Source: Alphaproteobacteria bacterium (GTDB taxonomy: Bacteria; Pseudomonadota; Alphaproteobacteria; UBA9219; RGZA01). From it: a DNA stretch of 50,321 bases. The stretch covers positions 1 through 50,321 of the forward strand of contig JANQEX010000033.1 in the NCBI GenBank assembly GCA_028278105.1, given 5' to 3'. The notes under the pieces were generated by a model. That model was given only the letters and a program-made list of their open reading frames with translations. It was not told the origin of the DNA and did no database searches. A program made the translations under genes and the position numbers. This document shows positions 1 to 50,321 of the stretch, in pieces; position 1 is the stretch's first letter; each line of letters opens with the position of its first letter.

Positions 1-140
1 GGGGCAGGCTCCAGCCGAGGGTCCAGCATGAAGCCGGAGGCTTCATGCAACCGCCTTCGGCGGTTGCTGGATTCCGGCTTTCGCCGGAATGAGCAGTTAT
101 CTGTTTGGTTTGATTCATTTCTAATTGAGTTCAGACCCTA
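1..140. repeat. Right part of a family-B MITE, cut by the window edge
   Basis: This is the right part of repeat family B. It holds stem-loops around CCGGAGG and CCTTCGG, then the conserved tail GAGCAGTTATCTGTTTGG and the terminal inverted repeat ending CAGACCC-TA. The terminal TA is followed at once by the right end of family A, so B sits inside an A element. The same composite, seen from its left side, closes the window at 49857-50321. No gene lies here. Confidence 0.8.
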
Positions 141-180
141 GTCTTTTCAACGACTTGAGTTTAATTGTCCATTGAACCTA
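139..180. repeat. Right end of a family-A MITE, displaced by the inserted B element
   Basis: The sequence matches the right end of the full A copy at 15120-15304, ending GTCCATTGAACC-TA. It begins directly at the TA that closes the B element. In intact A copies this TA lies within ATTTAGTCTTTT. The arrangement indicates that B inserted at a TA dinucleotide within A and duplicated it. Confidence 0.75.
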
Positions 181-296
181 GCCCTGCGGCAGGACGGATG
201 CTCAAAACGGATGCCCGTGAATCGTATTTGTCGTATCTGGGGCCGGAAGAAAGACCGTAAGTAATACGTGCAAATGCATTTTTTTGGCGCATTGAG

Positions 297-938
297 ATGC
301 TTGAAGGCAACACGAGAAGTTTTGAAATCATTTTAAATTACTGCTGCGCGCCATTGCAGAACCTGCCATGGGCGGAGCGCGCCCTTGTTATGGTGCGTTC
401 TGATGAATATGCCGCCCTTCTTTTGTCAAGGCATGGGAACAGGCTTGAATCCTATTCAACGCATGGTGCGGAAAATGAGCGCCGGAATGCCGGAGGGCGG
501 TACAGCATTCGTATTTTAGAAAACCTCCTGACAAAGAGTTCCAACTCACTGCCCGAAGCTTTGGCTCAGTTTGGACGTCATCATTATCTGGAACTCGGCG
601 AGCGGGATTTCGGACCCGCCATTCAGGTGCCTTCCCTCGAAGCAATCGGCTTGGCCGTCCATTGGATAAGAGATGCCGCGCGCGACAAGCGCGTCGCAGG
701 CAAGGCCGATGATTGCGTTAGCCTACAGAATCGGCTCGCGGCCCATTTTGTCCATTTGCTTGACGAGCATATGGGATTGGAGACCGGCGTTGTCTGGCAT
801 GCGTCTCAACGCGCCACGGCGGGCCGTGAGGTAGGGTTCGTATGCCCGCCAGAAATATTGAAGCTCAAACCATTGCGCGGAAAATCTCATTATAGACGCG
901 GATGTCAGGAGTATTTGAATCTGCAAGCGTCTAACTGA
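297..938 (+). CDS. Hypothetical protein, 213 aa
   Basis: I do not recognise this protein. It is soluble in appearance, with no signal peptide or membrane span, and mixed in charge. It has a cluster of aromatic and histidine residues around 93-97 (GRHHY) and a run ending LDEHMG near residue 160. The ATG at 297 has only a weak upstream purine stretch. It is convergent with trpE and the two stop regions overlap by 8 bp (931-938), which supports a real 3' end. Its base composition is slightly poorer in GC than the neighbours. It could be a lineage-specific gene; a decayed gene is possible but no internal stop is seen. Confidence 0.55.
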   Translation: MLEGNTRSFEIILNYCCAPLQNLPWAERALVMVRSDEYAALLLSRHGNRLESYSTHGAENERRNAGGRYSIRILENLLTKSSNSLPEALAQFGRHHYLELGERDFGPAIQVPSLEAIGLAVHWIRDAARDKRVAGKADDCVSLQNRLAAHFVHLLDEHMGLETGVVWHASQRATAGREVGFVCPPEILKLKPLRGKSHYRRGCQEYLNLQASN

Positions 939-2466
939 GGCGTTGTTCCGCCTGTTGCTCCCCCTTCATCGCGTCTTCGGCCGCGCGGAGAAGGGCGCGG
1001 GCCTTGGCCCGGCTTTCATTATATTCGGAGAGCGGGTCGCTGTCGGCCACCACGCCGCCGCCCGCCTGGACATGCATCACGCCGTCTTTCACAATCGCGG
1101 TGCGCAGCGCGATGCAGGTGTCCAGCGCGCCGTTCGCGCCGATATAGCCGATGGCCCCCGCATAGGGACCGCGCCGCTCGGCTTCCAGCTCGTCGATGAT
1201 TTCCATCGCGCGCACCTTGGGCGCGCCGGAGACCGTTCCCGCCGGAAACCCGGCAAACAGCGCATCCAGCGCGCCATGACGCGGGTCGATCTGTCCCTCA
1301 ACATTCGAGACGATATGCATGACATGCGAATAAAGCTCGATCACAAACTGCTCGGTCACCTTCACGCTGCCGATTTCCGCCACGCGGCCCAGATCGTTGC
1401 GGCCAAGGTCCAGCAGCATCAGATGCTCGGCGCGCTCCTTGGGATCGGCCAGGAGGTCCGCCGAAAGCTCGGCGTCGCCGCGGTTGCCCGCGCCGCGGGG
1501 ACGGGTGCCCGCGATGGGGCGGATGGTTACCTTGCCGTCGCGCAGGCGCACCAGTATTTCGGGGCTGGAGCCGACAAGCTGGAACCCGCCGAAATCAAGA
1601 AAGTACAGGAAAGGCGAGGGATTCAGCCGCCGCAGGCTGCGGTAGAGCGCGAAAGGCGGCAGGGGAAAGGGCACGGAAAAGCGCTGCGACAGAACCACCT
1701 GAAAAATATCTCCGGCAAGAATATATTCCTTGGCCGCGTTTACCATGGCGCAGAACCGGTCCTGCGCGGTGTTGGAGCGCACGGATTTTTCAAAATCAAC
1801 ATTCACGGGCGACGGCGGAGCAGGCAAGGCGGGCAGGGGACCGGACAGGCGCGTCACCGCATCGTCCAGAACCGCTTTGGCGCGGGCGAGCGCCGCCTCC
1901 GCCGTGACGTCCTTCCGCGGATAAACGGGTGTGATGAGCGTGACGCGGTTTTCGATTGAATCAAACACCGCGATCAGGCCGGGGCGCATCAGAATGGCGT
2001 CGTCAAGGTTCAGCGCGTCGGGCCGGGTGTCGGGAATGCGCTCGACAAGGCGCACCATGTCATAGCCAAGATAACCGAACAAACCGGCGCTGGTCGGAAT
2101 GGGCGGAAAATCTTCCGGCAGATCAATGGCGCTTTCGGCCACCAATGCGCGCAGGGATTCCAGCGGGCCTTTGGGGTCCTTGTCGAATGCGTCCGCGTGC
2201 GCCGCCGCGTTGCGGTTGATGAAGGCCTCGCCCCGTTTGCAGGTCCAGATCAGGTCGGGCCGCGCGCCGACGAAGGAATAACGGTCCTTGCGTGTGCCGC
2301 TGACCACCGATTCAAGAATAAAGCTGTAAGGCTCGCCGCCCGCCAGCTTCAGATAGGCGGCAATCGGCGTTTCAAGGTCGCTGAGGATGCGGGTCCACGC
2401 CACCTGCGCCTTGCCGCGCCGGTAGGCGGTTGTAAAGGTGTCGGAATTGGGAAGAAAGGACGCCAT
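931..2466 (-). CDS. trpE: Anthranilate synthase component I
   Basis: TrpE converts chorismate to anthranilate, using ammonia delivered by TrpG, in the first step of tryptophan synthesis. The protein is about 511 aa, normal for the family. An N-terminal ILES motif corresponds to the LLES element that binds tryptophan for feedback inhibition. The chorismate-binding domain carries LDLGRNDLGRV and FPAGTVSGAPKVRAMEII. The ATG at 2466 (MASFLPNSD) is preferred, because the longer frame to 2511 only reads into the end of a MITE. There is no clear Shine-Dalgarno sequence. The gene lies downstream of ppiD, separated by that MITE. trpG, trpD and trpC are not adjacent but lie at the other end of the window. 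Confidence 0.95.
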   Translation of the reverse strand: MASFLPNSDTFTTAYRRGKAQVAWTRILSDLETPIAAYLKLAGGEPYSFILESVVSGTRKDRYSFVGARPDLIWTCKRGEAFINRNAAAHADAFDKDPKGPLESLRALVAESAIDLPEDFPPIPTSAGLFGYLGYDMVRLVERIPDTRPDALNLDDAILMRPGLIAVFDSIENRVTLITPVYPRKDVTAEAALARAKAVLDDAVTRLSGPLPALPAPPSPVNVDFEKSVRSNTAQDRFCAMVNAAKEYILAGDIFQVVLSQRFSVPFPLPPFALYRSLRRLNPSPFLYFLDFGGFQLVGSSPEILVRLRDGKVTIRPIAGTRPRGAGNRGDAELSADLLADPKERAEHLMLLDLGRNDLGRVAEIGSVKVTEQFVIELYSHVMHIVSNVEGQIDPRHGALDALFAGFPAGTVSGAPKVRAMEIIDELEAERRGPYAGAIGYIGANGALDTCIALRTAIVKDGVMHVQAGGGVVADSDPLSEYNESRAKARALLRAAEDAMKGEQQAEQRLS

Positions 2467-2495
2467 GAATAAATTTTGGCCTGATGCCTGAGATC

Positions 2496-2658
2496 TAGGT
2501 TCAACGGACAATTACCAACACGAACATTCCCGCGAAAGCGGGAATCCCATTTATCTTCAAAAACAAACTGGATTCCGGGTCGCGGTTGCTGCGCAACCTT
2601 GCCCGGAATGTTCATTTAGTCTTTTTAATGATTTAAGTTCAATTGTCCATTGGCCCTA
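2496..2658. repeat. Family-A MITE between ppiD and trpE
   Basis: A complete A copy fills the gap between the two genes. The terminal inverted repeats start TA-GGTTCAACGGACAATTA and end with a diverged AATTGTCCATTGGCCC-TA. The core holds the palindrome CATTCCCGCGAAAGCGGGAAT and the conserved block GGGTCGCGGTTGCTGC. The right-hand CTA is the complement of the TAG stop of ppiD, and the left end lies 29 nt before the trpE start. Any trpE promoter must therefore lie in or beyond this element. Confidence 0.85.
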
Positions 2659-4506
2659 ATTATCTTCCGCCGCCATGCGTTCCAGCGTTTTCTGGTCGAT
2701 TTCCACCGGCCAGGCGGTGCGCAGGGCGTTGTCGAATTCATCCAGGTGCAGGCCGAGCCATTCGCGCTCCAGCCTTCCGCGCGTGGCGGCTTTTTGTTTT
2801 TCCGCTTCGGCTTTTTTGGCCGGGATGATGTTTTTCACCCGCAGAACAACCTCGCCCCCATTGGCGGTGGTGATAACGGCCGTCCCGCCCTTGTCAAGAT
2901 TGAAGATGGGCGTCAGTGTTTCACGTGGAACACCGGCTTTTTCCCATTCATCAAAGCGGAAAGGCCTTGTGACCGCTTTCCCGACGCCCCGCCCGGAAAT
3001 TTTTGAGAGCGGCGCGCCTTTTTTCAGCTTTTCGGCGATTTCTTTGGAAAGTTCGGCCGCCTTTTTTGCGCGCGCGTCCTTTTGCCAGTCGGCCTTCACC
3101 CTGTCCTGCACGTCCTCGAAAGGCTGGGTTTTGCGTGGCGTCACCGTGTCGGTGCGCACGAGCAGATAGCCGCCGTCCTTGTCTTCCATGAGGGGCGAGA
3201 TTTCGCCCTCGTTCTGCTGGAAGGCGGTTTTCAGGATGCCGGCGGGAATGTCCTTGTCGTCCTCGGCGCGGGTGTCCTCCTTTTCCAGCTTGAGGCCGAA
3301 GGAGGAGGCGATCTCCTCCAGCGGCTCGCCGCCGGCCAGCATGTCGTCGATCTTGTTGGCGGTCTGCACCAGGCTGTCGATGGCGCGCTCGGCCTGCAAC
3401 CGGACGCGAAGCTTGTCCTTGACCTCGTCGAAGCTTGAGCGGTGCGCCGGCATGATTTTTTCAATCGTGAACACATGCCAGCCCAGCGAAGTCTGCACCG
3501 GTCCGCTGATTTCGCCCACGCCTTTGCCAAACACGGCCTCGGCCAGCGTTTCCGGCAGGTTCTGGCGGGCGAGGTCTTCAAGGTTGTTCGATTGCAGGCC
3601 AAGCGTTTTGGCGGCGCGGGAAAGCCCGCCTTCCTTCCGCGCGGCTTCAACCAGTTCTTGCGCCTTGGCTTCGGATTCCAGAACAACCTGCGTCATGTTG
3701 CGGGACTCCGGGCGGTCGAACCGGTCGCGGTCCTGTTCATAGGCGTTGCGGATATCCTCGTCGCCGACCTTGATTCCCTTGCCGGTATCGGCGGGGGTGA
3801 GGCGCAGGACCGTGAAGCCGCGGCGCTCCGGCGTTTGGTATTCGCCCGAATGCGCGGCATACCAGGCGGAAAGATCATTATCGTTGGGCCGGGGTGCGGG
3901 CAATGCATCGGGATCAATGCGCACGATCTCGGCCACCCGTTGCTGCGCGTCCGCGCCGGCAAAGGCCTCGACCGCCGCGTCGGGGATCACAAGGGGCATG
4001 GACAGCGCCCTTGCCAGAATATTGCGCGACAGCACCTGCCGTTGCGCGGCCAGAAAGGAAGCCTCGTTCATGCCCTGGCTCGCCAGAACGCGCTCGAACA
4101 TCTGGCGGTTGAAGCTGCCGTCGGCGTTGCGCAGTTCCGGCGTTTTTTCCAGGCTGGCGATGATCGGCGCGTCGCCGACAAGCAGCCCCAGCCTGCCGAT
4201 TTCAAGATTGGTGGCGGTGTTTGACACAAGCTCGTCCAGCGCGCGTTGCATCATGCCGGTGGCCCGCGCCTGCCGCGTGGTGAATTCCGGGCCCAGCACG
4301 GCGCGGAGCTGCGCCACGTCTTTTTCGAATTCGCGCTGAAGGACCAGAGGCGGAATCTTTGCGCCGCCGACCTTGGCGACCCATTCGGCCTGCCGACCGC
4401 CGCGGAAAATGTCGCCAATGCCCCAGACGCCGAAGCTGAGGACCAGCAGCAGAAGCAGGCCGATGGAAAGGATGGATTTTATTTTATCACGAAGCCGTTG
4501 CAGCAT
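2656..4506 (-). CDS. ppiD: PpiD-like periplasmic peptidyl-prolyl isomerase/chaperone
   Basis: This is a membrane-anchored folding factor for newly exported proteins in the periplasm. The 616-aa protein has one N-terminal membrane segment (about residues 13-31, LLLLLVLSFGVWGIG) followed by a SurA_N/PpiD-type helical region. A parvulin-like domain spans about residues 260-370 and includes GWHVFTIEKI and FDEVKDKL. A second C-terminal chaperone-like part is rich in Lys and Glu. Length and order match alphaproteobacterial PpiD. Whether the parvulin domain is active cannot be judged, since many PpiD proteins lack activity. It is transcribed towards trpE. The amber stop TAG at 2656-2658 coincides with the end of a MITE. 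Confidence 0.88.
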   Translation of the reverse strand: MLQRLRDKIKSILSIGLLLLLVLSFGVWGIGDIFRGGRQAEWVAKVGGAKIPPLVLQREFEKDVAQLRAVLGPEFTTRQARATGMMQRALDELVSNTATNLEIGRLGLLVGDAPIIASLEKTPELRNADGSFNRQMFERVLASQGMNEASFLAAQRQVLSRNILARALSMPLVIPDAAVEAFAGADAQQRVAEIVRIDPDALPAPRPNDNDLSAWYAAHSGEYQTPERRGFTVLRLTPADTGKGIKVGDEDIRNAYEQDRDRFDRPESRNMTQVVLESEAKAQELVEAARKEGGLSRAAKTLGLQSNNLEDLARQNLPETLAEAVFGKGVGEISGPVQTSLGWHVFTIEKIMPAHRSSFDEVKDKLRVRLQAERAIDSLVQTANKIDDMLAGGEPLEEIASSFGLKLEKEDTRAEDDKDIPAGILKTAFQQNEGEISPLMEDKDGGYLLVRTDTVTPRKTQPFEDVQDRVKADWQKDARAKKAAELSKEIAEKLKKGAPLSKISGRGVGKAVTRPFRFDEWEKAGVPRETLTPIFNLDKGGTAVITTANGGEVVLRVKNIIPAKKAEAEKQKAATRGRLEREWLGLHLDEFDNALRTAWPVEIDQKTLERMAAEDN

Positions 4507-4558
4507 GGGGATAGCAAAGAAAAAGGGTTAACAAGAGGGATGGAAAACACCTTGCGCC

Positions 4559-4640
4559 ATTGCGAGGGAGCTTTGCACCCGAAGCAATCCAGAGCAGGAA
4601 TATTAACTGGATTGCTTCGTCGCCGCGCTCCTCGCAATGA
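4559..4640. repeat. Family-H palindrome (CATTGCGAG...CTCGCAATG)
   Basis: This imperfect inverted repeat starts CATTGCGAGGGAGC, contains GAAGCAATCCAG and its complement CTGGATTGCTTCG, and ends CTCCTCGCAATGA. It lies in the 302-bp gap between the divergent ppiD and tpiA genes. Other copies are at 9310, 30282, 32463, 35811 (half) and 41286. The rest of the gap shows nothing I can assign, apart from a GC-rich dyad AACGGG...CCCGTT near 4682-4702. Confidence 0.8.
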
Positions 4641-4808
4641 CAGAAGAGGCCGGGAAAACGACCTTAACATGACGCAAACAGGAACGGGGGACAAGCGCCC
4701 GTTTTCCCTTGCGAATTTTTTCGGCAGGAGGGATGTTTCTGTCGTTTGGTTTATCCACCCTCCGCCCGGTGGGGGCGAGCGAGACGTGATCGACAAGGAT
4801 ATTTGCAG

Positions 4809-5549
4809 ATGCCCACTTTGCCCAAATTCGTCGCCGGGAACTGGAAAATGCACGGTCTTCCCGAAGAGGGACGGGCGCTGGCCCGCGCGCTTGTCCAGGC
4901 GGGAGCCGGGAAAAAGGGCGTGGAGGTGGTGGTGTGCCCGCCGCTGACCTCGCTGGCTCCCGTGGCGCGGGAACTGGCCGGGAGCGGCATCGCCGTCGGC
5001 GCGCAGGACTGCTCGCCGCAGGATCAGGGCGCCTATACCGGCGATGTGTCGGCCCGCATGCTGAAAGCGGCGGGATGCGGCCATGTGATCGTCGGCCATT
5101 CCGAACGGCGTGATTGTCATCATGAGGGTGACAGTCTGGTCTGCGCCAAAATGACGGCGGCGCACAAGGCGGGGCTCTCGGTTATTCTGTGCGTGGGCGA
5201 GAAAGATCCGAAAATGGAAAACGAGCTTCGCAACGAGGTCGTCCGCATCCAGCTTGCCAATTCGCTGGCGGCGTCGGCCAGGGCCGGGAATACCGTGATC
5301 GCCTATGAGCCGGTCTGGGCGATTGGCAGCGGCCTGACTCCCACGGCGGAGCAGATTTCAGGAACCCATAGGGCCATTCGGGCCTGTCTGCCGCCACGGC
5401 TTGACGGTGCGCGCATCATTTACGGCGGCTCGGTCAAGCCCGATAACGCGGCCGGTATTCTGCGACTGCAAGATGTGAACGGCGCGCTCCCCGGCGGCGC
5501 GTCGCTGAAGGCGGAAAGTTTTCTGAAAATCATTGAGGCGGCGGGGTAA
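4809..5549 (+). CDS. tpiA: Triosephosphate isomerase
   Basis: TpiA interconverts dihydroxyacetone phosphate and glyceraldehyde 3-phosphate in glycolysis and gluconeogenesis, in the cytoplasm. The product is 246 aa, normal length. Catalytic residues are visible: Asn11 and Lys13 in AGNWKMHG, the histidine in VIVGHSERR, and the glutamate in AYEPVWAIG. The phosphate-binding IYGGSVKPDN is also present. The start is set at ATG 4809 (MPTLPKFVAGNWK) because the 21 codons upstream are not conserved in the family. It is divergent from ppiD, as in many alphaproteobacteria, and convergent with folK across a MITE that begins 1 nt after its stop. Confidence 0.97.
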   Translation: MPTLPKFVAGNWKMHGLPEEGRALARALVQAGAGKKGVEVVVCPPLTSLAPVARELAGSGIAVGAQDCSPQDQGAYTGDVSARMLKAAGCGHVIVGHSERRDCHHEGDSLVCAKMTAAHKAGLSVILCVGEKDPKMENELRNEVVRIQLANSLAASARAGNTVIAYEPVWAIGSGLTPTAEQISGTHRAIRACLPPRLDGARIIYGGSVKPDNAAGILRLQDVNGALPGGASLKAESFLKIIEAAG

Positions 5550-5550
5550 T

Positions 5551-5761
5551 TAGGGTCTGGACTCAGTTAAGCAGGTTTTTCATTCAAAAAAACAACTGCT
5601 CACCCTGGCCCCGGCTTTCGCCGGGGTAAACTCCAGCCGGGGTCCAGCATGTTGCCTTCGGCAACATGCAACCGCCTTCGGCGGTTGCTGGATTCCGGCA
5701 TGCGCCGGAATGAGCAGCTATCTGTTTGGTTTGATTCATTTCTGATTGAACCCAGACCCTA
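5551..5761. repeat. Complete family-B MITE between tpiA and folK
   Basis: This is the clearest B copy without nested modules, 211 bp. It starts TA-GGGTCTGGACTCAGTTA and ends TGATTGAACCCAGACCC-TA. The interior is a series of stem-loops: CCCCGGC/GCCGGGG, CATGTTGCC/GGCAACATG, CAACCGCC/GGCGGTTG inside TCCAGC/GCTGGA, and TTCCGGC/GCCGGAA. The right-hand TA forms part of the folK stop codon (TAG read leftwards). Confidence 0.88.
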
Positions 5762-6262
5762 AATAAGTTTCTTCAGCTTCTCGATTCTTTGCGACGGCAT
5801 GTCCATGATGAAATTGGTGATGCTTTCACGGCTGACGGGGTGTGACCAGTTGGGTTCAAGGTCGCACAAGGGATAGAGGACGAAAGCCCGGTCATGCATG
5901 CGGGGATGCGGCAGGGTCAGCTCCGGCGTTTCCATCACCTGCCCGTGGTAGTCGATCAGGTCAAGATCAAGCGTGCGGGGTTCGTTGCGCGCATGCGCGC
6001 CGCCGCGGATACGCCCAAAGCGGGTCTCAATTTTTCCCAGCGTCTCCAGAAGCTCCCGCGGCTTTTGAACGGTGGCGATCTCAACCACCATGTTCATGAA
6101 CCATGGCTGGCTTGATTCCGGGATGGGCGCGCTGCGGTAAAGGGGAGACATGCGCAGCAGCTTGAGCCCGTATTCGGGAAAACGGGCCATGGCGGCGCGA
6201 AGGGTTTCCTCCGGCGTGCCGGCGGCGCTTGGCAGATTCCCTCCCATGCCGATAAAAATCAT
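5759..6262 (-). CDS. folK: HPPK: 6-hydroxymethyl-7,8-dihydropterin pyrophosphokinase
   Basis: HPPK transfers pyrophosphate from ATP to 6-hydroxymethyl-7,8-dihydropterin in folate synthesis. The 167-aa product starts MIFIGMGGNLP, the usual N-terminal strand-loop. It carries the family signature RTLDLDLIDY with the metal-binding aspartates, followed by LPHPRMHDRAFVLYPL. The ATG at 6262 removes 23 unconserved codons of the open frame. It stands alone; folB and folP are not in the window. The stop is a TAG made by the last bases of the adjacent MITE; removing the element would give a TAA stop at the same place. Confidence 0.94.
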   Translation of the reverse strand: MIFIGMGGNLPSAAGTPEETLRAAMARFPEYGLKLLRMSPLYRSAPIPESSQPWFMNMVVEIATVQKPRELLETLGKIETRFGRIRGGAHARNEPRTLDLDLIDYHGQVMETPELTLPHPRMHDRAFVLYPLCDLEPNWSHPVSRESITNFIMDMPSQRIEKLKKLI

Positions 6263-6388
6263 GGCCGTCCTTTTTGTTTTCCGGTCATTTTGCGCTTTGC
6301 CACCCTCCGGCAATATAAGCCGACCGGGCAACGCGGACGCAATAAAAGGATTCGTGAAAGATACTTCCTTGTTAAAAATTCCGGCAGT

Positions 6389-6607
6389 GTCTCAGTTTGA
6401 AAAACATCATGCCCGCGAAGGCGGGCATCCCATTGTTTTCAATTAAATGGGACCCCTGCCGGAGCCTGTCCCCGCCCCCGCTTCCCCGCTACACCTTCGG
6501 CTACGCAGGGCGAGCTTGCAAAATGGCCCGGCGTAGCTTTAGCGAAGACGGGTCGCGGGGGTAAACTCCAGCGGGGGCGGGCATGTTTGCCGAGAGGTCA
6601 AACTGAC
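6389..6607. repeat. Composite palindromic repeat (family I with nested C module)
   Basis: The 471-bp gap before rodA is mostly repeat. The outer ends read GTCTCAGTTTGA on the left and TCAAACTGAC on the right, an imperfect terminal inverted repeat. Inside are CATGCCCGCGAAGGCGGGCAT, then CCCCGCCCCCGCTTCC, a reverse-oriented C module (6481-6560) and GGGGGCGGGCATG. From 6608 to 6733 I see no feature beyond the leader of rodA. Confidence 0.6.
6481..6560 (-). repeat. C module, reverse orientation
   Basis: About 80 bp made of two hairpins: GCAGGG/CCCTGC around a CTTCGG tract, and GCCCGGCG/CGGGTCG around GTAGCTTTAGCGAAG. It lies inside repeat I. Other copies are at 9371, 20611, 23701 and 49891. Confidence 0.75.
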
Positions 6608-6733
6608 CCACCACCAAAATTCCGCCGGAGACATTTCACCGTGTTCCCGCATTTCCATGAATCGCCAATGGCGAGACAGGACGGCATCGTATATGATGTG
6701 CATATCTCCGGTTAACGCCCGTCATTCGCCCGC

Positions 6734-7876
6734 ATGACCGTTTTCCCTTCCCGCATCGAACACGGACTGCCGCTCGCCGAAAAGCTGCGCCTTGTGCCTT
6801 GGGGCTTTGTGCTGGTGGTGACGCTGCTCTCCCTGCTGGGCGTGGTCATGCTCTACTCGGCGGGAGGAGCAAGCTGGCAGCCCTGGGCGGCGACGCAACT
6901 TGCCCGCGTCATTCCCGGCCTTGTCCTCATGCTGGGGATCGGCCTTGTTCCGCTTCGCCTTTGGTACCGTTCCGGCTTCTGGCTCTATGGCGCCGTGTTT
7001 CTTCTGCTTCTGGGCGTGGCGGTGGCCGGGCATACGGGCATGGGCGCCAAGCGCTGGATCCGCATGGGATTCTTCGTGCTGCAACCGTCGGAATACATGA
7101 AAATCGCGCTGGCGCTGGTGCTGGCGCGGTATTTCCACAACCTGACTTTCGAGCAGATGGCGAACCCCTTGCGGCTTCTCCTGCCCGCCATGCTGGTGAT
7201 CGTTCCGGCAGGCCTGATCCTTCTGCAACCCAATCTTGGCACCGCCACGCTGCTGGTCCTCGTGGCCGCGACGATGTTTTTTCTGGCGGGCATGCGCTGG
7301 TGGCAGATCCTGCCGCTTGCCGGCGCGGTTCCTTTTATCTTCGATTTCGGCTGGAAATATTTGCACGACTACCAGAAAAAGCGTCTGCTGGCTTTTTTCA
7401 ATCCTGAGCAGGATCCGCTTGGCTCCGGTTACAATATTATTCAATCGAAAATTGCGCTGGGGTCGGGCGGGCTGTTCGGCAAGGGCTTCGCCATGGGCAC
7501 GCAAAGCCAGCTTCATTTTCTTCCCGAAAAGCACACGGACTTCATTTTCGTGGTGCTGGCCGAAGAGCTGGGCCTGACCGGCGCCGCGCTCACGTTATTT
7601 CTTTTCATGGTTCTGATTGTTTTCGGCGCCATCATCAGCCTGAACGCGCGGCGCCAGTTCGGCCGGCTTCTGGGCCTCGGCCTGACGGCCGCCCTGTTCC
7701 TTTATGTTCTGACCAACATCGCCATGGTGACGGGGCTGATTCCCGTGGTGGGCATCCCCTTGCCGTTTGTTTCCTATGGCGGAAGCATGATGCTGGCCTT
7801 TTATATCGCCTGCGGCCTGCTTATCAGTATCGCCGTCCACAGGGAGGACCCCCTGCCCCTGCCCAAAAACCACTAA
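6734..7876 (+). CDS. rodA: Rod shape-determining glycosyltransferase RodA (SEDS family)
   Basis: RodA polymerises lipid II glycan strands for lateral wall growth, acting with PBP2 and MreB in the inner membrane. The 380-aa protein has about ten membrane segments. It shows SEDS hallmarks: LQPSEYMKIALALVLARYF near residue 120, FLPEKHTDFIFVVLAEELG with the conserved glutamate pair, and the C-terminal IPLPFVSYGGSMM. The ATG at 6734 gives normal length. FtsW is the alternative SEDS member, but the short N-terminus and overall pattern fit RodA. Its usual partner gene for PBP2 (mrdA) and mreBCD are not adjacent; a repeat-filled gap lies upstream. Confidence 0.92.
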   Translation: MTVFPSRIEHGLPLAEKLRLVPWGFVLVVTLLSLLGVVMLYSAGGASWQPWAATQLARVIPGLVLMLGIGLVPLRLWYRSGFWLYGAVFLLLLGVAVAGHTGMGAKRWIRMGFFVLQPSEYMKIALALVLARYFHNLTFEQMANPLRLLLPAMLVIVPAGLILLQPNLGTATLLVLVAATMFFLAGMRWWQILPLAGAVPFIFDFGWKYLHDYQKKRLLAFFNPEQDPLGSGYNIIQSKIALGSGGLFGKGFAMGTQSQLHFLPEKHTDFIFVVLAEELGLTGAALTLFLFMVLIVFGAIISLNARRQFGRLLGLGLTAALFLYVLTNIAMVTGLIPVVGIPLPFVSYGGSMMLAFYIACGLLISIAVHREDPLPLPKNH

Positions 7877-7950
7877 CCCCCTTGCTCATCCTTAACGATA
7901 GTTTAGCATTTCCCTTTCATCCTTTCTGTCCTGCCCCTGACCGCCCCCGC

Positions 7951-9258
7951 ATGACCGAAGCCACGGAAACACCCTTGCCGCCGCAGCCTGAGCGGCCGCT
8001 GCTTGACCGGTTGCTGCTTTGGGTTGCCTGTCCGGGCCTGTTCGCCGCCACCATCTGGTTTTTCATCCGCGCCGCGTCGCTGGGCGCGGCGGCGTCGGCC
8101 GATCCGGCCGCCTTTGCCGGCGCCCTTGGCCTTGCCGCGACTTCCGCCGGATTTTTGGTGGTGTGCGCGAGTCTGTGCGCGGCGCGCCATGCCGCCTTCG
8201 CCGCCGCGCGCCGCGCGCTGGTCAAGCAAACCGGGTTGCAGCGCCGCGCCGCCTATTTCGAGGAAATGCTGCGCCTGATCGTCGACAATATCCCGAACGT
8301 GCTTTTCATCAGCGACCGCGACGGACGCCTGTGGTTCGCCAACCGCGAAACCGTGCAGCCCGCCGACCGCCCGATTGACTCGTTTATCGGCAAAACGCTG
8401 GACCGTCTTTTTCCCACGCGCGAAGCGGAACTGCTGATGCACCGCATCCGGCAGGCGCAGGCCGCCGGACGGCCCGTCGTGACCATGGACCGCCGGGACG
8501 AAACCGCCGGGCCGCGCTATATGGAAACCTACCATATTCCCCTGCCCGACACGTCGGACCTGCACCATACCGTTCTGGTGACGCAAAGGGACATTACGTC
8601 GGTGATTGTCGAGCGTGAGCGGCAGGAGCAGGTTTTCCGCCAGCTTGTCGATGTGCTGATCGCGGTGATCGACCGCCGCGACCCCTACGCCGCCGGACAT
8701 TCGCTGCGGGTGGGCACGCTTGCGGCCGACCTGGCGCAAAACCTTGACATGAACGACGAGGACGTCGAAACGTGCCGCATCGCCGGCGCGCTGATGAATC
8801 TTGGCAAGATCATGGTGCCGCGGCGCATTCTGGTCAAAACCTCGGCGCTTGATCCGGGCGAACTCAAGCTGGTGCGCAAATCCATCCTTGCCTCGGCGGA
8901 TATTCTGTCGCTGATAAGCTTTCCGGTTCCCATCATTCCCGTTCTGCGGCAGGTGCTGGAGCGTTTCGACGGCAGCGGCGCGCCCGAAGGCCGCAAGGGC
9001 GAGAATATTTTATTGCCGGCGCGCATCGTGTCCTTGTGCAATGCCTTTGTCGCCCTGGTCAGCCCCCGCGCCCATCGCGCCGGGCTTTCGGCGGAAGAAG
9101 CCCTGGCCATATTGCAAAAGGATTCCGGAAAGGCTTTCGATCCCAAACTGGTCCATGCGCTTGACGGGCTGCTGAAGAACGCGCCGGAACTGAGCGAAAG
9201 CCTCGCGCGCCCCACGCCGGAAGCGCTGGCAGTCGTGCCGGAAAATATTGTTGTGTAA
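7951..9258 (+). CDS. Membrane PAS protein with degenerate HD-GYP domain
   Basis: The 435-aa protein has two N-terminal membrane segments (about 21-41 and 54-77) and a PAS-like sensor (about 105-220). A C-terminal HD-GYP-type domain follows (about 230-425). HD-GYP domains hydrolyse cyclic di-GMP, but the key residues are lost here. The usual HD of HDIGK is replaced (LMNLGKIMVP, residues 281-290), the HHE is VLE (335-337), and GYP is GAP (342-344 in DGSGAP). The first histidine (GHS, about 250) remains. I infer a catalytically dead receptor or scaffold. The ATG at 7951 starts the family-like region, 74 nt after rodA, so they may be cotranscribed. Confidence 0.8.
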   Translation: MTEATETPLPPQPERPLLDRLLLWVACPGLFAATIWFFIRAASLGAAASADPAAFAGALGLAATSAGFLVVCASLCAARHAAFAAARRALVKQTGLQRRAAYFEEMLRLIVDNIPNVLFISDRDGRLWFANRETVQPADRPIDSFIGKTLDRLFPTREAELLMHRIRQAQAAGRPVVTMDRRDETAGPRYMETYHIPLPDTSDLHHTVLVTQRDITSVIVERERQEQVFRQLVDVLIAVIDRRDPYAAGHSLRVGTLAADLAQNLDMNDEDVETCRIAGALMNLGKIMVPRRILVKTSALDPGELKLVRKSILASADILSLISFPVPIIPVLRQVLERFDGSGAPEGRKGENILLPARIVSLCNAFVALVSPRAHRAGLSAEEALAILQKDSGKAFDPKLVHALDGLLKNAPELSESLARPTPEALAVVPENIVV

Positions 9259-9370
9259 TTGGGCCCTTTTCAAAGGTCTCTTCCCTTGGCTTGGCAAAAC
9301 CGGTTCGCCGTCATTGCGAGCCCTGCCGTGGCGGGGCGAAGCAATCCAGGATTTGATATATCAGGCGTCC

Positions 9371-9453
9371 CCGCGACCCGTCTTCGCTAAAGCTACGCCG
9401 GGCCTGTTTGCAAGCTTGCCCTGCGAAACCGAAGGCGAAGCAGGGAAGCGGGG
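9371..9453 (+). repeat. C module
   Basis: Two-hairpin unit with CGACCCGTCTTCGCTAAAGC, CTACGCCGGGCC and CCCTGCGAAACCGAAGGCG, flanked by GTCCCCGC on the left and GCGGGGAC on the right. It occupies the loop of the surrounding palindrome. Confidence 0.75.
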
Positions 9454-9533
9454 ACCCAGTTTGTTTAAAATAAAACTAGGCCCCCGCTTTCGCGGGGGCG
9501 CCTGAGTTTGTGGTGACTACCGGGTCCGGCCCA

Positions 9534-9608
9534 TCCGCCTCCGCAGGCTTCGGCGCGACGGGTACGCCAAGACCTCGGCGGTGCCGCAAGGCGAAGCCGG
9601 GCGCGGGG
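9534..9608 (+). repeat. D module
   Basis: About 75 bp with CGCCTCCGCAGGCTTCGGCG, ACGCCAAGACCTCGGCG and GGCGAAGCCGGGCGCG. It is one of five copies; the others are at 21170, 23550 (reverse), 41352 (reverse) and 50203. Confidence 0.75.
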
Positions 9609-9724
9609 ACGCCTGATAATACCAAATCTTGGATTGTTTCATTCCGCTTTCAGCGCAGCTCATAGATGACGCCCGTAGAAAACGCTTTACATAAACCCGT
9701 CTTTCTTATCCTCTGCAACCGACC

Positions 9725-10519
9725 ATGTCCGTTAAAAATCCCCGCATCATCGGCGCCGTGAACGGTATCGGCCTGTGGACTCTCGCCCGCAAGGAAACCG
9801 AGCGGTTTCTGGTGGTGTCCGCGCAAACCATCCTGGCGCCGGTTCTGACCACGCTGCTCTACTATATTGTTTTCGACCTGGCCTTCGGCGGCGCGCGGCG
9901 GCAGGTGGAGGGGATTCCCTTCATGAATTTTCTGGCCCCCGGCCTCGTGATGATGTCGATTGCGCAGAACGCCTTCGCCAACACCTCAAGCTCCATCGTC
10001 ATCTCGAAAGTGCAGGGCAACATTGTCGACGTGCTGATGGCTCCGCTCACCATTTTTGAATGGGCGGCGGGCTACATGCTGGGCGGCATCGCCCGCGGCC
10101 TCGCGGTGGGCGCGTGCTGCATTGCGGCGCTGGCGCTTTTCACCCCGCTTCCGGTTCACAGCCCCGGCATCGTGATCCTTTACGCCGTTCTGGGATCGGC
10201 CATGCTGGCGCTGCTGGGCATCATCGGCGGCGTCTGGGCCCAGAAATTCGACCATCTGGCCGCCGTCACCAATTTCGTCATCATGCCGGCCACCTTCCTT
10301 TCCGGCACGTTCTACACCACCAGCCAGTTGCCGCCTTTCTGGGCGTTTGTCTGCCACCTGAACCCGTTTTTCTACATGATCGACGGCTTTCGTTACGGCT
10401 TCACCGGCCTGGCCGACGGGCCCGTGGCCACGGGCGTGGCCGTCCTGGCCGGAACCAACGCGGCGCTTGCGGCTCTCAGCCTTTTCATGCTGCATTCAGG
10501 CTACAAGCTGAAATCGTAA
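9725..10519 (+). CDS. ABC-2 type transporter permease
   Basis: The 264-aa integral membrane protein has about six membrane segments. It shows the ABC-2 permease pattern, including FMNFLAPGLVMMSIAQNAF (residues 62-80) and a C-terminal YMIDGFRYGFTG typical of NodJ/YadH-like exporters. It would form the channel of an exporter, but no ATPase gene is beside it, so the partner must be encoded elsewhere. It ends 12 nt before argD on the same strand, which suggests cotranscription with no obvious functional link. The substrate is unknown. Confidence 0.88.
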   Translation: MSVKNPRIIGAVNGIGLWTLARKETERFLVVSAQTILAPVLTTLLYYIVFDLAFGGARRQVEGIPFMNFLAPGLVMMSIAQNAFANTSSSIVISKVQGNIVDVLMAPLTIFEWAAGYMLGGIARGLAVGACCIAALALFTPLPVHSPGIVILYAVLGSAMLALLGIIGGVWAQKFDHLAAVTNFVIMPATFLSGTFYTTSQLPPFWAFVCHLNPFFYMIDGFRYGFTGLADGPVATGVAVLAGTNAALAALSLFMLHSGYKLKS

Positions 10520-10531
10520 GCAGGCGTTCCA

Positions 10532-11707
10532 ATGATTTCCCCCGTCATGCCCGTCTACAAGCGGGCCGATCTTTCCTTTACCCATGGCGAAGGACCTTAC
10601 CTGTTCGGCGCGGACGGCCGCCGCTATCTGGACTTCGCCGCCGGCATCGCCGTCAACGCCTTCGGCTACGCGCACCCCCATCTGGCCGGGGCGCTGACCG
10701 GCCAGGCGCAAAAAACCTGGCATGTTTCGAACATCTATCGCATCCCGGAAGGCGAGCGGCTGGCCCGGCGTCTTTGCGGGCTTTCCTTCGCCGACACGGT
10801 GTTTTTCACCAATTCGGGGCTTGAGGCCTTCGAATGCGCGGTGAAGGTGGTACGGAAATATTTCTCGGCCACCGGCCGGCCGGAGAAAACCCGCATCATT
10901 TGCTTTCAGGGCTGCTTCCACGGGCGCGGCATGACGGCGATTGCCGCCTCCAAAACCGAAAAGATGGCGGGCGGCTTCGGCCCGCTGATCGACATGTTCG
11001 ATCAGGTTCCCTACAACGACCTCGCCGCGGTGGAAGCCGCCATCACCCCCGCCACCGCCGCCATCGCGCTGGAGCCGGTGCAGGGCGAAGGCGGCTTGCG
11101 CGTCGCCACGGACGCATTCATGAGAGGCCTGCGCGCCCTTTGCGACCGGCATGGATTGCTGCTGGTGGCCGACGAGATCCAGTGCGGGCTCGGCCGCACG
11201 GGCAGGAACTTCGCCTATGAATGGAGCGGCGCTTCGCCCGACGTGATGTGTCTGGCCAAGGCCCTGGGCAACGGCTTTCCGGTCGGGGCCTGCCTGGCCA
11301 CGGAAAAGGCGGCGCAAGGCATGACCATCGGCACGCATGGCTCCACTTTCGGCGGCAATCCGCTGGCCATGGCCGTGGGCAACGCCGTGCTGGATCTCGT
11401 GGAAAAGCCTGAATTCCTGCCGCAGGTGCAACGCATGGGCGATTATTTCCGGCGCAGGCTGGAGGAGGTGCGGCGCGCGTTTCAGGGCGCGTTCGACGAT
11501 CATCGCGGGCGCGGGCTGATGCAGGGCCTGCGCTGCGTTAACGCTGAACACCACCTCAGGCTTGTGGCGGCCCTGAGAGATGCCGGGCTTCTGTGCGTCG
11601 GCGCCTCGGATCAGGTGATCCGTTTCCTCCCGCCTCTCAATATCGAGGAAAAACATGTGGACGAGGCCGCCGCCTTGATGCACAAGATTATCGCTGAAAC
11701 CATCTAG
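10532..11707 (+). CDS. argD: Acetylornithine aminotransferase
   Basis: ArgD transfers an amino group from glutamate to N-acetylglutamate semialdehyde in arginine synthesis. The 391-aa product is a fold-type I PLP enzyme. The PLP lysine is Lys243 in LAKALGNGFPVGA and the pyridine-binding aspartate is Asp214 in VADEIQCGLGRTG. FTNSGLEAFECAVK and GCFHGRG, which bind phosphate and cofactor, are intact. An alternative ATG at 10547 would drop five residues. The pairing with argF downstream supports ArgD over other class-III aminotransferases. A role in succinyl-diaminopimelate transamination is also possible, as in other bacteria. Confidence 0.93.
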   Translation: MISPVMPVYKRADLSFTHGEGPYLFGADGRRYLDFAAGIAVNAFGYAHPHLAGALTGQAQKTWHVSNIYRIPEGERLARRLCGLSFADTVFFTNSGLEAFECAVKVVRKYFSATGRPEKTRIICFQGCFHGRGMTAIAASKTEKMAGGFGPLIDMFDQVPYNDLAAVEAAITPATAAIALEPVQGEGGLRVATDAFMRGLRALCDRHGLLLVADEIQCGLGRTGRNFAYEWSGASPDVMCLAKALGNGFPVGACLATEKAAQGMTIGTHGSTFGGNPLAMAVGNAVLDLVEKPEFLPQVQRMGDYFRRRLEEVRRAFQGAFDDHRGRGLMQGLRCVNAEHHLRLVAALRDAGLLCVGASDQVIRFLPPLNIEEKHVDEAAALMHKIIAETI

Positions 11708-11761
11708 CCATTCGTGTCAATGCAACCGAGGGAAAATGCCTTGAACGAAGCAATAAATGAA

Positions 11762-11795
11762 TCCCCCTCCCAAAGGGAGGGGGAAGGGGGAGGGT
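11762..11795. repeat. Family-J CCCTCCC hairpin
   Basis: Short palindrome CCCCCTCCCAAAGGGAGGGGG in the argD-argF gap. A second J unit lies at 11842-11872 and a third at 43646-43677. Confidence 0.65.
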
Positions 11796-11841
11796 TCATG
11801 AGGATGTATTATTGGAAACGTCTCCTCTTATGGAAAAACTA

Positions 11842-11872
11842 TCCCTCCCCAAACCCCTCCCAGGGGGAGGGG
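11842..11872. repeat. Family-J hairpin that supplies the argF ribosome-binding site
   Basis: The palindrome ATCCCTCCCC...CCCAGGGGGAGGGG ends 8 nt before the argF ATG at 11881. Its right arm, GGGGGAGGGG, is the only Shine-Dalgarno-like sequence there. Base pairing within the hairpin would mask that site, so it could affect argF translation. This is an inference from position alone. Confidence 0.55.
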
Positions 11873-11880
11873 CTTTGAGT

Positions 11881-12786
11881 ATGAGCGCCATGACCGACAG
11901 CCCGCGCCATTTTCTTGATCTTTCGTCTTTTTCCGAAGAGACGCTTTCGCGCCTGCTTGACCGCGCGGCGGAACTGAAGGCCACCCGCGCGCCGCGCGAC
12001 GACCTGCGCGGCAAGACGCTGGCCCTGGTGTTCGAAAAGCCGTCCACCCGCACGCGCGTGTCGTTCGAGCTGGCCATGAAAGAGCTGGGCGGCTTCACCA
12101 TCGTGCTTTCCGGAAAGGAAATGCAGCTTGGACACGGCGAAAGCCTGGGCGACACCGCGCGGGTGCTGGGCCGTTACGTGCACGCCGTCATGATCCGCAC
12201 CTTCGACCATGCGCAGGTACAGGAATTCGCGCGCGGCGCGCCCATGCCCGTCATCAACGGCCTGACCAATTTTTCGCATCCCTGCCAGGTGATGGCCGAC
12301 CTGCTGACGGTGAAGGAAAGGCTCGGCGCGCTGAAGGGCCGCCGCGTGGTCTGGATGGGCGACGGCGACAATAATGTTTTGACAAGCTGGATTCAGGCCG
12401 GAAAGATTTTCGGTTTCACCCTGACCGTCTGCTGCCCCAAAGAGCTGGCCCCGAAGCCGGCGGCGCTGGCCGGTCCCGTGACCGTGACGCATGAGCCGGG
12501 CGCGGGGCTGGAAGGAGCCGAGGCGGTTCTGACCGACACCTGGATTTCCATGCACAACGCGGACGCCGACCGCCGCCGCGCGCTGCTGGAACCCTACCGG
12601 GTGGATGAAGCGCGCATGAAGCAGGCGGGCGCGAACGCCATGTTCATGCATTGCCTGCCCGCCCATCGCGGCGAGGAAGTAACCGGCGCGGTGATGGACG
12701 GGCCCCAGTCCGCCGTCTGGGACGAGGCCGAAAACCGCCTCCACGCCCAAAAGGCGATCCTGCTGTGGTGCTTCGGAAAGCTGTAG
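11881..12786 (+). CDS. argF: Ornithine carbamoyltransferase
   Basis: ArgF makes citrulline from ornithine and carbamoyl phosphate. The 301-aa product has the carbamoyl-phosphate motif STRTR (residues 55-59), HPCQ (133-136) and the ornithine-binding HCLPAHRGEEV near residue 265. The ATG at 11881 has a purine-rich site 8 nt upstream; ATG 11890 is an alternative without one. It follows argD by 173 nt on the same strand, with two J hairpins in between. It is followed by a large GGGTC-type inverted array. Confidence 0.96.
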   Translation: MSAMTDSPRHFLDLSSFSEETLSRLLDRAAELKATRAPRDDLRGKTLALVFEKPSTRTRVSFELAMKELGGFTIVLSGKEMQLGHGESLGDTARVLGRYVHAVMIRTFDHAQVQEFARGAPMPVINGLTNFSHPCQVMADLLTVKERLGALKGRRVVWMGDGDNNVLTSWIQAGKIFGFTLTVCCPKELAPKPAALAGPVTVTHEPGAGLEGAEAVLTDTWISMHNADADRRRALLEPYRVDEARMKQAGANAMFMHCLPAHRGEEVTGAVMDGPQSAVWDEAENRLHAQKAILLWCFGKL

Positions 12787-12790
12787 GAAT

Positions 12791-12893
12791 AAGGGTCAAA
12801 AAAAGGGTCATGAGGGTCGCAAGGGTCACGTTATTGTCTTGGCCCTATTGACCTTATTGACCCTTATGACCCTTTCGCCCCTCCTGACCCTTT
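12791..12893. repeat. GGGTC/GACCC tandem-inverted array (family K)
   Basis: Four near-copies of AAGGGTCA (starting 12791, 12803, 12811, 12821) are followed after about 20 nt by four copies of TGACCCTT or close variants (12849, 12858, 12867, 12885). Spacing is mostly 8-9 nt, with two wider gaps. The two halves are complementary, so the whole could fold into one long stem. A second array of the same design is at 34230-34316 and a decayed one at 21308-21358. It may end argF transcription or act as a regulatory structure. Confidence 0.75.
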
Positions 12894-12973
12894 CCGTTAC
12901 GCTTTTGCTTCTTCACACCCTGCCCGTTCTGCTCTAGCTTCAAACATCCTCGACCCCCGACGGGAACGCCTCC

Positions 12974-13573
12974 ATGAAAAACCCCGCCCTTCTTGCCCTG
13001 CCCTTGCTGGCGCTTGCCCTTTCCTCCTGCGGGACCATGGGCGATGCCTGGGACAGCGTTTTCGGCAGCGGCGACGGCGCGGCCGCCGCCTCCGGCCCCG
13101 CCAGCACCTCCGGCTGCCCGCAGGTGGCGGTGGTGCGCGACCTTTCCATCTACCAGAACCCGCCCGCGGCCGATGAAAAAACGCTCGTCATCAACGCGCG
13201 CATGGGCAATGTGCGCGGCGGCTGCATGGCCACGCCAAGCAGCGTCAGCGTGGAATCGATGATCGACGTGGTGGCGCTGCGCGGCATGCGATCCGCCTCC
13301 ACCCGCGCCAGCCTGCCTTTCTTTGTCTCCGTGCTGAACGCGAAGGACAACGTCATCGACAAGAAAGTTTATGAAATCCCCGTCGATTTCGAAAACGGCG
13401 CGTACCAGGTGCGGCTTTCCAGCCCCATTCGCGCGCAGTATGACCTCAAGCCGGGCGAAGACGGCTCCGCCTATCGCGTGCTGATCGGCTTTCACCTGAA
13501 TTCGCGGCAGGTCAATGCAAACGCCAAATTCTTCGCGTCCATGCCGGGAGCCGCCGCGCCCGCCGCGCAATAG
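12974..13573 (+). CDS. Putative outer-membrane or periplasmic lipoprotein
   Basis: The 199-aa product begins with a lipoprotein signal peptide: a short positive start, a hydrophobic core and the lipobox LSSC with the acylated Cys at residue 19. A low-complexity Gly/Ala/Ser linker (about 30-48) follows, then a folded domain with two more cysteines (near 49 and 78). I recognise no enzyme motif. The strand-rich C-terminal half (FFVSVLNAKDNVIDKKVYEI) suggests a beta-sandwich. It lies 20 nt upstream of gcvT on the same strand, so it may share that transcript, without a clear functional link. Confidence 0.75.
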   Translation: MKNPALLALPLLALALSSCGTMGDAWDSVFGSGDGAAAASGPASTSGCPQVAVVRDLSIYQNPPAADEKTLVINARMGNVRGGCMATPSSVSVESMIDVVALRGMRSASTRASLPFFVSVLNAKDNVIDKKVYEIPVDFENGAYQVRLSSPIRAQYDLKPGEDGSAYRVLIGFHLNSRQVNANAKFFASMPGAAAPAAQ

Positions 13574-13593
13574 TTTTTGGGAAATATTGTTTT

Positions 13594-14718
13594 ATGGCCG
13601 ATCGTCCGCCTGAATTTCGCACCACGCTCTATGACTGGCACCTGGCGCAGGGCGGAAAAATGATGCCCTTCGCCGGATTCAGCCTGCCGGTCCAGTACCC
13701 CGACGGCATCATCGCCGAGCATCTGCACGCGCGGTCGGCCGCCGCGCTGTTCGACGTGTCGCATATGGGCCAGATGGTGCTGCGCGGCCGGGAAAGCTGG
13801 AAAAAATTCGCGCGCCTTGTTCCCGGCGACGTGCCGGGCCTGAAGCCCTGGCAGATGCGCTATAGCTGCCTGCTGAACGAATGGGGCGGCGTGGTGGACG
13901 ACATCATGATCGTCCGCCCCGACGCCGGCGACGATCTGTGGCTGATCGTCAACGCCGCGCGCCGCGCGGCCGACACGGCGCTGATCGGCACGGTGGTTCC
14001 GCCCGAACAGGTCGAGATGGCCGCGCGCGACCTGGTCGCCCTGCAAGGGCCGAAGGCGGCGCGGGTGCTGGTGGCCTATACCGAGGCCGCGCGCGCGCTT
14101 TCTTTCATGCAGGCGACCTGGACCGAAATCCACGGCATTCCGGCGCTGCTGATGCGCTCCGGCTATACCGGCGAGGACGGGTTTGAAATCTCGGTCGAGC
14201 CGCGGCATACGCTGGAGCTGACCGGCGTCCTGATGCGCCATCCCGACGTGAAGCCCGCGGGCCTCGGCGCGCGCGACACGCTGCGCCTTGAAGCGGGGCT
14301 TTGCCTTTACGGCCACGAGCTGGACGAAAAAATCACGCCCGTCGAGGCCGGGCTTTCCTGGCTGATCAGCCGTCCGCGGCTGGCGCGGGGCGAATTCGCC
14401 GGCGCGTCCATTATCGAGGCGCAAATCCTCAACCCGCCCGAACGCCTGCGCGTCGGCCTCGTGGTGGACGGGCGCGCGCCCGCCCGCGAAGGCTGCGAAA
14501 TCCAGGAGCCCGGCAAAAACCGTCCCGTTGGCGTGGTCACCAGCGGCACGTTCAGCCCCACGCTGAACCACCCCATCGCCATGGGCTATGTGGAACCGGC
14601 TTTCGCCGATCCCGACCAGCCGCTGAACCTGATGGTGCGCGGCCGGCCCGTGCCCGCCAGGGTCACGCCCCTGCCCTTTGTCTCCCACCGTTACGAAAAA
14701 CAGAAAAAGCAAAACTGA
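13594..14718 (+). CDS. gcvT: Glycine cleavage system T protein (aminomethyltransferase)
   Basis: GcvT transfers the methylene group from the lipoyl arm of GcvH to tetrahydrofolate, releasing ammonia. The 374-aa protein has the expected folate-binding domain: [20 protein letters not shown] near the N-terminus, FDVSHMGQM, and [13 protein letters not shown]. The C-terminal barrel domain holds [18 protein letters not shown]. It starts the gcvT-gcvH pair with 11 nt to gcvH. No glycine riboswitch is visible in the 20 nt before it or in the longer gap upstream of the lipoprotein gene. Confidence 0.96.
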
Positions 14719-14729
14719 AGGAACGCGCC

Positions 14730-15098
14730 ATGACCCGCAAATACACCAGGGATCACGAATGGATCAGGACCGACGGCGTCCGGGCCACGGTCGGCATTAC
14801 CGATTTCGCCCAGCATGCCCTTGGCGACATCGTGTTCGTCGAGCTGCCCGAAATCGGCAGGAAACTTGAAAAAGGCAAGGAAGCGGCGGTGGTGGAATCC
14901 GTCAAGGCCGCGTCGGACGTATTCGCGCCGGTTTCCGGCGAGGTGGTGGACGTCAACGCCGCGCTGAAAGACGATCCCGCGCGGGTCAATTCGAGCCCGG
15001 AGGACGAGGGCTGGTTCTTCAAGCTGAAAATCAGCGATGCGTCCGAGCTTGACGGCCTCATGGACGCCGAAGCCTACAAGCAGCACACGGGGGATTGA
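14730..15098 (+). CDS. gcvH: Glycine cleavage system H protein
   Basis: GcvH carries the lipoyl arm that shuttles the aminomethyl intermediate between the P, T and L proteins. The 122-aa product has normal length. The lipoylated lysine is Lys59 in [10 protein letters not shown]. The N-terminal [11 protein letters not shown] and the C-terminal [14 protein letters not shown] match the family. The ATG at 14730 follows GAAGGAACGCGCC, a good ribosome-binding site. It is 11 nt after gcvT. A MITE begins 22 nt after its stop and separates it from gcvPA. Confidence 0.97.
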
Positions 15099-15119
15099 TT
15101 CCAGCTTCTCAAAAGACGC

Positions 15120-15304
15120 TAGGTTCAATGGACAATGACCAACACGAACATTCCCGCCCCCGCTTGCGCGGGGGCAGGCTCCAGCGGGAATCCCATTTAT
15201 CTTCAAAAACAAACGGGATTCCGGGTCGCGGTTGCTGCGCAACCTTGCCCGGAATGTTCGTTTAGTCTTTTCAATGACTTGAGTTTAATTGTCCATTGAA
15301 CCTA
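15120..15304. repeat. Complete family-A MITE between gcvH and gcvPA
   Basis: This is the reference A copy, 185 bp with TA at both ends. The terminal repeats are GGTTCAATGGACAAT... and AATTGTCCATTGAACC. Inside are CATTCCCGC, a CCCCCGCTTGCGCGGGGG insert with GGCTCCAG, GCGGGAATCCC, and the block GGGTCGCGGTTGCTGC. It lies inside what is usually a continuous gcv transcription unit. Confidence 0.88.
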
Positions 15305-15363
15305 ATATTCCTCTCCCCCTTCCCTTCGTTTCTGACCTCTGATCTCTGACCTCTGATTTCTGA

Positions 15364-16712
<1,349 letters not shown>

Positions 16713-16716
<4 letters not shown>

Positions 16717-18188
16717 GCGGCATGATCCAGGAAGAACCGCTGATTTTCGAAAGAAGCGCGGACGGCCGCAGCGGCGTCGACCTGCCCGCCCCGCCCCCGC
16801 ACGCGCCCCGCCTTGGACAACTCAAGCCGCGCGCGGACATAGGCCTGCCGAACCTGAGCGAGCCGGAGATGGTGCGGCATTATACCCGGTTGTCGCGGCA
16901 GAATTTCGGGATCGACAGCGTCTTCTACCCGCTCGGCTCCTGCACCATGAAGCACAACCCGCGCCTGAACGAGAAAACGGCGCGGCTGCCCGGCTTTGCC
17001 GATATCCACCCGCTGCAACCGGTCTCGACGGTGCAAGGCGCGCTGGAGGCGATGGAGCAGTTGTCCGGCTGGCTGCTGACGCTCACCGGCATGGCGGCGG
17101 TCACGCTCACGCCCGCCGCGGGCGCGCATGGCGAGTTCTGCGGCATGAGCGCGATCAAGGCGGCGCTCACGGCCCGTGGCGAGGCCCGCGGGAAAGTGCT
17201 GGTTCCGGAATCCGCCCACGGCACCAATCCGGCCACGGCGGCGGCGCTGGGCTTCGAGGTTGTCGCCATCCCCGCCCGCGCCGACGGCCGGGTCGACGCA
17301 TCGGACGTCGCGCAAAGGCTTGACGAAAACACCGCCGCCATCATGCTCACCAACCCCAACACCTGCGGTCTGTTCGAGGGCGACACCTGCGCCATCGCCG
17401 CGGCGGTGCATGAGGCGGGCGCGTATTTTTATGGCGACGGCGCGAATTACAATGCGCTGGTTGGGCGCGTGAGGCCGGCCGATCTTGGCATGGACGTCAT
17501 GCATATCAACCTGCATAAAACCTTCTCCACGCCGCATGGCGGCGGCGGGCCGGGAAGCGGTCCGGTTGTGTTTTCGGAGCGCCTCGCCGCTTTCGTGCCC
17601 GTGCCTTACGTGACGCGCGCGGGCGAAAGGCTGGCTCTGGTTGAAGACGACGACGCCGCGCGAAAAGACGGCGTCACGAGCCTTGGACGCCTGCGCGCCT
17701 TTCACGGGCAGATGGGCATGTTCGTCCGGGCCCTTACGTACATGCTCAGCCATGGCGGCGACGGGCTGTATCAGGTTTCCGGCGACGCGGTGCTGAACGC
17801 CAATTACATCCTCGCCCGGCTGAAGGACGTGATGAGCGCGCCCTATCCCGGCCCCTGCATGCATGAAGCCCTGTTCGACGATACGTTTCTCAAGGACACG
17901 GGCGTGACCACGCTGGACATCGCCAAGGCGCTTCTGGACGCCGGCTTTCACCCCATGACCATGTATTTCCCGCTGGTGGCGCCGGGCGCGTTCCTGATCG
18001 AGCCCACCGAAACCGAAAGCCGCGAGACGCTGGACGAATTCATCGAAGCGCTGCGCGATCTTGCCGCGAAAGCCAGGGCGGGCGAAAAGGACTGGTTCGC
18101 GGGCGCGCCCTATTCCACCCCCCGCCGCCGGCTTGACGAAGTCAGGGCCGCCCGCAACCCGGTGCTGCGGTGGAAAAAAGGCGCGTGA
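16713..18188 (+). CDS. gcvPB: Glycine dehydrogenase (decarboxylating) subunit 2
   Basis: This is the catalytic half of the split P protein, 491 aa. The PLP lysine is Lys269 in [22 protein letters not shown]-type substrate motifs appear as [13 protein letters not shown] (71-83), and the cofactor-binding [10 protein letters not shown] is present. The C-terminus [15 protein letters not shown] is encoded by a 26-bp stretch (18132-18157) repeated perfectly at 18868-18893, downstream of the MNT/HEPN genes. The last codons may therefore have been rewritten by an integration event. Confidence 0.95.
18132..18157 (+). repeat. Left copy of 26-bp direct repeat inside the 3' end of gcvPB
   Basis: The repeat starts CTTGACGAAGTCAGGGCC and is identical to 18868-18893. 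Weaker similarity continues for about 20 nt. Both copies read LDEVRAAR in one frame, so both derive from a gcvPB C-terminus. Their placement around the MNT/HEPN pair resembles attachment-site duplication. Confidence 0.85.
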
Positions 18189-18229
18189 TTTTGATTCACC
18201 GTCATGGATTTTTCTACTATCATAAGCGC

Positions 18230-18526
18230 ATGAACACCGGGCAAGCCCTGGCGATCCTTCGCCGCCACGAAAAAGACCTGCGCGCGCGCGGCGTTAGCCG
18301 CGTGGCGGTTTTTGGCTCTGTCGCGCGAGATGAGAGCGGCCCGGCCAGCGATCTGGACATCATGATCGAAACGGATCCCGATGCCCATATCACGGTTTTT
18401 GATTATGCCGGGCTCAAGGAATACATCGCGGGACTTTTCGACATTCCGGTCGACGTGACCCTGCAAGACGGGCTAAAGCCCTTTATCCACGCGGCCGCCA
18501 CGACCGACGCCGTCTATGCCTTTTGA
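18230..18526 (+). CDS. mntA: MNT-domain nucleotidyltransferase, MntA-type antitoxin
   Basis: The 98-aa product is a minimal nucleotidyltransferase. It has GS (29-30) in VAVFGSVARDES and the catalytic pair SDLDIM (Asp41, Asp43). In studied MntA-HepT systems this protein adds AMP to the HEPN toxin and silences it. The ATG at 18230 gives the normal short form; the longer open frame would overlap gcvPB. It overlaps the next gene by 11 nt, the usual layout of these pairs. The pair is bounded by direct repeats of the gcvPB end. Confidence 0.88.
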   Translation: MNTGQALAILRRHEKDLRARGVSRVAVFGSVARDESGPASDLDIMIETDPDAHITVFDYAGLKEYIAGLFDIPVDVTLQDGLKPFIHAAATTDAVYAF

Positions 18527-18872
18527 TCCCGTCCAGACCGCGCTGCGTGATATTCTCCATCACATTGACCTTGCCGCGGGTTTTGTGGCGGAAACGGGAC
18601 AGGAAACTTTTCTCGAAGACCTGCGCACGATTTACGCCGTCACCCGCTGCCTCGAAATCATTTCCGAAGCCTCGCGCCGCCTGCCGGAGGACCTCAAGAC
18701 GCGGCATCCTTCCATCCCGTGGAAGAACGTCGCGGGAGCAGGTAACATCTACCGGCATGATTACGAAAACGTCGCCGCCCGCATGGTCTGGGATACCGTG
18801 CAGCTTGCGCTCCCGCCTCTGCGCAAGGTGGTTGAAGAAGAACTGGAAAAGCAAGGCCGGCCCTCGTCTTGA
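18516..18872 (+). CDS. hepT: HEPN (DUF86, HepT-like) putative RNase toxin
   Basis: The 118-aa helical protein belongs to the DUF86/HepT group. HepT toxins are RNases with an RX4HXY site whose tyrosine is AMPylated by MntA. Here the site reads AGAGNIYRHDYENV: His81 and Tyr83 are in place, but Gly76 sits where the first Arg would be and an Arg is at 80. This matches a DUF86 subgroup rather than the best-studied form, so activity is uncertain. Its stop codon TGA lies within the right copy of the 26-bp repeat, as expected for a cassette edge. Confidence 0.85.
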   Translation: MPFDPVQTALRDILHHIDLAAGFVAETGQETFLEDLRTIYAVTRCLEIISEASRRLPEDLKTRHPSIPWKNVAGAGNIYRHDYENVAARMVWDTVQLALPPLRKVVEEELEKQGRPSS

Positions 18873-18893
18873 CGAAGTCAGGGCCGCCCGCAA
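18868..18893 (+). repeat. Right copy of 26-bp direct repeat, with gcvPB tail remnant
   Basis: Identical to 18132-18157. In the second forward frame the following sequence reads [20 protein letters not shown] before a stop, which looks like a displaced gcvPB C-terminus. From 18894 to 19079 the DNA becomes AT-rich and holds no other gene. Confidence 0.85.
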
Positions 18894-19079
18894 GCCAGTG
18901 TTAGAGCAGAAACGTTATGATTTCAAAACCATCTGCACAACACCATGTTACACATGACCCGAAGACGATGCATCTAGACAACAGAATCCTCTGTGTCTGT
19001 TCGCGGTTGTCAAAAACTCTCCCAAATTTATTGTTATCTATGTTAAAATGTTATGTGTTCTTTCGCATAAGGAACAAAA

Positions 19080-19469
19080 ATGTCTGGAGACAATCCGAGA
19101 GTAGAACCATTGCCGTTTGGCCCCTTGAAAATCAGCGCCGTTGTTTTCAAGGAGGGAGAGTTTTGGATCGGGCAATGCTTAGAACAAGATATAACTTGTC
19201 AGGCAAAAACTCCCGGCGAGCTTCATAAAGAACTTATGAAGAGTATTATTGCTAGTGTTGTGTTGTCCCTTGAATTAGGCAAAAAACCGTTGGAGGGCAT
19301 TTCGCCTGCGCCAAAAAAATTCTGGGAAATGTTTGAAAAGAGCCACATGAAAATCGAAGCCGTATGCGCACACATACCAATGGTCACTCCTACTGCAATA
19401 CCTGAAATTATACCTTTTATGAAGCTAGGAGAACTTGATTGTGGTAGCGTTCATGCTTGTGCAGCCTAA
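19080..19469 (+). CDS. HicB-like small protein, putative antitoxin
   Basis: The 129-aa product resembles HicB-type partial RNase H folds: ISAVVFKEGEFWIGQC, then a helix with TPGELHKELMKSIIAS, and LEGISPAPKKFWEMFEKS. HicB antitoxins normally bind a small HicA RNase. A short AT-rich gap and GGAAC precede the ATG at 19080. The gene is clearly poorer in GC than its neighbours, which points to transfer. The C-terminal 40 residues are not recognised. It is followed 20 nt later by the next small gene. The assignment rests on motif resemblance only. Confidence 0.55.
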   Translation: MSGDNPRVEPLPFGPLKISAVVFKEGEFWIGQCLEQDITCQAKTPGELHKELMKSIIASVVLSLELGKKPLEGISPAPKKFWEMFEKSHMKIEAVCAHIPMVTPTAIPEIIPFMKLGELDCGSVHACAA

Positions 19470-19489
19470 TAAAATGGGAGGGGTGCTAG

Positions 19490-19780
19490 ATGGAAGAGGA
19501 AGAGCATACTAGCCCTCAGCCAGTAGAATTAGTTATTGAGCGCATCAAGGAAGCTGGCTGTGTTATAAAAACTTTGGACGGAAATCTCACTGGTCCATAC
19601 GGAGAAACTGAAAGAATAAGATACGCAGAAAACCCACTCACAAAAGAACATTTTTACCTTAACAACATTGAAAATCAGAAAATGCTTTCTCCTGCTGTTA
19701 TCAGAAACATAGAAAGACGATTAGAAATTGACTTGAGGTTTGCCGAAGACACTGAAAAACTCAAGGCCCAAGGCGAATGA
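19490..19780 (+). CDS. Small protein, possibly HicA-like
   Basis: The 96-aa product has an acidic start, a helix VELVIERIKEAGCVIKT, a strand-rich middle (RIRYAENPLTKEHFYL) and a terminal helix (SPAVIRNIERRLEIDL). The order helix-strands-helix with one histidine (residue 54 or so) recalls HicA toxins, but the usual GSH sequence is absent. It follows the HicB-like gene by 20 nt and shares its low GC. A ribosome-binding site GGGAGGGG lies just upstream. It could also be an unrelated partner. Confidence 0.5.
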   Translation: MEEEEHTSPQPVELVIERIKEAGCVIKTLDGNLTGPYGETERIRYAENPLTKEHFYLNNIENQKMLSPAVIRNIERRLEIDLRFAEDTEKLKAQGE

Positions 19781-19801
19781 TAGACATACATGTCATTATG
19801 A

Positions 19802-20767
19802 TTACCCCGCCCCGTAGCTCTTCACCAGCGAGCCGACCACCAGATACCAGCCGTCCACCAGCACGAAGAAAATAATCTTGAACGGCAGGGAGATGACCGA
19901 GGGCGGCAGCATCATCATGCCCATGGCCATCAGGATGGACGCCACCACCATGTCGATAATCAGAAAAGGAAGGAACAGCAGGAAGCCGATCTCGAACGCG
20001 CGGCGCAGTTCCGAAATCATGAAGGCCGGGATCAGCACCTGCAACGGCAGGTCCTGAATCCTGGTGTTTTCCGGCAATTTGGCGATATCGGTGAAAAGGC
20101 GCAGGTCGCGGTCGCGGGTATGGCGCATCATGAAGGCGCGGAAGGGCTCCACCGTTTTCGAAAACGCCTCTTTCTCGCTGATCTTCTGCTCCATATAGGG
20201 GCCGAGGCCCTCCTCATAGGCCTTCTGAAAGGTGGGCGCCATGATGAAGAAGGTGAGAAACAGGGCCAGGCTCACCAGCACCATGTTCGGCGGGGTTTGC
20301 TGGACGCCGAGCGCGGTGCGCAGCAGGCTGAGCGACACGACGATGCGCACGAACGACGTGACCATCATCAGAATGGACGGCGCCAGCGACAGCACCGTGA
20401 TCAGCCCCAGCATCTGGATGATCCGGGCGCTGACGCCACCATCCTCCCCGCCGGTGATGTTCAGCGAGAGGTTCTGCGCCAGCGCCGGCGGCGCGGCCAG
20501 AACGCCCGCGGCGCAGAAAAGCGCGGCAAGGAACAGCCTGAGCCAAAACCGGCGCGGGCACGGGACCGATGCACAGCCCGCCGCAAGTTTACCAATCACT
20601 CCAGGCGTCCCCGCACCCCGTCTTCGCCAAGGCTGCGCCGGGCCATTTTGCAAACGCGCCCTGCGAAGCCGAAGGCGTGGCAGGGAAGCGGGGACTCCGC
20701 CGCGTCGAAACAAGGCGCGGGCATGCCTGCCGGTTCTTTTGAAAAGGGCCATAACGGGAAAGATCAT
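19802..20767 (-). CDS. fliP: Flagellar export apparatus protein FliP, with repeat-encoded N-terminal extension
   Basis: FliP forms the core of the flagellar type III export gate. The C-terminal 220 residues are typical: APSILMMVTSFVRIVVSLSL, FLTFFIMAPTF, QDLPLQVLIPAFMISELRRAF and LPPSVISLPFKIIFFVL. A signal peptide (FLAALFCAAGVLAAPPALAQ, about 79-98) precedes it. The ATG at 20767 overlaps the fliO stop as ATGA, with GAAGAG upstream, so it is the natural start. Residues about 13-56 are then encoded by an inserted palindromic repeat (20602-20729). An alternative GTG at 20599 gives a normal 265-aa protein but has a poor ribosome-binding site. Confidence 0.9.
   Translation of the reverse strand: MIFPVMALFKRTGRHARALFRRGGVPASLPRLRLRRARLQNGPAQPWRRRGAGTPGVIGKLAAGCASVPCPRRFWLRLFLAALFCAAGVLAAPPALAQNLSLNITGGEDGGVSARIIQMLGLITVLSLAPSILMMVTSFVRIVVSLSLLRTALGVQQTPPNMVLVSLALFLTFFIMAPTFQKAYEEGLGPYMEQKISEKEAFSKTVEPFRAFMMRHTRDRDLRLFTDIAKLPENTRIQDLPLQVLIPAFMISELRRAFEIGFLLFLPFLIIDMVVASILMAMGMMMLPPSVISLPFKIIFFVLVDGWYLVVGSLVKSYGAG
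20602..20729. repeat. E element with nested C module inside the fliP 5' region
   Basis: The outer arms are CAGGCGTCCCCGC and GCGGGCATGCCTG. Between them are a C module (20611-20694) and CCGCGTCGAAACAAGGCG. The leftward frame stays open across the whole element and joins the fliO-coupled ATG to the FliP signal peptide. The element is thus either an in-frame coding insertion or has moved the fliP start downstream. Confidence 0.75.
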
Positions 20768-21045
20768 GATTGCTCTTCGGCGTCGCGCGATTCCACCACG
20801 ACGGGCGCGGACGCGCCAAGCAGAATAACATGCTCGCGTTTTCCATCGCGCACGCGCAGCAGGCGGTGGCGGGAATCGAGCATCATGGCCTCGGCCAGCG
20901 CGAATCTCTTCGCGCCTTCCGTATTGGCCGGAGCCACCAGCCCCAGCCGCCGCCCCCACAGGCGCAAGCCCGCCGCCGCGAGCAGCAGCAGCCCCAGCAC
21001 GACCGCCAGCCCCACGACCATGCGCAGGATCATTGATGTTTCCAT
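20764..21045 (-). CDS. fliO: Flagellar protein FliO
   Basis: FliO is a small inner-membrane protein that helps assemble the FliP-FliR export gate. The 93-aa product has one membrane segment (VVGLAVVLGLLLLAAAGLRLW). A cytoplasmic domain follows with RFALAEAMMLDSRHRLLRVRDG and HVILLGASAPVVVES, the usual FliO pattern. ATG 21045 follows AGAGGAAGAATTC; the longer open frame upstream only crosses repeat DNA. It overlaps fliP by 4 nt. Confidence 0.85.
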   Translation of the reverse strand: METSMILRMVVGLAVVLGLLLLAAAGLRLWGRRLGLVAPANTEGAKRFALAEAMMLDSRHRLLRVRDGKREHVILLGASAPVVVESRDAEEQS

Positions 21046-21106
21046 GAATTCTTCCTCTTGCCCTTGCTTATAGTAAAATGAAATAATTTCCGTATGAGAA
21101 TTTCCC

Positions 21107-21250
21107 ATATGCACATTCCCGCGCAAGCGGGAATCCCATTGTATTTCAATAAATGGGACTCTCGCTTTTCCGCCTCCGCAAGCTTCGGCGTGACGAAGAG
21201 GCAAAACCTCGGCGTCGCCGCAGGCGAAGCCGGGCGCGGGAGTGTTCGGG
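21107..21250. repeat. Palindromic repeat with nested D module before fliO
   Basis: CACATTCCCGCGCAAGCGGGAATCCCATT is followed by AATGGGACTCTCGC, a D module at 21170-21240, and GCGGGAGTGTT. It fills much of the 314-bp gap between the helical flagellar ORF and fliO. The rest of the gap holds a decayed K array (21308-21358, with GGACCCTTTCGACCC and TGACCCTTTA). Confidence 0.65.
21170..21240 (+). repeat. D module
   Basis: Copy with CGCCTCCGCAAGCTTCGGCG, AAAACCTCGGCGTCGCCG and GGCGAAGCCGGGCGCG. It sits in the loop of a larger palindrome. Confidence 0.7.
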
Positions 21251-21359
21251 GTGAGGTGTATGAAAATTAAGGGACACGGCTATGAAAGAAAAATCACAAG
21301 AGCCAAAAGGATCGAAAACCCGGACCCTTTCGACCCCCGCGCCCCTCATGACCCTTTAG

Positions 21360-21683
21360 CTATCCCGCCTTGCCATGCGTGGCGGCATAGGCGGATTGCG
21401 CGCGCATCAGCTTCTCGGCCTTTTCGGCATGCTCGGCGCCCGCCGTGCAAAGCCGCAGCTCTTCTTCCAGCACGCCGAGCGAGCGGATCACGCGCTCCAG
21501 CATCGGCAGGATCTGCAAGCGCACGGGTCCTTCGGTTTTCACCACCTCGCGGCATAATTCCTCCACCTGCGCCTCAAGCCCGCCCAGATCGACCATGCCG
21601 CCCGCGCGGACGATTTTATGGCTGGCTTCCAGCGCTTCGGCGAAAACCTGCAATTCGGTCATGGGATCAAGTCTTCGGCTCAT
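21360..21683 (-). CDS. Small helical protein in flagellar cluster
   Basis: The 107-aa product is almost wholly alpha-helical, with heptad-like stretches (MTELQVFAEALEASHKIV, VRLQILPMLERVIRSLGVLEEEL). It lacks a signal or membrane segment. Size and position between flagellar genes suggest a FlgN/FliT-like chaperone or a regulator, but no clear signature is visible. ATG 21683 overlaps the stop of the FlhB-tail gene as ATGA; ATG 21662 is an alternative. Confidence 0.65.
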   Translation of the reverse strand: MSRRLDPMTELQVFAEALEASHKIVRAGGMVDLGGLEAQVEELCREVVKTEGPVRLQILPMLERVIRSLGVLEEELRLCTAGAEHAEKAEKLMRAQSAYAATHGKAG

Positions 21684-21997
21684 GACGCCCCTGCGGCCAT
21701 GCGGGAATTGGCCTCGAACACGCGGGCCAGGATTTCAGCCACCGGCACAATCGCCTCCGGGGGGATTTCGTGGTCCAGGTCAAGGCAGGCCAGCAACTCG
21801 GCCAGATCGCCGTCTTCGCGCACCTTTACGCCGTGCTGAAAGGCAAGCTGCAAAATCTGCTCGGCCAAAACGCCCCGGCCGCTGGCGACCACCTTCGGAA
21901 CGCTGCTTTCCGCAGGCCCGGCTTCCAGCGCCACGGCAATGGGCGAGCCCACGTTTTCTTTCCGGTTGCCGGAGCTTTCAGGATCATCCATTGCCAT
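21680..21997 (-). CDS. FlhB C-terminal-domain-like protein (FhlB type)
   Basis: The 105-aa product corresponds to the cytoplasmic tail of FlhB after the cleavage site: VVASGRGVLAEQILQLA, GVKVREDGDLAELLACLD, EIPPEAIVPVAEILARVFE. Free-standing homologues of this kind can replace or modulate the FlhB tail, which governs substrate switching in flagellar export. The membrane part and the NPTH cleavage motif are absent. ATG 21997 is chosen because GAGGATTTCCTT precedes it. It is divergent from flgB, with about 295 bp between. Confidence 0.8.
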   Translation of the reverse strand: MAMDDPESSGNRKENVGSPIAVALEAGPAESSVPKVVASGRGVLAEQILQLAFQHGVKVREDGDLAELLACLDLDHEIPPEAIVPVAEILARVFEANSRMAAGAS

Positions 21998-22141
21998 AAG
22001 GAAATCCTCGAAGTCGCCTTGCGCAAAGAAAAAAACCGGTTTTCCAAGCCTCCTGTACGACTCGGATGATGGTTTCATCCTATATGGCTTCCGGTAATTG
22101 CAGACCGAAAACAACCTCAGGCTTTCGAGTCGCATTTCATT

Positions 22142-22157
22142 TGGCATGCGGATTGAA
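22142..22157 (+). promoter_or_regulatory. Possible sigma-54-like promoter upstream of flgB
   Basis: TGGCATG-N4-TTGAA resembles the -24/-12 pattern TGGCACG-N4-TTGCW, but the -12 GC is changed to GA. It lies about 136 nt before flgB in the divergent gap. Sigma-54 drives flagellar genes in several alphaproteobacteria. The mismatch at a key base makes this weak. No other promoter motif stood out in the gap. Confidence 0.22.
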
Positions 22158-22292
22158 CCCCCTGTTCCATGTGCGCCGCGTTTTGGGAGCGGAAATGTTT
22201 TTACTCTTTGTTAAACAGCCTGGCTCCATTCTCGACGCGATGCGGCCGGAACGCAGAAAGCGTGCCCGCCGTTCTTTTTTCAGCAGGTGACC

Positions 22293-22703
22293 ATGGCTCT
22301 GCCGGCGCTTCTTCAGGTTCTGTCGCAAAAAATGGCGTATCTGACCCAGCGCAGCGCCGTGCTGGGCGAAAACATCGCCAACGCCAATACGCAAGGCTAC
22401 AAGCCGAAGGACCTGGTGGATTTTTCCACGGCGCTGCAACAAGCCTCTTCGTCCGGGCAAGGCGGCGTGAAAGTGGCCGTGACGCATGCGGGGCATATCG
22501 GCGGGCCGGGCGGCGCGGACGGTCCCTACAAAACCAGGACGGAAAAGGATTTTTACGAAATCAAGCCTTCCGGCAACGCGGTGATCCTTGAGCAGCAGAT
22601 GGCCCAGTTGTCCCAGACCAGCACGAATTACGCGGCCACGGCCGGACTGTACAAGAAGGTTGCGGGCCTCCTCAAGATAGCGATGGCGCGCGGGTCATCA
22701 TAG
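22293..22703 (+). CDS. flgB: Flagellar basal-body rod protein FlgB
   Basis: FlgB is the proximal rod subunit exported by the flagellar type III system. The 136-aa product has the N-terminal rod motif with NIANANTQGYKPKDL and a helical C-terminus ending in the export/assembly region (STNYAATAGLYKKVAGLLKIA). ATG 22293 follows AGCAGGTGACC; a GTG at 22287 is an alternative. It starts a rightward flgB-flgC-fliE operon with 10 nt to flgC. Confidence 0.93.
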   Translation: MALPALLQVLSQKMAYLTQRSAVLGENIANANTQGYKPKDLVDFSTALQQASSSGQGGVKVAVTHAGHIGGPGGADGPYKTRTEKDFYEIKPSGNAVILEQQMAQLSQTSTNYAATAGLYKKVAGLLKIAMARGSS

Positions 22704-22713
22704 GCGGGGATCA

Positions 22714-23139
22714 ATGTCGGGCGCACGCATGGATTTCGCGGATGTTTTCACGATTGCCTCGGCCGGCATGCGGGCCCAGGGGGAACGTCTGCGCGTCATC
22801 GCCCAGAACCTTGCCAACGCCGGGTCCACGGGCCTTGAGCCGGGGGCCGAGCCCTATCGCCGCCGCGAAGTCGTGTTCCAGAATGTTCTTGACCGGGCCA
22901 CGGGCGTCAAAACGGTCCGGGCCGCCGCCATCGTGCTTGACCCTTCGCCGTTCAAAAAGGAATACAATCCCGGCCATCCCGCGGCGGACGCGCAAGGCTA
23001 TGTGCTGATGCCGAATGTGAAATCCATTGTCGAGACCATGGACATGCGCGAGGCGCAGCGGTCCTACGAAGCCAATCTTGGCGTGATTCAAACGCTGCGC
23101 GGCATGATCTCGCGCGCGCTGGACGTGATGCGGGGATAA
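22714..23139 (+). CDS. flgC: Flagellar basal-body rod protein FlgC
   Basis: FlgC is a proximal rod subunit next to FlgB. The 141-aa product has the rod signature (RVIAQNLANAGSTGLEPG), GYVLMPNVKSIVETMDMREA, and the C-terminal SYEANLGVIQTLRGMISRAL. ATG 22714 is given; ATG 22729 (MDFADVF) would match the family length equally well. It is followed 18 nt later by fliE, with GGGGAGG before that start. Confidence 0.93.
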   Translation: MSGARMDFADVFTIASAGMRAQGERLRVIAQNLANAGSTGLEPGAEPYRRREVVFQNVLDRATGVKTVRAAAIVLDPSPFKKEYNPGHPAADAQGYVLMPNVKSIVETMDMREAQRSYEANLGVIQTLRGMISRALDVMRG

Positions 23140-23157
23140 CCGGGGGGAGGATAAATC

Positions 23158-23469
23158 ATGACCATTCATGTCGGCGCGGTGCTCAGCGCCTATCGTGATA
23201 CGCTGCAAAGAGCCGAAAAGGGAATGGAGGGCGGCGCGGCGGCGGCGCAGGGGCCCGGCTTTTCCGGCATTCTGGAAAACATGCTCGACAACACCACCGG
23301 CGCCCTGAAAAACGTGGAGCAGGTGGGCATAAAGGCCGCCGCCGGCGCGGCCGGAATCAACGAAATCGTCTCGGCGGTCAGCGCCGCCGATATTGCCCTG
23401 CAAACGGTCGTGGCCATCCGCGACAAATTCGTCTCCGCCTACCAGGAACTGTTACGCTCCGGCATGTAA
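23158..23469 (+). CDS. fliE: Flagellar hook-basal body protein FliE
   Basis: FliE connects the MS ring to the rod and is the first substrate of the export gate. The 103-aa product has the usual late part: EIVSAVSAADIALQTVVAI and RDKFVSAYQELLRSGM. The alanine- and glycine-rich N-terminal half is variable in the family. It closes the operon. A nested MITE begins 22 nt after its stop, and the usual fliQ-flhB genes do not follow. Confidence 0.92.
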   Translation: MTIHVGAVLSAYRDTLQRAEKGMEGGAAAAQGPGFSGILENMLDNTTGALKNVEQVGIKAAAGAAGINEIVSAVSAADIALQTVVAIRDKFVSAYQELLRSGM

Positions 23470-23549
23470 CGGCGCGGCGTGGGCAGTGTCTTAGGGTCTG
23501 GACTCAATTAGAAATGAATCAAACCAAACAGATAACTGCTCATTCCGGC

Positions 23550-23620
23550 GCCCGGCTTCGCCTTCGGCTACGCCGAGGTCTTGGCGCATCCGTCACGCCG
23601 AAGCTTTGCGGAGGCGGAGA
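23550..23620 (-). repeat. D module, reverse orientation
   Basis: GCCCGGCTTCGCCTTCGG, ACGCCGAGGTCTTGGCG and CACGCCGAAGC, the complement of the forward copies. It is nested in a B element. Confidence 0.72.
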
Positions 23621-23700
23621 AGCCGGAATCCAGCAACCGCCGGAGGCGGTTGCGTGTTGCCGAAGGCAACATGCTGGACCTCGGCTGGAGCCTGTCCCTG

Positions 23701-23780
23701 CGACCCGGCTTCGCTAAAGCTACGCCGGGCCGTTTTGCAAGCTCGCCCTGCGTAGCCGAAGGCGAAGCCGGGGAGCAGGG
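23701..23780 (+). repeat. C module
   Basis: CGACCCGGCTTCGCTAAAGC, CTACGCCGGGCC, TTTTGCAAGCTCGCCCTGCG and GCCGAAGGCGAAGC. It is nested in the same B element as the D module upstream. Confidence 0.72.
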
Positions 23781-23858
23781 GCCGGGGTGAGAAGCTATTT
23801 TTGAGTGAAAAACCTGTTTAATTGAATCCAGGCTCTACGTTCCTGAAGTCATTAGGCT

Positions 23859-24875
23859 CTAAGCGTTTCCGGTCTTCATTACGATATCGTCCCACCGTGT
23901 CATGCCCCTTTGTATGCGCAAAAGGGGTGTTTGCCTTAAAGTTTTCCCGTCGCAACGCAGCCATTGCTTTTCCGAATTAATGGTGCCGCGGTCGTTTTGC
24001 TGCACGGCAAGTTGCGACAGGTAGCGGTAAGAGCGGGTCAGCCGCACCATCAACTCATGGTTGTCCGGTGATGCGCTTTGGTCGGGATGCAGCGCTTTCA
24101 CCTTGCGGCGATAGGCGGACTTCATATCCGCCACGCGCGCGGCGGAACGGAGCCCCAGATCCTGACGGGCCTGCCGCACGCGCATGCGGTCGGGCAGCTT
24201 TATTTCGACGCGGGCGAAGTTGCAGGCGGGCAGGGGGCCGACGAGGCGGATGTGCAGCCTTCCATGACATTCCTTGTCCAGCTTTTGCAGAAGGCCTACC
24301 AGCCTGTTTTCCTGGGCGGATTGAACCAGAAAAACAGCGCGCAGGACTGTTTCCCGCGTATCGTCGTTGAGGATAATCAGGTCGCGCAAATGCCCTTGCA
24401 GCAACAGCAGGGACTGATCACGAAGGGCGCGGCGTTCTCTTTCGAGAATGGCGGGATCATTTCCGCCGAGCCTGCGCATCACCCGTTGCATGGCAAGCTC
24501 GTCCCATTTCAGGACCAGCGAGAACTGGCGCAGGCGTCCATAGCGGGCCAGAAGGCCGGAAAGCTCGTCCCGGTGAAGCTGCAAGGCGCGCGGAATGGCC
24601 TCGGCCCCGTCAAAAACACTGTCGAAGGAAGCCGGAATAACCCGGTCCAAAAGCCGCACGGCTTCGCTTAGCACGCGGTGATAACGGGCAAGCCTTGACG
24701 CCGTGATTTGCGATGAATCCTGCCAGGGCCAGTGTCCCGGTTCCGGCCCGGTCAGGGCATGCAGCCGCCCGGAAGTCACCATGCGCAGGCCCGCGAACGC
24801 GCCTTCGCCGGCCGATTTCAGAAAGGTCCGGTTTCCGGTATCGTCGGTCAGGGCAAAGATGCGGGTGCGCGGCAT
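23859..24875 (-). CDS. GvpL/GvpF-family protein fused to a J domain
   Basis: The 338-aa protein joins two domains. Residues 1 to about 235 match the gas-vesicle GvpL/F family: YHRVLSEAVRLLDRVIPASF in the middle and the late signature VGPLPACNFARVEI. Residues about 238-291 are a J domain with LGL, MKSAYRRKVKALHPDQ and the HPD triad at 263-265, which stimulates DnaK ATPase. GvpL/F proteins help nucleate gas vesicles, but no gvpA or other gas-vesicle gene is in the window. A chaperone-linked role outside gas vesicles is possible. It lies 102 nt after a hybrid kinase gene on the same strand. Confidence 0.75.
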   Translation of the reverse strand: MPRTRIFALTDDTGNRTFLKSAGEGAFAGLRMVTSGRLHALTGPEPGHWPWQDSSQITASRLARYHRVLSEAVRLLDRVIPASFDSVFDGAEAIPRALQLHRDELSGLLARYGRLRQFSLVLKWDELAMQRVMRRLGGNDPAILERERRALRDQSLLLLQGHLRDLIILNDDTRETVLRAVFLVQSAQENRLVGLLQKLDKECHGRLHIRLVGPLPACNFARVEIKLPDRMRVRQARQDLGLRSAARVADMKSAYRRKVKALHPDQSASPDNHELMVRLTRSYRYLSQLAVQQNDRGTINSEKQWLRCDGKTLRQTPLLRIQRGMTRWDDIVMKTGNA

Positions 24876-24977
24876 GCCGAATCATCCTTTCGCGGGCGCC
24901 AGGAAAACGTGATAGCGCTTTTTTTGCACGGGATGGAAGAACAGCCTTTCCCGCCGCGGCGTATTTTTGTGGGTAAT

Positions 24978-27293
24978 TCAGGCTTCGGCGTTTCTTTCCG
25001 CCAGCCACGCATCCAGGGCGGCGAAAGCCGCGGCCATGCGTTCGGGCCAGGCGGCGATCAGCGCCATGTCGCAGGCGCCTTCGTTGCGGCATTGCTCTTC
25101 TATTTCCCTGGCGTGATCCGAAAGCCTTGCCAGGCCGAAATTGAGCACGGCGCTTTTTAGCGAATGGGCGTGGCGGCGCGCCGCCGTCCAGTCGCCTTCG
25201 CGGGCGGCCTTGCGCATGCATTCACTGATTTTCACGGTATCGGCGCGAAAGACGTTGGAAAACTCAAGAATTCCCTCGCGTCCAAGGTCTTCGGCAAGAT
25301 GTTTCAGCATGTCCGCGTTGATTTCGCCGTTTGAGGCCATCACCGGAATTTCGTCCGCCAGGGGCGGGTTTTCTGGCTCCCCGCGCGGCTCTTGTGGGGG
25401 TGCCGGCGGAAAGACGTTCTCGCCGAAAATGGAGATATCCTGCGCCATCACCGTGCTGCCGTCAGGATTGATGTTGGGCTTGCCGAGATCATCAATGCAG
25501 GACAGGTAAGGATCCGACGACAGACTGTCCCAGCGGGATATTTGCGAAAGCAGGGTCTCCCGCGTCATGGGCTTGGCGATGAAGCTGTTCATCCCGGCCT
25601 TGAAGCATTCTTCGCGGTCGCTGGGAGCGACATGGGCCGTCATGGCCAGAATGGGGATTTGCGCAAATGGCCCGCCCAGCGCGCGAATGGCCTTGGTGGC
25701 GGTAAGGCCATCCATGACCGGCATGGATACGTCCATCAATATCAGGTCGAATTTGCCCTGACGCACCTTGTCCAGGGCTTCCTGCCCGTTATTGGCGATG
25801 GTGACGTTATGCCCGGCTTTTGAAAGGTAGCTGGCTGCCACCATCTGGTTGGTGAGGTTATCCTCCGCAAGAAGGATGTGCATTTCGCGTTTGCTCAGGA
25901 CATCATTTTGGGGAACAGCCGCCTGTTGTTTGCCTTTTGCCTCCTGCAACGGCACGGTGAACCAGAAGGTGCTGCCTTTTCCCAGTTCACTGGAAAGGCC
26001 CACCGTTCCGCCCATCAACTCGGTCAGCCGGGCGCAGATGGCAAGACCAAGGCCGGTTCCGGCAAAGCGGCGGGTGCGCGTTCCCTCCACCTGGCTGAAT
26101 TCCTGAAAAAGCAGCTTGCGCGCGGCGGGCGCGATGCCGATGCCGCTGTCCGTAACCTCAAAGCGGAGAAAGGCGCGCGTTCTGTCTACGCCCGGTGGAT
26201 TCTCCTTGCGCACGTTCAGATGGATAAATCCCTTTTCGGTGAACTTGACCGCGTTGGAGAGCAGGTTGAGCAACACCTGCCGTACGCGGGCGGCGTCGCC
26301 GTGCAAATCGTCCGGCAGCGCGCTGGCGATGGTGTGGGTCAGTTGCAGCCGCTTGTCCTCGGCCAGGGGCTCGATGATGGAATGGGCGCTTCGCACAAGG
26401 GTCTTCAGGGAATAATCGGCGTTTTCTATTCCCAGCCGTCCGGCTTCGATTTTCGAATAGTCCAGCACGTCGTTGACGATGTTCAGCAGGCTTTCCGCCG
26501 ATTGCCGCGCCGTCTTCGCCAGATGAAGCTGCGGCATGGTCAACGGCGATTCCTGCAAGAGATCGAGCGTACCGATGACGCCGTTCAAGGGCGTGCGGAT
26601 TTCATGGCTCATCATGGCGAAGAACACGCTTTTCATGTGCTCGGCCTCATGGGCGCGGGCCAGCATGATGTCGCGGCGCCGGAGGTCGAGCAGCAGGAAG
26701 ACAATCGCGCCGCCGCCCAGAATCATGAAGGAGCCCGCCGAAAAGCGCAGGATATTCTCGCGCGCTTCGAGCGCCGTGAGCGCGTTGGCCGTGCGTTGTT
26801 GATGGTTGCTGGATGCCCAGATGGCGATCCTGCGAAAATGCTTCAGGATGCGGTTTATGGACTCCTGGGCTTTCTTGCGGTTGCCGATTTCCGTCAGCCC
26901 GGACTTAATCAGCTTTTGCGTGATCGCCAGCTCGGCAAAGATCATGTTGAAATCAACGGCCATGTCTTCGCCGCCGTCCATGGTCATCGAATTGGCGTGA
27001 AGGGCCGTTATGTTGTCATGCAAGGTGGAAATATCTTCCGCGACAGGCCTGCTTTTGCCCCGTGGCGTCACGCCGTCCAGCGTGGCGTCGATGCGCCATA
27101 TGACGTCATCGACGGAGGTGATGAATTGGGGCAGGTTCAGGTTGTTGATGTGGCCGATCAGCGCGAGGCGCTTCGCGCCTTCCATGAAGGAAAGCGCGTT
27201 GATGACGACAAACCCCGCCATCAGCAAAACGGTGAAGATCAGGCTGGACCGCGCCAGCATCTGGCGGATTTTTCCGGCGTTCGTATTCAGCAT
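24978..27293 (-). CDS. Hybrid sensor histidine kinase with REC and Hpt domains
   Basis: The 771-aa protein has membrane segments at about 17-35 and 185-203 with a helical sensor region between. HisKA follows (His230 in SHEIRTPLNGV), then HATPase (Asn347 box LLSNAVKF, G1 DSGIGIA, G2 GTGLGLAI), a receiver (Asp521 in LILMDVSMP, Lys574) and a C-terminal Hpt with His710 in RRHAHSLKSA. This is a full four-step phosphorelay in one chain, like BarA or ArcB. The final response regulator is not in the window. It lies 29 nt downstream of priA on the same strand. The signal is unknown. Confidence 0.93.
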   Translation of the reverse strand: MLNTNAGKIRQMLARSSLIFTVLLMAGFVVINALSFMEGAKRLALIGHINNLNLPQFITSVDDVIWRIDATLDGVTPRGKSRPVAEDISTLHDNITALHANSMTMDGGEDMAVDFNMIFAELAITQKLIKSGLTEIGNRKKAQESINRILKHFRRIAIWASSNHQQRTANALTALEARENILRFSAGSFMILGGGAIVFLLLDLRRRDIMLARAHEAEHMKSVFFAMMSHEIRTPLNGVIGTLDLLQESPLTMPQLHLAKTARQSAESLLNIVNDVLDYSKIEAGRLGIENADYSLKTLVRSAHSIIEPLAEDKRLQLTHTIASALPDDLHGDAARVRQVLLNLLSNAVKFTEKGFIHLNVRKENPPGVDRTRAFLRFEVTDSGIGIAPAARKLLFQEFSQVEGTRTRRFAGTGLGLAICARLTELMGGTVGLSSELGKGSTFWFTVPLQEAKGKQQAAVPQNDVLSKREMHILLAEDNLTNQMVAASYLSKAGHNVTIANNGQEALDKVRQGKFDLILMDVSMPVMDGLTATKAIRALGGPFAQIPILAMTAHVAPSDREECFKAGMNSFIAKPMTRETLLSQISRWDSLSSDPYLSCIDDLGKPNINPDGSTVMAQDISIFGENVFPPAPPQEPRGEPENPPLADEIPVMASNGEINADMLKHLAEDLGREGILEFSNVFRADTVKISECMRKAAREGDWTAARRHAHSLKSAVLNFGLARLSDHAREIEEQCRNEGACDMALIAAWPERMAAAFAALDAWLAERNAEA

Positions 27294-27322
27294 GCGGGCA
27301 AGCGGGAATGCCCGCCCATCAT

Positions 27323-29347
27323 CTAGGAAAAATGTTGCGGATCGATGTCGGTGGCGAGGCGCAGCGTATGCGGTATCTTAACTTTTGCGATCCAGCCGCG
27401 GATAAATTCCTGCAATTTCGCATCGCGCCGGGCTTTCAGCAGAAAGCGCAGGCGGTGCCGTCCGCGCAAGAGCGCCAGGGGGGCCGGGGCGGGGCCCAGC
27501 ACCTCCACGTCCGGGCTTCGGGGAATGGCTTGCGCCAGTTTTTGCGCCATGTCCTGGGCTTGGGAAAGCCGCGTGCCCGAAAGCGTCACGGTGGCCAGCC
27601 GTGCAAAGGGCGGCATGGCGTATTTCTTCCGCTCGTTGATCAGGGTTTCGGAAAGCCGGTCGCGGTCATAGGCGGCAAGATGGGTCATCACCGCGTGTTG
27701 GGGCTGAACGGTTTGAATAAAAACCTGTCCTTTCAGATCCGCGCGCCCGCTCCGGCCCGCCACCTGCGCCAGAAGCTGAAACGTTTTCTCCGCGGCGCGC
27801 AGATCGCCGCCGGAAAGCCCCAGATCGCCATCGATCACGCCGACCAGGGTCAGGCGCGGGAAATGATATCCCTTGGCCACGATCTGCGTGCCGACCAGGA
27901 TGTCGATCTCCCCTTTTTCCATCGCCGCGATGGTCTGGCGCATCGTGGCCAGATGCTCCTGCGTGTCGCTGGCAAGAATGGCGATGCGGGCGGCGGGAAA
28001 AAGATTCTTCGCCTCGGCGGCAAGGCGCTCCACGCCGGGGCCGCAGGCGGCCAGCGTGGCTTCCGCGCCGCATTCCGGGCAGCGTTCGGGATAGGCCAGC
28101 GTCGTTCCGCAATGGTGGCAGCGCAGCCGCCGCTTGCCGCCTTCGCGGTGCTCCACCAGCCAGGCGCTGCATTGCGGGCAGGCGAAGCGGTGCCCGCAGC
28201 GGCGGCACAGCGTCAGCGGCGCGTAGCCGCGCCGGTTGAGGAACAAAAGCGCCTGTTCGCCTTTTTCCAGTGTCTGGCGCAGGGCCTTTTGCAAGGGCGG
28301 GCTGATCCATGACCCCGAAGGAAGCTTTTCCCGTCTCAGGTCGATCAGGTGGATATCCGGCATCCGCGCATCGCCATGCCGGCCGGGCAGGTGCAGATGG
28401 CGGTAGCGCCCCGCCTTGACGTTCAACGTGGTTTCAAGCGAGGGCGTGGCGGAGGAAAGGATCACCGGAATTTTTCCGATTTTTCCGCGCACCACCGCCA
28501 TGTCGCGGGCATGGTAGATAACGCCGTCTTCCTGCTTGTAGGATGTGTCGTGCTCTTCATCGGCCACGATGAGGCCCGGCGAGGCGAAGGGCAGAAACAG
28601 CGCCGAACGCGCGCCGATGACCAGGCGCGCCTCGCCCGTGGCGACAGCCTTCCATGTGTCGCGCCGCGTGGCGGGCGTCAGCGCCGAATGCCAAAGGGCG
28701 GGCGTGAAGCCAAAGCGGCGCTCAAGCCGGCCGGTCAACTGGCTGGTCAGGGCAATTTCGGGCAGCAAAACAAGGGCCTGCCGGTTTTCCTTGAGGCATT
28801 CTTCAATGGCGTCGCAGTAAACTTCCGTTTTGCCCGAACCCGTCACGCCGTCCAGCAGCGTCACCGAAAAATCGGCGGCCTTCACGGCATTTCTCAGTTC
28901 TTTCGCCGCGTTGTCCTGCGCGGGGTTCAAGACGGGCTTTTCGGACGCGCTTGCGGTGGACTCTTTTTTCCGGGTCCGCGCCTTGCGCGGCGTCAACACG
29001 CTTTGCCCGCCGAGCGCCATGGCCAGCACATGTCCTTCCGGCGCGAGGGTGTAGCCGGAAACCCACTGGATGAAATCGCGCATTTCCTTGTTCAGCGGCG
29101 GCAGGTCCAGCACCGCGATGACTTCCTTAATTTTTGATTCCTCAATTTTTTCATGCGAAGGCCCCAGCACCATGCCGAAGGCTTTCTTTTTGCCAAGCGG
29201 CGTCTGCACCAGCGAACCCTCCGCGACCTCCTGTCCCGCGCCAAGCCGGTAGGTCAGCGGACGCGGCAGCGGCTGAGCGAGGAGGACGGAGATCAGTTCT
29301 CCACGAACGAAAGGGGTGTCGATGTGCAGGTTGGTTGTGTTTTCCAT
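27323..29347 (-). CDS. priA: Primosomal replication restart helicase PriA
   Basis: PriA binds stalled forks and reloads the replicative helicase. The 674-aa protein has the N-terminal DNA-binding domain, Walker A DGVTGSGKTEVY, the DEEHD box (VADEEHDTSYKQEDG), and motif III SSATPSLET. A zinc-binding insertion holds paired cysteines in CRRCGHRFACPQC and CHHCGTT/CPEC. Motif V/VI regions include LVGTQIVAKGYHFP and QVAGRSGRA. It is somewhat shorter than the enterobacterial form but all motifs are intact. It is divergent from the transaldolase gene, an order common in alphaproteobacteria. Confidence 0.96.
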   Translation of the reverse strand: MENTTNLHIDTPFVRGELISVLLAQPLPRPLTYRLGAGQEVAEGSLVQTPLGKKKAFGMVLGPSHEKIEESKIKEVIAVLDLPPLNKEMRDFIQWVSGYTLAPEGHVLAMALGGQSVLTPRKARTRKKESTASASEKPVLNPAQDNAAKELRNAVKAADFSVTLLDGVTGSGKTEVYCDAIEECLKENRQALVLLPEIALTSQLTGRLERRFGFTPALWHSALTPATRRDTWKAVATGEARLVIGARSALFLPFASPGLIVADEEHDTSYKQEDGVIYHARDMAVVRGKIGKIPVILSSATPSLETTLNVKAGRYRHLHLPGRHGDARMPDIHLIDLRREKLPSGSWISPPLQKALRQTLEKGEQALLFLNRRGYAPLTLCRRCGHRFACPQCSAWLVEHREGGKRRLRCHHCGTTLAYPERCPECGAEATLAACGPGVERLAAEAKNLFPAARIAILASDTQEHLATMRQTIAAMEKGEIDILVGTQIVAKGYHFPRLTLVGVIDGDLGLSGGDLRAAEKTFQLLAQVAGRSGRADLKGQVFIQTVQPQHAVMTHLAAYDRDRLSETLINERKKYAMPPFARLATVTLSGTRLSQAQDMAQKLAQAIPRSPDVEVLGPAPAPLALLRGRHRLRFLLKARRDAKLQEFIRGWIAKVKIPHTLRLATDIDPQHFS

Positions 29348-29364
29348 TTATGCCGACACTTAAT

Positions 29365-29482
29365 CACAGGCGTCCCCGCGCAAGCGGGGACCCAGTGTTA
29401 TTGTTAAACTGGATTCCCGCTGGAGTTTACACCCGCCCCCGCTTTCGCGGGGGTGAACTCCAGCGGGGGCGGGAATGCCTGT
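29365..29482. repeat. E element between priA and the transaldolase gene
   Basis: Outer arms ACAGGC...GCCTGT. Inside are CGTCCCCGCGCAAGCGGGGAC, CCAGTGTTATTGTTAAACTGG, CCCGCTGGAGTTTACACC and CCCCCGCTTTCGCGGGGG, giving nested stems. It occupies about half of the 231-bp divergent gap. Confidence 0.7.
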
Positions 29483-29578
29483 GTGGAAGGAGCTTTTCAT
29501 TGAATTGTTCTACTGGAAAGACTGAATAGCTTGAGCTAAATTTAGCGTCTTCATCATAAGCGAGAAGGGCAGGGGGTC

Positions 29579-30265
29579 ATGAAATTTTTTGTCGATACCG
29601 CCGACATCAACGAAATCCGCGATTTGGCCGCCACCGGTCTTCTGGACGGCGTCACCACCAACCCCTCGCTTGTGGCCAAAACGGGCAAGGAATTCGTGCC
29701 GTTGATCCGTGAAATCTGCGCGGCGGTGCCGGGTCCCGTCAGCGCCGAGGTGGGCGCGACCGAATTTGAGCCCATGCTGGAAGAAGGCCGCTATCTTGCG
29801 ACTCTCGCCCCCAATATCGCGGTCAAGGTGCCGCTCACGCCCGCGGGACTGAAAGTGTGCAAGGCGCTTGGCGGGGGCGGGACCATGGTCAATGTCACGC
29901 TTTGCTTTTCGTCGGCGCAGGCCATTCTGGCGGCCAAGGCGGGGGCGGCTTTCGTGTCGCCTTTCGTGGGGCGGCTGGACGATATCGGTGAAGACGGCAT
30001 GGGCCTGATCGCCGAAATCTGCCAGGTCTACATGGCGCAGGGCATGGAAACCGAGGTGCTGGTCGCCTCCGTGCGCCATCCGCGCCATGTGGTGGAAGGC
30101 GCCCGGCTGGGGGCGCAGGTGGCCACCATTCCGCCCGGCATTTTGCGCCAGCTTTTCCAGCATCCCCTTACGGACAAGGGACTGGCCCAGTTCGTGGCCG
30201 ACTGGCGGAAATCGGGCCAGAAAATACTTCCGGCCGGCGTCGAGCCGCTGAAGGCGCTGGCGTAA
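29579..30265 (+). CDS. tal: Transaldolase, fructose-6-phosphate aldolase-like
   Basis: The 228-aa protein belongs to the short transaldolase/FSA family, which moves dihydroxyacetone units in the pentose phosphate pathway. It starts [16 protein letters not shown]. The Schiff-base lysine is Lys83 in [24 protein letters not shown] and [11 protein letters not shown] are typical. It could be a true transaldolase or an aldolase; the length fits both. GGGCAGGGGGTC is an excellent ribosome-binding site. It is separated from DUF484 by an H palindrome. Confidence 0.9.
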
Positions 30266-30281
30266 GTTCTGGATAAACGGG

Positions 30282-30358
30282 CATTGCGGGGAGCGCGGAG
30301 GCGAAGCAATCCAGACGGGCACATTCTGGATTGCTTCGCTCCCGTTGGCCGCTCGCAA
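30282..30358. repeat. Family-H palindrome
   Basis: CATTGCGGGGAGCGCGGAGGCGAAGCAATCCAG and its mirror CTGGATTGCTTCGCTCC, ending CTCGCAAGG. It lies between the transaldolase and DUF484 genes. Confidence 0.7.
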
Positions 30359-30375
30359 GGGCGTGGAATTGGATC

Positions 30376-30948
30376 ATGGCCTCGAACGACGACGACGTTC
30401 TTGATTTTCAGGCAGGGCTTGTCCGCAAGCTCAAAAGCGAGTTGTCCGACAGCCGGCAAACGCTGGACGATATCATTCGCGGCAGTCGCGTCTATTGGCA
30501 GCGGGTGCAGTCGGTGCATCAGGCGGCGCTGTTGTTGATGGAGGCGCGCGACCTGAAACAGGCCCTGGCCTTTTTGCAGAATGATGTCGCCCGTCTTCTC
30601 GGCATGGAATGCGTGCAGCTTTTTCTGGCCCGCGGCGCGGGCGACGTGGTGGCGCATAGCGCCCTTTTGCTGCGTCCGCCGCCGCCGTCCTTCGCCGGGC
30701 TGATGGAGCAGCCGAGCTTCATCCTGCAGGACGCCGAATCCTGCGCCCTGCTTTTTGGCGGCGGCGTGGGTCCGATTGCCAGCGCCACCTGCCTTGTCAT
30801 GGATATGGGCGGGCAGAAGGGGCTTCTGGCCCTTGGCAGCCGGCATGATTCCGGCTTTGGGTCCGGTCAGGCGCTGGAGCCTTACCTGTTTCTTGCCGGC
30901 GTGATCGAGCGCATGGGGCCGCGATGGCTCGCCGCGACGAACAGCTAG
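30376..30948 (+). CDS. DUF484 family protein
   Basis: The 190-aa product belongs to the DUF484 family, whose members have a GAF-like fold and usually sit next to xerC. Visible regions are LKSELSDSRQTLDDIIRGS (helical N-terminus) and LLALGSRHDSGFGSGQ near the C-terminus. Its molecular role is not established. ATG 30376 (MASNDDDVL) is preferred over the longer frame, which starts in an H repeat. It overlaps xerC by 25 nt, so the two are probably translated together. Confidence 0.85.
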   Translation: MASNDDDVLDFQAGLVRKLKSELSDSRQTLDDIIRGSRVYWQRVQSVHQAALLLMEARDLKQALAFLQNDVARLLGMECVQLFLARGAGDVVAHSALLLRPPPPSFAGLMEQPSFILQDAESCALLFGGGVGPIASATCLVMDMGGQKGLLALGSRHDSGFGSGQALEPYLFLAGVIERMGPRWLAATNS

Positions 30949-31871
30949 GCGCGGCCAGCACGCCGGAAGAGGCCGCGCGGGCCTGGCTTTCTCATCTTGC
31001 GGTTTCGCGCAACGCCTCGGAGCACACGGTCGTGAATTACGGTCATGACCTTCGCGCGTTTCTCGATTTCTGCACGCGGCATCGCGGCGAAAGCGTCAGC
31101 CTTGAGACGCTGGGCGATCTTTCGGTGCAGGAGGCGCGGGCTTGGCTTGCGCACATGGCGGGCAAAGGCATGGACGCATCCTCGCGCGCGCGGGCGCTGT
31201 CGGCCTTGCGCGGCTTTTACCGCTGGCTGGGGCGGAAGAATCTTGTTCGCAACACGGTTTTGCAAACCTTGCGCAGCCCGCGCCGGCCCCCGCGCGCGCC
31301 GCGTCCCCTAAGCTCCGATGCCATCGGCCGGCTGGTGAACGAAGCCACCGCCGCAAGGCCCGGTTGGCAAGGCTTGCGCGACAGGGCGCTGTTCCTTTTG
31401 CTGTATGGTGCGGGACTTCGCATCTCCGAGGCGCTGGCGCTCCGGGGCGAGGATCTGGCGGCGATGGAGACAGGACAGATCACCGTCACCGGCAAGGGAC
31501 GCAAGCAGCGCATCGCGCCCATCCTGCCGCCGGTTGTTGAGGCCGTTCGCGCATACATGAAGACTTGCCCGCATGTCATTGAAAAAACAGGCCCGCTTTT
31601 TGTCGGCGCGCGCGGCGGAAGATGGAATCCGGCCTTGGCCGAGCGCAGCATGCGCAATCTGCGCCGCATGCTGCAACTGCCCGATCATGCCACGCCGCAC
31701 GCGCTTCGCCATTCCTTCGCCAGCCATTTACTGAACAGTGGAGCCGATCTGCGCAGCATCCAGGAACTGCTCGGCCATACCTCGCTTTCCACCACGCAGG
31801 TCTATACCAGGGTGGATGAAGCCAGCTTGCTGAAAACCTATGAAAAGGCGCATCCCAGGGCGAAGGGGTAG
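30924..31871 (+). CDS. xerC: Tyrosine recombinase XerC
   Basis: XerC with XerD resolves chromosome dimers at dif. The 315-aa protein has an N-terminal SAM-like DNA-binding domain (HTVVNYGHDLRAFLDF) and a catalytic domain with Arg166 (GAGLRISEAL), Lys191 (GKGRKQR), His259 and Arg262 (HALRHSFASHLL), His285 (LGHTSLSTT) and nucleophile Tyr294. It is in the standard position after DUF484, so it is read as the housekeeping enzyme. No dif site was recognised in the window. Confidence 0.92.
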   Translation: MARRDEQLGAASTPEEAARAWLSHLAVSRNASEHTVVNYGHDLRAFLDFCTRHRGESVSLETLGDLSVQEARAWLAHMAGKGMDASSRARALSALRGFYRWLGRKNLVRNTVLQTLRSPRRPPRAPRPLSSDAIGRLVNEATAARPGWQGLRDRALFLLLYGAGLRISEALALRGEDLAAMETGQITVTGKGRKQRIAPILPPVVEAVRAYMKTCPHVIEKTGPLFVGARGGRWNPALAERSMRNLRRMLQLPDHATPHALRHSFASHLLNSGADLRSIQELLGHTSLSTTQVYTRVDEASLLKTYEKAHPRAKG

Positions 31872-31883
31872 GAACAACGCCGC

Positions 31884-31924
31884 GTCATCCCGGACATCGC
31901 CGCAGGCGATAACCCAGGATGACG
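31884..31924. repeat. Family-G palindrome
   Basis: GTCATCCCGG...CCAGGATGAC with GCCGCAGGCG between. It lies in the 55-bp convergent gap after xerC. A larger copy is at 38813-38911. Confidence 0.6.
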
Positions 31925-31926
31925 GC

Positions 31927-32418
31927 CTATCCTTTTTCTTCCTCCGCCCCATCATCCCCGGCGTCTTCGCCGCTCTCGTCGCCGTCTTCGCCCTCTTTTG
32001 CGGCGGGTTTCTTTTTGGCGGGGGCGGACTTGATCCCCCCCTTGTCGGAAAGAATGAGGCCGAGCGTCAGCAGAATTTCAAAAATCACCACCAGCGCCAG
32101 CGTTTTACTGGTGAAGCCGTAGAACAGAAGGGTAAAGCCCACCACAAGCGCGCTGCACAATTCGGTTTTCAGATAGCGTATGCCAAACGGCTTGTGGCAG
32201 TTGCGGCACCGTCCCTTGAGTTCGATATAAGAATAGATGGGGATCAGGTCGCGCCAGGCGATGATCTTGTTGCAGTGTGGGCAGGAAGATCGCGGCGTGT
32301 CCAGCTTTTTGCCTCTGGGCAGGCGGTAAGCCAGCATGGTGACGAAGCTGCCCAAAATCCCGCCGAACACCAGCCCGGCGATAAAATTGAACAGGTGGAT
32401 GGCAATGAGGTCAAACAT
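31927..32418 (-). CDS. Orphan prepilin-peptidase N-terminal domain, zinc-ribbon membrane protein
   Basis: The 163-aa product matches the N-terminal part of type IV prepilin peptidases (GxFxxxxxYRLPRG and a Cys4 loop), with Cys46, Cys49, Cys71 and Cys74 in CPHCNKI and CRNCHKPFG. In PilD this loop lies in the methyltransferase part. The aspartyl protease half is missing. Membrane segments are near 10-30, 88-105 and 108-125. The tail is acidic and rich in Gly, Asp and Glu. No pilin gene is nearby. A role as a separate membrane factor in the LPS block is possible but unproved. Confidence 0.75.
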   Translation of the reverse strand: MFDLIAIHLFNFIAGLVFGGILGSFVTMLAYRLPRGKKLDTPRSSCPHCNKIIAWRDLIPIYSYIELKGRCRNCHKPFGIRYLKTELCSALVVGFTLLFYGFTSKTLALVVIFEILLTLGLILSDKGGIKSAPAKKKPAAKEGEDGDESGEDAGDDGAEEEKG

Positions 32419-32462
32419 GGCGGATTGATGATTGCCGGATATTGATGAAAGAAAAGAACGAC

Positions 32463-32561
32463 GTCATTGCGAGCGACCGAAGGGAGCGAAGCAATCCAGA
32501 ATAGTTTCGAATACAGAAGACTGGATTGCTTCGTCGGCCTTTCAGGCCTCCTCGCAATGAC
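32463..32561. repeat. Family-H palindrome
   Basis: GTCATTGCGAGCGACCGAAG...GCAATCCAG, a 24-nt loop, then CTGGATTGCTTCGTCGG...CCTCGCAATGAC. It lies between the orphan peptidase-domain gene and the glycosyltransferase gene. Confidence 0.8.
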
Positions 32562-32577
32562 GGCATCTTTTCATGTT

Positions 32578-34227
32578 TCATTTCTTCCTTATCAACCCCA
32601 TTTTCATGAGCCAGGCGAGCGTGCGCAAGACGCGCGAAGAGTCGCCCGCGTCCATTTGCGCGGCAAAAACGGCTGCGCCGCCATCGGATGCGGATTTGAT
32701 GCATTTCAGCAACGCCACCATCCGCGCCGGATCCAGCAGCATATCGATCCCGAAGGTGTTCATGCGGTGCCGGCGGACGCGATGCAAATCGTCTTCATCG
32801 CCGGAAAGCTCGAACCCGTCCTGCAAGGACAGATGCGAGGACGGAAACCCCGCGAACATCGTGGAGGGATCGGGAAAGCCGGGGTGCACGGCCGGCCAGT
32901 CTTGCGGCACATGGCGTTGCGCCGATTTGCGCTTTTCGGCCTGTTGTTCCCACAGATCCTCATAGGCGCGGATGACGGCGGCCCAGTCATAACGGGTCAT
33001 GGCGCGTTCGCGTCCGCTCTGGCCCATGATCAGGCGGCGCGGACGGTCTTCGGCCAGCAACACAAACGCGGCGGCGGCCATTTGCGCGTCCACCGCCACC
33101 GACTGGTTGTTACGGATAAGATAGTCGCCGTAGTTGCGCTGGTTGAAATAATGCGCCGCCACGTCAAGGTTTGTTCCGGGCGGCGGCGCGCAGGTGGGGA
33201 CCAGAAAGCCATCCTGCCCGTGGCGCACGCCGTCGCGGTAGCCGTCGAAATCGCTGATTACCGCCGGCAATCCGCCGGCCATGGCCTCGATGGGCGTGAG
33301 GCCGAAGCTTTCCTGAATATTGTCGATCAGCGAGGTAAAGATATCCCCTGCCGCCCACAATCCGTCGGGGAAGCGCGGGTCATTGTTGAGCACGAAATCC
33401 ACCTTCAGGCTGCGGCAATAATCGGATGCAGCATCGCGGAAATCCGGCTCCATCATGTCCGGCTTGAAGAAGCCGTAAAGCACAAGGCGCAGCTTTTGCT
33501 TGCAGCGCTGCGCGGCGATTTCCGCCGCCTGAAACAGGGGCAGGGGATGCGCCTTGGTGGCGTAGCTGAGGCGGCCCACGTAAAGGATCACCACCTCGTC
33601 CTCGGCGATGCCAAGGGCCGCGCGCTGGCTGGCGCGTTTTTCGGGTGTCGTGATGTTCAGGAACCGGTTCGTGTCGATGCCGAGCGGAATAACCGGCAGG
33701 TCGACGGGACAGGTCGAATTCCCGGCGAAGCGGGCGTTGTAATATTCGGTTTGTATCTGCCAAAGGCTTGCCACGGCGTCGCGGATGGCGGTCGAGGGGC
33801 AGATGATGGCGTCGCCCGCCTGCGTCGGCGCGATCAGGTAATTGGCAAGGGCTTCCGCCACCCGCTCGCCCGACAGGGTATGCACCATGCTGCCGAGCGC
33901 GAAACCGGGTGGCGGAAGCTGCAACCTTTTCCAGGGGTGATCGCCCAGGTTGGGATCAGGGCGGAAAAGCAGATCAACATCGCAAAGCGTTTCCTTTGGC
34001 GCCTGCGGCATGAGCCAGGCACAGCGCGCGAAGTCGGCCCCGGCTTCCTGCGCGAGGTTTCTCAATGCGGCGATGCTTTCCTCGCTGTCGGGAAGAAAGA
34101 AGAACGTTTCCTGCCGCCCGTGGCGCAGGAAGGCGCGCAGGAAATTGTTGATCGCCACGTCCATTCCGAAAATTTCGGAATCCTTCGCGCCCGATTGCGG
34201 CCTGGCGTAGTTGATGACAAGCTTCAT
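32578..34227 (-). CDS. Glycosyltransferase, GT4-like
   Basis: The 549-aa protein has a GT-B fold. The N-terminal half starts MKLVINYARPQSGAKDSE. The C-terminal Rossmann half has VIPLGIDTNRFLN, VILYVGRLSYATKAH, and the E-x7-E-type donor site ESFGLTPIEAMAGGLPAVISD. An extra C-terminal segment of about 100 residues is not recognised. It lies after hldD and hldE on the same strand, which suggests a role in LPS core or a surface glycan. The start ATG 34227 is taken because upstream codons read into a GGGTC array. The substrate is unknown. Confidence 0.85.
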   Translation of the reverse strand: MKLVINYARPQSGAKDSEIFGMDVAINNFLRAFLRHGRQETFFFLPDSEESIAALRNLAQEAGADFARCAWLMPQAPKETLCDVDLLFRPDPNLGDHPWKRLQLPPPGFALGSMVHTLSGERVAEALANYLIAPTQAGDAIICPSTAIRDAVASLWQIQTEYYNARFAGNSTCPVDLPVIPLGIDTNRFLNITTPEKRASQRAALGIAEDEVVILYVGRLSYATKAHPLPLFQAAEIAAQRCKQKLRLVLYGFFKPDMMEPDFRDAASDYCRSLKVDFVLNNDPRFPDGLWAAGDIFTSLIDNIQESFGLTPIEAMAGGLPAVISDFDGYRDGVRHGQDGFLVPTCAPPPGTNLDVAAHYFNQRNYGDYLIRNNQSVAVDAQMAAAAFVLLAEDRPRRLIMGQSGRERAMTRYDWAAVIRAYEDLWEQQAEKRKSAQRHVPQDWPAVHPGFPDPSTMFAGFPSSHLSLQDGFELSGDEDDLHRVRRHRMNTFGIDMLLDPARMVALLKCIKSASDGGAAVFAAQMDAGDSSRVLRTLAWLMKMGLIRKK

Positions 34228-34229
34228 GA

Positions 34230-34316
34230 AGGGGTCAAGAAAGGGTCGAAAGGGGTCATAAGGGTCAACAGGACCAGAGCGCAAGACCCTTCCGACCCTC
34301 TTGACCCTTCTGACCC
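34230..34316. repeat. GGGTC/GACCC tandem-inverted array (family K)
   Basis: Four GGGTC units (34232, 34243, 34253, 34262) face four GACCC units (34285, 34294, 34303, 34312). The right arm has an exact 9-bp spacing. The loop is about 18 nt. The array fills the 99-bp gap between hldE and the glycosyltransferase start. It is the same design as 12791-12893 but in an unrelated gene context. Confidence 0.78.
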
Positions 34317-34326
34317 TAATTTTTTC

Positions 34327-35787
34327 TCACGCCTGTTTCATTTTCATGATGGTATTGGTCGTGGAATGGCCATCCACAAGATCAATCAGAACCACGCGGC
34401 CGTCCCAGCTTTCCACGTCGGCGGCGCCCACCACCGTCTCGCGCGTGTAGTCGGAGCCTTTCGCCAATACGGAGGGGCGAAGGGCGCGGATCACCTCCAG
34501 CGGCGTATCCTCCTCAAACACCACAACCAGATCCACCGGCGCAAGGCTGGCCAGAACCGTGGCGCGCGCCGGCGTGCCCTGCACCGGGCGGCCTTCGCCT
34601 TTCAGGCGCCGGACCGAGGCGTCGCTGTTCAGCCCCACCACCAGCCGGTCGCAGGATTTGCGCGCCGCCTGCAACAGCGCCACATGGCCGGGATGCAGCA
34701 GGTCGAAACAGCCATTGGTGAAGCCAATGGAAAGGCCCTGCCGCCGCCAGCGCTCCACGGCTTCGATGGCGCGCGCGAGGGGCATGACCTTTTCATCCGC
34801 CTCGCGCGCTTCGGCCTGCTTCAGGCTTTTGGCGATTTCGCCGGGCGTGACCGTGGCGGTGCCGGTCTTGCCGACGACCAGCGATCCGGCCTCGTTGGCG
34901 ACGCGGGCGGCGTCTTCCATGGAGAGGCCGGAAGCCAGCGCCGTGGCGAAAGCCGCCACCACCGTATCGCCCGCGCCGGAAACGTCATATACTTCGCGCG
35001 CCGTGGCGGCGAAATGCCTTGATGCCCCATCCTTGCGCATAAGGCAGACGCCGTCGCCGCCCAGCTTGGCCAGAACCGCGCCGAAGCCGAATTTTTCAAT
35101 CAGCGCGGCCGCCGCCTTTGCGGTTTCCTCCACCGTGCCCACGGGCATGCCGCTTGCTTCGCCCAGCTCCTTGCGGTTGGGGGTGATGATGTCCGCTTCG
35201 CGGTAAAGGGCATAATCGGGCGTTTTGGGGTCGATAATCACCAGCTTGCCCAGCTTGCGCGCCGCCTCGATGCAGCCGCGGATCAGCGCGGGCGTCAGCA
35301 TGCCCTTGGCGTAGTCGGAAAGGATGACCGCCGCGCAATGCGGCAGCGCCATTTGCAGGCGAAGAAGCGCCTGCTTTTCCAGGGACCCGTCCAGCGGCCG
35401 GGCGCGTTCGTGGTCGCAGCGCAGCATCTGCTGCACGCCCGCGATGTAGCGGCTTTTCACGGTGGTGGGGCGGGCCGGATCGTTCAGAAGATGCGGGGTG
35501 ATGTGGGTCTCCGGCGACAGCATCCCGGCGATTTCGAATCCCGCGCCGTCGCTGCCGGTGACCGCGATCAACTCGGCCTTCTGGCCAAGGCTCACCAGAT
35601 TGCGCGCCACGTTGCCGGCGCCGCCCAGCATGCTGCTTTCGCGCTGGTAACGCAAAACGGGAATAGGCGCTTCGGGCGAGATGCGCTCCACCTGGCCATA
35701 AATAAAGCGGTCGAGCATCACGTCGCCCATCACCAGCAAGGCGCGGCTTTGCAGCTTTTCCAGAAGAAGCGGGAGGTCGGCGGTCAT
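34327..35787 (-). CDS. hldE: Bifunctional heptose-7-phosphate kinase / heptose-1-phosphate adenylyltransferase
   Basis: HldE makes ADP-glycero-manno-heptose precursors for the LPS inner core. The 486-aa protein joins a PfkB-type kinase (residues 1 to about 310, with GGAGNVARNL and SGAGDTVVAAFA) to a nucleotidyltransferase (about 340-486, with GFTNGCFDLLHPGHVALL and GLNSDASVRRLKG). ATG 35787 gives family length; upstream codons lie in an H repeat. It follows hldD on the same strand. Both domains appear intact. Confidence 0.95.
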   Translation of the reverse strand: MTADLPLLLEKLQSRALLVMGDVMLDRFIYGQVERISPEAPIPVLRYQRESSMLGGAGNVARNLVSLGQKAELIAVTGSDGAGFEIAGMLSPETHITPHLLNDPARPTTVKSRYIAGVQQMLRCDHERARPLDGSLEKQALLRLQMALPHCAAVILSDYAKGMLTPALIRGCIEAARKLGKLVIIDPKTPDYALYREADIITPNRKELGEASGMPVGTVEETAKAAAALIEKFGFGAVLAKLGGDGVCLMRKDGASRHFAATAREVYDVSGAGDTVVAAFATALASGLSMEDAARVANEAGSLVVGKTGTATVTPGEIAKSLKQAEAREADEKVMPLARAIEAVERWRRQGLSIGFTNGCFDLLHPGHVALLQAARKSCDRLVVGLNSDASVRRLKGEGRPVQGTPARATVLASLAPVDLVVVFEEDTPLEVIRALRPSVLAKGSDYTRETVVGAADVESWDGRVVLIDLVDGHSTTNTIMKMKQA

Positions 35788-35810
35788 TGGAATATGAAAC
35801 TGTTTTCCAC

Positions 35811-35850
35811 GTCCTTGCGCGGGAGCTTTGCTCCCGAAGCAATCCAGAAC
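35811..35850. repeat. Half of a family-H palindrome
   Basis: GTCCTTGCGCGGGAGC...CTCCCGAAGCAATCCAGAAC, one arm only, ending at the hldD stop. The second arm is absent. Confidence 0.55.
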
Positions 35851-36836
35851 TAGCAATAAGGATCGTCTTTCGCCAGATAGTTCTTCACATACTGGCCCAT
35901 GCCGTCTTCCAGCGATGTCAGGGGCTCCGGGTAGCCCGCGTTTTTCAGCTTCTGCATGGGCGCTTCGGTGAAATACTGGTAATGATCGCGCAGATTTTCG
36001 GGCATGTCGCGGTAAACGACGCTCACATCCTGGCCCGCGGCATTATAAACGGCCTTGGCCAGATCGTAGAAGCTGCGCGCCGTGCCGCTGCCAAGATTGA
36101 ACAGGCCCGACACCTGGGGATTGCGCGCCAGCCAGAGCATCACCGCCGAGCAGTCGCCCACCCACACGAAATCGCGCATCTGCCCGCCATCGGGATAGCC
36201 GGGACGATGTGATTTGAACAGCGGAAAGGCCTCGCCCCGTCTGGCGAAAGGATAAATCTGGTGCGCGACCGAGCGCTGGCTTTCCTTGTGATATTCATTG
36301 GGGCCGTAAACATTGAAAAATTTCAGGCCCGCGCATTGCGGAGGCAGGGCCTGGCGGCTTTCCTTTTGCCGGGAAACGAACTTGTCGAATAAATTCTTGC
36401 TCCAGCCATAAAGGTTGAGGGGCTTGAGGCGTTTCAGGAATCCGGAATCCTCGCGGTCCTCGAATCCCGCCTCGCCGCCGCCATAGGTTGCGGCGGAGGA
36501 GGCATAGATCAGCCGCTTGCGGCGCTCGACGCACCAGCCGAACAGCCCCTGCGGAAAATGATAATTGCTGGCGAGAATTTTATCGGCATGGGTTTCGGTG
36601 GTGCTGGAAATGGCGCCCATGTGGTAGATGATTTCCACCTCGCGGCCATTGGCGTCCAGCCAGGGCAAAAGCTGCGCGGGAGGCACAATGTCTTCCAGCG
36701 TGCGCCTGGCGATGTTGCGCCATTTGCCGCCATTGCCCAGATCATCGCAAATGACGAGCGGGCCTAACTCCGCCTTTTCCAGCGCGTAGGCAAGGTGCGA
36801 TCCGATGAATCCGGCGCCGCCGGTGATGACAAGCAT
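35850..36836 (-). CDS. hldD: ADP-L-glycero-D-manno-heptose 6-epimerase
   Basis: HldD converts the D,D form of the ADP-heptose to the L,D form used in LPS. The 328-aa short-chain epimerase has the NADP-binding ITGGAGFIGSHLA near the N-terminus, the serine region YASSAATYGGGE, and the YGWSKNLFDKFV Tyr-Lys pair. FFNVYGPNEYHK is specific to this subgroup. ATG 36836 is chosen; a longer frame upstream is only the antisense of fabD. It is divergent from fabD by about 90 bp and leads the LPS block. Confidence 0.94.
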   Translation of the reverse strand: MLVITGGAGFIGSHLAYALEKAELGPLVICDDLGNGGKWRNIARRTLEDIVPPAQLLPWLDANGREVEIIYHMGAISSTTETHADKILASNYHFPQGLFGWCVERRKRLIYASSAATYGGGEAGFEDREDSGFLKRLKPLNLYGWSKNLFDKFVSRQKESRQALPPQCAGLKFFNVYGPNEYHKESQRSVAHQIYPFARRGEAFPLFKSHRPGYPDGGQMRDFVWVGDCSAVMLWLARNPQVSGLFNLGSGTARSFYDLAKAVYNAAGQDVSVVYRDMPENLRDHYQYFTEAPMQKLKNAGYPEPLTSLEDGMGQYVKNYLAKDDPYC

Positions 36837-36927
36837 GACAGGCCTCTTCGAGCGGGGCGCATTAGACAAGCTTGACAGCGCTTCGGCAAGCGACTTGATT
36901 AGCGCCAGCTTGCAATTGGATATGCTT

Positions 36928-37869
36928 ATGAAACGCGCGTTTCTTTTTCCGGGACAGGGTTCGCAGGCCGTCGGCATGGGCCGGGCGCTGTTCGAGGCCT
37001 TTGCCGCCGCCCGCCAGGTGTTTGAGGAGGTGGACGAGGCTTTGTCGCAAAAGCTTTCCTCCGTTATTTTCGACGGGCCGGAAGAGTCCCTGCGCCTTAC
37101 CGAAAACACCCAGCCCGCGCTGATGGCCGTCAGCATGGCGGTGATGCGCGTACTGGAGGCGGAGGGCGGCAAGCCGCTTTCCGCGCTGGCCTCCTGCGTG
37201 GCGGGGCACTCGCTCGGCGAATATTCGGCTCTGTGCGCCGCAGGCAGCTTGCGTTTGGCGGAGACGGCAAGGCTTTTGCGCCTGCGCGGAAAATCCATGC
37301 AACAGGCCGTGCCGGCCGGCGAAGGCGCGATGGCGGCGTTGCTTGGCGTGGATATGGAGGCGGCGACGCAAATCGCCAGGGACGCCGCGGAGAATGAAAT
37401 TTGCGCCGCCGCCAACGACAACGCGCCGGGACAGGTGGTCATCAGCGGGCATAAAACGGCGGTGGAGCGCGCGCTGAAGATTGCCGCGGAACGCGGCTTC
37501 AAGCGTTCGGTGATGCTACAGGTGAGCGCGCCCTTTCATTGCAGCCTGATGGAGCCCGCCACCCGGATCATGGCCGAGGCTTTGGAAAAAACCAAATTGC
37601 AGCCGCCCGTCGTGCCGCTCATTGCCAATGTCACGGCGGAGGCGGTGACGGATCCCGCGACCATCCGCCGCCAGCTTGCCGGCCAGATCACGGGCATGGT
37701 GCGCTGGCGCGAAAGCATGCTGAAGCTGAAAATCCTGGGGGTTGAAGCGGCGGCGGAGGCGGGGAGCGGCACGGTTCTGGCGGGGCTGATGAAGCGCATC
37801 GACCGCGAAATCCCCGTGACCGGCCTGCATGCCCCGCAGGAGATTGAGGCGTTTTTGAAAACACTTTAG
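36928..37869 (+). CDS. fabD: Malonyl-CoA:ACP transacylase
   Basis: FabD loads malonyl groups on acyl carrier protein for fatty acid synthesis. The 313-aa product begins MKRAFLFPGQGSQAVGMG. The active-site serine is Ser95 in AGHSLGEYSALCAAG, and the catalytic histidine is in VSAPFHCSLM. ATG 36922 is an alternative start. It is followed 169 nt later by fabG on the same strand, with a palindrome between. Confidence 0.96.
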   Translation: MKRAFLFPGQGSQAVGMGRALFEAFAAARQVFEEVDEALSQKLSSVIFDGPEESLRLTENTQPALMAVSMAVMRVLEAEGGKPLSALASCVAGHSLGEYSALCAAGSLRLAETARLLRLRGKSMQQAVPAGEGAMAALLGVDMEAATQIARDAAENEICAAANDNAPGQVVISGHKTAVERALKIAAERGFKRSVMLQVSAPFHCSLMEPATRIMAEALEKTKLQPPVVPLIANVTAEAVTDPATIRRQLAGQITGMVRWRESMLKLKILGVEAAAEAGSGTVLAGLMKRIDREIPVTGLHAPQEIEAFLKTL

Positions 37870-38005
37870 TCATGCCCGCGAAGGCGGGCATCCACGCTTT
37901 ATGTCTGCGTCATTACTTGGTGGAGTAAAACTATCTTTTCACTGTTCCTTTTTGTATCGTGGGGTTGAGGCAAAATTCGTGGATGCCCGCCTGCGCGGGC
38001 ATGAC
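37870..38005. repeat. Family-F palindrome between fabD and fabG
   Basis: TCATGCCCGCGAAGGCGGGC-ATCCACG on the left and CGTGGATGCCCGCCTGCGCGGGC-ATGA on the right. The left arm starts right after the fabD TAG stop. About 80 nt of AT-rich sequence separates the arms. Confidence 0.72.
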
Positions 38006-38037
38006 GTGAATGAAACAGCTATACCGAAAGAGAACCC

Positions 38038-38778
38038 ATGTTCAACCTCGCCGGAAAAAAAGCACTCGTCACCGGAGCCTCAGGCGCGCTGGGCGGCGCG
38101 ATTGCGCGGGCGCTTCATGCGCAGGGCGCGGACGTGGCCCTTTCGGGCACGAAAGTGGAGGCGCTGGAAAAATTACAGGCCGAATTGGGGGATCGCGCCG
38201 TGGCCATTCCCGCCAATCTTGCCAATGACGAGGATGTGGCGGCGTTGATCGGCGAGGCGGAAAAGCGGCTGGGCGGCGGCATTGATATTCTGGTCAACAA
38301 CGCCGGCCTCACGCGCGACGGGCTTTCCATGCGCATGAAGGACGACGACTGGGATGCCGTGATTGACGTGAATCTTGGCGCCACGTTCAAGCTCTGCCGC
38401 GCCGTCCTCAAGGGCATGATGAGCCGCCGCTTCGGCCGCATCGTCAACATCACCTCGGTTGTCGGCGTGACGGGCAATGCGGGGCAGGCGAACTACGCGG
38501 CCAGCAAGGCCGGGATCGCCGGCATGTCGAAATCGCTGGCGCAGGAACTGGCCAGCCGCAACATTACCGTGAACTGCATCGCCCCCGGCTTTATTGCTTC
38601 CGCCATGACCGAAGTTTTGCCCGACGCCGTGAAGGAAAAGGTGCTTGGCGCCATTCCCGCCGGACGCATGGGCGAGGGGAGCGATATCGCCGCCGGCGTG
38701 GTTTACCTTGCCAGCAATGAAGCCGCCTATGTGACGGGCCAGACCCTTCACATCAACGGCGGCATGGCGATGGTTTGA
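38038..38778 (+). CDS. fabG: 3-oxoacyl-ACP reductase
   Basis: FabG reduces 3-oxoacyl-ACP with NADPH in each round of fatty acid elongation. The 246-aa short-chain dehydrogenase has TGASGALGGAIA (cofactor), LVNNAG (85-90) and the catalytic set Ser140, Tyr153 and Lys157 in NITSVVG and YAASKAG. The C-terminal GQTLHINGGMAMV is typical. The usual acpP and fabF genes do not follow; instead a G repeat and small hypothetical genes do. Confidence 0.95.
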   Translation: MFNLAGKKALVTGASGALGGAIARALHAQGADVALSGTKVEALEKLQAELGDRAVAIPANLANDEDVAALIGEAEKRLGGGIDILVNNAGLTRDGLSMRMKDDDWDAVIDVNLGATFKLCRAVLKGMMSRRFGRIVNITSVVGVTGNAGQANYAASKAGIAGMSKSLAQELASRNITVNCIAPGFIASAMTEVLPDAVKEKVLGAIPAGRMGEGSDIAAGVVYLASNEAAYVTGQTLHINGGMAMV

Positions 38779-38812
38779 GAATTTAAGAGATGATTTGAGA
38801 ATTAAGAGAAGA

Positions 38813-38911
38813 CGTCATCCTGGAAACCGCCGCAGGCGGTTATCCAGGATCTCTTTCCCCTATAGGCACGAGATCCCGGATAAACGCGCTTCGCCCGTTT
38901 TCCGGGATGAC
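38813..38911. repeat. Family-G palindrome after fabG
   Basis: GTCATCCTGGAAACCGCCGC...TATCCAGGATCT and AGATCCCGGATAAACGCG...TTTCCGGGATGAC. It takes up about a third of the 305-bp gap after fabG. The rest is AT-rich and holds only the leader of the next gene, with GAGGGGG before its ATG. Confidence 0.7.
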
Positions 38912-39083
38912 GCATTTACTTTTAACTTTTTACTGTTGAGCTAATCTCTTCCCACGTCCTCCGAAAGCTCCCTCACCGGGCGCGTTTGGTAAAACACGTC
39001 AAGGCTTTTGAAATACGTTTTTTTACTTTCCATAAAACGGTTTAATATCGGCTCACGTCCGTCGCGGCGCTGAGGGGGCCAGT

Positions 39084-39407
39084 ATGAGTGATAATTCAGC
39101 CATTCACTATGTAATTGCAGGCGCGGCAGTGGTAACCGTGACCGTTGCGGCAGTAACAATAGAAATTGACACTATTAAAGAGAGAGCCAAAACAGTTCAA
39201 CCCGTGTATGCTCGATGCATTGAACGGCATACGGCCAATGACAGGGAAAGGCTTTTTTCTTGTGTGAAGAAAGGCATCGCAGGAACGGGTCTGGTCGTGC
39301 AAATAGACGCAGGCGGAGCTTACACCTTTAAGAGTCCCAATCCTTTAGACACGGCACGCGTAAGATGTAGGCGTGCAGGCCCGAAGCTTGATCCAGCTTG
39401 TGGCTGA
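39084..39407 (+). CDS. Small exported or membrane-anchored cysteine protein, copy 1
   Basis: The 107-aa product has an N-terminal hydrophobic segment (about 8-26, VIAGAAVVTVTVAAVTI) and an outer domain with four cysteines: RCIERHTAND...LFSCVKKG in the middle and VRCRRAG...DPACG at the end. I know no family for it. The next gene encodes a protein with the same layout and cysteine spacing, so the two are probably paralogues. GAGGGGG at suitable distance supports ATG 39084. The DNA is poorer in GC than around it. Confidence 0.65.
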   Translation: MSDNSAIHYVIAGAAVVTVTVAAVTIEIDTIKERAKTVQPVYARCIERHTANDRERLFSCVKKGIAGTGLVVQIDAGGAYTFKSPNPLDTARVRCRRAGPKLDPACG

Positions 39408-39455
39408 ATAATCTCCGCATATATTGCCGCCGTAGTTTGCGGGCAGGGGCTAAAG

Positions 39456-39839
39456 ATGAATCGTATCGGCCGTATCAATCGCTTCTTGGAAACCATGACC
39501 CTTCCAGTTGTGGCACAGGGCGGTTGCTTCTTGGCAATCATTAGCCTTCCAGGTTGGGCAGCGCTTGTTGTACTGGAGGAGAAGATCGACGAATATTACG
39601 CGCGCCAGGAAGCTGCTGCTGTCGCAACCCCTCATTTTCAGAAGTGTGTTGGAGAAGTGGGGCATAGAAATAATACTGCTGTTGTGAAATGCATGAATAG
39701 AGATTTGAAAAAAACCATCTTTATTGCATATGGCAAACCGGATGGTTCCGTCCTCGTAAGGCCTCAATACGGATACAGTTATGAGCCTTGGCGTCGTGGG
39801 GTCACATGCCATGACAAAATCACCCTTGAATGCGGCTGA
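39456..39839 (+). CDS. Small exported or membrane-anchored cysteine protein, copy 2
   Basis: The 127-aa product has a hydrophobic N-terminal region (about 15-40) and an outer domain with FQKCVGEVGHRNN...VVKCMNRD and GVTCHDK...LECG. Its cysteine layout mirrors the gene 48 nt upstream, including the final xCG. Two disulfides outside the cytoplasm are plausible. GCAGGGGC precedes ATG 39456. No domain is recognised. Together they form a tandem pair on the same strand. Confidence 0.65.
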   Translation: MNRIGRINRFLETMTLPVVAQGGCFLAIISLPGWAALVVLEEKIDEYYARQEAAAVATPHFQKCVGEVGHRNNTAVVKCMNRDLKKTIFIAYGKPDGSVLVRPQYGYSYEPWRRGVTCHDKITLECG

Positions 39840-39946
39840 TTTTGCAAACAAAATTTCGCATAAAATCACTCCATCTTTCTCCTGCAAATTCTTAAATCCT
39901 CCTCTTTGCAATAGGACAAGGCGCAAAACCGCGCTATCTTCCCTGC

Positions 39947-41284
39947 ATGTCTGCCCCAAGCTCCCTCACCGGGCGCGTGAAGCGCTATGCCAGGGTTTCC
40001 GGCCGCGCCGCGGGCATGGCGGCGCGCGTGGCGGGCGAGAAGGTGTTGGGACGCGAGGTGGATCACGCCCGCATGGCCGGGGAATTGCGCGTGGCGCTGG
40101 GGTCCCTCAAGGGCCCGCTGATGAAAATCGCGCAGATCCTCGGCACCATTCCCGACGCCGTGCCGCCCGAATACGCGCGCGAGCTGGCCCAGCTTCAGCG
40201 CGATGCGCCGCCCATGGGCTGGCCTTTCGTCAAGCGCCGCATGGCGGGCGAGTTGGGACCGGACTGGCGGAAGAAATTCAAATCCTTCGGGCATGAGGCG
40301 GCGGCCGCGGCGTCGCTGGGTCAGGTGCATCGCGCCACGCTGCCCGGCGGGCGCGAGGTGGCCTGCAAGCTGCAATATCCCGACATGGCCACGGCGGTGG
40401 ACGCCGATCTGCGGCAGCTTGGCCTGATCCTTTCGCTCTTCGAGGCGTATGACCGCGCCATCTCCACCGAGAAGGTGCAAGAGGAAATCGCCGAACGCCT
40501 GCGCGAGGAACTGGACTACGCGCGCGAGGCTAGGCATATCGCCCTTTACCGCGCGATGCTGAAAAACATGGAAGGCGTACATGTGCCGGAAGTGGTGACG
40601 GAGCTTTCCACGCCGCGTCTCCTGACCATGACCTGGCTGGAGGGCGAGCGCATGGTGGAAGCGGCCGCCCGCAAGGGCCTGAAAGACCGCAACGCCATCG
40701 CCATGAACATGTTCCACGCCTGGTACCGGCCCTTTTACGGCTATGGCGTGATCCATGGCGATCCGCATCTTGGCAACTACACGGTGCGCGGTGACAACAG
40801 CATCAACCTGATGGATTATGGCTGCGTGCGGGTTTTCCGTCCGGCGATGGTCCATGCGGTGATCGAGCTTTACCATGCCGTCCGCGCGGATGACGATGAG
40901 CGGGCCGTGGCGGCGTACCGGGAATGGGGTTTCGACAACCCGTCAAAGGAGCTTGTGGCGGCGCTGAACATCTGGGCGCGGTTCATCTATGCGCCGCTGC
41001 TGGAAGACCGCAAAAGACTGATTGAGGAAACCAATACCGGCCTCTACGGCCGCCAGACGGCGGCGCGCGTGCATGAGGAGCTTCGCCGCGTCGGCCGGGT
41101 GACGGTGCCGCGCGAGTTCGTGTTCATGGATCGCGCCGCCATTGGTCTCGGCGCCGTATTCCTGCGCCTGCGCGCCGAGATCAACTGGCATCGCCTGTTT
41201 CACGACATGATCCGCGACTTTGACGCGAAAAAACTGGCGCAGGCGCAGGCGGCGGTCCTCAAGGCGCAGGGACTTTCTATCTGA
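39947..41284 (+). CDS. ABC1/AarF atypical kinase
   Basis: The 445-aa protein belongs to the UbiB/ADCK group linked to ubiquinone synthesis or lipid handling. The family KxGQ motif reads KIAQ in LKGPLMKIAQILGTIPDA. The Ala-rich loop is AAAAASLGQVHRA, followed by VACKLQYPDM. The catalytic region reads HGDPHLGNYTV with MDYGCV as the metal site. No C-terminal membrane pair like that of UbiB is seen, so a soluble AarF/COQ8-type is more likely than UbiB itself. No ubiquinone genes are near. The start has no strong Shine-Dalgarno. Confidence 0.85.
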   Translation: MSAPSSLTGRVKRYARVSGRAAGMAARVAGEKVLGREVDHARMAGELRVALGSLKGPLMKIAQILGTIPDAVPPEYARELAQLQRDAPPMGWPFVKRRMAGELGPDWRKKFKSFGHEAAAAASLGQVHRATLPGGREVACKLQYPDMATAVDADLRQLGLILSLFEAYDRAISTEKVQEEIAERLREELDYAREARHIALYRAMLKNMEGVHVPEVVTELSTPRLLTMTWLEGERMVEAAARKGLKDRNAIAMNMFHAWYRPFYGYGVIHGDPHLGNYTVRGDNSINLMDYGCVRVFRPAMVHAVIELYHAVRADDDERAVAAYREWGFDNPSKELVAALNIWARFIYAPLLEDRKRLIEETNTGLYGRQTAARVHEELRRVGRVTVPREFVFMDRAAIGLGAVFLRLRAEINWHRLFHDMIRDFDAKKLAQAQAAVLKAQGLSI

Positions 41285-41285
41285 A

Positions 41286-41484
41286 TGTCATTGCGAGCCC
41301 CGCCATCTGCGGGGCGAAGCAATCCAGGATTTGATATTATCAAGCGTCCCCGCGCCCGGCTTCGCCTGCGGCTCCACCGGGGTCTCGGCGCACCCGTCGC
41401 GCCGAAGCTTGCGGAACGCGGAAAAGCAGGGACGGGAATGCCTGGAGATGTGGATTGCTTCGTCGCTTCGCTCCTCGCAATGAC
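41286..41484. repeat. H palindrome with nested E arm and D module
   Basis: GTCATTGCGAGCCC...GCAATCCAGGATTTG opens and GTGGATTGCTTCG...CTCCTCGCAATGAC closes. Between them are AGCGTCCCCGCG, a reverse D module (41352-41425) and CAGGGACGGGAATGCCTGG. It fills over half the gap before pntAA. The remaining 144 bp show no feature. Confidence 0.75.
41352..41425 (-). repeat. D module, reverse orientation
   Basis: GCGCCCGGCTTCGCCTGCGG, GGGTCTCGGCGCACCC and GCGCCGAAGCTTGCGG. It is in the loop of the H palindrome. Confidence 0.7.
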
Positions 41485-41628
41485 AAATTTTGTGACGATT
41501 TTCCCTAAAAACATGTGAGTCCTTCATGTAGACAGTTCCATGATTTCTGCCTAGATTGGCGCAGCCCTTCTGCGGGATGTTCTGCCTTCCCGCTCATCAA
41601 CTTCTTTATACTTGCCGGAATCCGGAAA

Positions 41629-42780
41629 ATGCGAATTGCCGTATTGAAAGAGCGCCGTCCCCATGAAACGCGCGTGGCCGCGACGCCCGACAGCGTACGC
41701 GCCCTTAAGAAGCTCGGCGCGGAAATTTCCGTCGCGGTCGAAAAGGATGCGGGCGCGGCGGCGGGCTTTTCCAATGAAGCCTATGAAAAAGCGGGCGCGG
41801 TTCTGGCCGCCGATGCCGCCGGTGCGGTAAAGGACGCCGGTCTGATCCTGAAGGTTCAACGCCCCCTGCTGGAAGTTGAAGGCCATGACGAATTGGCGGG
41901 CGTCCGGCCCGGCGCGAAGCTGGTGGCGCTTCTGTCGCCGCATAACGCCAAGAATTCGCTTTTCGCCTATGCCCAGAAGAAAGTGGACGCCTTTGCGCTG
42001 GAATTGATCCCCCGCATCACCCGCGCGCAGGCAATGGATGTTCTGTCCAGCCAGTCGAACCTTGCGGGCTACCGCGCGGTGATTGAGGCGGCGCATGTCT
42101 TCAACCGGGCTTTTCCCATGATGATGACGGCGGCCGGCACCGTCGCGCCCGCGCGCGTGATGGTGATGGGGGCGGGGGTGGCCGGACTTCAGGCCATCGC
42201 CACGGCCAAGCGTCTCGGCGCCATCGTTTCGGCTACGGATGTTCGCATGGCCGCCAGGGAGCAGGTGCAGAGCCTTGGCGCGAATTTTGTGATGGTGGAG
42301 GACGAGGAATCCCGTCAGGCCGAAACCAGCGGGGGTTACGCCAGGGAGATGAGCGAGGCCTATAAGCAAAAGCAGGCCGCCCTTATCGCCGAAACCATCA
42401 GGAAACAGGATGTGGTCATCTGCACGGCTCTTGTTCCGGGACGCCCGGCCCCCCGGCTTGTCACGGACGCCATGCTGGCCAGCATGAAGCCCGGCTCGGT
42501 TGTCGTGGATCTGGCGGTGGAAGCCGGGGGCAACTGCGAAGGCGTGGAGGCGGGAAAAATCGTGCTGCGTCATGGGGTGAAGGTGGTGGGCATTCACAAT
42601 CTGCCCAGCCGCGTGCCCGCGGACTCTTCGTCGCTTTTTGCGCGGAATATCGTGAATTTCCTTGGCCTCGTGGTAGGCCAGGACGGCAATTTGTGCATTG
42701 ACTGGGAAGACGAGATTATGAAATCTGTCACATTGACGCGCGACGGGCAGGTGGTGCATTCACAGTTCCGGGCGTCGTAA
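41629..42780 (+). CDS. pntAA: NAD(P) transhydrogenase alpha subunit part 1
   Basis: This is the NAD(H)-binding domain I of the proton-translocating transhydrogenase, which uses the proton gradient to make NADPH. The 383-aa product starts MRIAVLKERRPHETRVA and has VMVMGAGVAGLQAIATAKRLGA for NAD, plus RQAETSGGYAREMS, the mobile loop region. It is the split form seen in alphaproteobacteria, with the membrane part of alpha encoded separately. ATG 41629 matches homologues; 38 upstream codons are discarded. Confidence 0.95.
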   Translation: MRIAVLKERRPHETRVAATPDSVRALKKLGAEISVAVEKDAGAAAGFSNEAYEKAGAVLAADAAGAVKDAGLILKVQRPLLEVEGHDELAGVRPGAKLVALLSPHNAKNSLFAYAQKKVDAFALELIPRITRAQAMDVLSSQSNLAGYRAVIEAAHVFNRAFPMMMTAAGTVAPARVMVMGAGVAGLQAIATAKRLGAIVSATDVRMAAREQVQSLGANFVMVEDEESRQAETSGGYAREMSEAYKQKQAALIAETIRKQDVVICTALVPGRPAPRLVTDAMLASMKPGSVVVDLAVEAGGNCEGVEAGKIVLRHGVKVVGIHNLPSRVPADSSSLFARNIVNFLGLVVGQDGNLCIDWEDEIMKSVTLTRDGQVVHSQFRAS

Positions 42781-42792
42781 CGGGAGGAAGCC

Positions 42793-43257
42793 ATGACAAT
42801 GGACAGCGGAAATTCGCGCGACGGGCGCGTGTCGAATATGGTCATGATGTGGATTGTCAGTCTTGGCATTTCCGTTTTCTGCTGCACGGTTTTTTCGGCG
42901 CTGGTCGCGTTTTACGTAAGCGACATCGGCAAGACGCTTATTGCGATCAACGAGCGTCTCGGCAGGCTTGAGGGGCGCAGCATGGTGATGATGACGCCCG
43001 TCATTCCCCCGCGTCCCGCGGCTCCCGCGCGGCGGATGCCGTCAATAGTCGCGCCGCCCGCCGCCGCGCCCGCGGTTGCGCCGGAACCCGTGCCCGTGCC
43101 GGTGCCGGGTGCGCCGGGGACAGCGCCTTCCGCCGCAGCGCCATCCGGCATACCGTCTTTTTCCGGCGCGGGCGAAGAGCCTTCCGCACCGCCCGCCCCT
43201 GGCGCGGGTGCGCCGGAATCCATCGTTCCTCCGGGAGCGGCCCCTGCCGCTCCCTGA
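42793..43257 (+). CDS. Proline/alanine-rich membrane protein inside the pnt operon
   Basis: The 154-aa product has one membrane segment (about 17-41, MMWIVSLGISVFCCTVFSAL), a short helical stretch (GKTLIAINERLGRLEGR) and a long low-complexity tail of Pro, Ala and Gly. It is 12 nt after pntAA and 39 nt before pntAB, all on the same strand, so it is likely cotranscribed. GGGAGGAAGCC is a strong ribosome-binding site. I recognise no family. Biased composition makes it possible that the tail evolves quickly. Confidence 0.65.
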   Translation: MTMDSGNSRDGRVSNMVMMWIVSLGISVFCCTVFSALVAFYVSDIGKTLIAINERLGRLEGRSMVMMTPVIPPRPAAPARRMPSIVAPPAAAPAVAPEPVPVPVPGAPGTAPSAAAPSGIPSFSGAGEEPSAPPAPGAGAPESIVPPGAAPAAP

Positions 43258-43296
43258 TCCATTGCGCGCCGGAAAGGCAGGAAAGGCAGATCGACC

Positions 43297-43602
43297 ATGG
43301 AAAGCGGTTTTTTCATTACCGGCCTTACGGTTTTCACGCTGGCCTGTTTTGTCGGCTATTATGTGGTGTGGCGGGTGACCCCGGCGCTCCATTCGCCCCT
43401 GATGGCGGTCACCAACGCCGTCTCGTCCGTCATCATTGTGGGCGCGCTGATCGCGGCGGGGCCGGCGCAGGTTTCGGTCTCCAGCTTCCTTGGCTTTCTG
43501 GCGGTGATCCTGGCTTCGGTCAATATTTTCGGCGGATTTCTGGTTACCCAGCGCATGCTCCAGATGTACAGGAAAAAAGCTGTCCCACAAGTGAAGCGCT
43601 GA
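43297..43602 (+). CDS. pntAB: NAD(P) transhydrogenase alpha subunit part 2
   Basis: This is the short membrane part of the alpha subunit, contributing to proton transfer domain II. The 101-aa product has three to four hydrophobic segments, with [20 protein letters not shown] and [17 protein letters not shown] matching the family. It lies between a Pro-rich protein gene and pntB. A short J repeat lies 44 nt after its stop. Confidence 0.93.
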
Positions 43603-43645
43603 GCGTGATTTTTGTTGCAGGCATTCCAAAATTGCGAAACGGAAT

Positions 43646-43677
43646 TCCCCTCCCTCCGGGAGGGGTTCGGGGAGGGA
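43646..43677. repeat. Family-J hairpin between pntAB and pntB
   Basis: TCCCCTCCCTCCGGGAGGGG followed by TTCGGGGAGGG. It resembles the two J copies near argF. It splits the pnt operon between pntAB and pntB in a 229-bp gap. I see no further gene in that gap. Confidence 0.65.
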
Positions 43678-43831
43678 TAAAAATGCGGGAACTATAATAG
43701 CCGTTGCCGGTTGACCCTCTCCCGGACTCTCTTCCGCCTTCGCTCTTTCGAGCTTCGCGGGCCGGAGGGAAGGGCGCGCGATCCCGGCATGTTCTTTTGC
43801 TTGTTGAGGCATACATTTGGCCGAGCCCCCC

Positions 43832-45244
43832 ATGTCCGAACTGATCCCCTTTAGCTATCTCGTTTCCGCCGTCTGTTTCATTCTGGCCCTGCGCGGGCTG
43901 TCCTCGCCGGAAACGGCGCGGGCCGGCAACCGCTACGGCATGGCGGGCATGGCGCTGGCCATTGCCACCACGCTTGTGCTCCTGCCGCGCGTGGTGGGGG
44001 AGGTGTCGTACAATCTTATCATCCTTGGCCTGGTGACCGGCGGAGCCATCGGCGCGGTGGTGGCCGCCAGGATCAGGATGACCGCCTTGCCGCAGCTTGT
44101 GGCGGCGTTTCACTCGCTGATCGGCCTTGCCGCCGTTCTGGTGGCCTGGGCCGCGTATCTTGAGCCCGAAGCCTATGGCATCGGCATGGCGGGGGCCATT
44201 CATGCCGGCAGCCTCGTGGAAATGTCCCTGGGCCTTGCCATCGGCGCCATCACCTTTACCGGCTCCATCGTCGCCTTCGCCAAGTTGCAGGGGCTGGTTT
44301 CGGGCAAGCCGGTCATCTTCCCGCTGCAACACCCGCTTAACGCCGCGCTGGGCGCTCTCGCGCTCGTCTTGATCGGCGTGTTCGCCTTCAACCAGTCGGA
44401 TGCGGCGCTGATGACGCTCACCGTGATCACGCTGCTGCTGGGCGTGCTGCTGATTATCCCCATCGGCGGGGCCGACATGCCGGTGGTCATTTCCATGCTG
44501 AACAGCTATTCGGGCTGGGCGGCCTGCGGCATCGGCTTCACCTTGCAGAACCCGCTTCTCATCATCACCGGCGCGCTGGTGGGCGCCAGCGGCGCGATCC
44601 TCAGCTACATCATGTGCAAGGGCATGAACCGCTCGATCTTCAACGTGATCCTGGGCGGCTTCGGCGGCGACGGCGGCGCGGCCGCGGCGGACAAGGGCGG
44701 CGGCGACAGGCCGGTAAAGGCCGGCTCGTCGGAAGATGCCGCCTTCATCATGAAAAACGCGGCCTCGGTCATCATCGTGCCGGGCTACGGCATGGCGGTG
44801 GCCCAGGCCCAGCACGCCTTGCGCGAAATGGCCGATTTGCTGAAAGCCGAGGGCGTGTCGGTGCGGTACGCCATCCACCCGGTGGCGGGGCGCATGCCGG
44901 GACACATGAACGTGCTGCTGGCCGAAGCCAACGTGCCCTATGATGATGTGTTCGAACTGGACGACATCAACCGCGATTTCGGCACGGCCGACGTGGCGTT
45001 TGTGATCGGCGCGAACGACGTGACCAACCCCGCCGCCAAAACCGACCCGCAATCGCCCATCTACGGCATGCCCATTCTGGACGTGGAGAAGGCCAAAACG
45101 GTCCTGTTCATCAAGCGCAGCATGGCCTCCGGCTACGCGGGCGTCGACAACGAACTGTTCTTCCGCGCCAACACCATGATGCTGTTCGGCGACGCCAAGA
45201 AGATGACCGAGGCGGTGGTGAAGGCCCTAAGCGGCGGGCATTAG
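43832..45244 (+). CDS. pntB: NAD(P) transhydrogenase beta subunit
   Basis: PntB holds most of membrane domain II and the NADP(H)-binding domain III. The 470-aa product has about nine membrane segments in its first 260 residues, including LNSYSGWAACGIGFTL, and a C-terminal NADP domain with VPGYGMAVAQAQH, HPVAGRMPGHMNVLLAEA and GANDVTNPAA. ATG 43832 (MSELIPF) is preferred; a TTG at 43817 is upstream. It completes the transhydrogenase set. Confidence 0.96.
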   Translation: MSELIPFSYLVSAVCFILALRGLSSPETARAGNRYGMAGMALAIATTLVLLPRVVGEVSYNLIILGLVTGGAIGAVVAARIRMTALPQLVAAFHSLIGLAAVLVAWAAYLEPEAYGIGMAGAIHAGSLVEMSLGLAIGAITFTGSIVAFAKLQGLVSGKPVIFPLQHPLNAALGALALVLIGVFAFNQSDAALMTLTVITLLLGVLLIIPIGGADMPVVISMLNSYSGWAACGIGFTLQNPLLIITGALVGASGAILSYIMCKGMNRSIFNVILGGFGGDGGAAAADKGGGDRPVKAGSSEDAAFIMKNAASVIIVPGYGMAVAQAQHALREMADLLKAEGVSVRYAIHPVAGRMPGHMNVLLAEANVPYDDVFELDDINRDFGTADVAFVIGANDVTNPAAKTDPQSPIYGMPILDVEKAKTVLFIKRSMASGYAGVDNELFFRANTMMLFGDAKKMTEAVVKALSGGH

Positions 45245-45280
45245 CGGGATTTTGGGCGGTCTTTCATTTTTTTCGTACGG

Positions 45281-46288
45281 TTACGCCGGGCGTTTTGCCG
45301 GTACGGCCTGATGGTGTGGGCGCGGTCGCGTGGTGCTGCTCAGGCCGAACAGTTCCCGGCTTTCCGCAAACCCTCTCAGGCCGGCTTCGGACGTGTTTGC
45401 ATGCCTGCTTGCCACAAAAGCGTGGGCTTCGGGGAAGGTATAGTCCTTCTGGTGAAGCATTTGCATAAAATCGGAAAAAGTGAACCATGTCCTTTCGCGG
45501 TTGAGCGCGAATATGCAAATGCCGGTTTTCCAGTGAGTCTTTCCATGAGACATTCGGGACAATTGGAGCCGGACAGACTGGATAGCCCTGTCAAATTCAT
45601 CCCGGCCCATGCTGCGTAGCTGGTTTCTGATTTTTTTCTGCTTAATTTTTTCGCCCGGTTTTGTCACGGATCCAGCGGCACGCCGGAATAATTTGTACTT
45701 TGCCACGAAGCTGGATTTGGCGGGCACCTTAAAAAAGTAGGTGGCCTGCCACATTGTAAAGAAAAACTCATCGGCAATCTTCAGGATGACCGGATAAGGA
45801 ATAAGAACTTCCTTGTTTTTGTATCTGATCGGGTAATAACTTTTTTCGTATTTAATCGCGCGAGCATCGCCAAAACACCTTTCAATGACGGGTTTTCCGC
45901 CTTCCAGCGCGTCGATGAAGGCGCCATATTCAAGCCCCCGTAACCAGCGAATGGCAGCGCTATCTTCTTGCTTTTCCTTTTCGGCTTTTTTCCTCGTTGG
46001 TTGTTGCGTATGCGTCTTGCTGACGGGCACTTGAAATTTTTTTACGGCTTCATCCTGAGAATAGCCTCTTTTGTTAAAAAAGGTTTTCATCCGTTCGAGA
46101 GGGATGAATATCCTTCCCATACTTGTCTCGAATATATAGCCACTTTCTCCAGAAATCACTTCGTTGGCGCAGTCTCGCAAAACGACGGGACCTCTTCCGG
46201 CCATAATGTTTTCGAAATCTTTTTTTCCAAGAATGTCGAGGACGAGGAGAAAAAATTCGGCAGAGGTCTGATTGGGAAAATCCGGCAT
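45281..46288 (-). CDS. Hypothetical protein with three internal repeats
   Basis: The 335-aa protein is not recognised. It contains three related segments of about 70 residues at 17-85, 116-186 and 224-292. Each has Phe at a fixed place near the start (DFENIM, AFIDAL, EFDRAI), a hydrophobic strand (YIFETSMGRIFIP, YPIRYKNKEVLIP, CIFALNRERTWFT), then a helix ending in an EA or QA pair and KF, FF or FV. Basic linkers join them. No signal or membrane span is seen. It lies convergent with pntB and upstream of trpC, and is less GC-rich than both. A nucleic-acid or protein binding role is only a guess. Confidence 0.65.
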   Translation of the reverse strand: MPDFPNQTSAEFFLLVLDILGKKDFENIMAGRGPVVLRDCANEVISGESGYIFETSMGRIFIPLERMKTFFNKRGYSQDEAVKKFQVPVSKTHTQQPTRKKAEKEKQEDSAAIRWLRGLEYGAFIDALEGGKPVIERCFGDARAIKYEKSYYPIRYKNKEVLIPYPVILKIADEFFFTMWQATYFFKVPAKSSFVAKYKLFRRAAGSVTKPGEKIKQKKIRNQLRSMGRDEFDRAIQSVRLQLSRMSHGKTHWKTGICIFALNRERTWFTFSDFMQMLHQKDYTFPEAHAFVASRHANTSEAGLRGFAESRELFGLSSTTRPRPHHQAVPAKRPA

Positions 46289-46337
46289 GAGAAAAGTTTT
46301 TTTAACAGGATTATGGCGCGGCTATATTATACCGGTT

Positions 46338-47147
46338 TTACGAAAGTAAATCCCTCGCCGCCGCGCCCGGATCCGGCTGGTTTAAAAGGTTTTCGCCAAC
46401 CAGAAAGCTTGAGACGCCGCAGGCCATTAACCTTTGCACGTCCGCGCGCGTTTTGATGCCGCTTTCGGATACCACCAGTCCGCCTTCCGGCAGAAGGGGG
46501 GCCAGGCGTTCCGTCGTGGCAAGATCGGTCTGCAACGTCTTCAAATTCCGGTTATTGATGCCGATCATGGCCGGGCCCTTGGCGGAAAGGCGAAGGGCGC
46601 GGGAAAGCTCGTCTTCGTCATGAACCTCGATCAGCGCCGCCATGCCGTAGCGCGCGGCAAGGTTCAGCATGTCCTGCGCCAGGACGTCTTCCAGGCAGGC
46701 CAGGATCAGCAGTACGCAGTCGGCGTCCAGCGCGCGGCTTTCGGCGATTTGCCATGGATCGACCATGAAATCCTTGCGCAGAACGGGCAGATGGGTTGCC
46801 GCGCGCGCCTCGCGCAGATGCCGGGGATCGCCCTGAAAATGCAAGGGCTCGGTCACGACCGAAAGACAGCTTGCCCCGGCCTTGGCGTAGGCGCGGGCGA
46901 TATCGACCGCATCGAAACCGGCGCGGATCAGCCCGGCGCTGGGCGACGCTTTTTTGATCTCCGCGATCAGGCCGATTTGCCCCGCCTGCCTCGCGCGCAA
47001 GAGCGGGCCGCAAAAATCACGCGGGCCGGGGGCGGCAAGCGCTTCACCCTCGATTTTGGCGAAAGGCTTTTCTTCCATAAGAGGCGCGAGGGCGCGGCGC
47101 GTGTCGTCGGTAATGCGGGAAAGAATGTTGTCGTCGCCGTTCATCAT
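46338..47147 (-). CDS. trpC: Indole-3-glycerol phosphate synthase
   Basis: TrpC closes the indole ring of the tryptophan pathway. The 269-aa TIM barrel has LIAEIKKASPSAGLI near the N-terminus, VLRKDFMVDPWQI with the catalytic lysine, IGINNRNLKTL and the phosphate site ESGIKTRADV. It is the stand-alone form, not fused to TrpF. It overlaps trpD by 4 nt at its start. Confidence 0.96.
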   Translation of the reverse strand: MMNGDDNILSRITDDTRRALAPLMEEKPFAKIEGEALAAPGPRDFCGPLLRARQAGQIGLIAEIKKASPSAGLIRAGFDAVDIARAYAKAGASCLSVVTEPLHFQGDPRHLREARAATHLPVLRKDFMVDPWQIAESRALDADCVLLILACLEDVLAQDMLNLAARYGMAALIEVHDEDELSRALRLSAKGPAMIGINNRNLKTLQTDLATTERLAPLLPEGGLVVSESGIKTRADVQRLMACGVSSFLVGENLLNQPDPGAAARDLLS

Positions 47148-48151
47148 GTGTCTTTCGATGACAGGGCCGCCAGTTTTTCAAGCGCTCCCAGCGCCGCGCC
47201 GCTATCCAGTGAATCGGCCGCGCAAGCAAGGCCTTGCCGGAAATCCTTCGTCTTGCCGGCCACGATGAATCCGGCCGCGGCGTTCAGCATGACGATATCG
47301 CGGCAGGGACCTTTTTCGCCTTCCAGCAAGGCGCGCAGGCGCCGGGCGTTGGTTGGCGCGTCACCGCCTTTCAGGGCATCCAGCGTGCCTTTGGGAATAT
47401 CAAACGTGGCGGGATCAAGCGTGAAGCCGCCGGTGCGCCCGTCTTCTTCCAGCGTGGCGATATCCGTTGGGCCGGTGGTGGTGATTTCATCCAGCCCGTC
47501 CCGGCCATGCACGACATAAACGCGGCGGCTGCCGAGTTCTTTCAGAATTTCAGGAAAGACGGAAAGGAAATTTTTATCATACACGCCAATAATCTGATAC
47601 TTCGCATTGGCGGGGCTGGCTAAAGGTCCCAGCAGGTTGAAGATGGTGCGCACGCCAAGCTGCTTGCGCAGGCCGGCCACGCGCTTCATGGCGGGGTGAT
47701 AAAGGGGCGCGGCCAGATAGCAGATGTTGGTTTCTTTGAGGGCCTGTTGCATGACGGGCGGCGGCACGTCGGTGCGCACGCCAAGGGCGGCCAGGACGTC
47801 GGTCGAGCCGCTTTGGGCCGAGACGGCGCGGTTGCCATGCTTGGCCACCCGCACGCCGCCGCCCGCCAGAACGAAGGCCGCGGCGGTGGAGATGTTCAGT
47901 GTGCCGTGCATGTCGCCGCCGGTGCCGCAGCAGTCCAGCGCGTCTTCCGCGCCCTCGAACAGGATCATGCGCTCGCGCAAGGCCTTGGCCGCGCCGGTCA
48001 TTTCCTCCTTGCCGAAACCGCGGCGGTTGAGATCAAGCAGAAAGGATGAGATGGCGGAATCCTCCATCCTGCCGTCCAGCATCCGGCCGATGGCGGCCTG
48101 CACGTCCGCGCCGGAGCGGGGGGAGGTTTGGAAAGAAGATGAGGGTTGCAT
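47144..48151 (-). CDS. trpD: Anthranilate phosphoribosyltransferase
   Basis: TrpD joins anthranilate to PRPP. The 335-aa product has the PRPP-binding DCCGTGGDMHGTLNIST, KHGNRAVSAQSGSTDVL and the later FNLLGPLASPA. It lies between trpG and trpC on the same strand, with 79 nt to trpG and a 4-nt overlap with trpC. Confidence 0.96.
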   Translation of the reverse strand: MQPSSSFQTSPRSGADVQAAIGRMLDGRMEDSAISSFLLDLNRRGFGKEEMTGAAKALRERMILFEGAEDALDCCGTGGDMHGTLNISTAAAFVLAGGGVRVAKHGNRAVSAQSGSTDVLAALGVRTDVPPPVMQQALKETNICYLAAPLYHPAMKRVAGLRKQLGVRTIFNLLGPLASPANAKYQIIGVYDKNFLSVFPEILKELGSRRVYVVHGRDGLDEITTTGPTDIATLEEDGRTGGFTLDPATFDIPKGTLDALKGGDAPTNARRLRALLEGEKGPCRDIVMLNAAAGFIVAGKTKDFRQGLACAADSLDSGAALGALEKLAALSSKDT

Positions 48152-48230
48152 ATGTGTTATCAGGGTTTGTCCCTTACCTTACGCATATTCCCGCGTCCTT
48201 CGGGCGCTTGCCCGGAATGTTCGTGTCATA

Positions 48231-48836
48231 TCAGGCATCCACGGCACAAGGCATCCTTGCGGACAGGCCCGCTTGCGTCAGGAAGTTTTTCAGCATGGCG
48301 TGACCATGTTGCGAGGCGATGCTTTCGGGATGAAACTGCACCCCCGCCAGGGGCAGAGTCTTGTGCCGAAGCGCCATGATGAGGTCTTGCGCGTTCCACG
48401 CCGCCGCTTCCAGACAATCGGGCAGGCTGTCGCGCGCCACGATCAACGAGTGATAACGGGTTCCTTCCAGCGGCGAGGGGATGCCTTGAAACATGCTCTT
48501 GCCGTCATGGCTGATGCGGTCGGTCTTGCCGTGAACGGGCGCGGGGGCGCGAATCACCTTGCCGCCGAAGGCCTGTCCGATGGCCTGATGGCCAAGGCAA
48601 ACGCCCAAAAGCGGCACCGGGACGCGGGCGGCCGCCGTGATAAGGTCAAGGCAGATGCCGGCGTCGGAGGGCGTGCCGGGGCCGGGCGAGAGGATGATGG
48701 CGGAAGGCTTGAGCGCCAAGGCTTCTTCCGCCGAAAGCGTATCGTTGCGCTTGACGACCATCTCCGCGCCAAGCTCGCCGAGATAGTGGTAGAGGTTGTA
48801 GGTAAAGGAATCGTAATTGTCGATCAGCAGAAGCAT
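48231..48836 (-). CDS. trpG: Anthranilate synthase component II (glutamine amidotransferase)
   Basis: TrpG releases ammonia from glutamine for TrpE. The 201-aa product is a class-I amidotransferase: IDNYDSFTYNLYHYL at the N-terminus, nucleophile Cys in GVCLGHQAIGQAFGG, and the His-Glu pair in GVQFHPESIASQHG. ATG 48836 is preferred; a start at 48851 is possible. It is the first gene of trpGDC, while trpE lies at the far left of the window. TrpG could also serve PabB. Confidence 0.95.
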   Translation of the reverse strand: MLLLIDNYDSFTYNLYHYLGELGAEMVVKRNDTLSAEEALALKPSAIILSPGPGTPSDAGICLDLITAAARVPVPLLGVCLGHQAIGQAFGGKVIRAPAPVHGKTDRISHDGKSMFQGIPSPLEGTRYHSLIVARDSLPDCLEAAAWNAQDLIMALRHKTLPLAGVQFHPESIASQHGHAMLKNFLTQAGLSARMPCAVDA

Positions 48837-48977
48837 ACCGGCAGGACCCATGCTATTTATGTGCTTCAACCCTAGTAAACTTTCCTGGTAAATGCAAAAG
48901 CCAAGCGGCAGGATCGGGCAGCTTGAAAACCTGGGGGGATCGCGGCGCTTATCGTTTTGTTCTATCATTCTTAATCC

Positions 48978-49859
48978 ATGACGGCTGGAAAAATTCCTGA
49001 ATATTTGCGCAAGGCGGCGGGCCACAACCGGCGGAAGCTTCTGGCGCTGGTCCTGCTGGTGCTGGCTGTCTGTGGCGGGCTGCTATACCGGCATTATGAT
49101 CCGGCGCCCCGGCCGGTCTCGCCCGTTTTCCAGGAGGTGATTGCCCGGCTACAGGAAACGCCCGTTTCTCCGCCCATGACCGAGGCGCGGCCTTCCGTTA
49201 CGCCTCGCCCGCGCATTGCCATCGTGATCGACGATGTGGGGCTTGATCCCGGAATAAGCCGCCGTGTCATGGCCCTGCCCGCCTACGTGACGCTCGCCTT
49301 CCTCCCCTATGCGCCGGAGGCGCAGCGGCAGGTGGATGAGGCCCGCGCCGCCGGGCATGAAATCTTTCTTCACTTGCCGATGGAGCCGGAAGGCGGGGAG
49401 GATCCCGGTCCGCATGCGCTTTATGTCGATATGGATGAAGAGGATTTGCGCAGGACGATCCATGACAATCTTGCGTCCTTCCGCGGTTATGTGGGCGTGA
49501 ACAACCATATGGGCAGCCGCTTTTCCGCCGACGCGCGCGGAATGGAAATCTTGATGGAGGAATTGCGCGCGCGCGAATTAATCTATCTTGACTCGCGCAC
49601 AACCCCCGCAACGCTGGGCGAGCAGATTGCGCGTGAATGGGGAGTCTTGACCGCAAGACGTCATGTTTTTCTGGACAATAAGACCCATGAAGACGCGATT
49701 GCGCGCGCATTCGCAAAATTGATCAGGATTGCCGATCAACAGGAATATGCGCTGGCCATCGGGCATCCGCATGACGTCACGCTTGAAATGCTGCGGGCTC
49801 TTCTGCCATATATGGAAGAGAGATATGAACTTGTGCCCGTCAGCGCGCTCGCGCGCTAG
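48978..49859 (+). CDS. yibQ: Divergent polysaccharide deacetylase, YibQ family
   Basis: The 293-aa protein has an N-terminal membrane segment (about 20-36, LLALVLLVLAVCGGLLY) and a periplasmic NodB-like domain. Visible motifs are IAIVIDDVGLDPGISR, HEIFLHLPMEP, GVNNHMGSRF with the metal histidine, YLDSRTTP and AIGHPHDVTLEML. These are typical of the divergent deacetylase family near cell-envelope genes; substrates are not firmly known. It is divergent from trpG. Its TAG stop (49857-49859) is formed by the first bases of a family-A MITE. Confidence 0.9.
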   Translation: MTAGKIPEYLRKAAGHNRRKLLALVLLVLAVCGGLLYRHYDPAPRPVSPVFQEVIARLQETPVSPPMTEARPSVTPRPRIAIVIDDVGLDPGISRRVMALPAYVTLAFLPYAPEAQRQVDEARAAGHEIFLHLPMEPEGGEDPGPHALYVDMDEEDLRRTIHDNLASFRGYVGVNNHMGSRFSADARGMEILMEELRARELIYLDSRTTPATLGEQIAREWGVLTARRHVFLDNKTHEDAIARAFAKLIRIADQQEYALAIGHPHDVTLEMLRALLPYMEERYELVPVSALAR

Positions 49860-49890
49860 GTTCAATGGACAATTACCAACACGGACATTC

Positions 49891-49971
49891 CCGCGACCCG
49901 GCTACGCTAAAGCTACGCCGGGCCCTTTTGCAAGTGCGCCCTGCGTAGCCGAAGGCGAAGCAGGGAAGCGG
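49891..49971 (+). repeat. C module
   Basis: CGCGACCCGGCTACGCTAAAG, CTACGCCGGGCC and CCCTGCGTAGCCGAAGGCG. It replaces the short GAAA-type loop found in the plain A copy at 2496. Confidence 0.75.
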
Positions 49972-50202
49972 GAATCCCGTTTTATTATTCGAACAATAAA
50001 CAAATGGGATTCCGGGTCGCGGTTGCTGCGCAACCTTGCCCGGAATGTTCATTTAGGGTCTGGACTCAATTAAGCAGGTTTTTTATTCGAAAAAACAACT
50101 TCTCACCCCGGCCCCGGTTTTCACCGGGGCAGGCTCCAGCCGGGGTCCAGCATGAAGCCGGAGGCTTCATGCAACCGCCTTCGGCGGTTGCTGGATTCCG
50201 GC

Positions 50203-50272
50203 TTCTCCGCCTCCGCAAGCTTCGGCGCGACGGGTGCGCCAAGACCTCGGCGTAGCCGAAGGCGAAGCCGGG
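50203..50272 (+). repeat. D module
   Basis: CTCCGCCTCCGCAAGCTTCG, GCGCCAAGACCTCGGCG and GAAGGCGAAGCCGGGCG. It interrupts the TTCCGGC/GCCGGAA stem-loop of the B element; the copy at window start lacks it. Confidence 0.75.
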
Positions 50273-50321
50273 CGCCGGAATGAGCAGTTATCTGTTTGGT
50301 TTGATTCATTTCTAATTGAGT

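Follow-up and report, generated by a model that had tools for sequence, protein, structure and literature searches.

The CGTC-tagged REPs defined by Di Nocera et al. in 2013, which include dRS3 of Neisseria and RPE-4 and RPE-6 of Rickettsia, occur without a linked transposase, and those of Bradyrhizobium (CGTC-1) have unusual loops (PMC3733652). The same report places REP dimers inside palindromes in Anabaena variabilis, Thermomicrobium roseum and Halothiobacillus neapolitanus. REPINs, known together with RAYTs, are high-copy, non-autonomous elements of about 70 nt whose two hairpins can also fold as one long hairpin, and they are randomly distributed in extragenic DNA (PMC3116915). Members of the IS200/IS605 family carry hairpins at their ends and lack terminal inverted repeats; they enter DNA on the 3' side of a specific tetra- or pentanucleotide without target duplication, and ends-only derivatives (PATEs) can be moved in trans (PMC7290912). 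Four full insertion sequences with a transposase (IS1397, ISKpn1, IS621 and ISPsy8) insert in REP palindromes, ISPsy8 exactly at the symmetry axis of the hairpin and with a 3-bp direct repeat (PMC1525189). Finally, short palindromes often inserted within one another are described in Volvox organelles (PMC2670323), and fungal mitochondria contain double-hairpin elements of suspected mobility.

The window, i.e. the whole stretch of DNA analysed here, is one entire contig (C56, 50,321 bases); the draft genome to which it belongs comprises 2.05 Mb in 119 contigs. It holds five copies each of two modules, C and D, within palindrome loops of several kinds. Genome-wide, at least 40 copies of C and at least 40 of D are present, copies at contig ends being lost from such a draft. 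The copies in the window, and hosts that are empty or hold a third module, E, are as follows.

9377..9445, + strand: C in host H (GTCCCCGC/GCGGGGAC); left arm 9367-9374, loop GA 9375-9376, loop AA 9446-9447, right arm 9448-9455
9534..9601, + strand: D, 68 nt; host H (CGCGGGGACGCC) forms the right flank, with a degraded or chimeric left arm
20617..20685, + strand: C variant in a GTCCCCGC/GCGGGGAC palindrome
23704..23772, + strand: C in a CCCTGC/GCAGGG palindrome
49897..49965, + strand: C in host A; ATTCCCGC 49887-49894, loop GA^AA, GCGGGAAT 49968-49975
6484..6552, - strand: C in a CCCCCGC/GCGGGGG palindrome
50206..50272, + strand: D, 67 nt, in host B; ATTCCGGC 50195-50202, loop TTC^C, GCCGGAAT 50274-50281
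23551..23618, - strand: D in host B, junction TTC^C as at 50206
41355..41421, - strand: D in a GTCCCTGC/GCGGGGAC palindrome with one T-G pair; the arms hold
21169..21234, + strand: D in a ACTCTCGC/GCGGGAGT palindrome with one T-G pair; the arms hold
29372-29391: empty host H, GTCCCCGC-GCAA-GCGGGGAC
2525..2545, + strand: empty host A, CATTCCCGC-GAAA-GCGGGAAT
70..90, + strand: empty host B, GATTCCGGC-TTTC-GCCGGAAT
5691..5711, + strand: empty host B with a different tip, GGCATGCGCC
37983..38006, - strand: empty CGTC-tagged REP (family definition in PMC3733652), CGTC-ATGCCCGC-GCAG-GCGGGCAT
15142..15198, + strand: host A with module E in its loop; E is the 26-nt insert CCCCGCTTGCGCGGGGGCAGGCTCCA, 15158-15183

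These coordinates bear out a preliminary description of this DNA, which had placed five C and five D copies inside the loops of different palindromes. The sizes of about 80 and 70 bp given there become 69 and 67-68 nt, and the C copy at 23704, assigned there to host B, lies in a CCTGC..GCAGG palindrome. That the host arms remain intact holds for most copies, including those at 21169 and 41355 with one G-T pair each, but not for the copy at 9534, whose left arm keeps about five of eight pairs. The D copy at 21169 was missing from the earlier list. Many contigs of the genome end inside C, D or their hosts (C56 at 50321, C93, C55, C8, C4 and C32), from which we conclude that the assembly is broken at these repeats.

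Both modules are gene-free, with an overall size range of 66-73 nt, and each consists of a hairpin 1, a short linker and a hairpin 2, in agreement with the earlier view that they are built of hairpins. Module C (69 nt) reads CCCGGCTTCGCTAAAGCTACGCCGGGC..linker..GCCCTGCGTAGCCGAAGGCGAAGCAGGG, with outer ends CCCG..CAGGG, and module D (67-68 nt) reads TCCGCC..GCCGGG; the two ends of the element resemble each other over about 6 bp only. As in REPINs, two REP-like hairpins stand in inverted order, and their mutual complementarity allows C to fold as a single long hairpin on top of the host stem. The C copy at 49897-49965 folds better than 200 shuffled sequences (z about -5), with values for C of -5.0 as DNA and -5.6 as RNA, while the folds of D (z -2.1) and of a three-layer case (z -1.2) are less distinctive. 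The motif GTAG lies within the stem of hairpin 2 (GGCGTAGC..), and no unpaired end tag is present at the foot of the stem. A search of Rfam returned no match to the element above the gathering score, its sole match being an unrelated tRNA in another stretch (L103), and a known structured RNA family was ruled out as its identity. The innermost tips of both module hairpins vary yet stay complementary (CCGAAGG, CCGCAGG, CTTTAG, CCGCCAGG and CCCTTGGG, for instance in 49897-49965 and 50206-50272); such tips could be read as a still smaller hairpin in a G^GAA loop, representing either another level of nesting or selection for complementary tips.

In a 400-kb sample, arms of at least six consecutive pairs flank 10 of 18 C copies and 11 of 29 D copies, as against 0.06% of random sites at equal spacing. 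A naive binomial calculation gives p of about 1e-28 for each module, a value to be read with the knowledge that copies within one host family are not independent. With a looser count, at least eight of ten pairs are found at 18 of 32 full-length copies versus 1.6%. The sample comprised the window and 20 further stretches, the latter picked for lying on contigs with matches, and the copy density derived from it is biased accordingly; a de novo inverted-repeat scan gave thousands of chance GC-rich pairs and was left out of the statistics. The location of the modules in palindrome loops is not due to chance.

Within this genome, the empty form of a host can be set against its filled copies. Empty host A reads ATTCCCGC-GAAA-GCGGGAAT, or has GGAA as its loop (n=9). 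With its outer flanks conserved, the filled host has one of three inserts: C, giving GA[69 nt]AA; D, on the opposite strand, giving G[67 nt]AAA; or the smaller hairpin E. Empty host B reads GGC-TTTC/TTCC/TTGC-GCC (n=8, two with other tips), and its filled form is TTN[D]C (n=17). The module is the sole difference between the empty and filled copies of one host, and not a single target base is duplicated. The layering is real as well, since D lies inside E inside A at three places (L069 13341, L084 14019 and L075 2197), in keeping with the nested layers that had been proposed.

The hosts of C fall into at least five sequence types, and those of D into as many. Their loops measure 4-5 nt, and the palindromes themselves are of several unrelated kinds, with arms that are mostly still paired; the arms of the CCCTCCC/GGGAGGG host have almost nothing in common with those of other hosts. 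The hosts share little beyond a pyrimidine loop on a stem. Elsewhere in the genome a CGTC-tagged REP carries C (L083 7097-7163 and L070 8274). The CGTC/TGTC tag and CCA tail are lacking in hosts A and B, which follow GAAC and CTGG, respectively. In a minority of copies the arms are degraded, chimeric or lost. Four D copies (L069 2101, L075 967, L081 2250 and 9534 in the window) have a left arm from one host and a right arm from another, reflecting recombination inside D or misassembly.

When read from the strand of hairpin 1, nearly all C copies lie between CTT or CCT and TC, and nearly all D copies between CTTN and C. The insertion points of the two modules are thus one base apart, CTT^ for C and CTTN^ for D. 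Hairpin 1 starts with TCCGCC, CCGCC or CCCTGC, and the element ends with GCCGGG before the remainder of the loop. A module reversed with respect to the loop never occurs in the table of junctions. The two arms mirror each other, which leaves the loop as the sole asymmetry in the target, and it must therefore be the loop that sets the orientation. A hairpin and a CTT loop go together at every well-kept copy, so that targeting by structure and targeting by sequence are not separable at these sites. The alignment of hosts with and without modules, suggested in the preliminary description, hence gave an equal junction in almost all copies; neither junctions placed at random nor modules frequent outside palindromes, either of which would have spoken against targeted insertion, were observed, apart from the minority with degraded, chimeric or lost arms.

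Such a picture could also arise if each module had entered one host only once, with the diversity of hosts produced by amplification and divergence of a few composites. Host A holds mostly one subfamily of C, and host labels on the C tree are more clustered than in any of 200 shuffles, as this reading would predict. The best module trees nevertheless need at least 13 host changes for C and at least 18 for D; built on 69 columns and poorly supported, they provide indications of host switching. More tellingly, unrelated hosts contain identical modules. Two D copies, one in host B (L042) and one in host A (L062), are identical at 68 of 68 nt in unrelated flanks, and each keeps the loop base of its own host, TTC in B and TTT in A. 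These identical copies, along with the orthologous empty sites and independent gains in Bradyrhizobium described below, largely refute a single entry, which we regard as highly improbable.

Among 59 relatives searched, full-length C and D were found in this species only. A related double hairpin (TCCGCC..GGCGGA, a linker and CCCGGCGTAGC..GCCGGG) is present inside the tips of other palindromes in a metagenome-assembled genome (MAG) of a congener. A search for the two-hairpin pattern over about 85,000 species genomes returned this congener, many Bradyrhizobium and two further MAGs, one from Xanthobacteraceae and the other also alphaproteobacterial. All nameable matches to the element outside the genus belong to Alphaproteobacteria. 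The pattern was unmatched in viral contigs, and BLAST returned nothing from plasmids or phages; carriage by a phage or plasmid was rejected on these grounds. The two complete Bradyrhizobium chromosomes with full matches hold 1-4 elements per genome.

Bradyrhizobium copies are mostly found in TGTC-ATGCCCCGG-CTTG[67 nt]A-CCGGGGCAT-CCAGTA, and their hosts, for example TGTC-ATGCCCCGG-CTTGA-CCGGGGCAT-CCA, have the make-up of a CGTC-tagged REP: a CGTC/TGTC tag, an 8-9 bp stem starting with AT, a 4-5 nt loop and a CCA tail. Because the tag, a stem length of 8-9 bp and a CCA-like tail were preconditions of the host scan, its own contribution lies in the loop length and in the frequency of the pattern. 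At the loci examined, the left and right hairpins are oppositely oriented, as in head-to-head dimers.

We placed the short gene flanks of nine filled loci in 41 Bradyrhizobium genomes and compared the neighbouring DNA. In B. vignae (L172), the locus downstream of a response-regulator gene is filled, reading CTTG[67 nt]A, whereas five Bradyrhizobium species aligned with it have a CTTGA-type loop in matching flanks. The empty form is ATGCCCCGG-CTTGA-CCGGGGCAT, and the arms are intact in the filled one. The flanks of L172 recur in L248, L254, L255 and L257 together with the same REP dimer, whose left hairpin has an empty CTTGA loop, with imperfect arms in L254. Since L248 also shares the dimer spacer with L172 (GGATGTG.CAAG.GCGAG.TCTTCAACGCCGG), the two represent the same insertion site. 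At this locus, two further stretches have empty loops of other sequence (CGTGA and AAAG in L250 and L260), both hairpins of the dimer are filled in L249, and the whole repeat is absent from L264. At three further loci the filled state is likewise the rarer one, with empty orthologs (L230 and L235 among the stretches compared). Filled being the minority state at four loci, the direction of change is insertion. As judged from these alignments, an element of 66-67 nt was gained at the tip of a palindrome, with arms and flanks left intact, at CTT^GA or CTTG^A, the G being ambiguous. The targeted insertion into hairpin loops suggested earlier is thereby supported in two ways, by empty and filled hosts that differ by exactly one module, and by this gain of a 67-nt relative.

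The dihydroorotase locus was set aside, as it is not a clean pair of empty and filled sites, the presence and orientation of the repeat differing between species, and no clean empty ortholog was found for the VOC-family locus (L177). The REP dimer at the L172 locus is present, degraded, partly deleted or absent across species (L254, L264, L263 and others), which suggests mobility, or easy loss, of the host repeats too. In L291 (Bradyrhizobium G090), a GTCATTGCGAG-type repeat is interrupted by an insert of one hairpin, CGCCTTCGCCTAGGCTTCGGCGGACAAGTC, whereas the orthologs L285 and L290 have the repeat unbroken; the insert may be a one-hairpin relative, for which these orthologs provide the empty site. 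Downstream of an L183-type flank in L241 (Bradyrhizobium G099), the loop of a CGTC-REP holds an unrelated perfect palindrome, TGCGCAATTGCGCA, and these loops would accordingly receive other inserts too. Finally, among the empty tips at the same Bradyrhizobium locus, the closing pair and loop change together (GC-GAAA-GC, GC-GCAG-GC and GG-CTTGA-CC) above a constant outer stem, as if REP tips were swapped as cassettes.

The Bradyrhizobium data also bear on the concern that the nested structures are an artefact of assembling repeat-rich metagenome contigs. Several contigs, that of the window included, do end inside repeats, and a few copies have chimeric arms; the same structure is seen in isolate genomes, on long chromosome contigs (L249, 8.6 Mb; L248, 8.4 Mb), and in a separate MAG. 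An artefact can accordingly be given hardly any weight.

The search for an enzyme took in three families: Y1, RVT_1 and IS110. Y1 (PF01797) had no match in this genome, in the congener or in five of the 15 Bradyrhizobium genomes that carry the element, and a RAYT, which the preliminary description had suggested looking for, was dismissed as the mover because the Y1 gene is missing where it would be needed. RVT_1 and IS110 (PF02371) were unmatched in this genome and the congener, draft assemblies being able to lose such genes. Group II or other reverse transcriptases and IS110 were rejected as movers on this basis.

The strong RNA fold (z -5.6), the fixed strand orientation and the lack of target duplication would suit an element that is transcribed, folded and copied into hairpin loops by a reverse transcriptase or by a step resembling reverse splicing. 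Elhai et al. (2008) reportedly proposed RNA intermediates for small nested repeats of cyanobacteria. With no RVT_1 match in this genome or the congener, no poly-A or other trace at the copies and no match to an Rfam family, we consider such RNA-mediated spread very unlikely.

The main rival requires no transposase at all. Template switching or short-patch gene conversion might copy the centre of a donor hairpin, module included, into a recipient hairpin. In yeast, template switching between the arms of inverted repeats homogenises the arms and inverts the spacers (PMC8604942). An exchange of tips would sit well with the few closing bases that the hosts have in common (GC..GC), with empty tips that vary at the same loci as if swapped (GAAA, GCAG, AAAG and CTTGA), with the chimeric arms of some D copies and with the failure to find an enzyme of the three families searched. 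It accounts poorly for junctions that are constant to the base and never spread into the arms. Furthermore, the identical D copies in hosts A and B retain the loop base and closing pairs of each host, hosts of the CCCTCCC/GGGAGGG type share almost no arm sequence with the others, and a fixed orientation relative to the loop is no obvious outcome of such an exchange. We therefore judge tip exchange to be unlikely, if a good deal less so than spread through RNA.

The observations that any explanation has to accommodate are the precise gain in the loop, the absence of target duplication, the fixed orientation, the several unrelated hosts, the identical copies across hosts and the nesting in three layers. 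In our reading, C and D are probably non-autonomous elements, similar to REPINs and PATEs, that enter hairpin loops in the form of a folded single strand, through an enzyme supplied in trans. Insertion is precise and takes place in the 4-5 nt loops of small palindromic repeats, which are in many cases CGTC-tagged REPs; the element would travel with both of its hairpins formed. Its target may be a loop exposed when a palindrome is extruded or single-stranded. Such an extruded loop is where unpaired DNA would naturally be expected, and we infer for this reason that the target is single-stranded when used. The enzyme would act in trans, in the manner of that which moves ends-only elements of the IS200/IS605 type and REPINs. 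Afterwards, a host with its module may be copied as one unit, giving rise to the many A plus C and B plus D copies. What speaks against this reading is the lack of a match in the three enzyme families and the shift of the insertion point by one base from C to D.

By analogy, then, the element would work like IS200/IS605 elements and their ends-only derivatives; we word this as likeness, because membership fails on the enzyme, no Y1 gene being present. With PATEs it has in common a hairpin at each end, the lack of DDE-type terminal inverted repeats and of target duplication, and a fixed left-flank motif and orientation, but PATE ends match a full tnpA element, whereas this genome and the congener yielded no Y1 transposase and no full-length element related to C or D. 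The resemblance to REPINs extends to size, the two hairpins, the fold as one long hairpin, the dependence on other functions for movement and the high copy number; REPINs, however, are not found in hairpin loops and have an unpaired GTAG end tag, whereas here GTAG lies inside a stem, and RAYT/Y1 genes are lacking in this genome and the congener. In contrast to IS1397, ISKpn1, IS621 and ISPsy8, C and D possess neither a transposase nor a direct repeat. The 15-30 bp terminal inverted repeats of a classical DDE MITE are absent, and the empty and filled sites show no target duplication.

The CGTC-tagged REPs resemble the Bradyrhizobium hosts and some of the hosts here in tag, stem, loop, CCA tail and head-to-head dimers, but the paper that defines them describes neither a conserved 67-69 nt double hairpin in the loop nor empty and filled orthologs (PMC3733652). 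In the three cases of REP dimers mentioned at the outset, small palindromic elements lie regularly within larger palindromes, as they do here; there, the insert is a REP with one type of target in each case, whereas C and D each enter several families of host, their junction and orientation are fixed, and empty sites exist. Organelle palindromic repeats are AT-rich and unrelated in sequence to C and D, and the available part of the literature on them reports no fixed loop junction. Among the open-licence papers searched, none was found on nested loop insertion by one double-hairpin element into several palindrome families with a fixed junction and orthologous empty sites. Loop insertions of related kinds being already known, what appears to be new from these sequence comparisons is a single conserved double hairpin that enters several families of palindromes at a fixed loop junction and has orthologous empty sites.

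A bolder proposal, which we put forward tentatively as a possibility, is that Alphaproteobacteria possess a new strand-specific, structure-guided machinery that puts a folded double hairpin into the loop of an extruded hairpin, without RAYT/Y1, IS110 or reverse transcriptases, nested palindromes growing layer by layer as a result. Since the junctions are exact to the base and the orientation is fixed, the mobilising activity is testable in culturable Bradyrhizobium.

All orders of Alphaproteobacteria have CGTC-tagged REPs, with no enzyme linked to them, and a second, smaller element is now seen to land in their loops. This offers a concrete route by which nested palindromes of bacteria may grow from the inside out; such nesting has been described for organelle genomes, with no mechanism given. 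Should it be the hairpin, and not its sequence, that is targeted, such insertions would mark the sites at which palindromes extrude in living cells.
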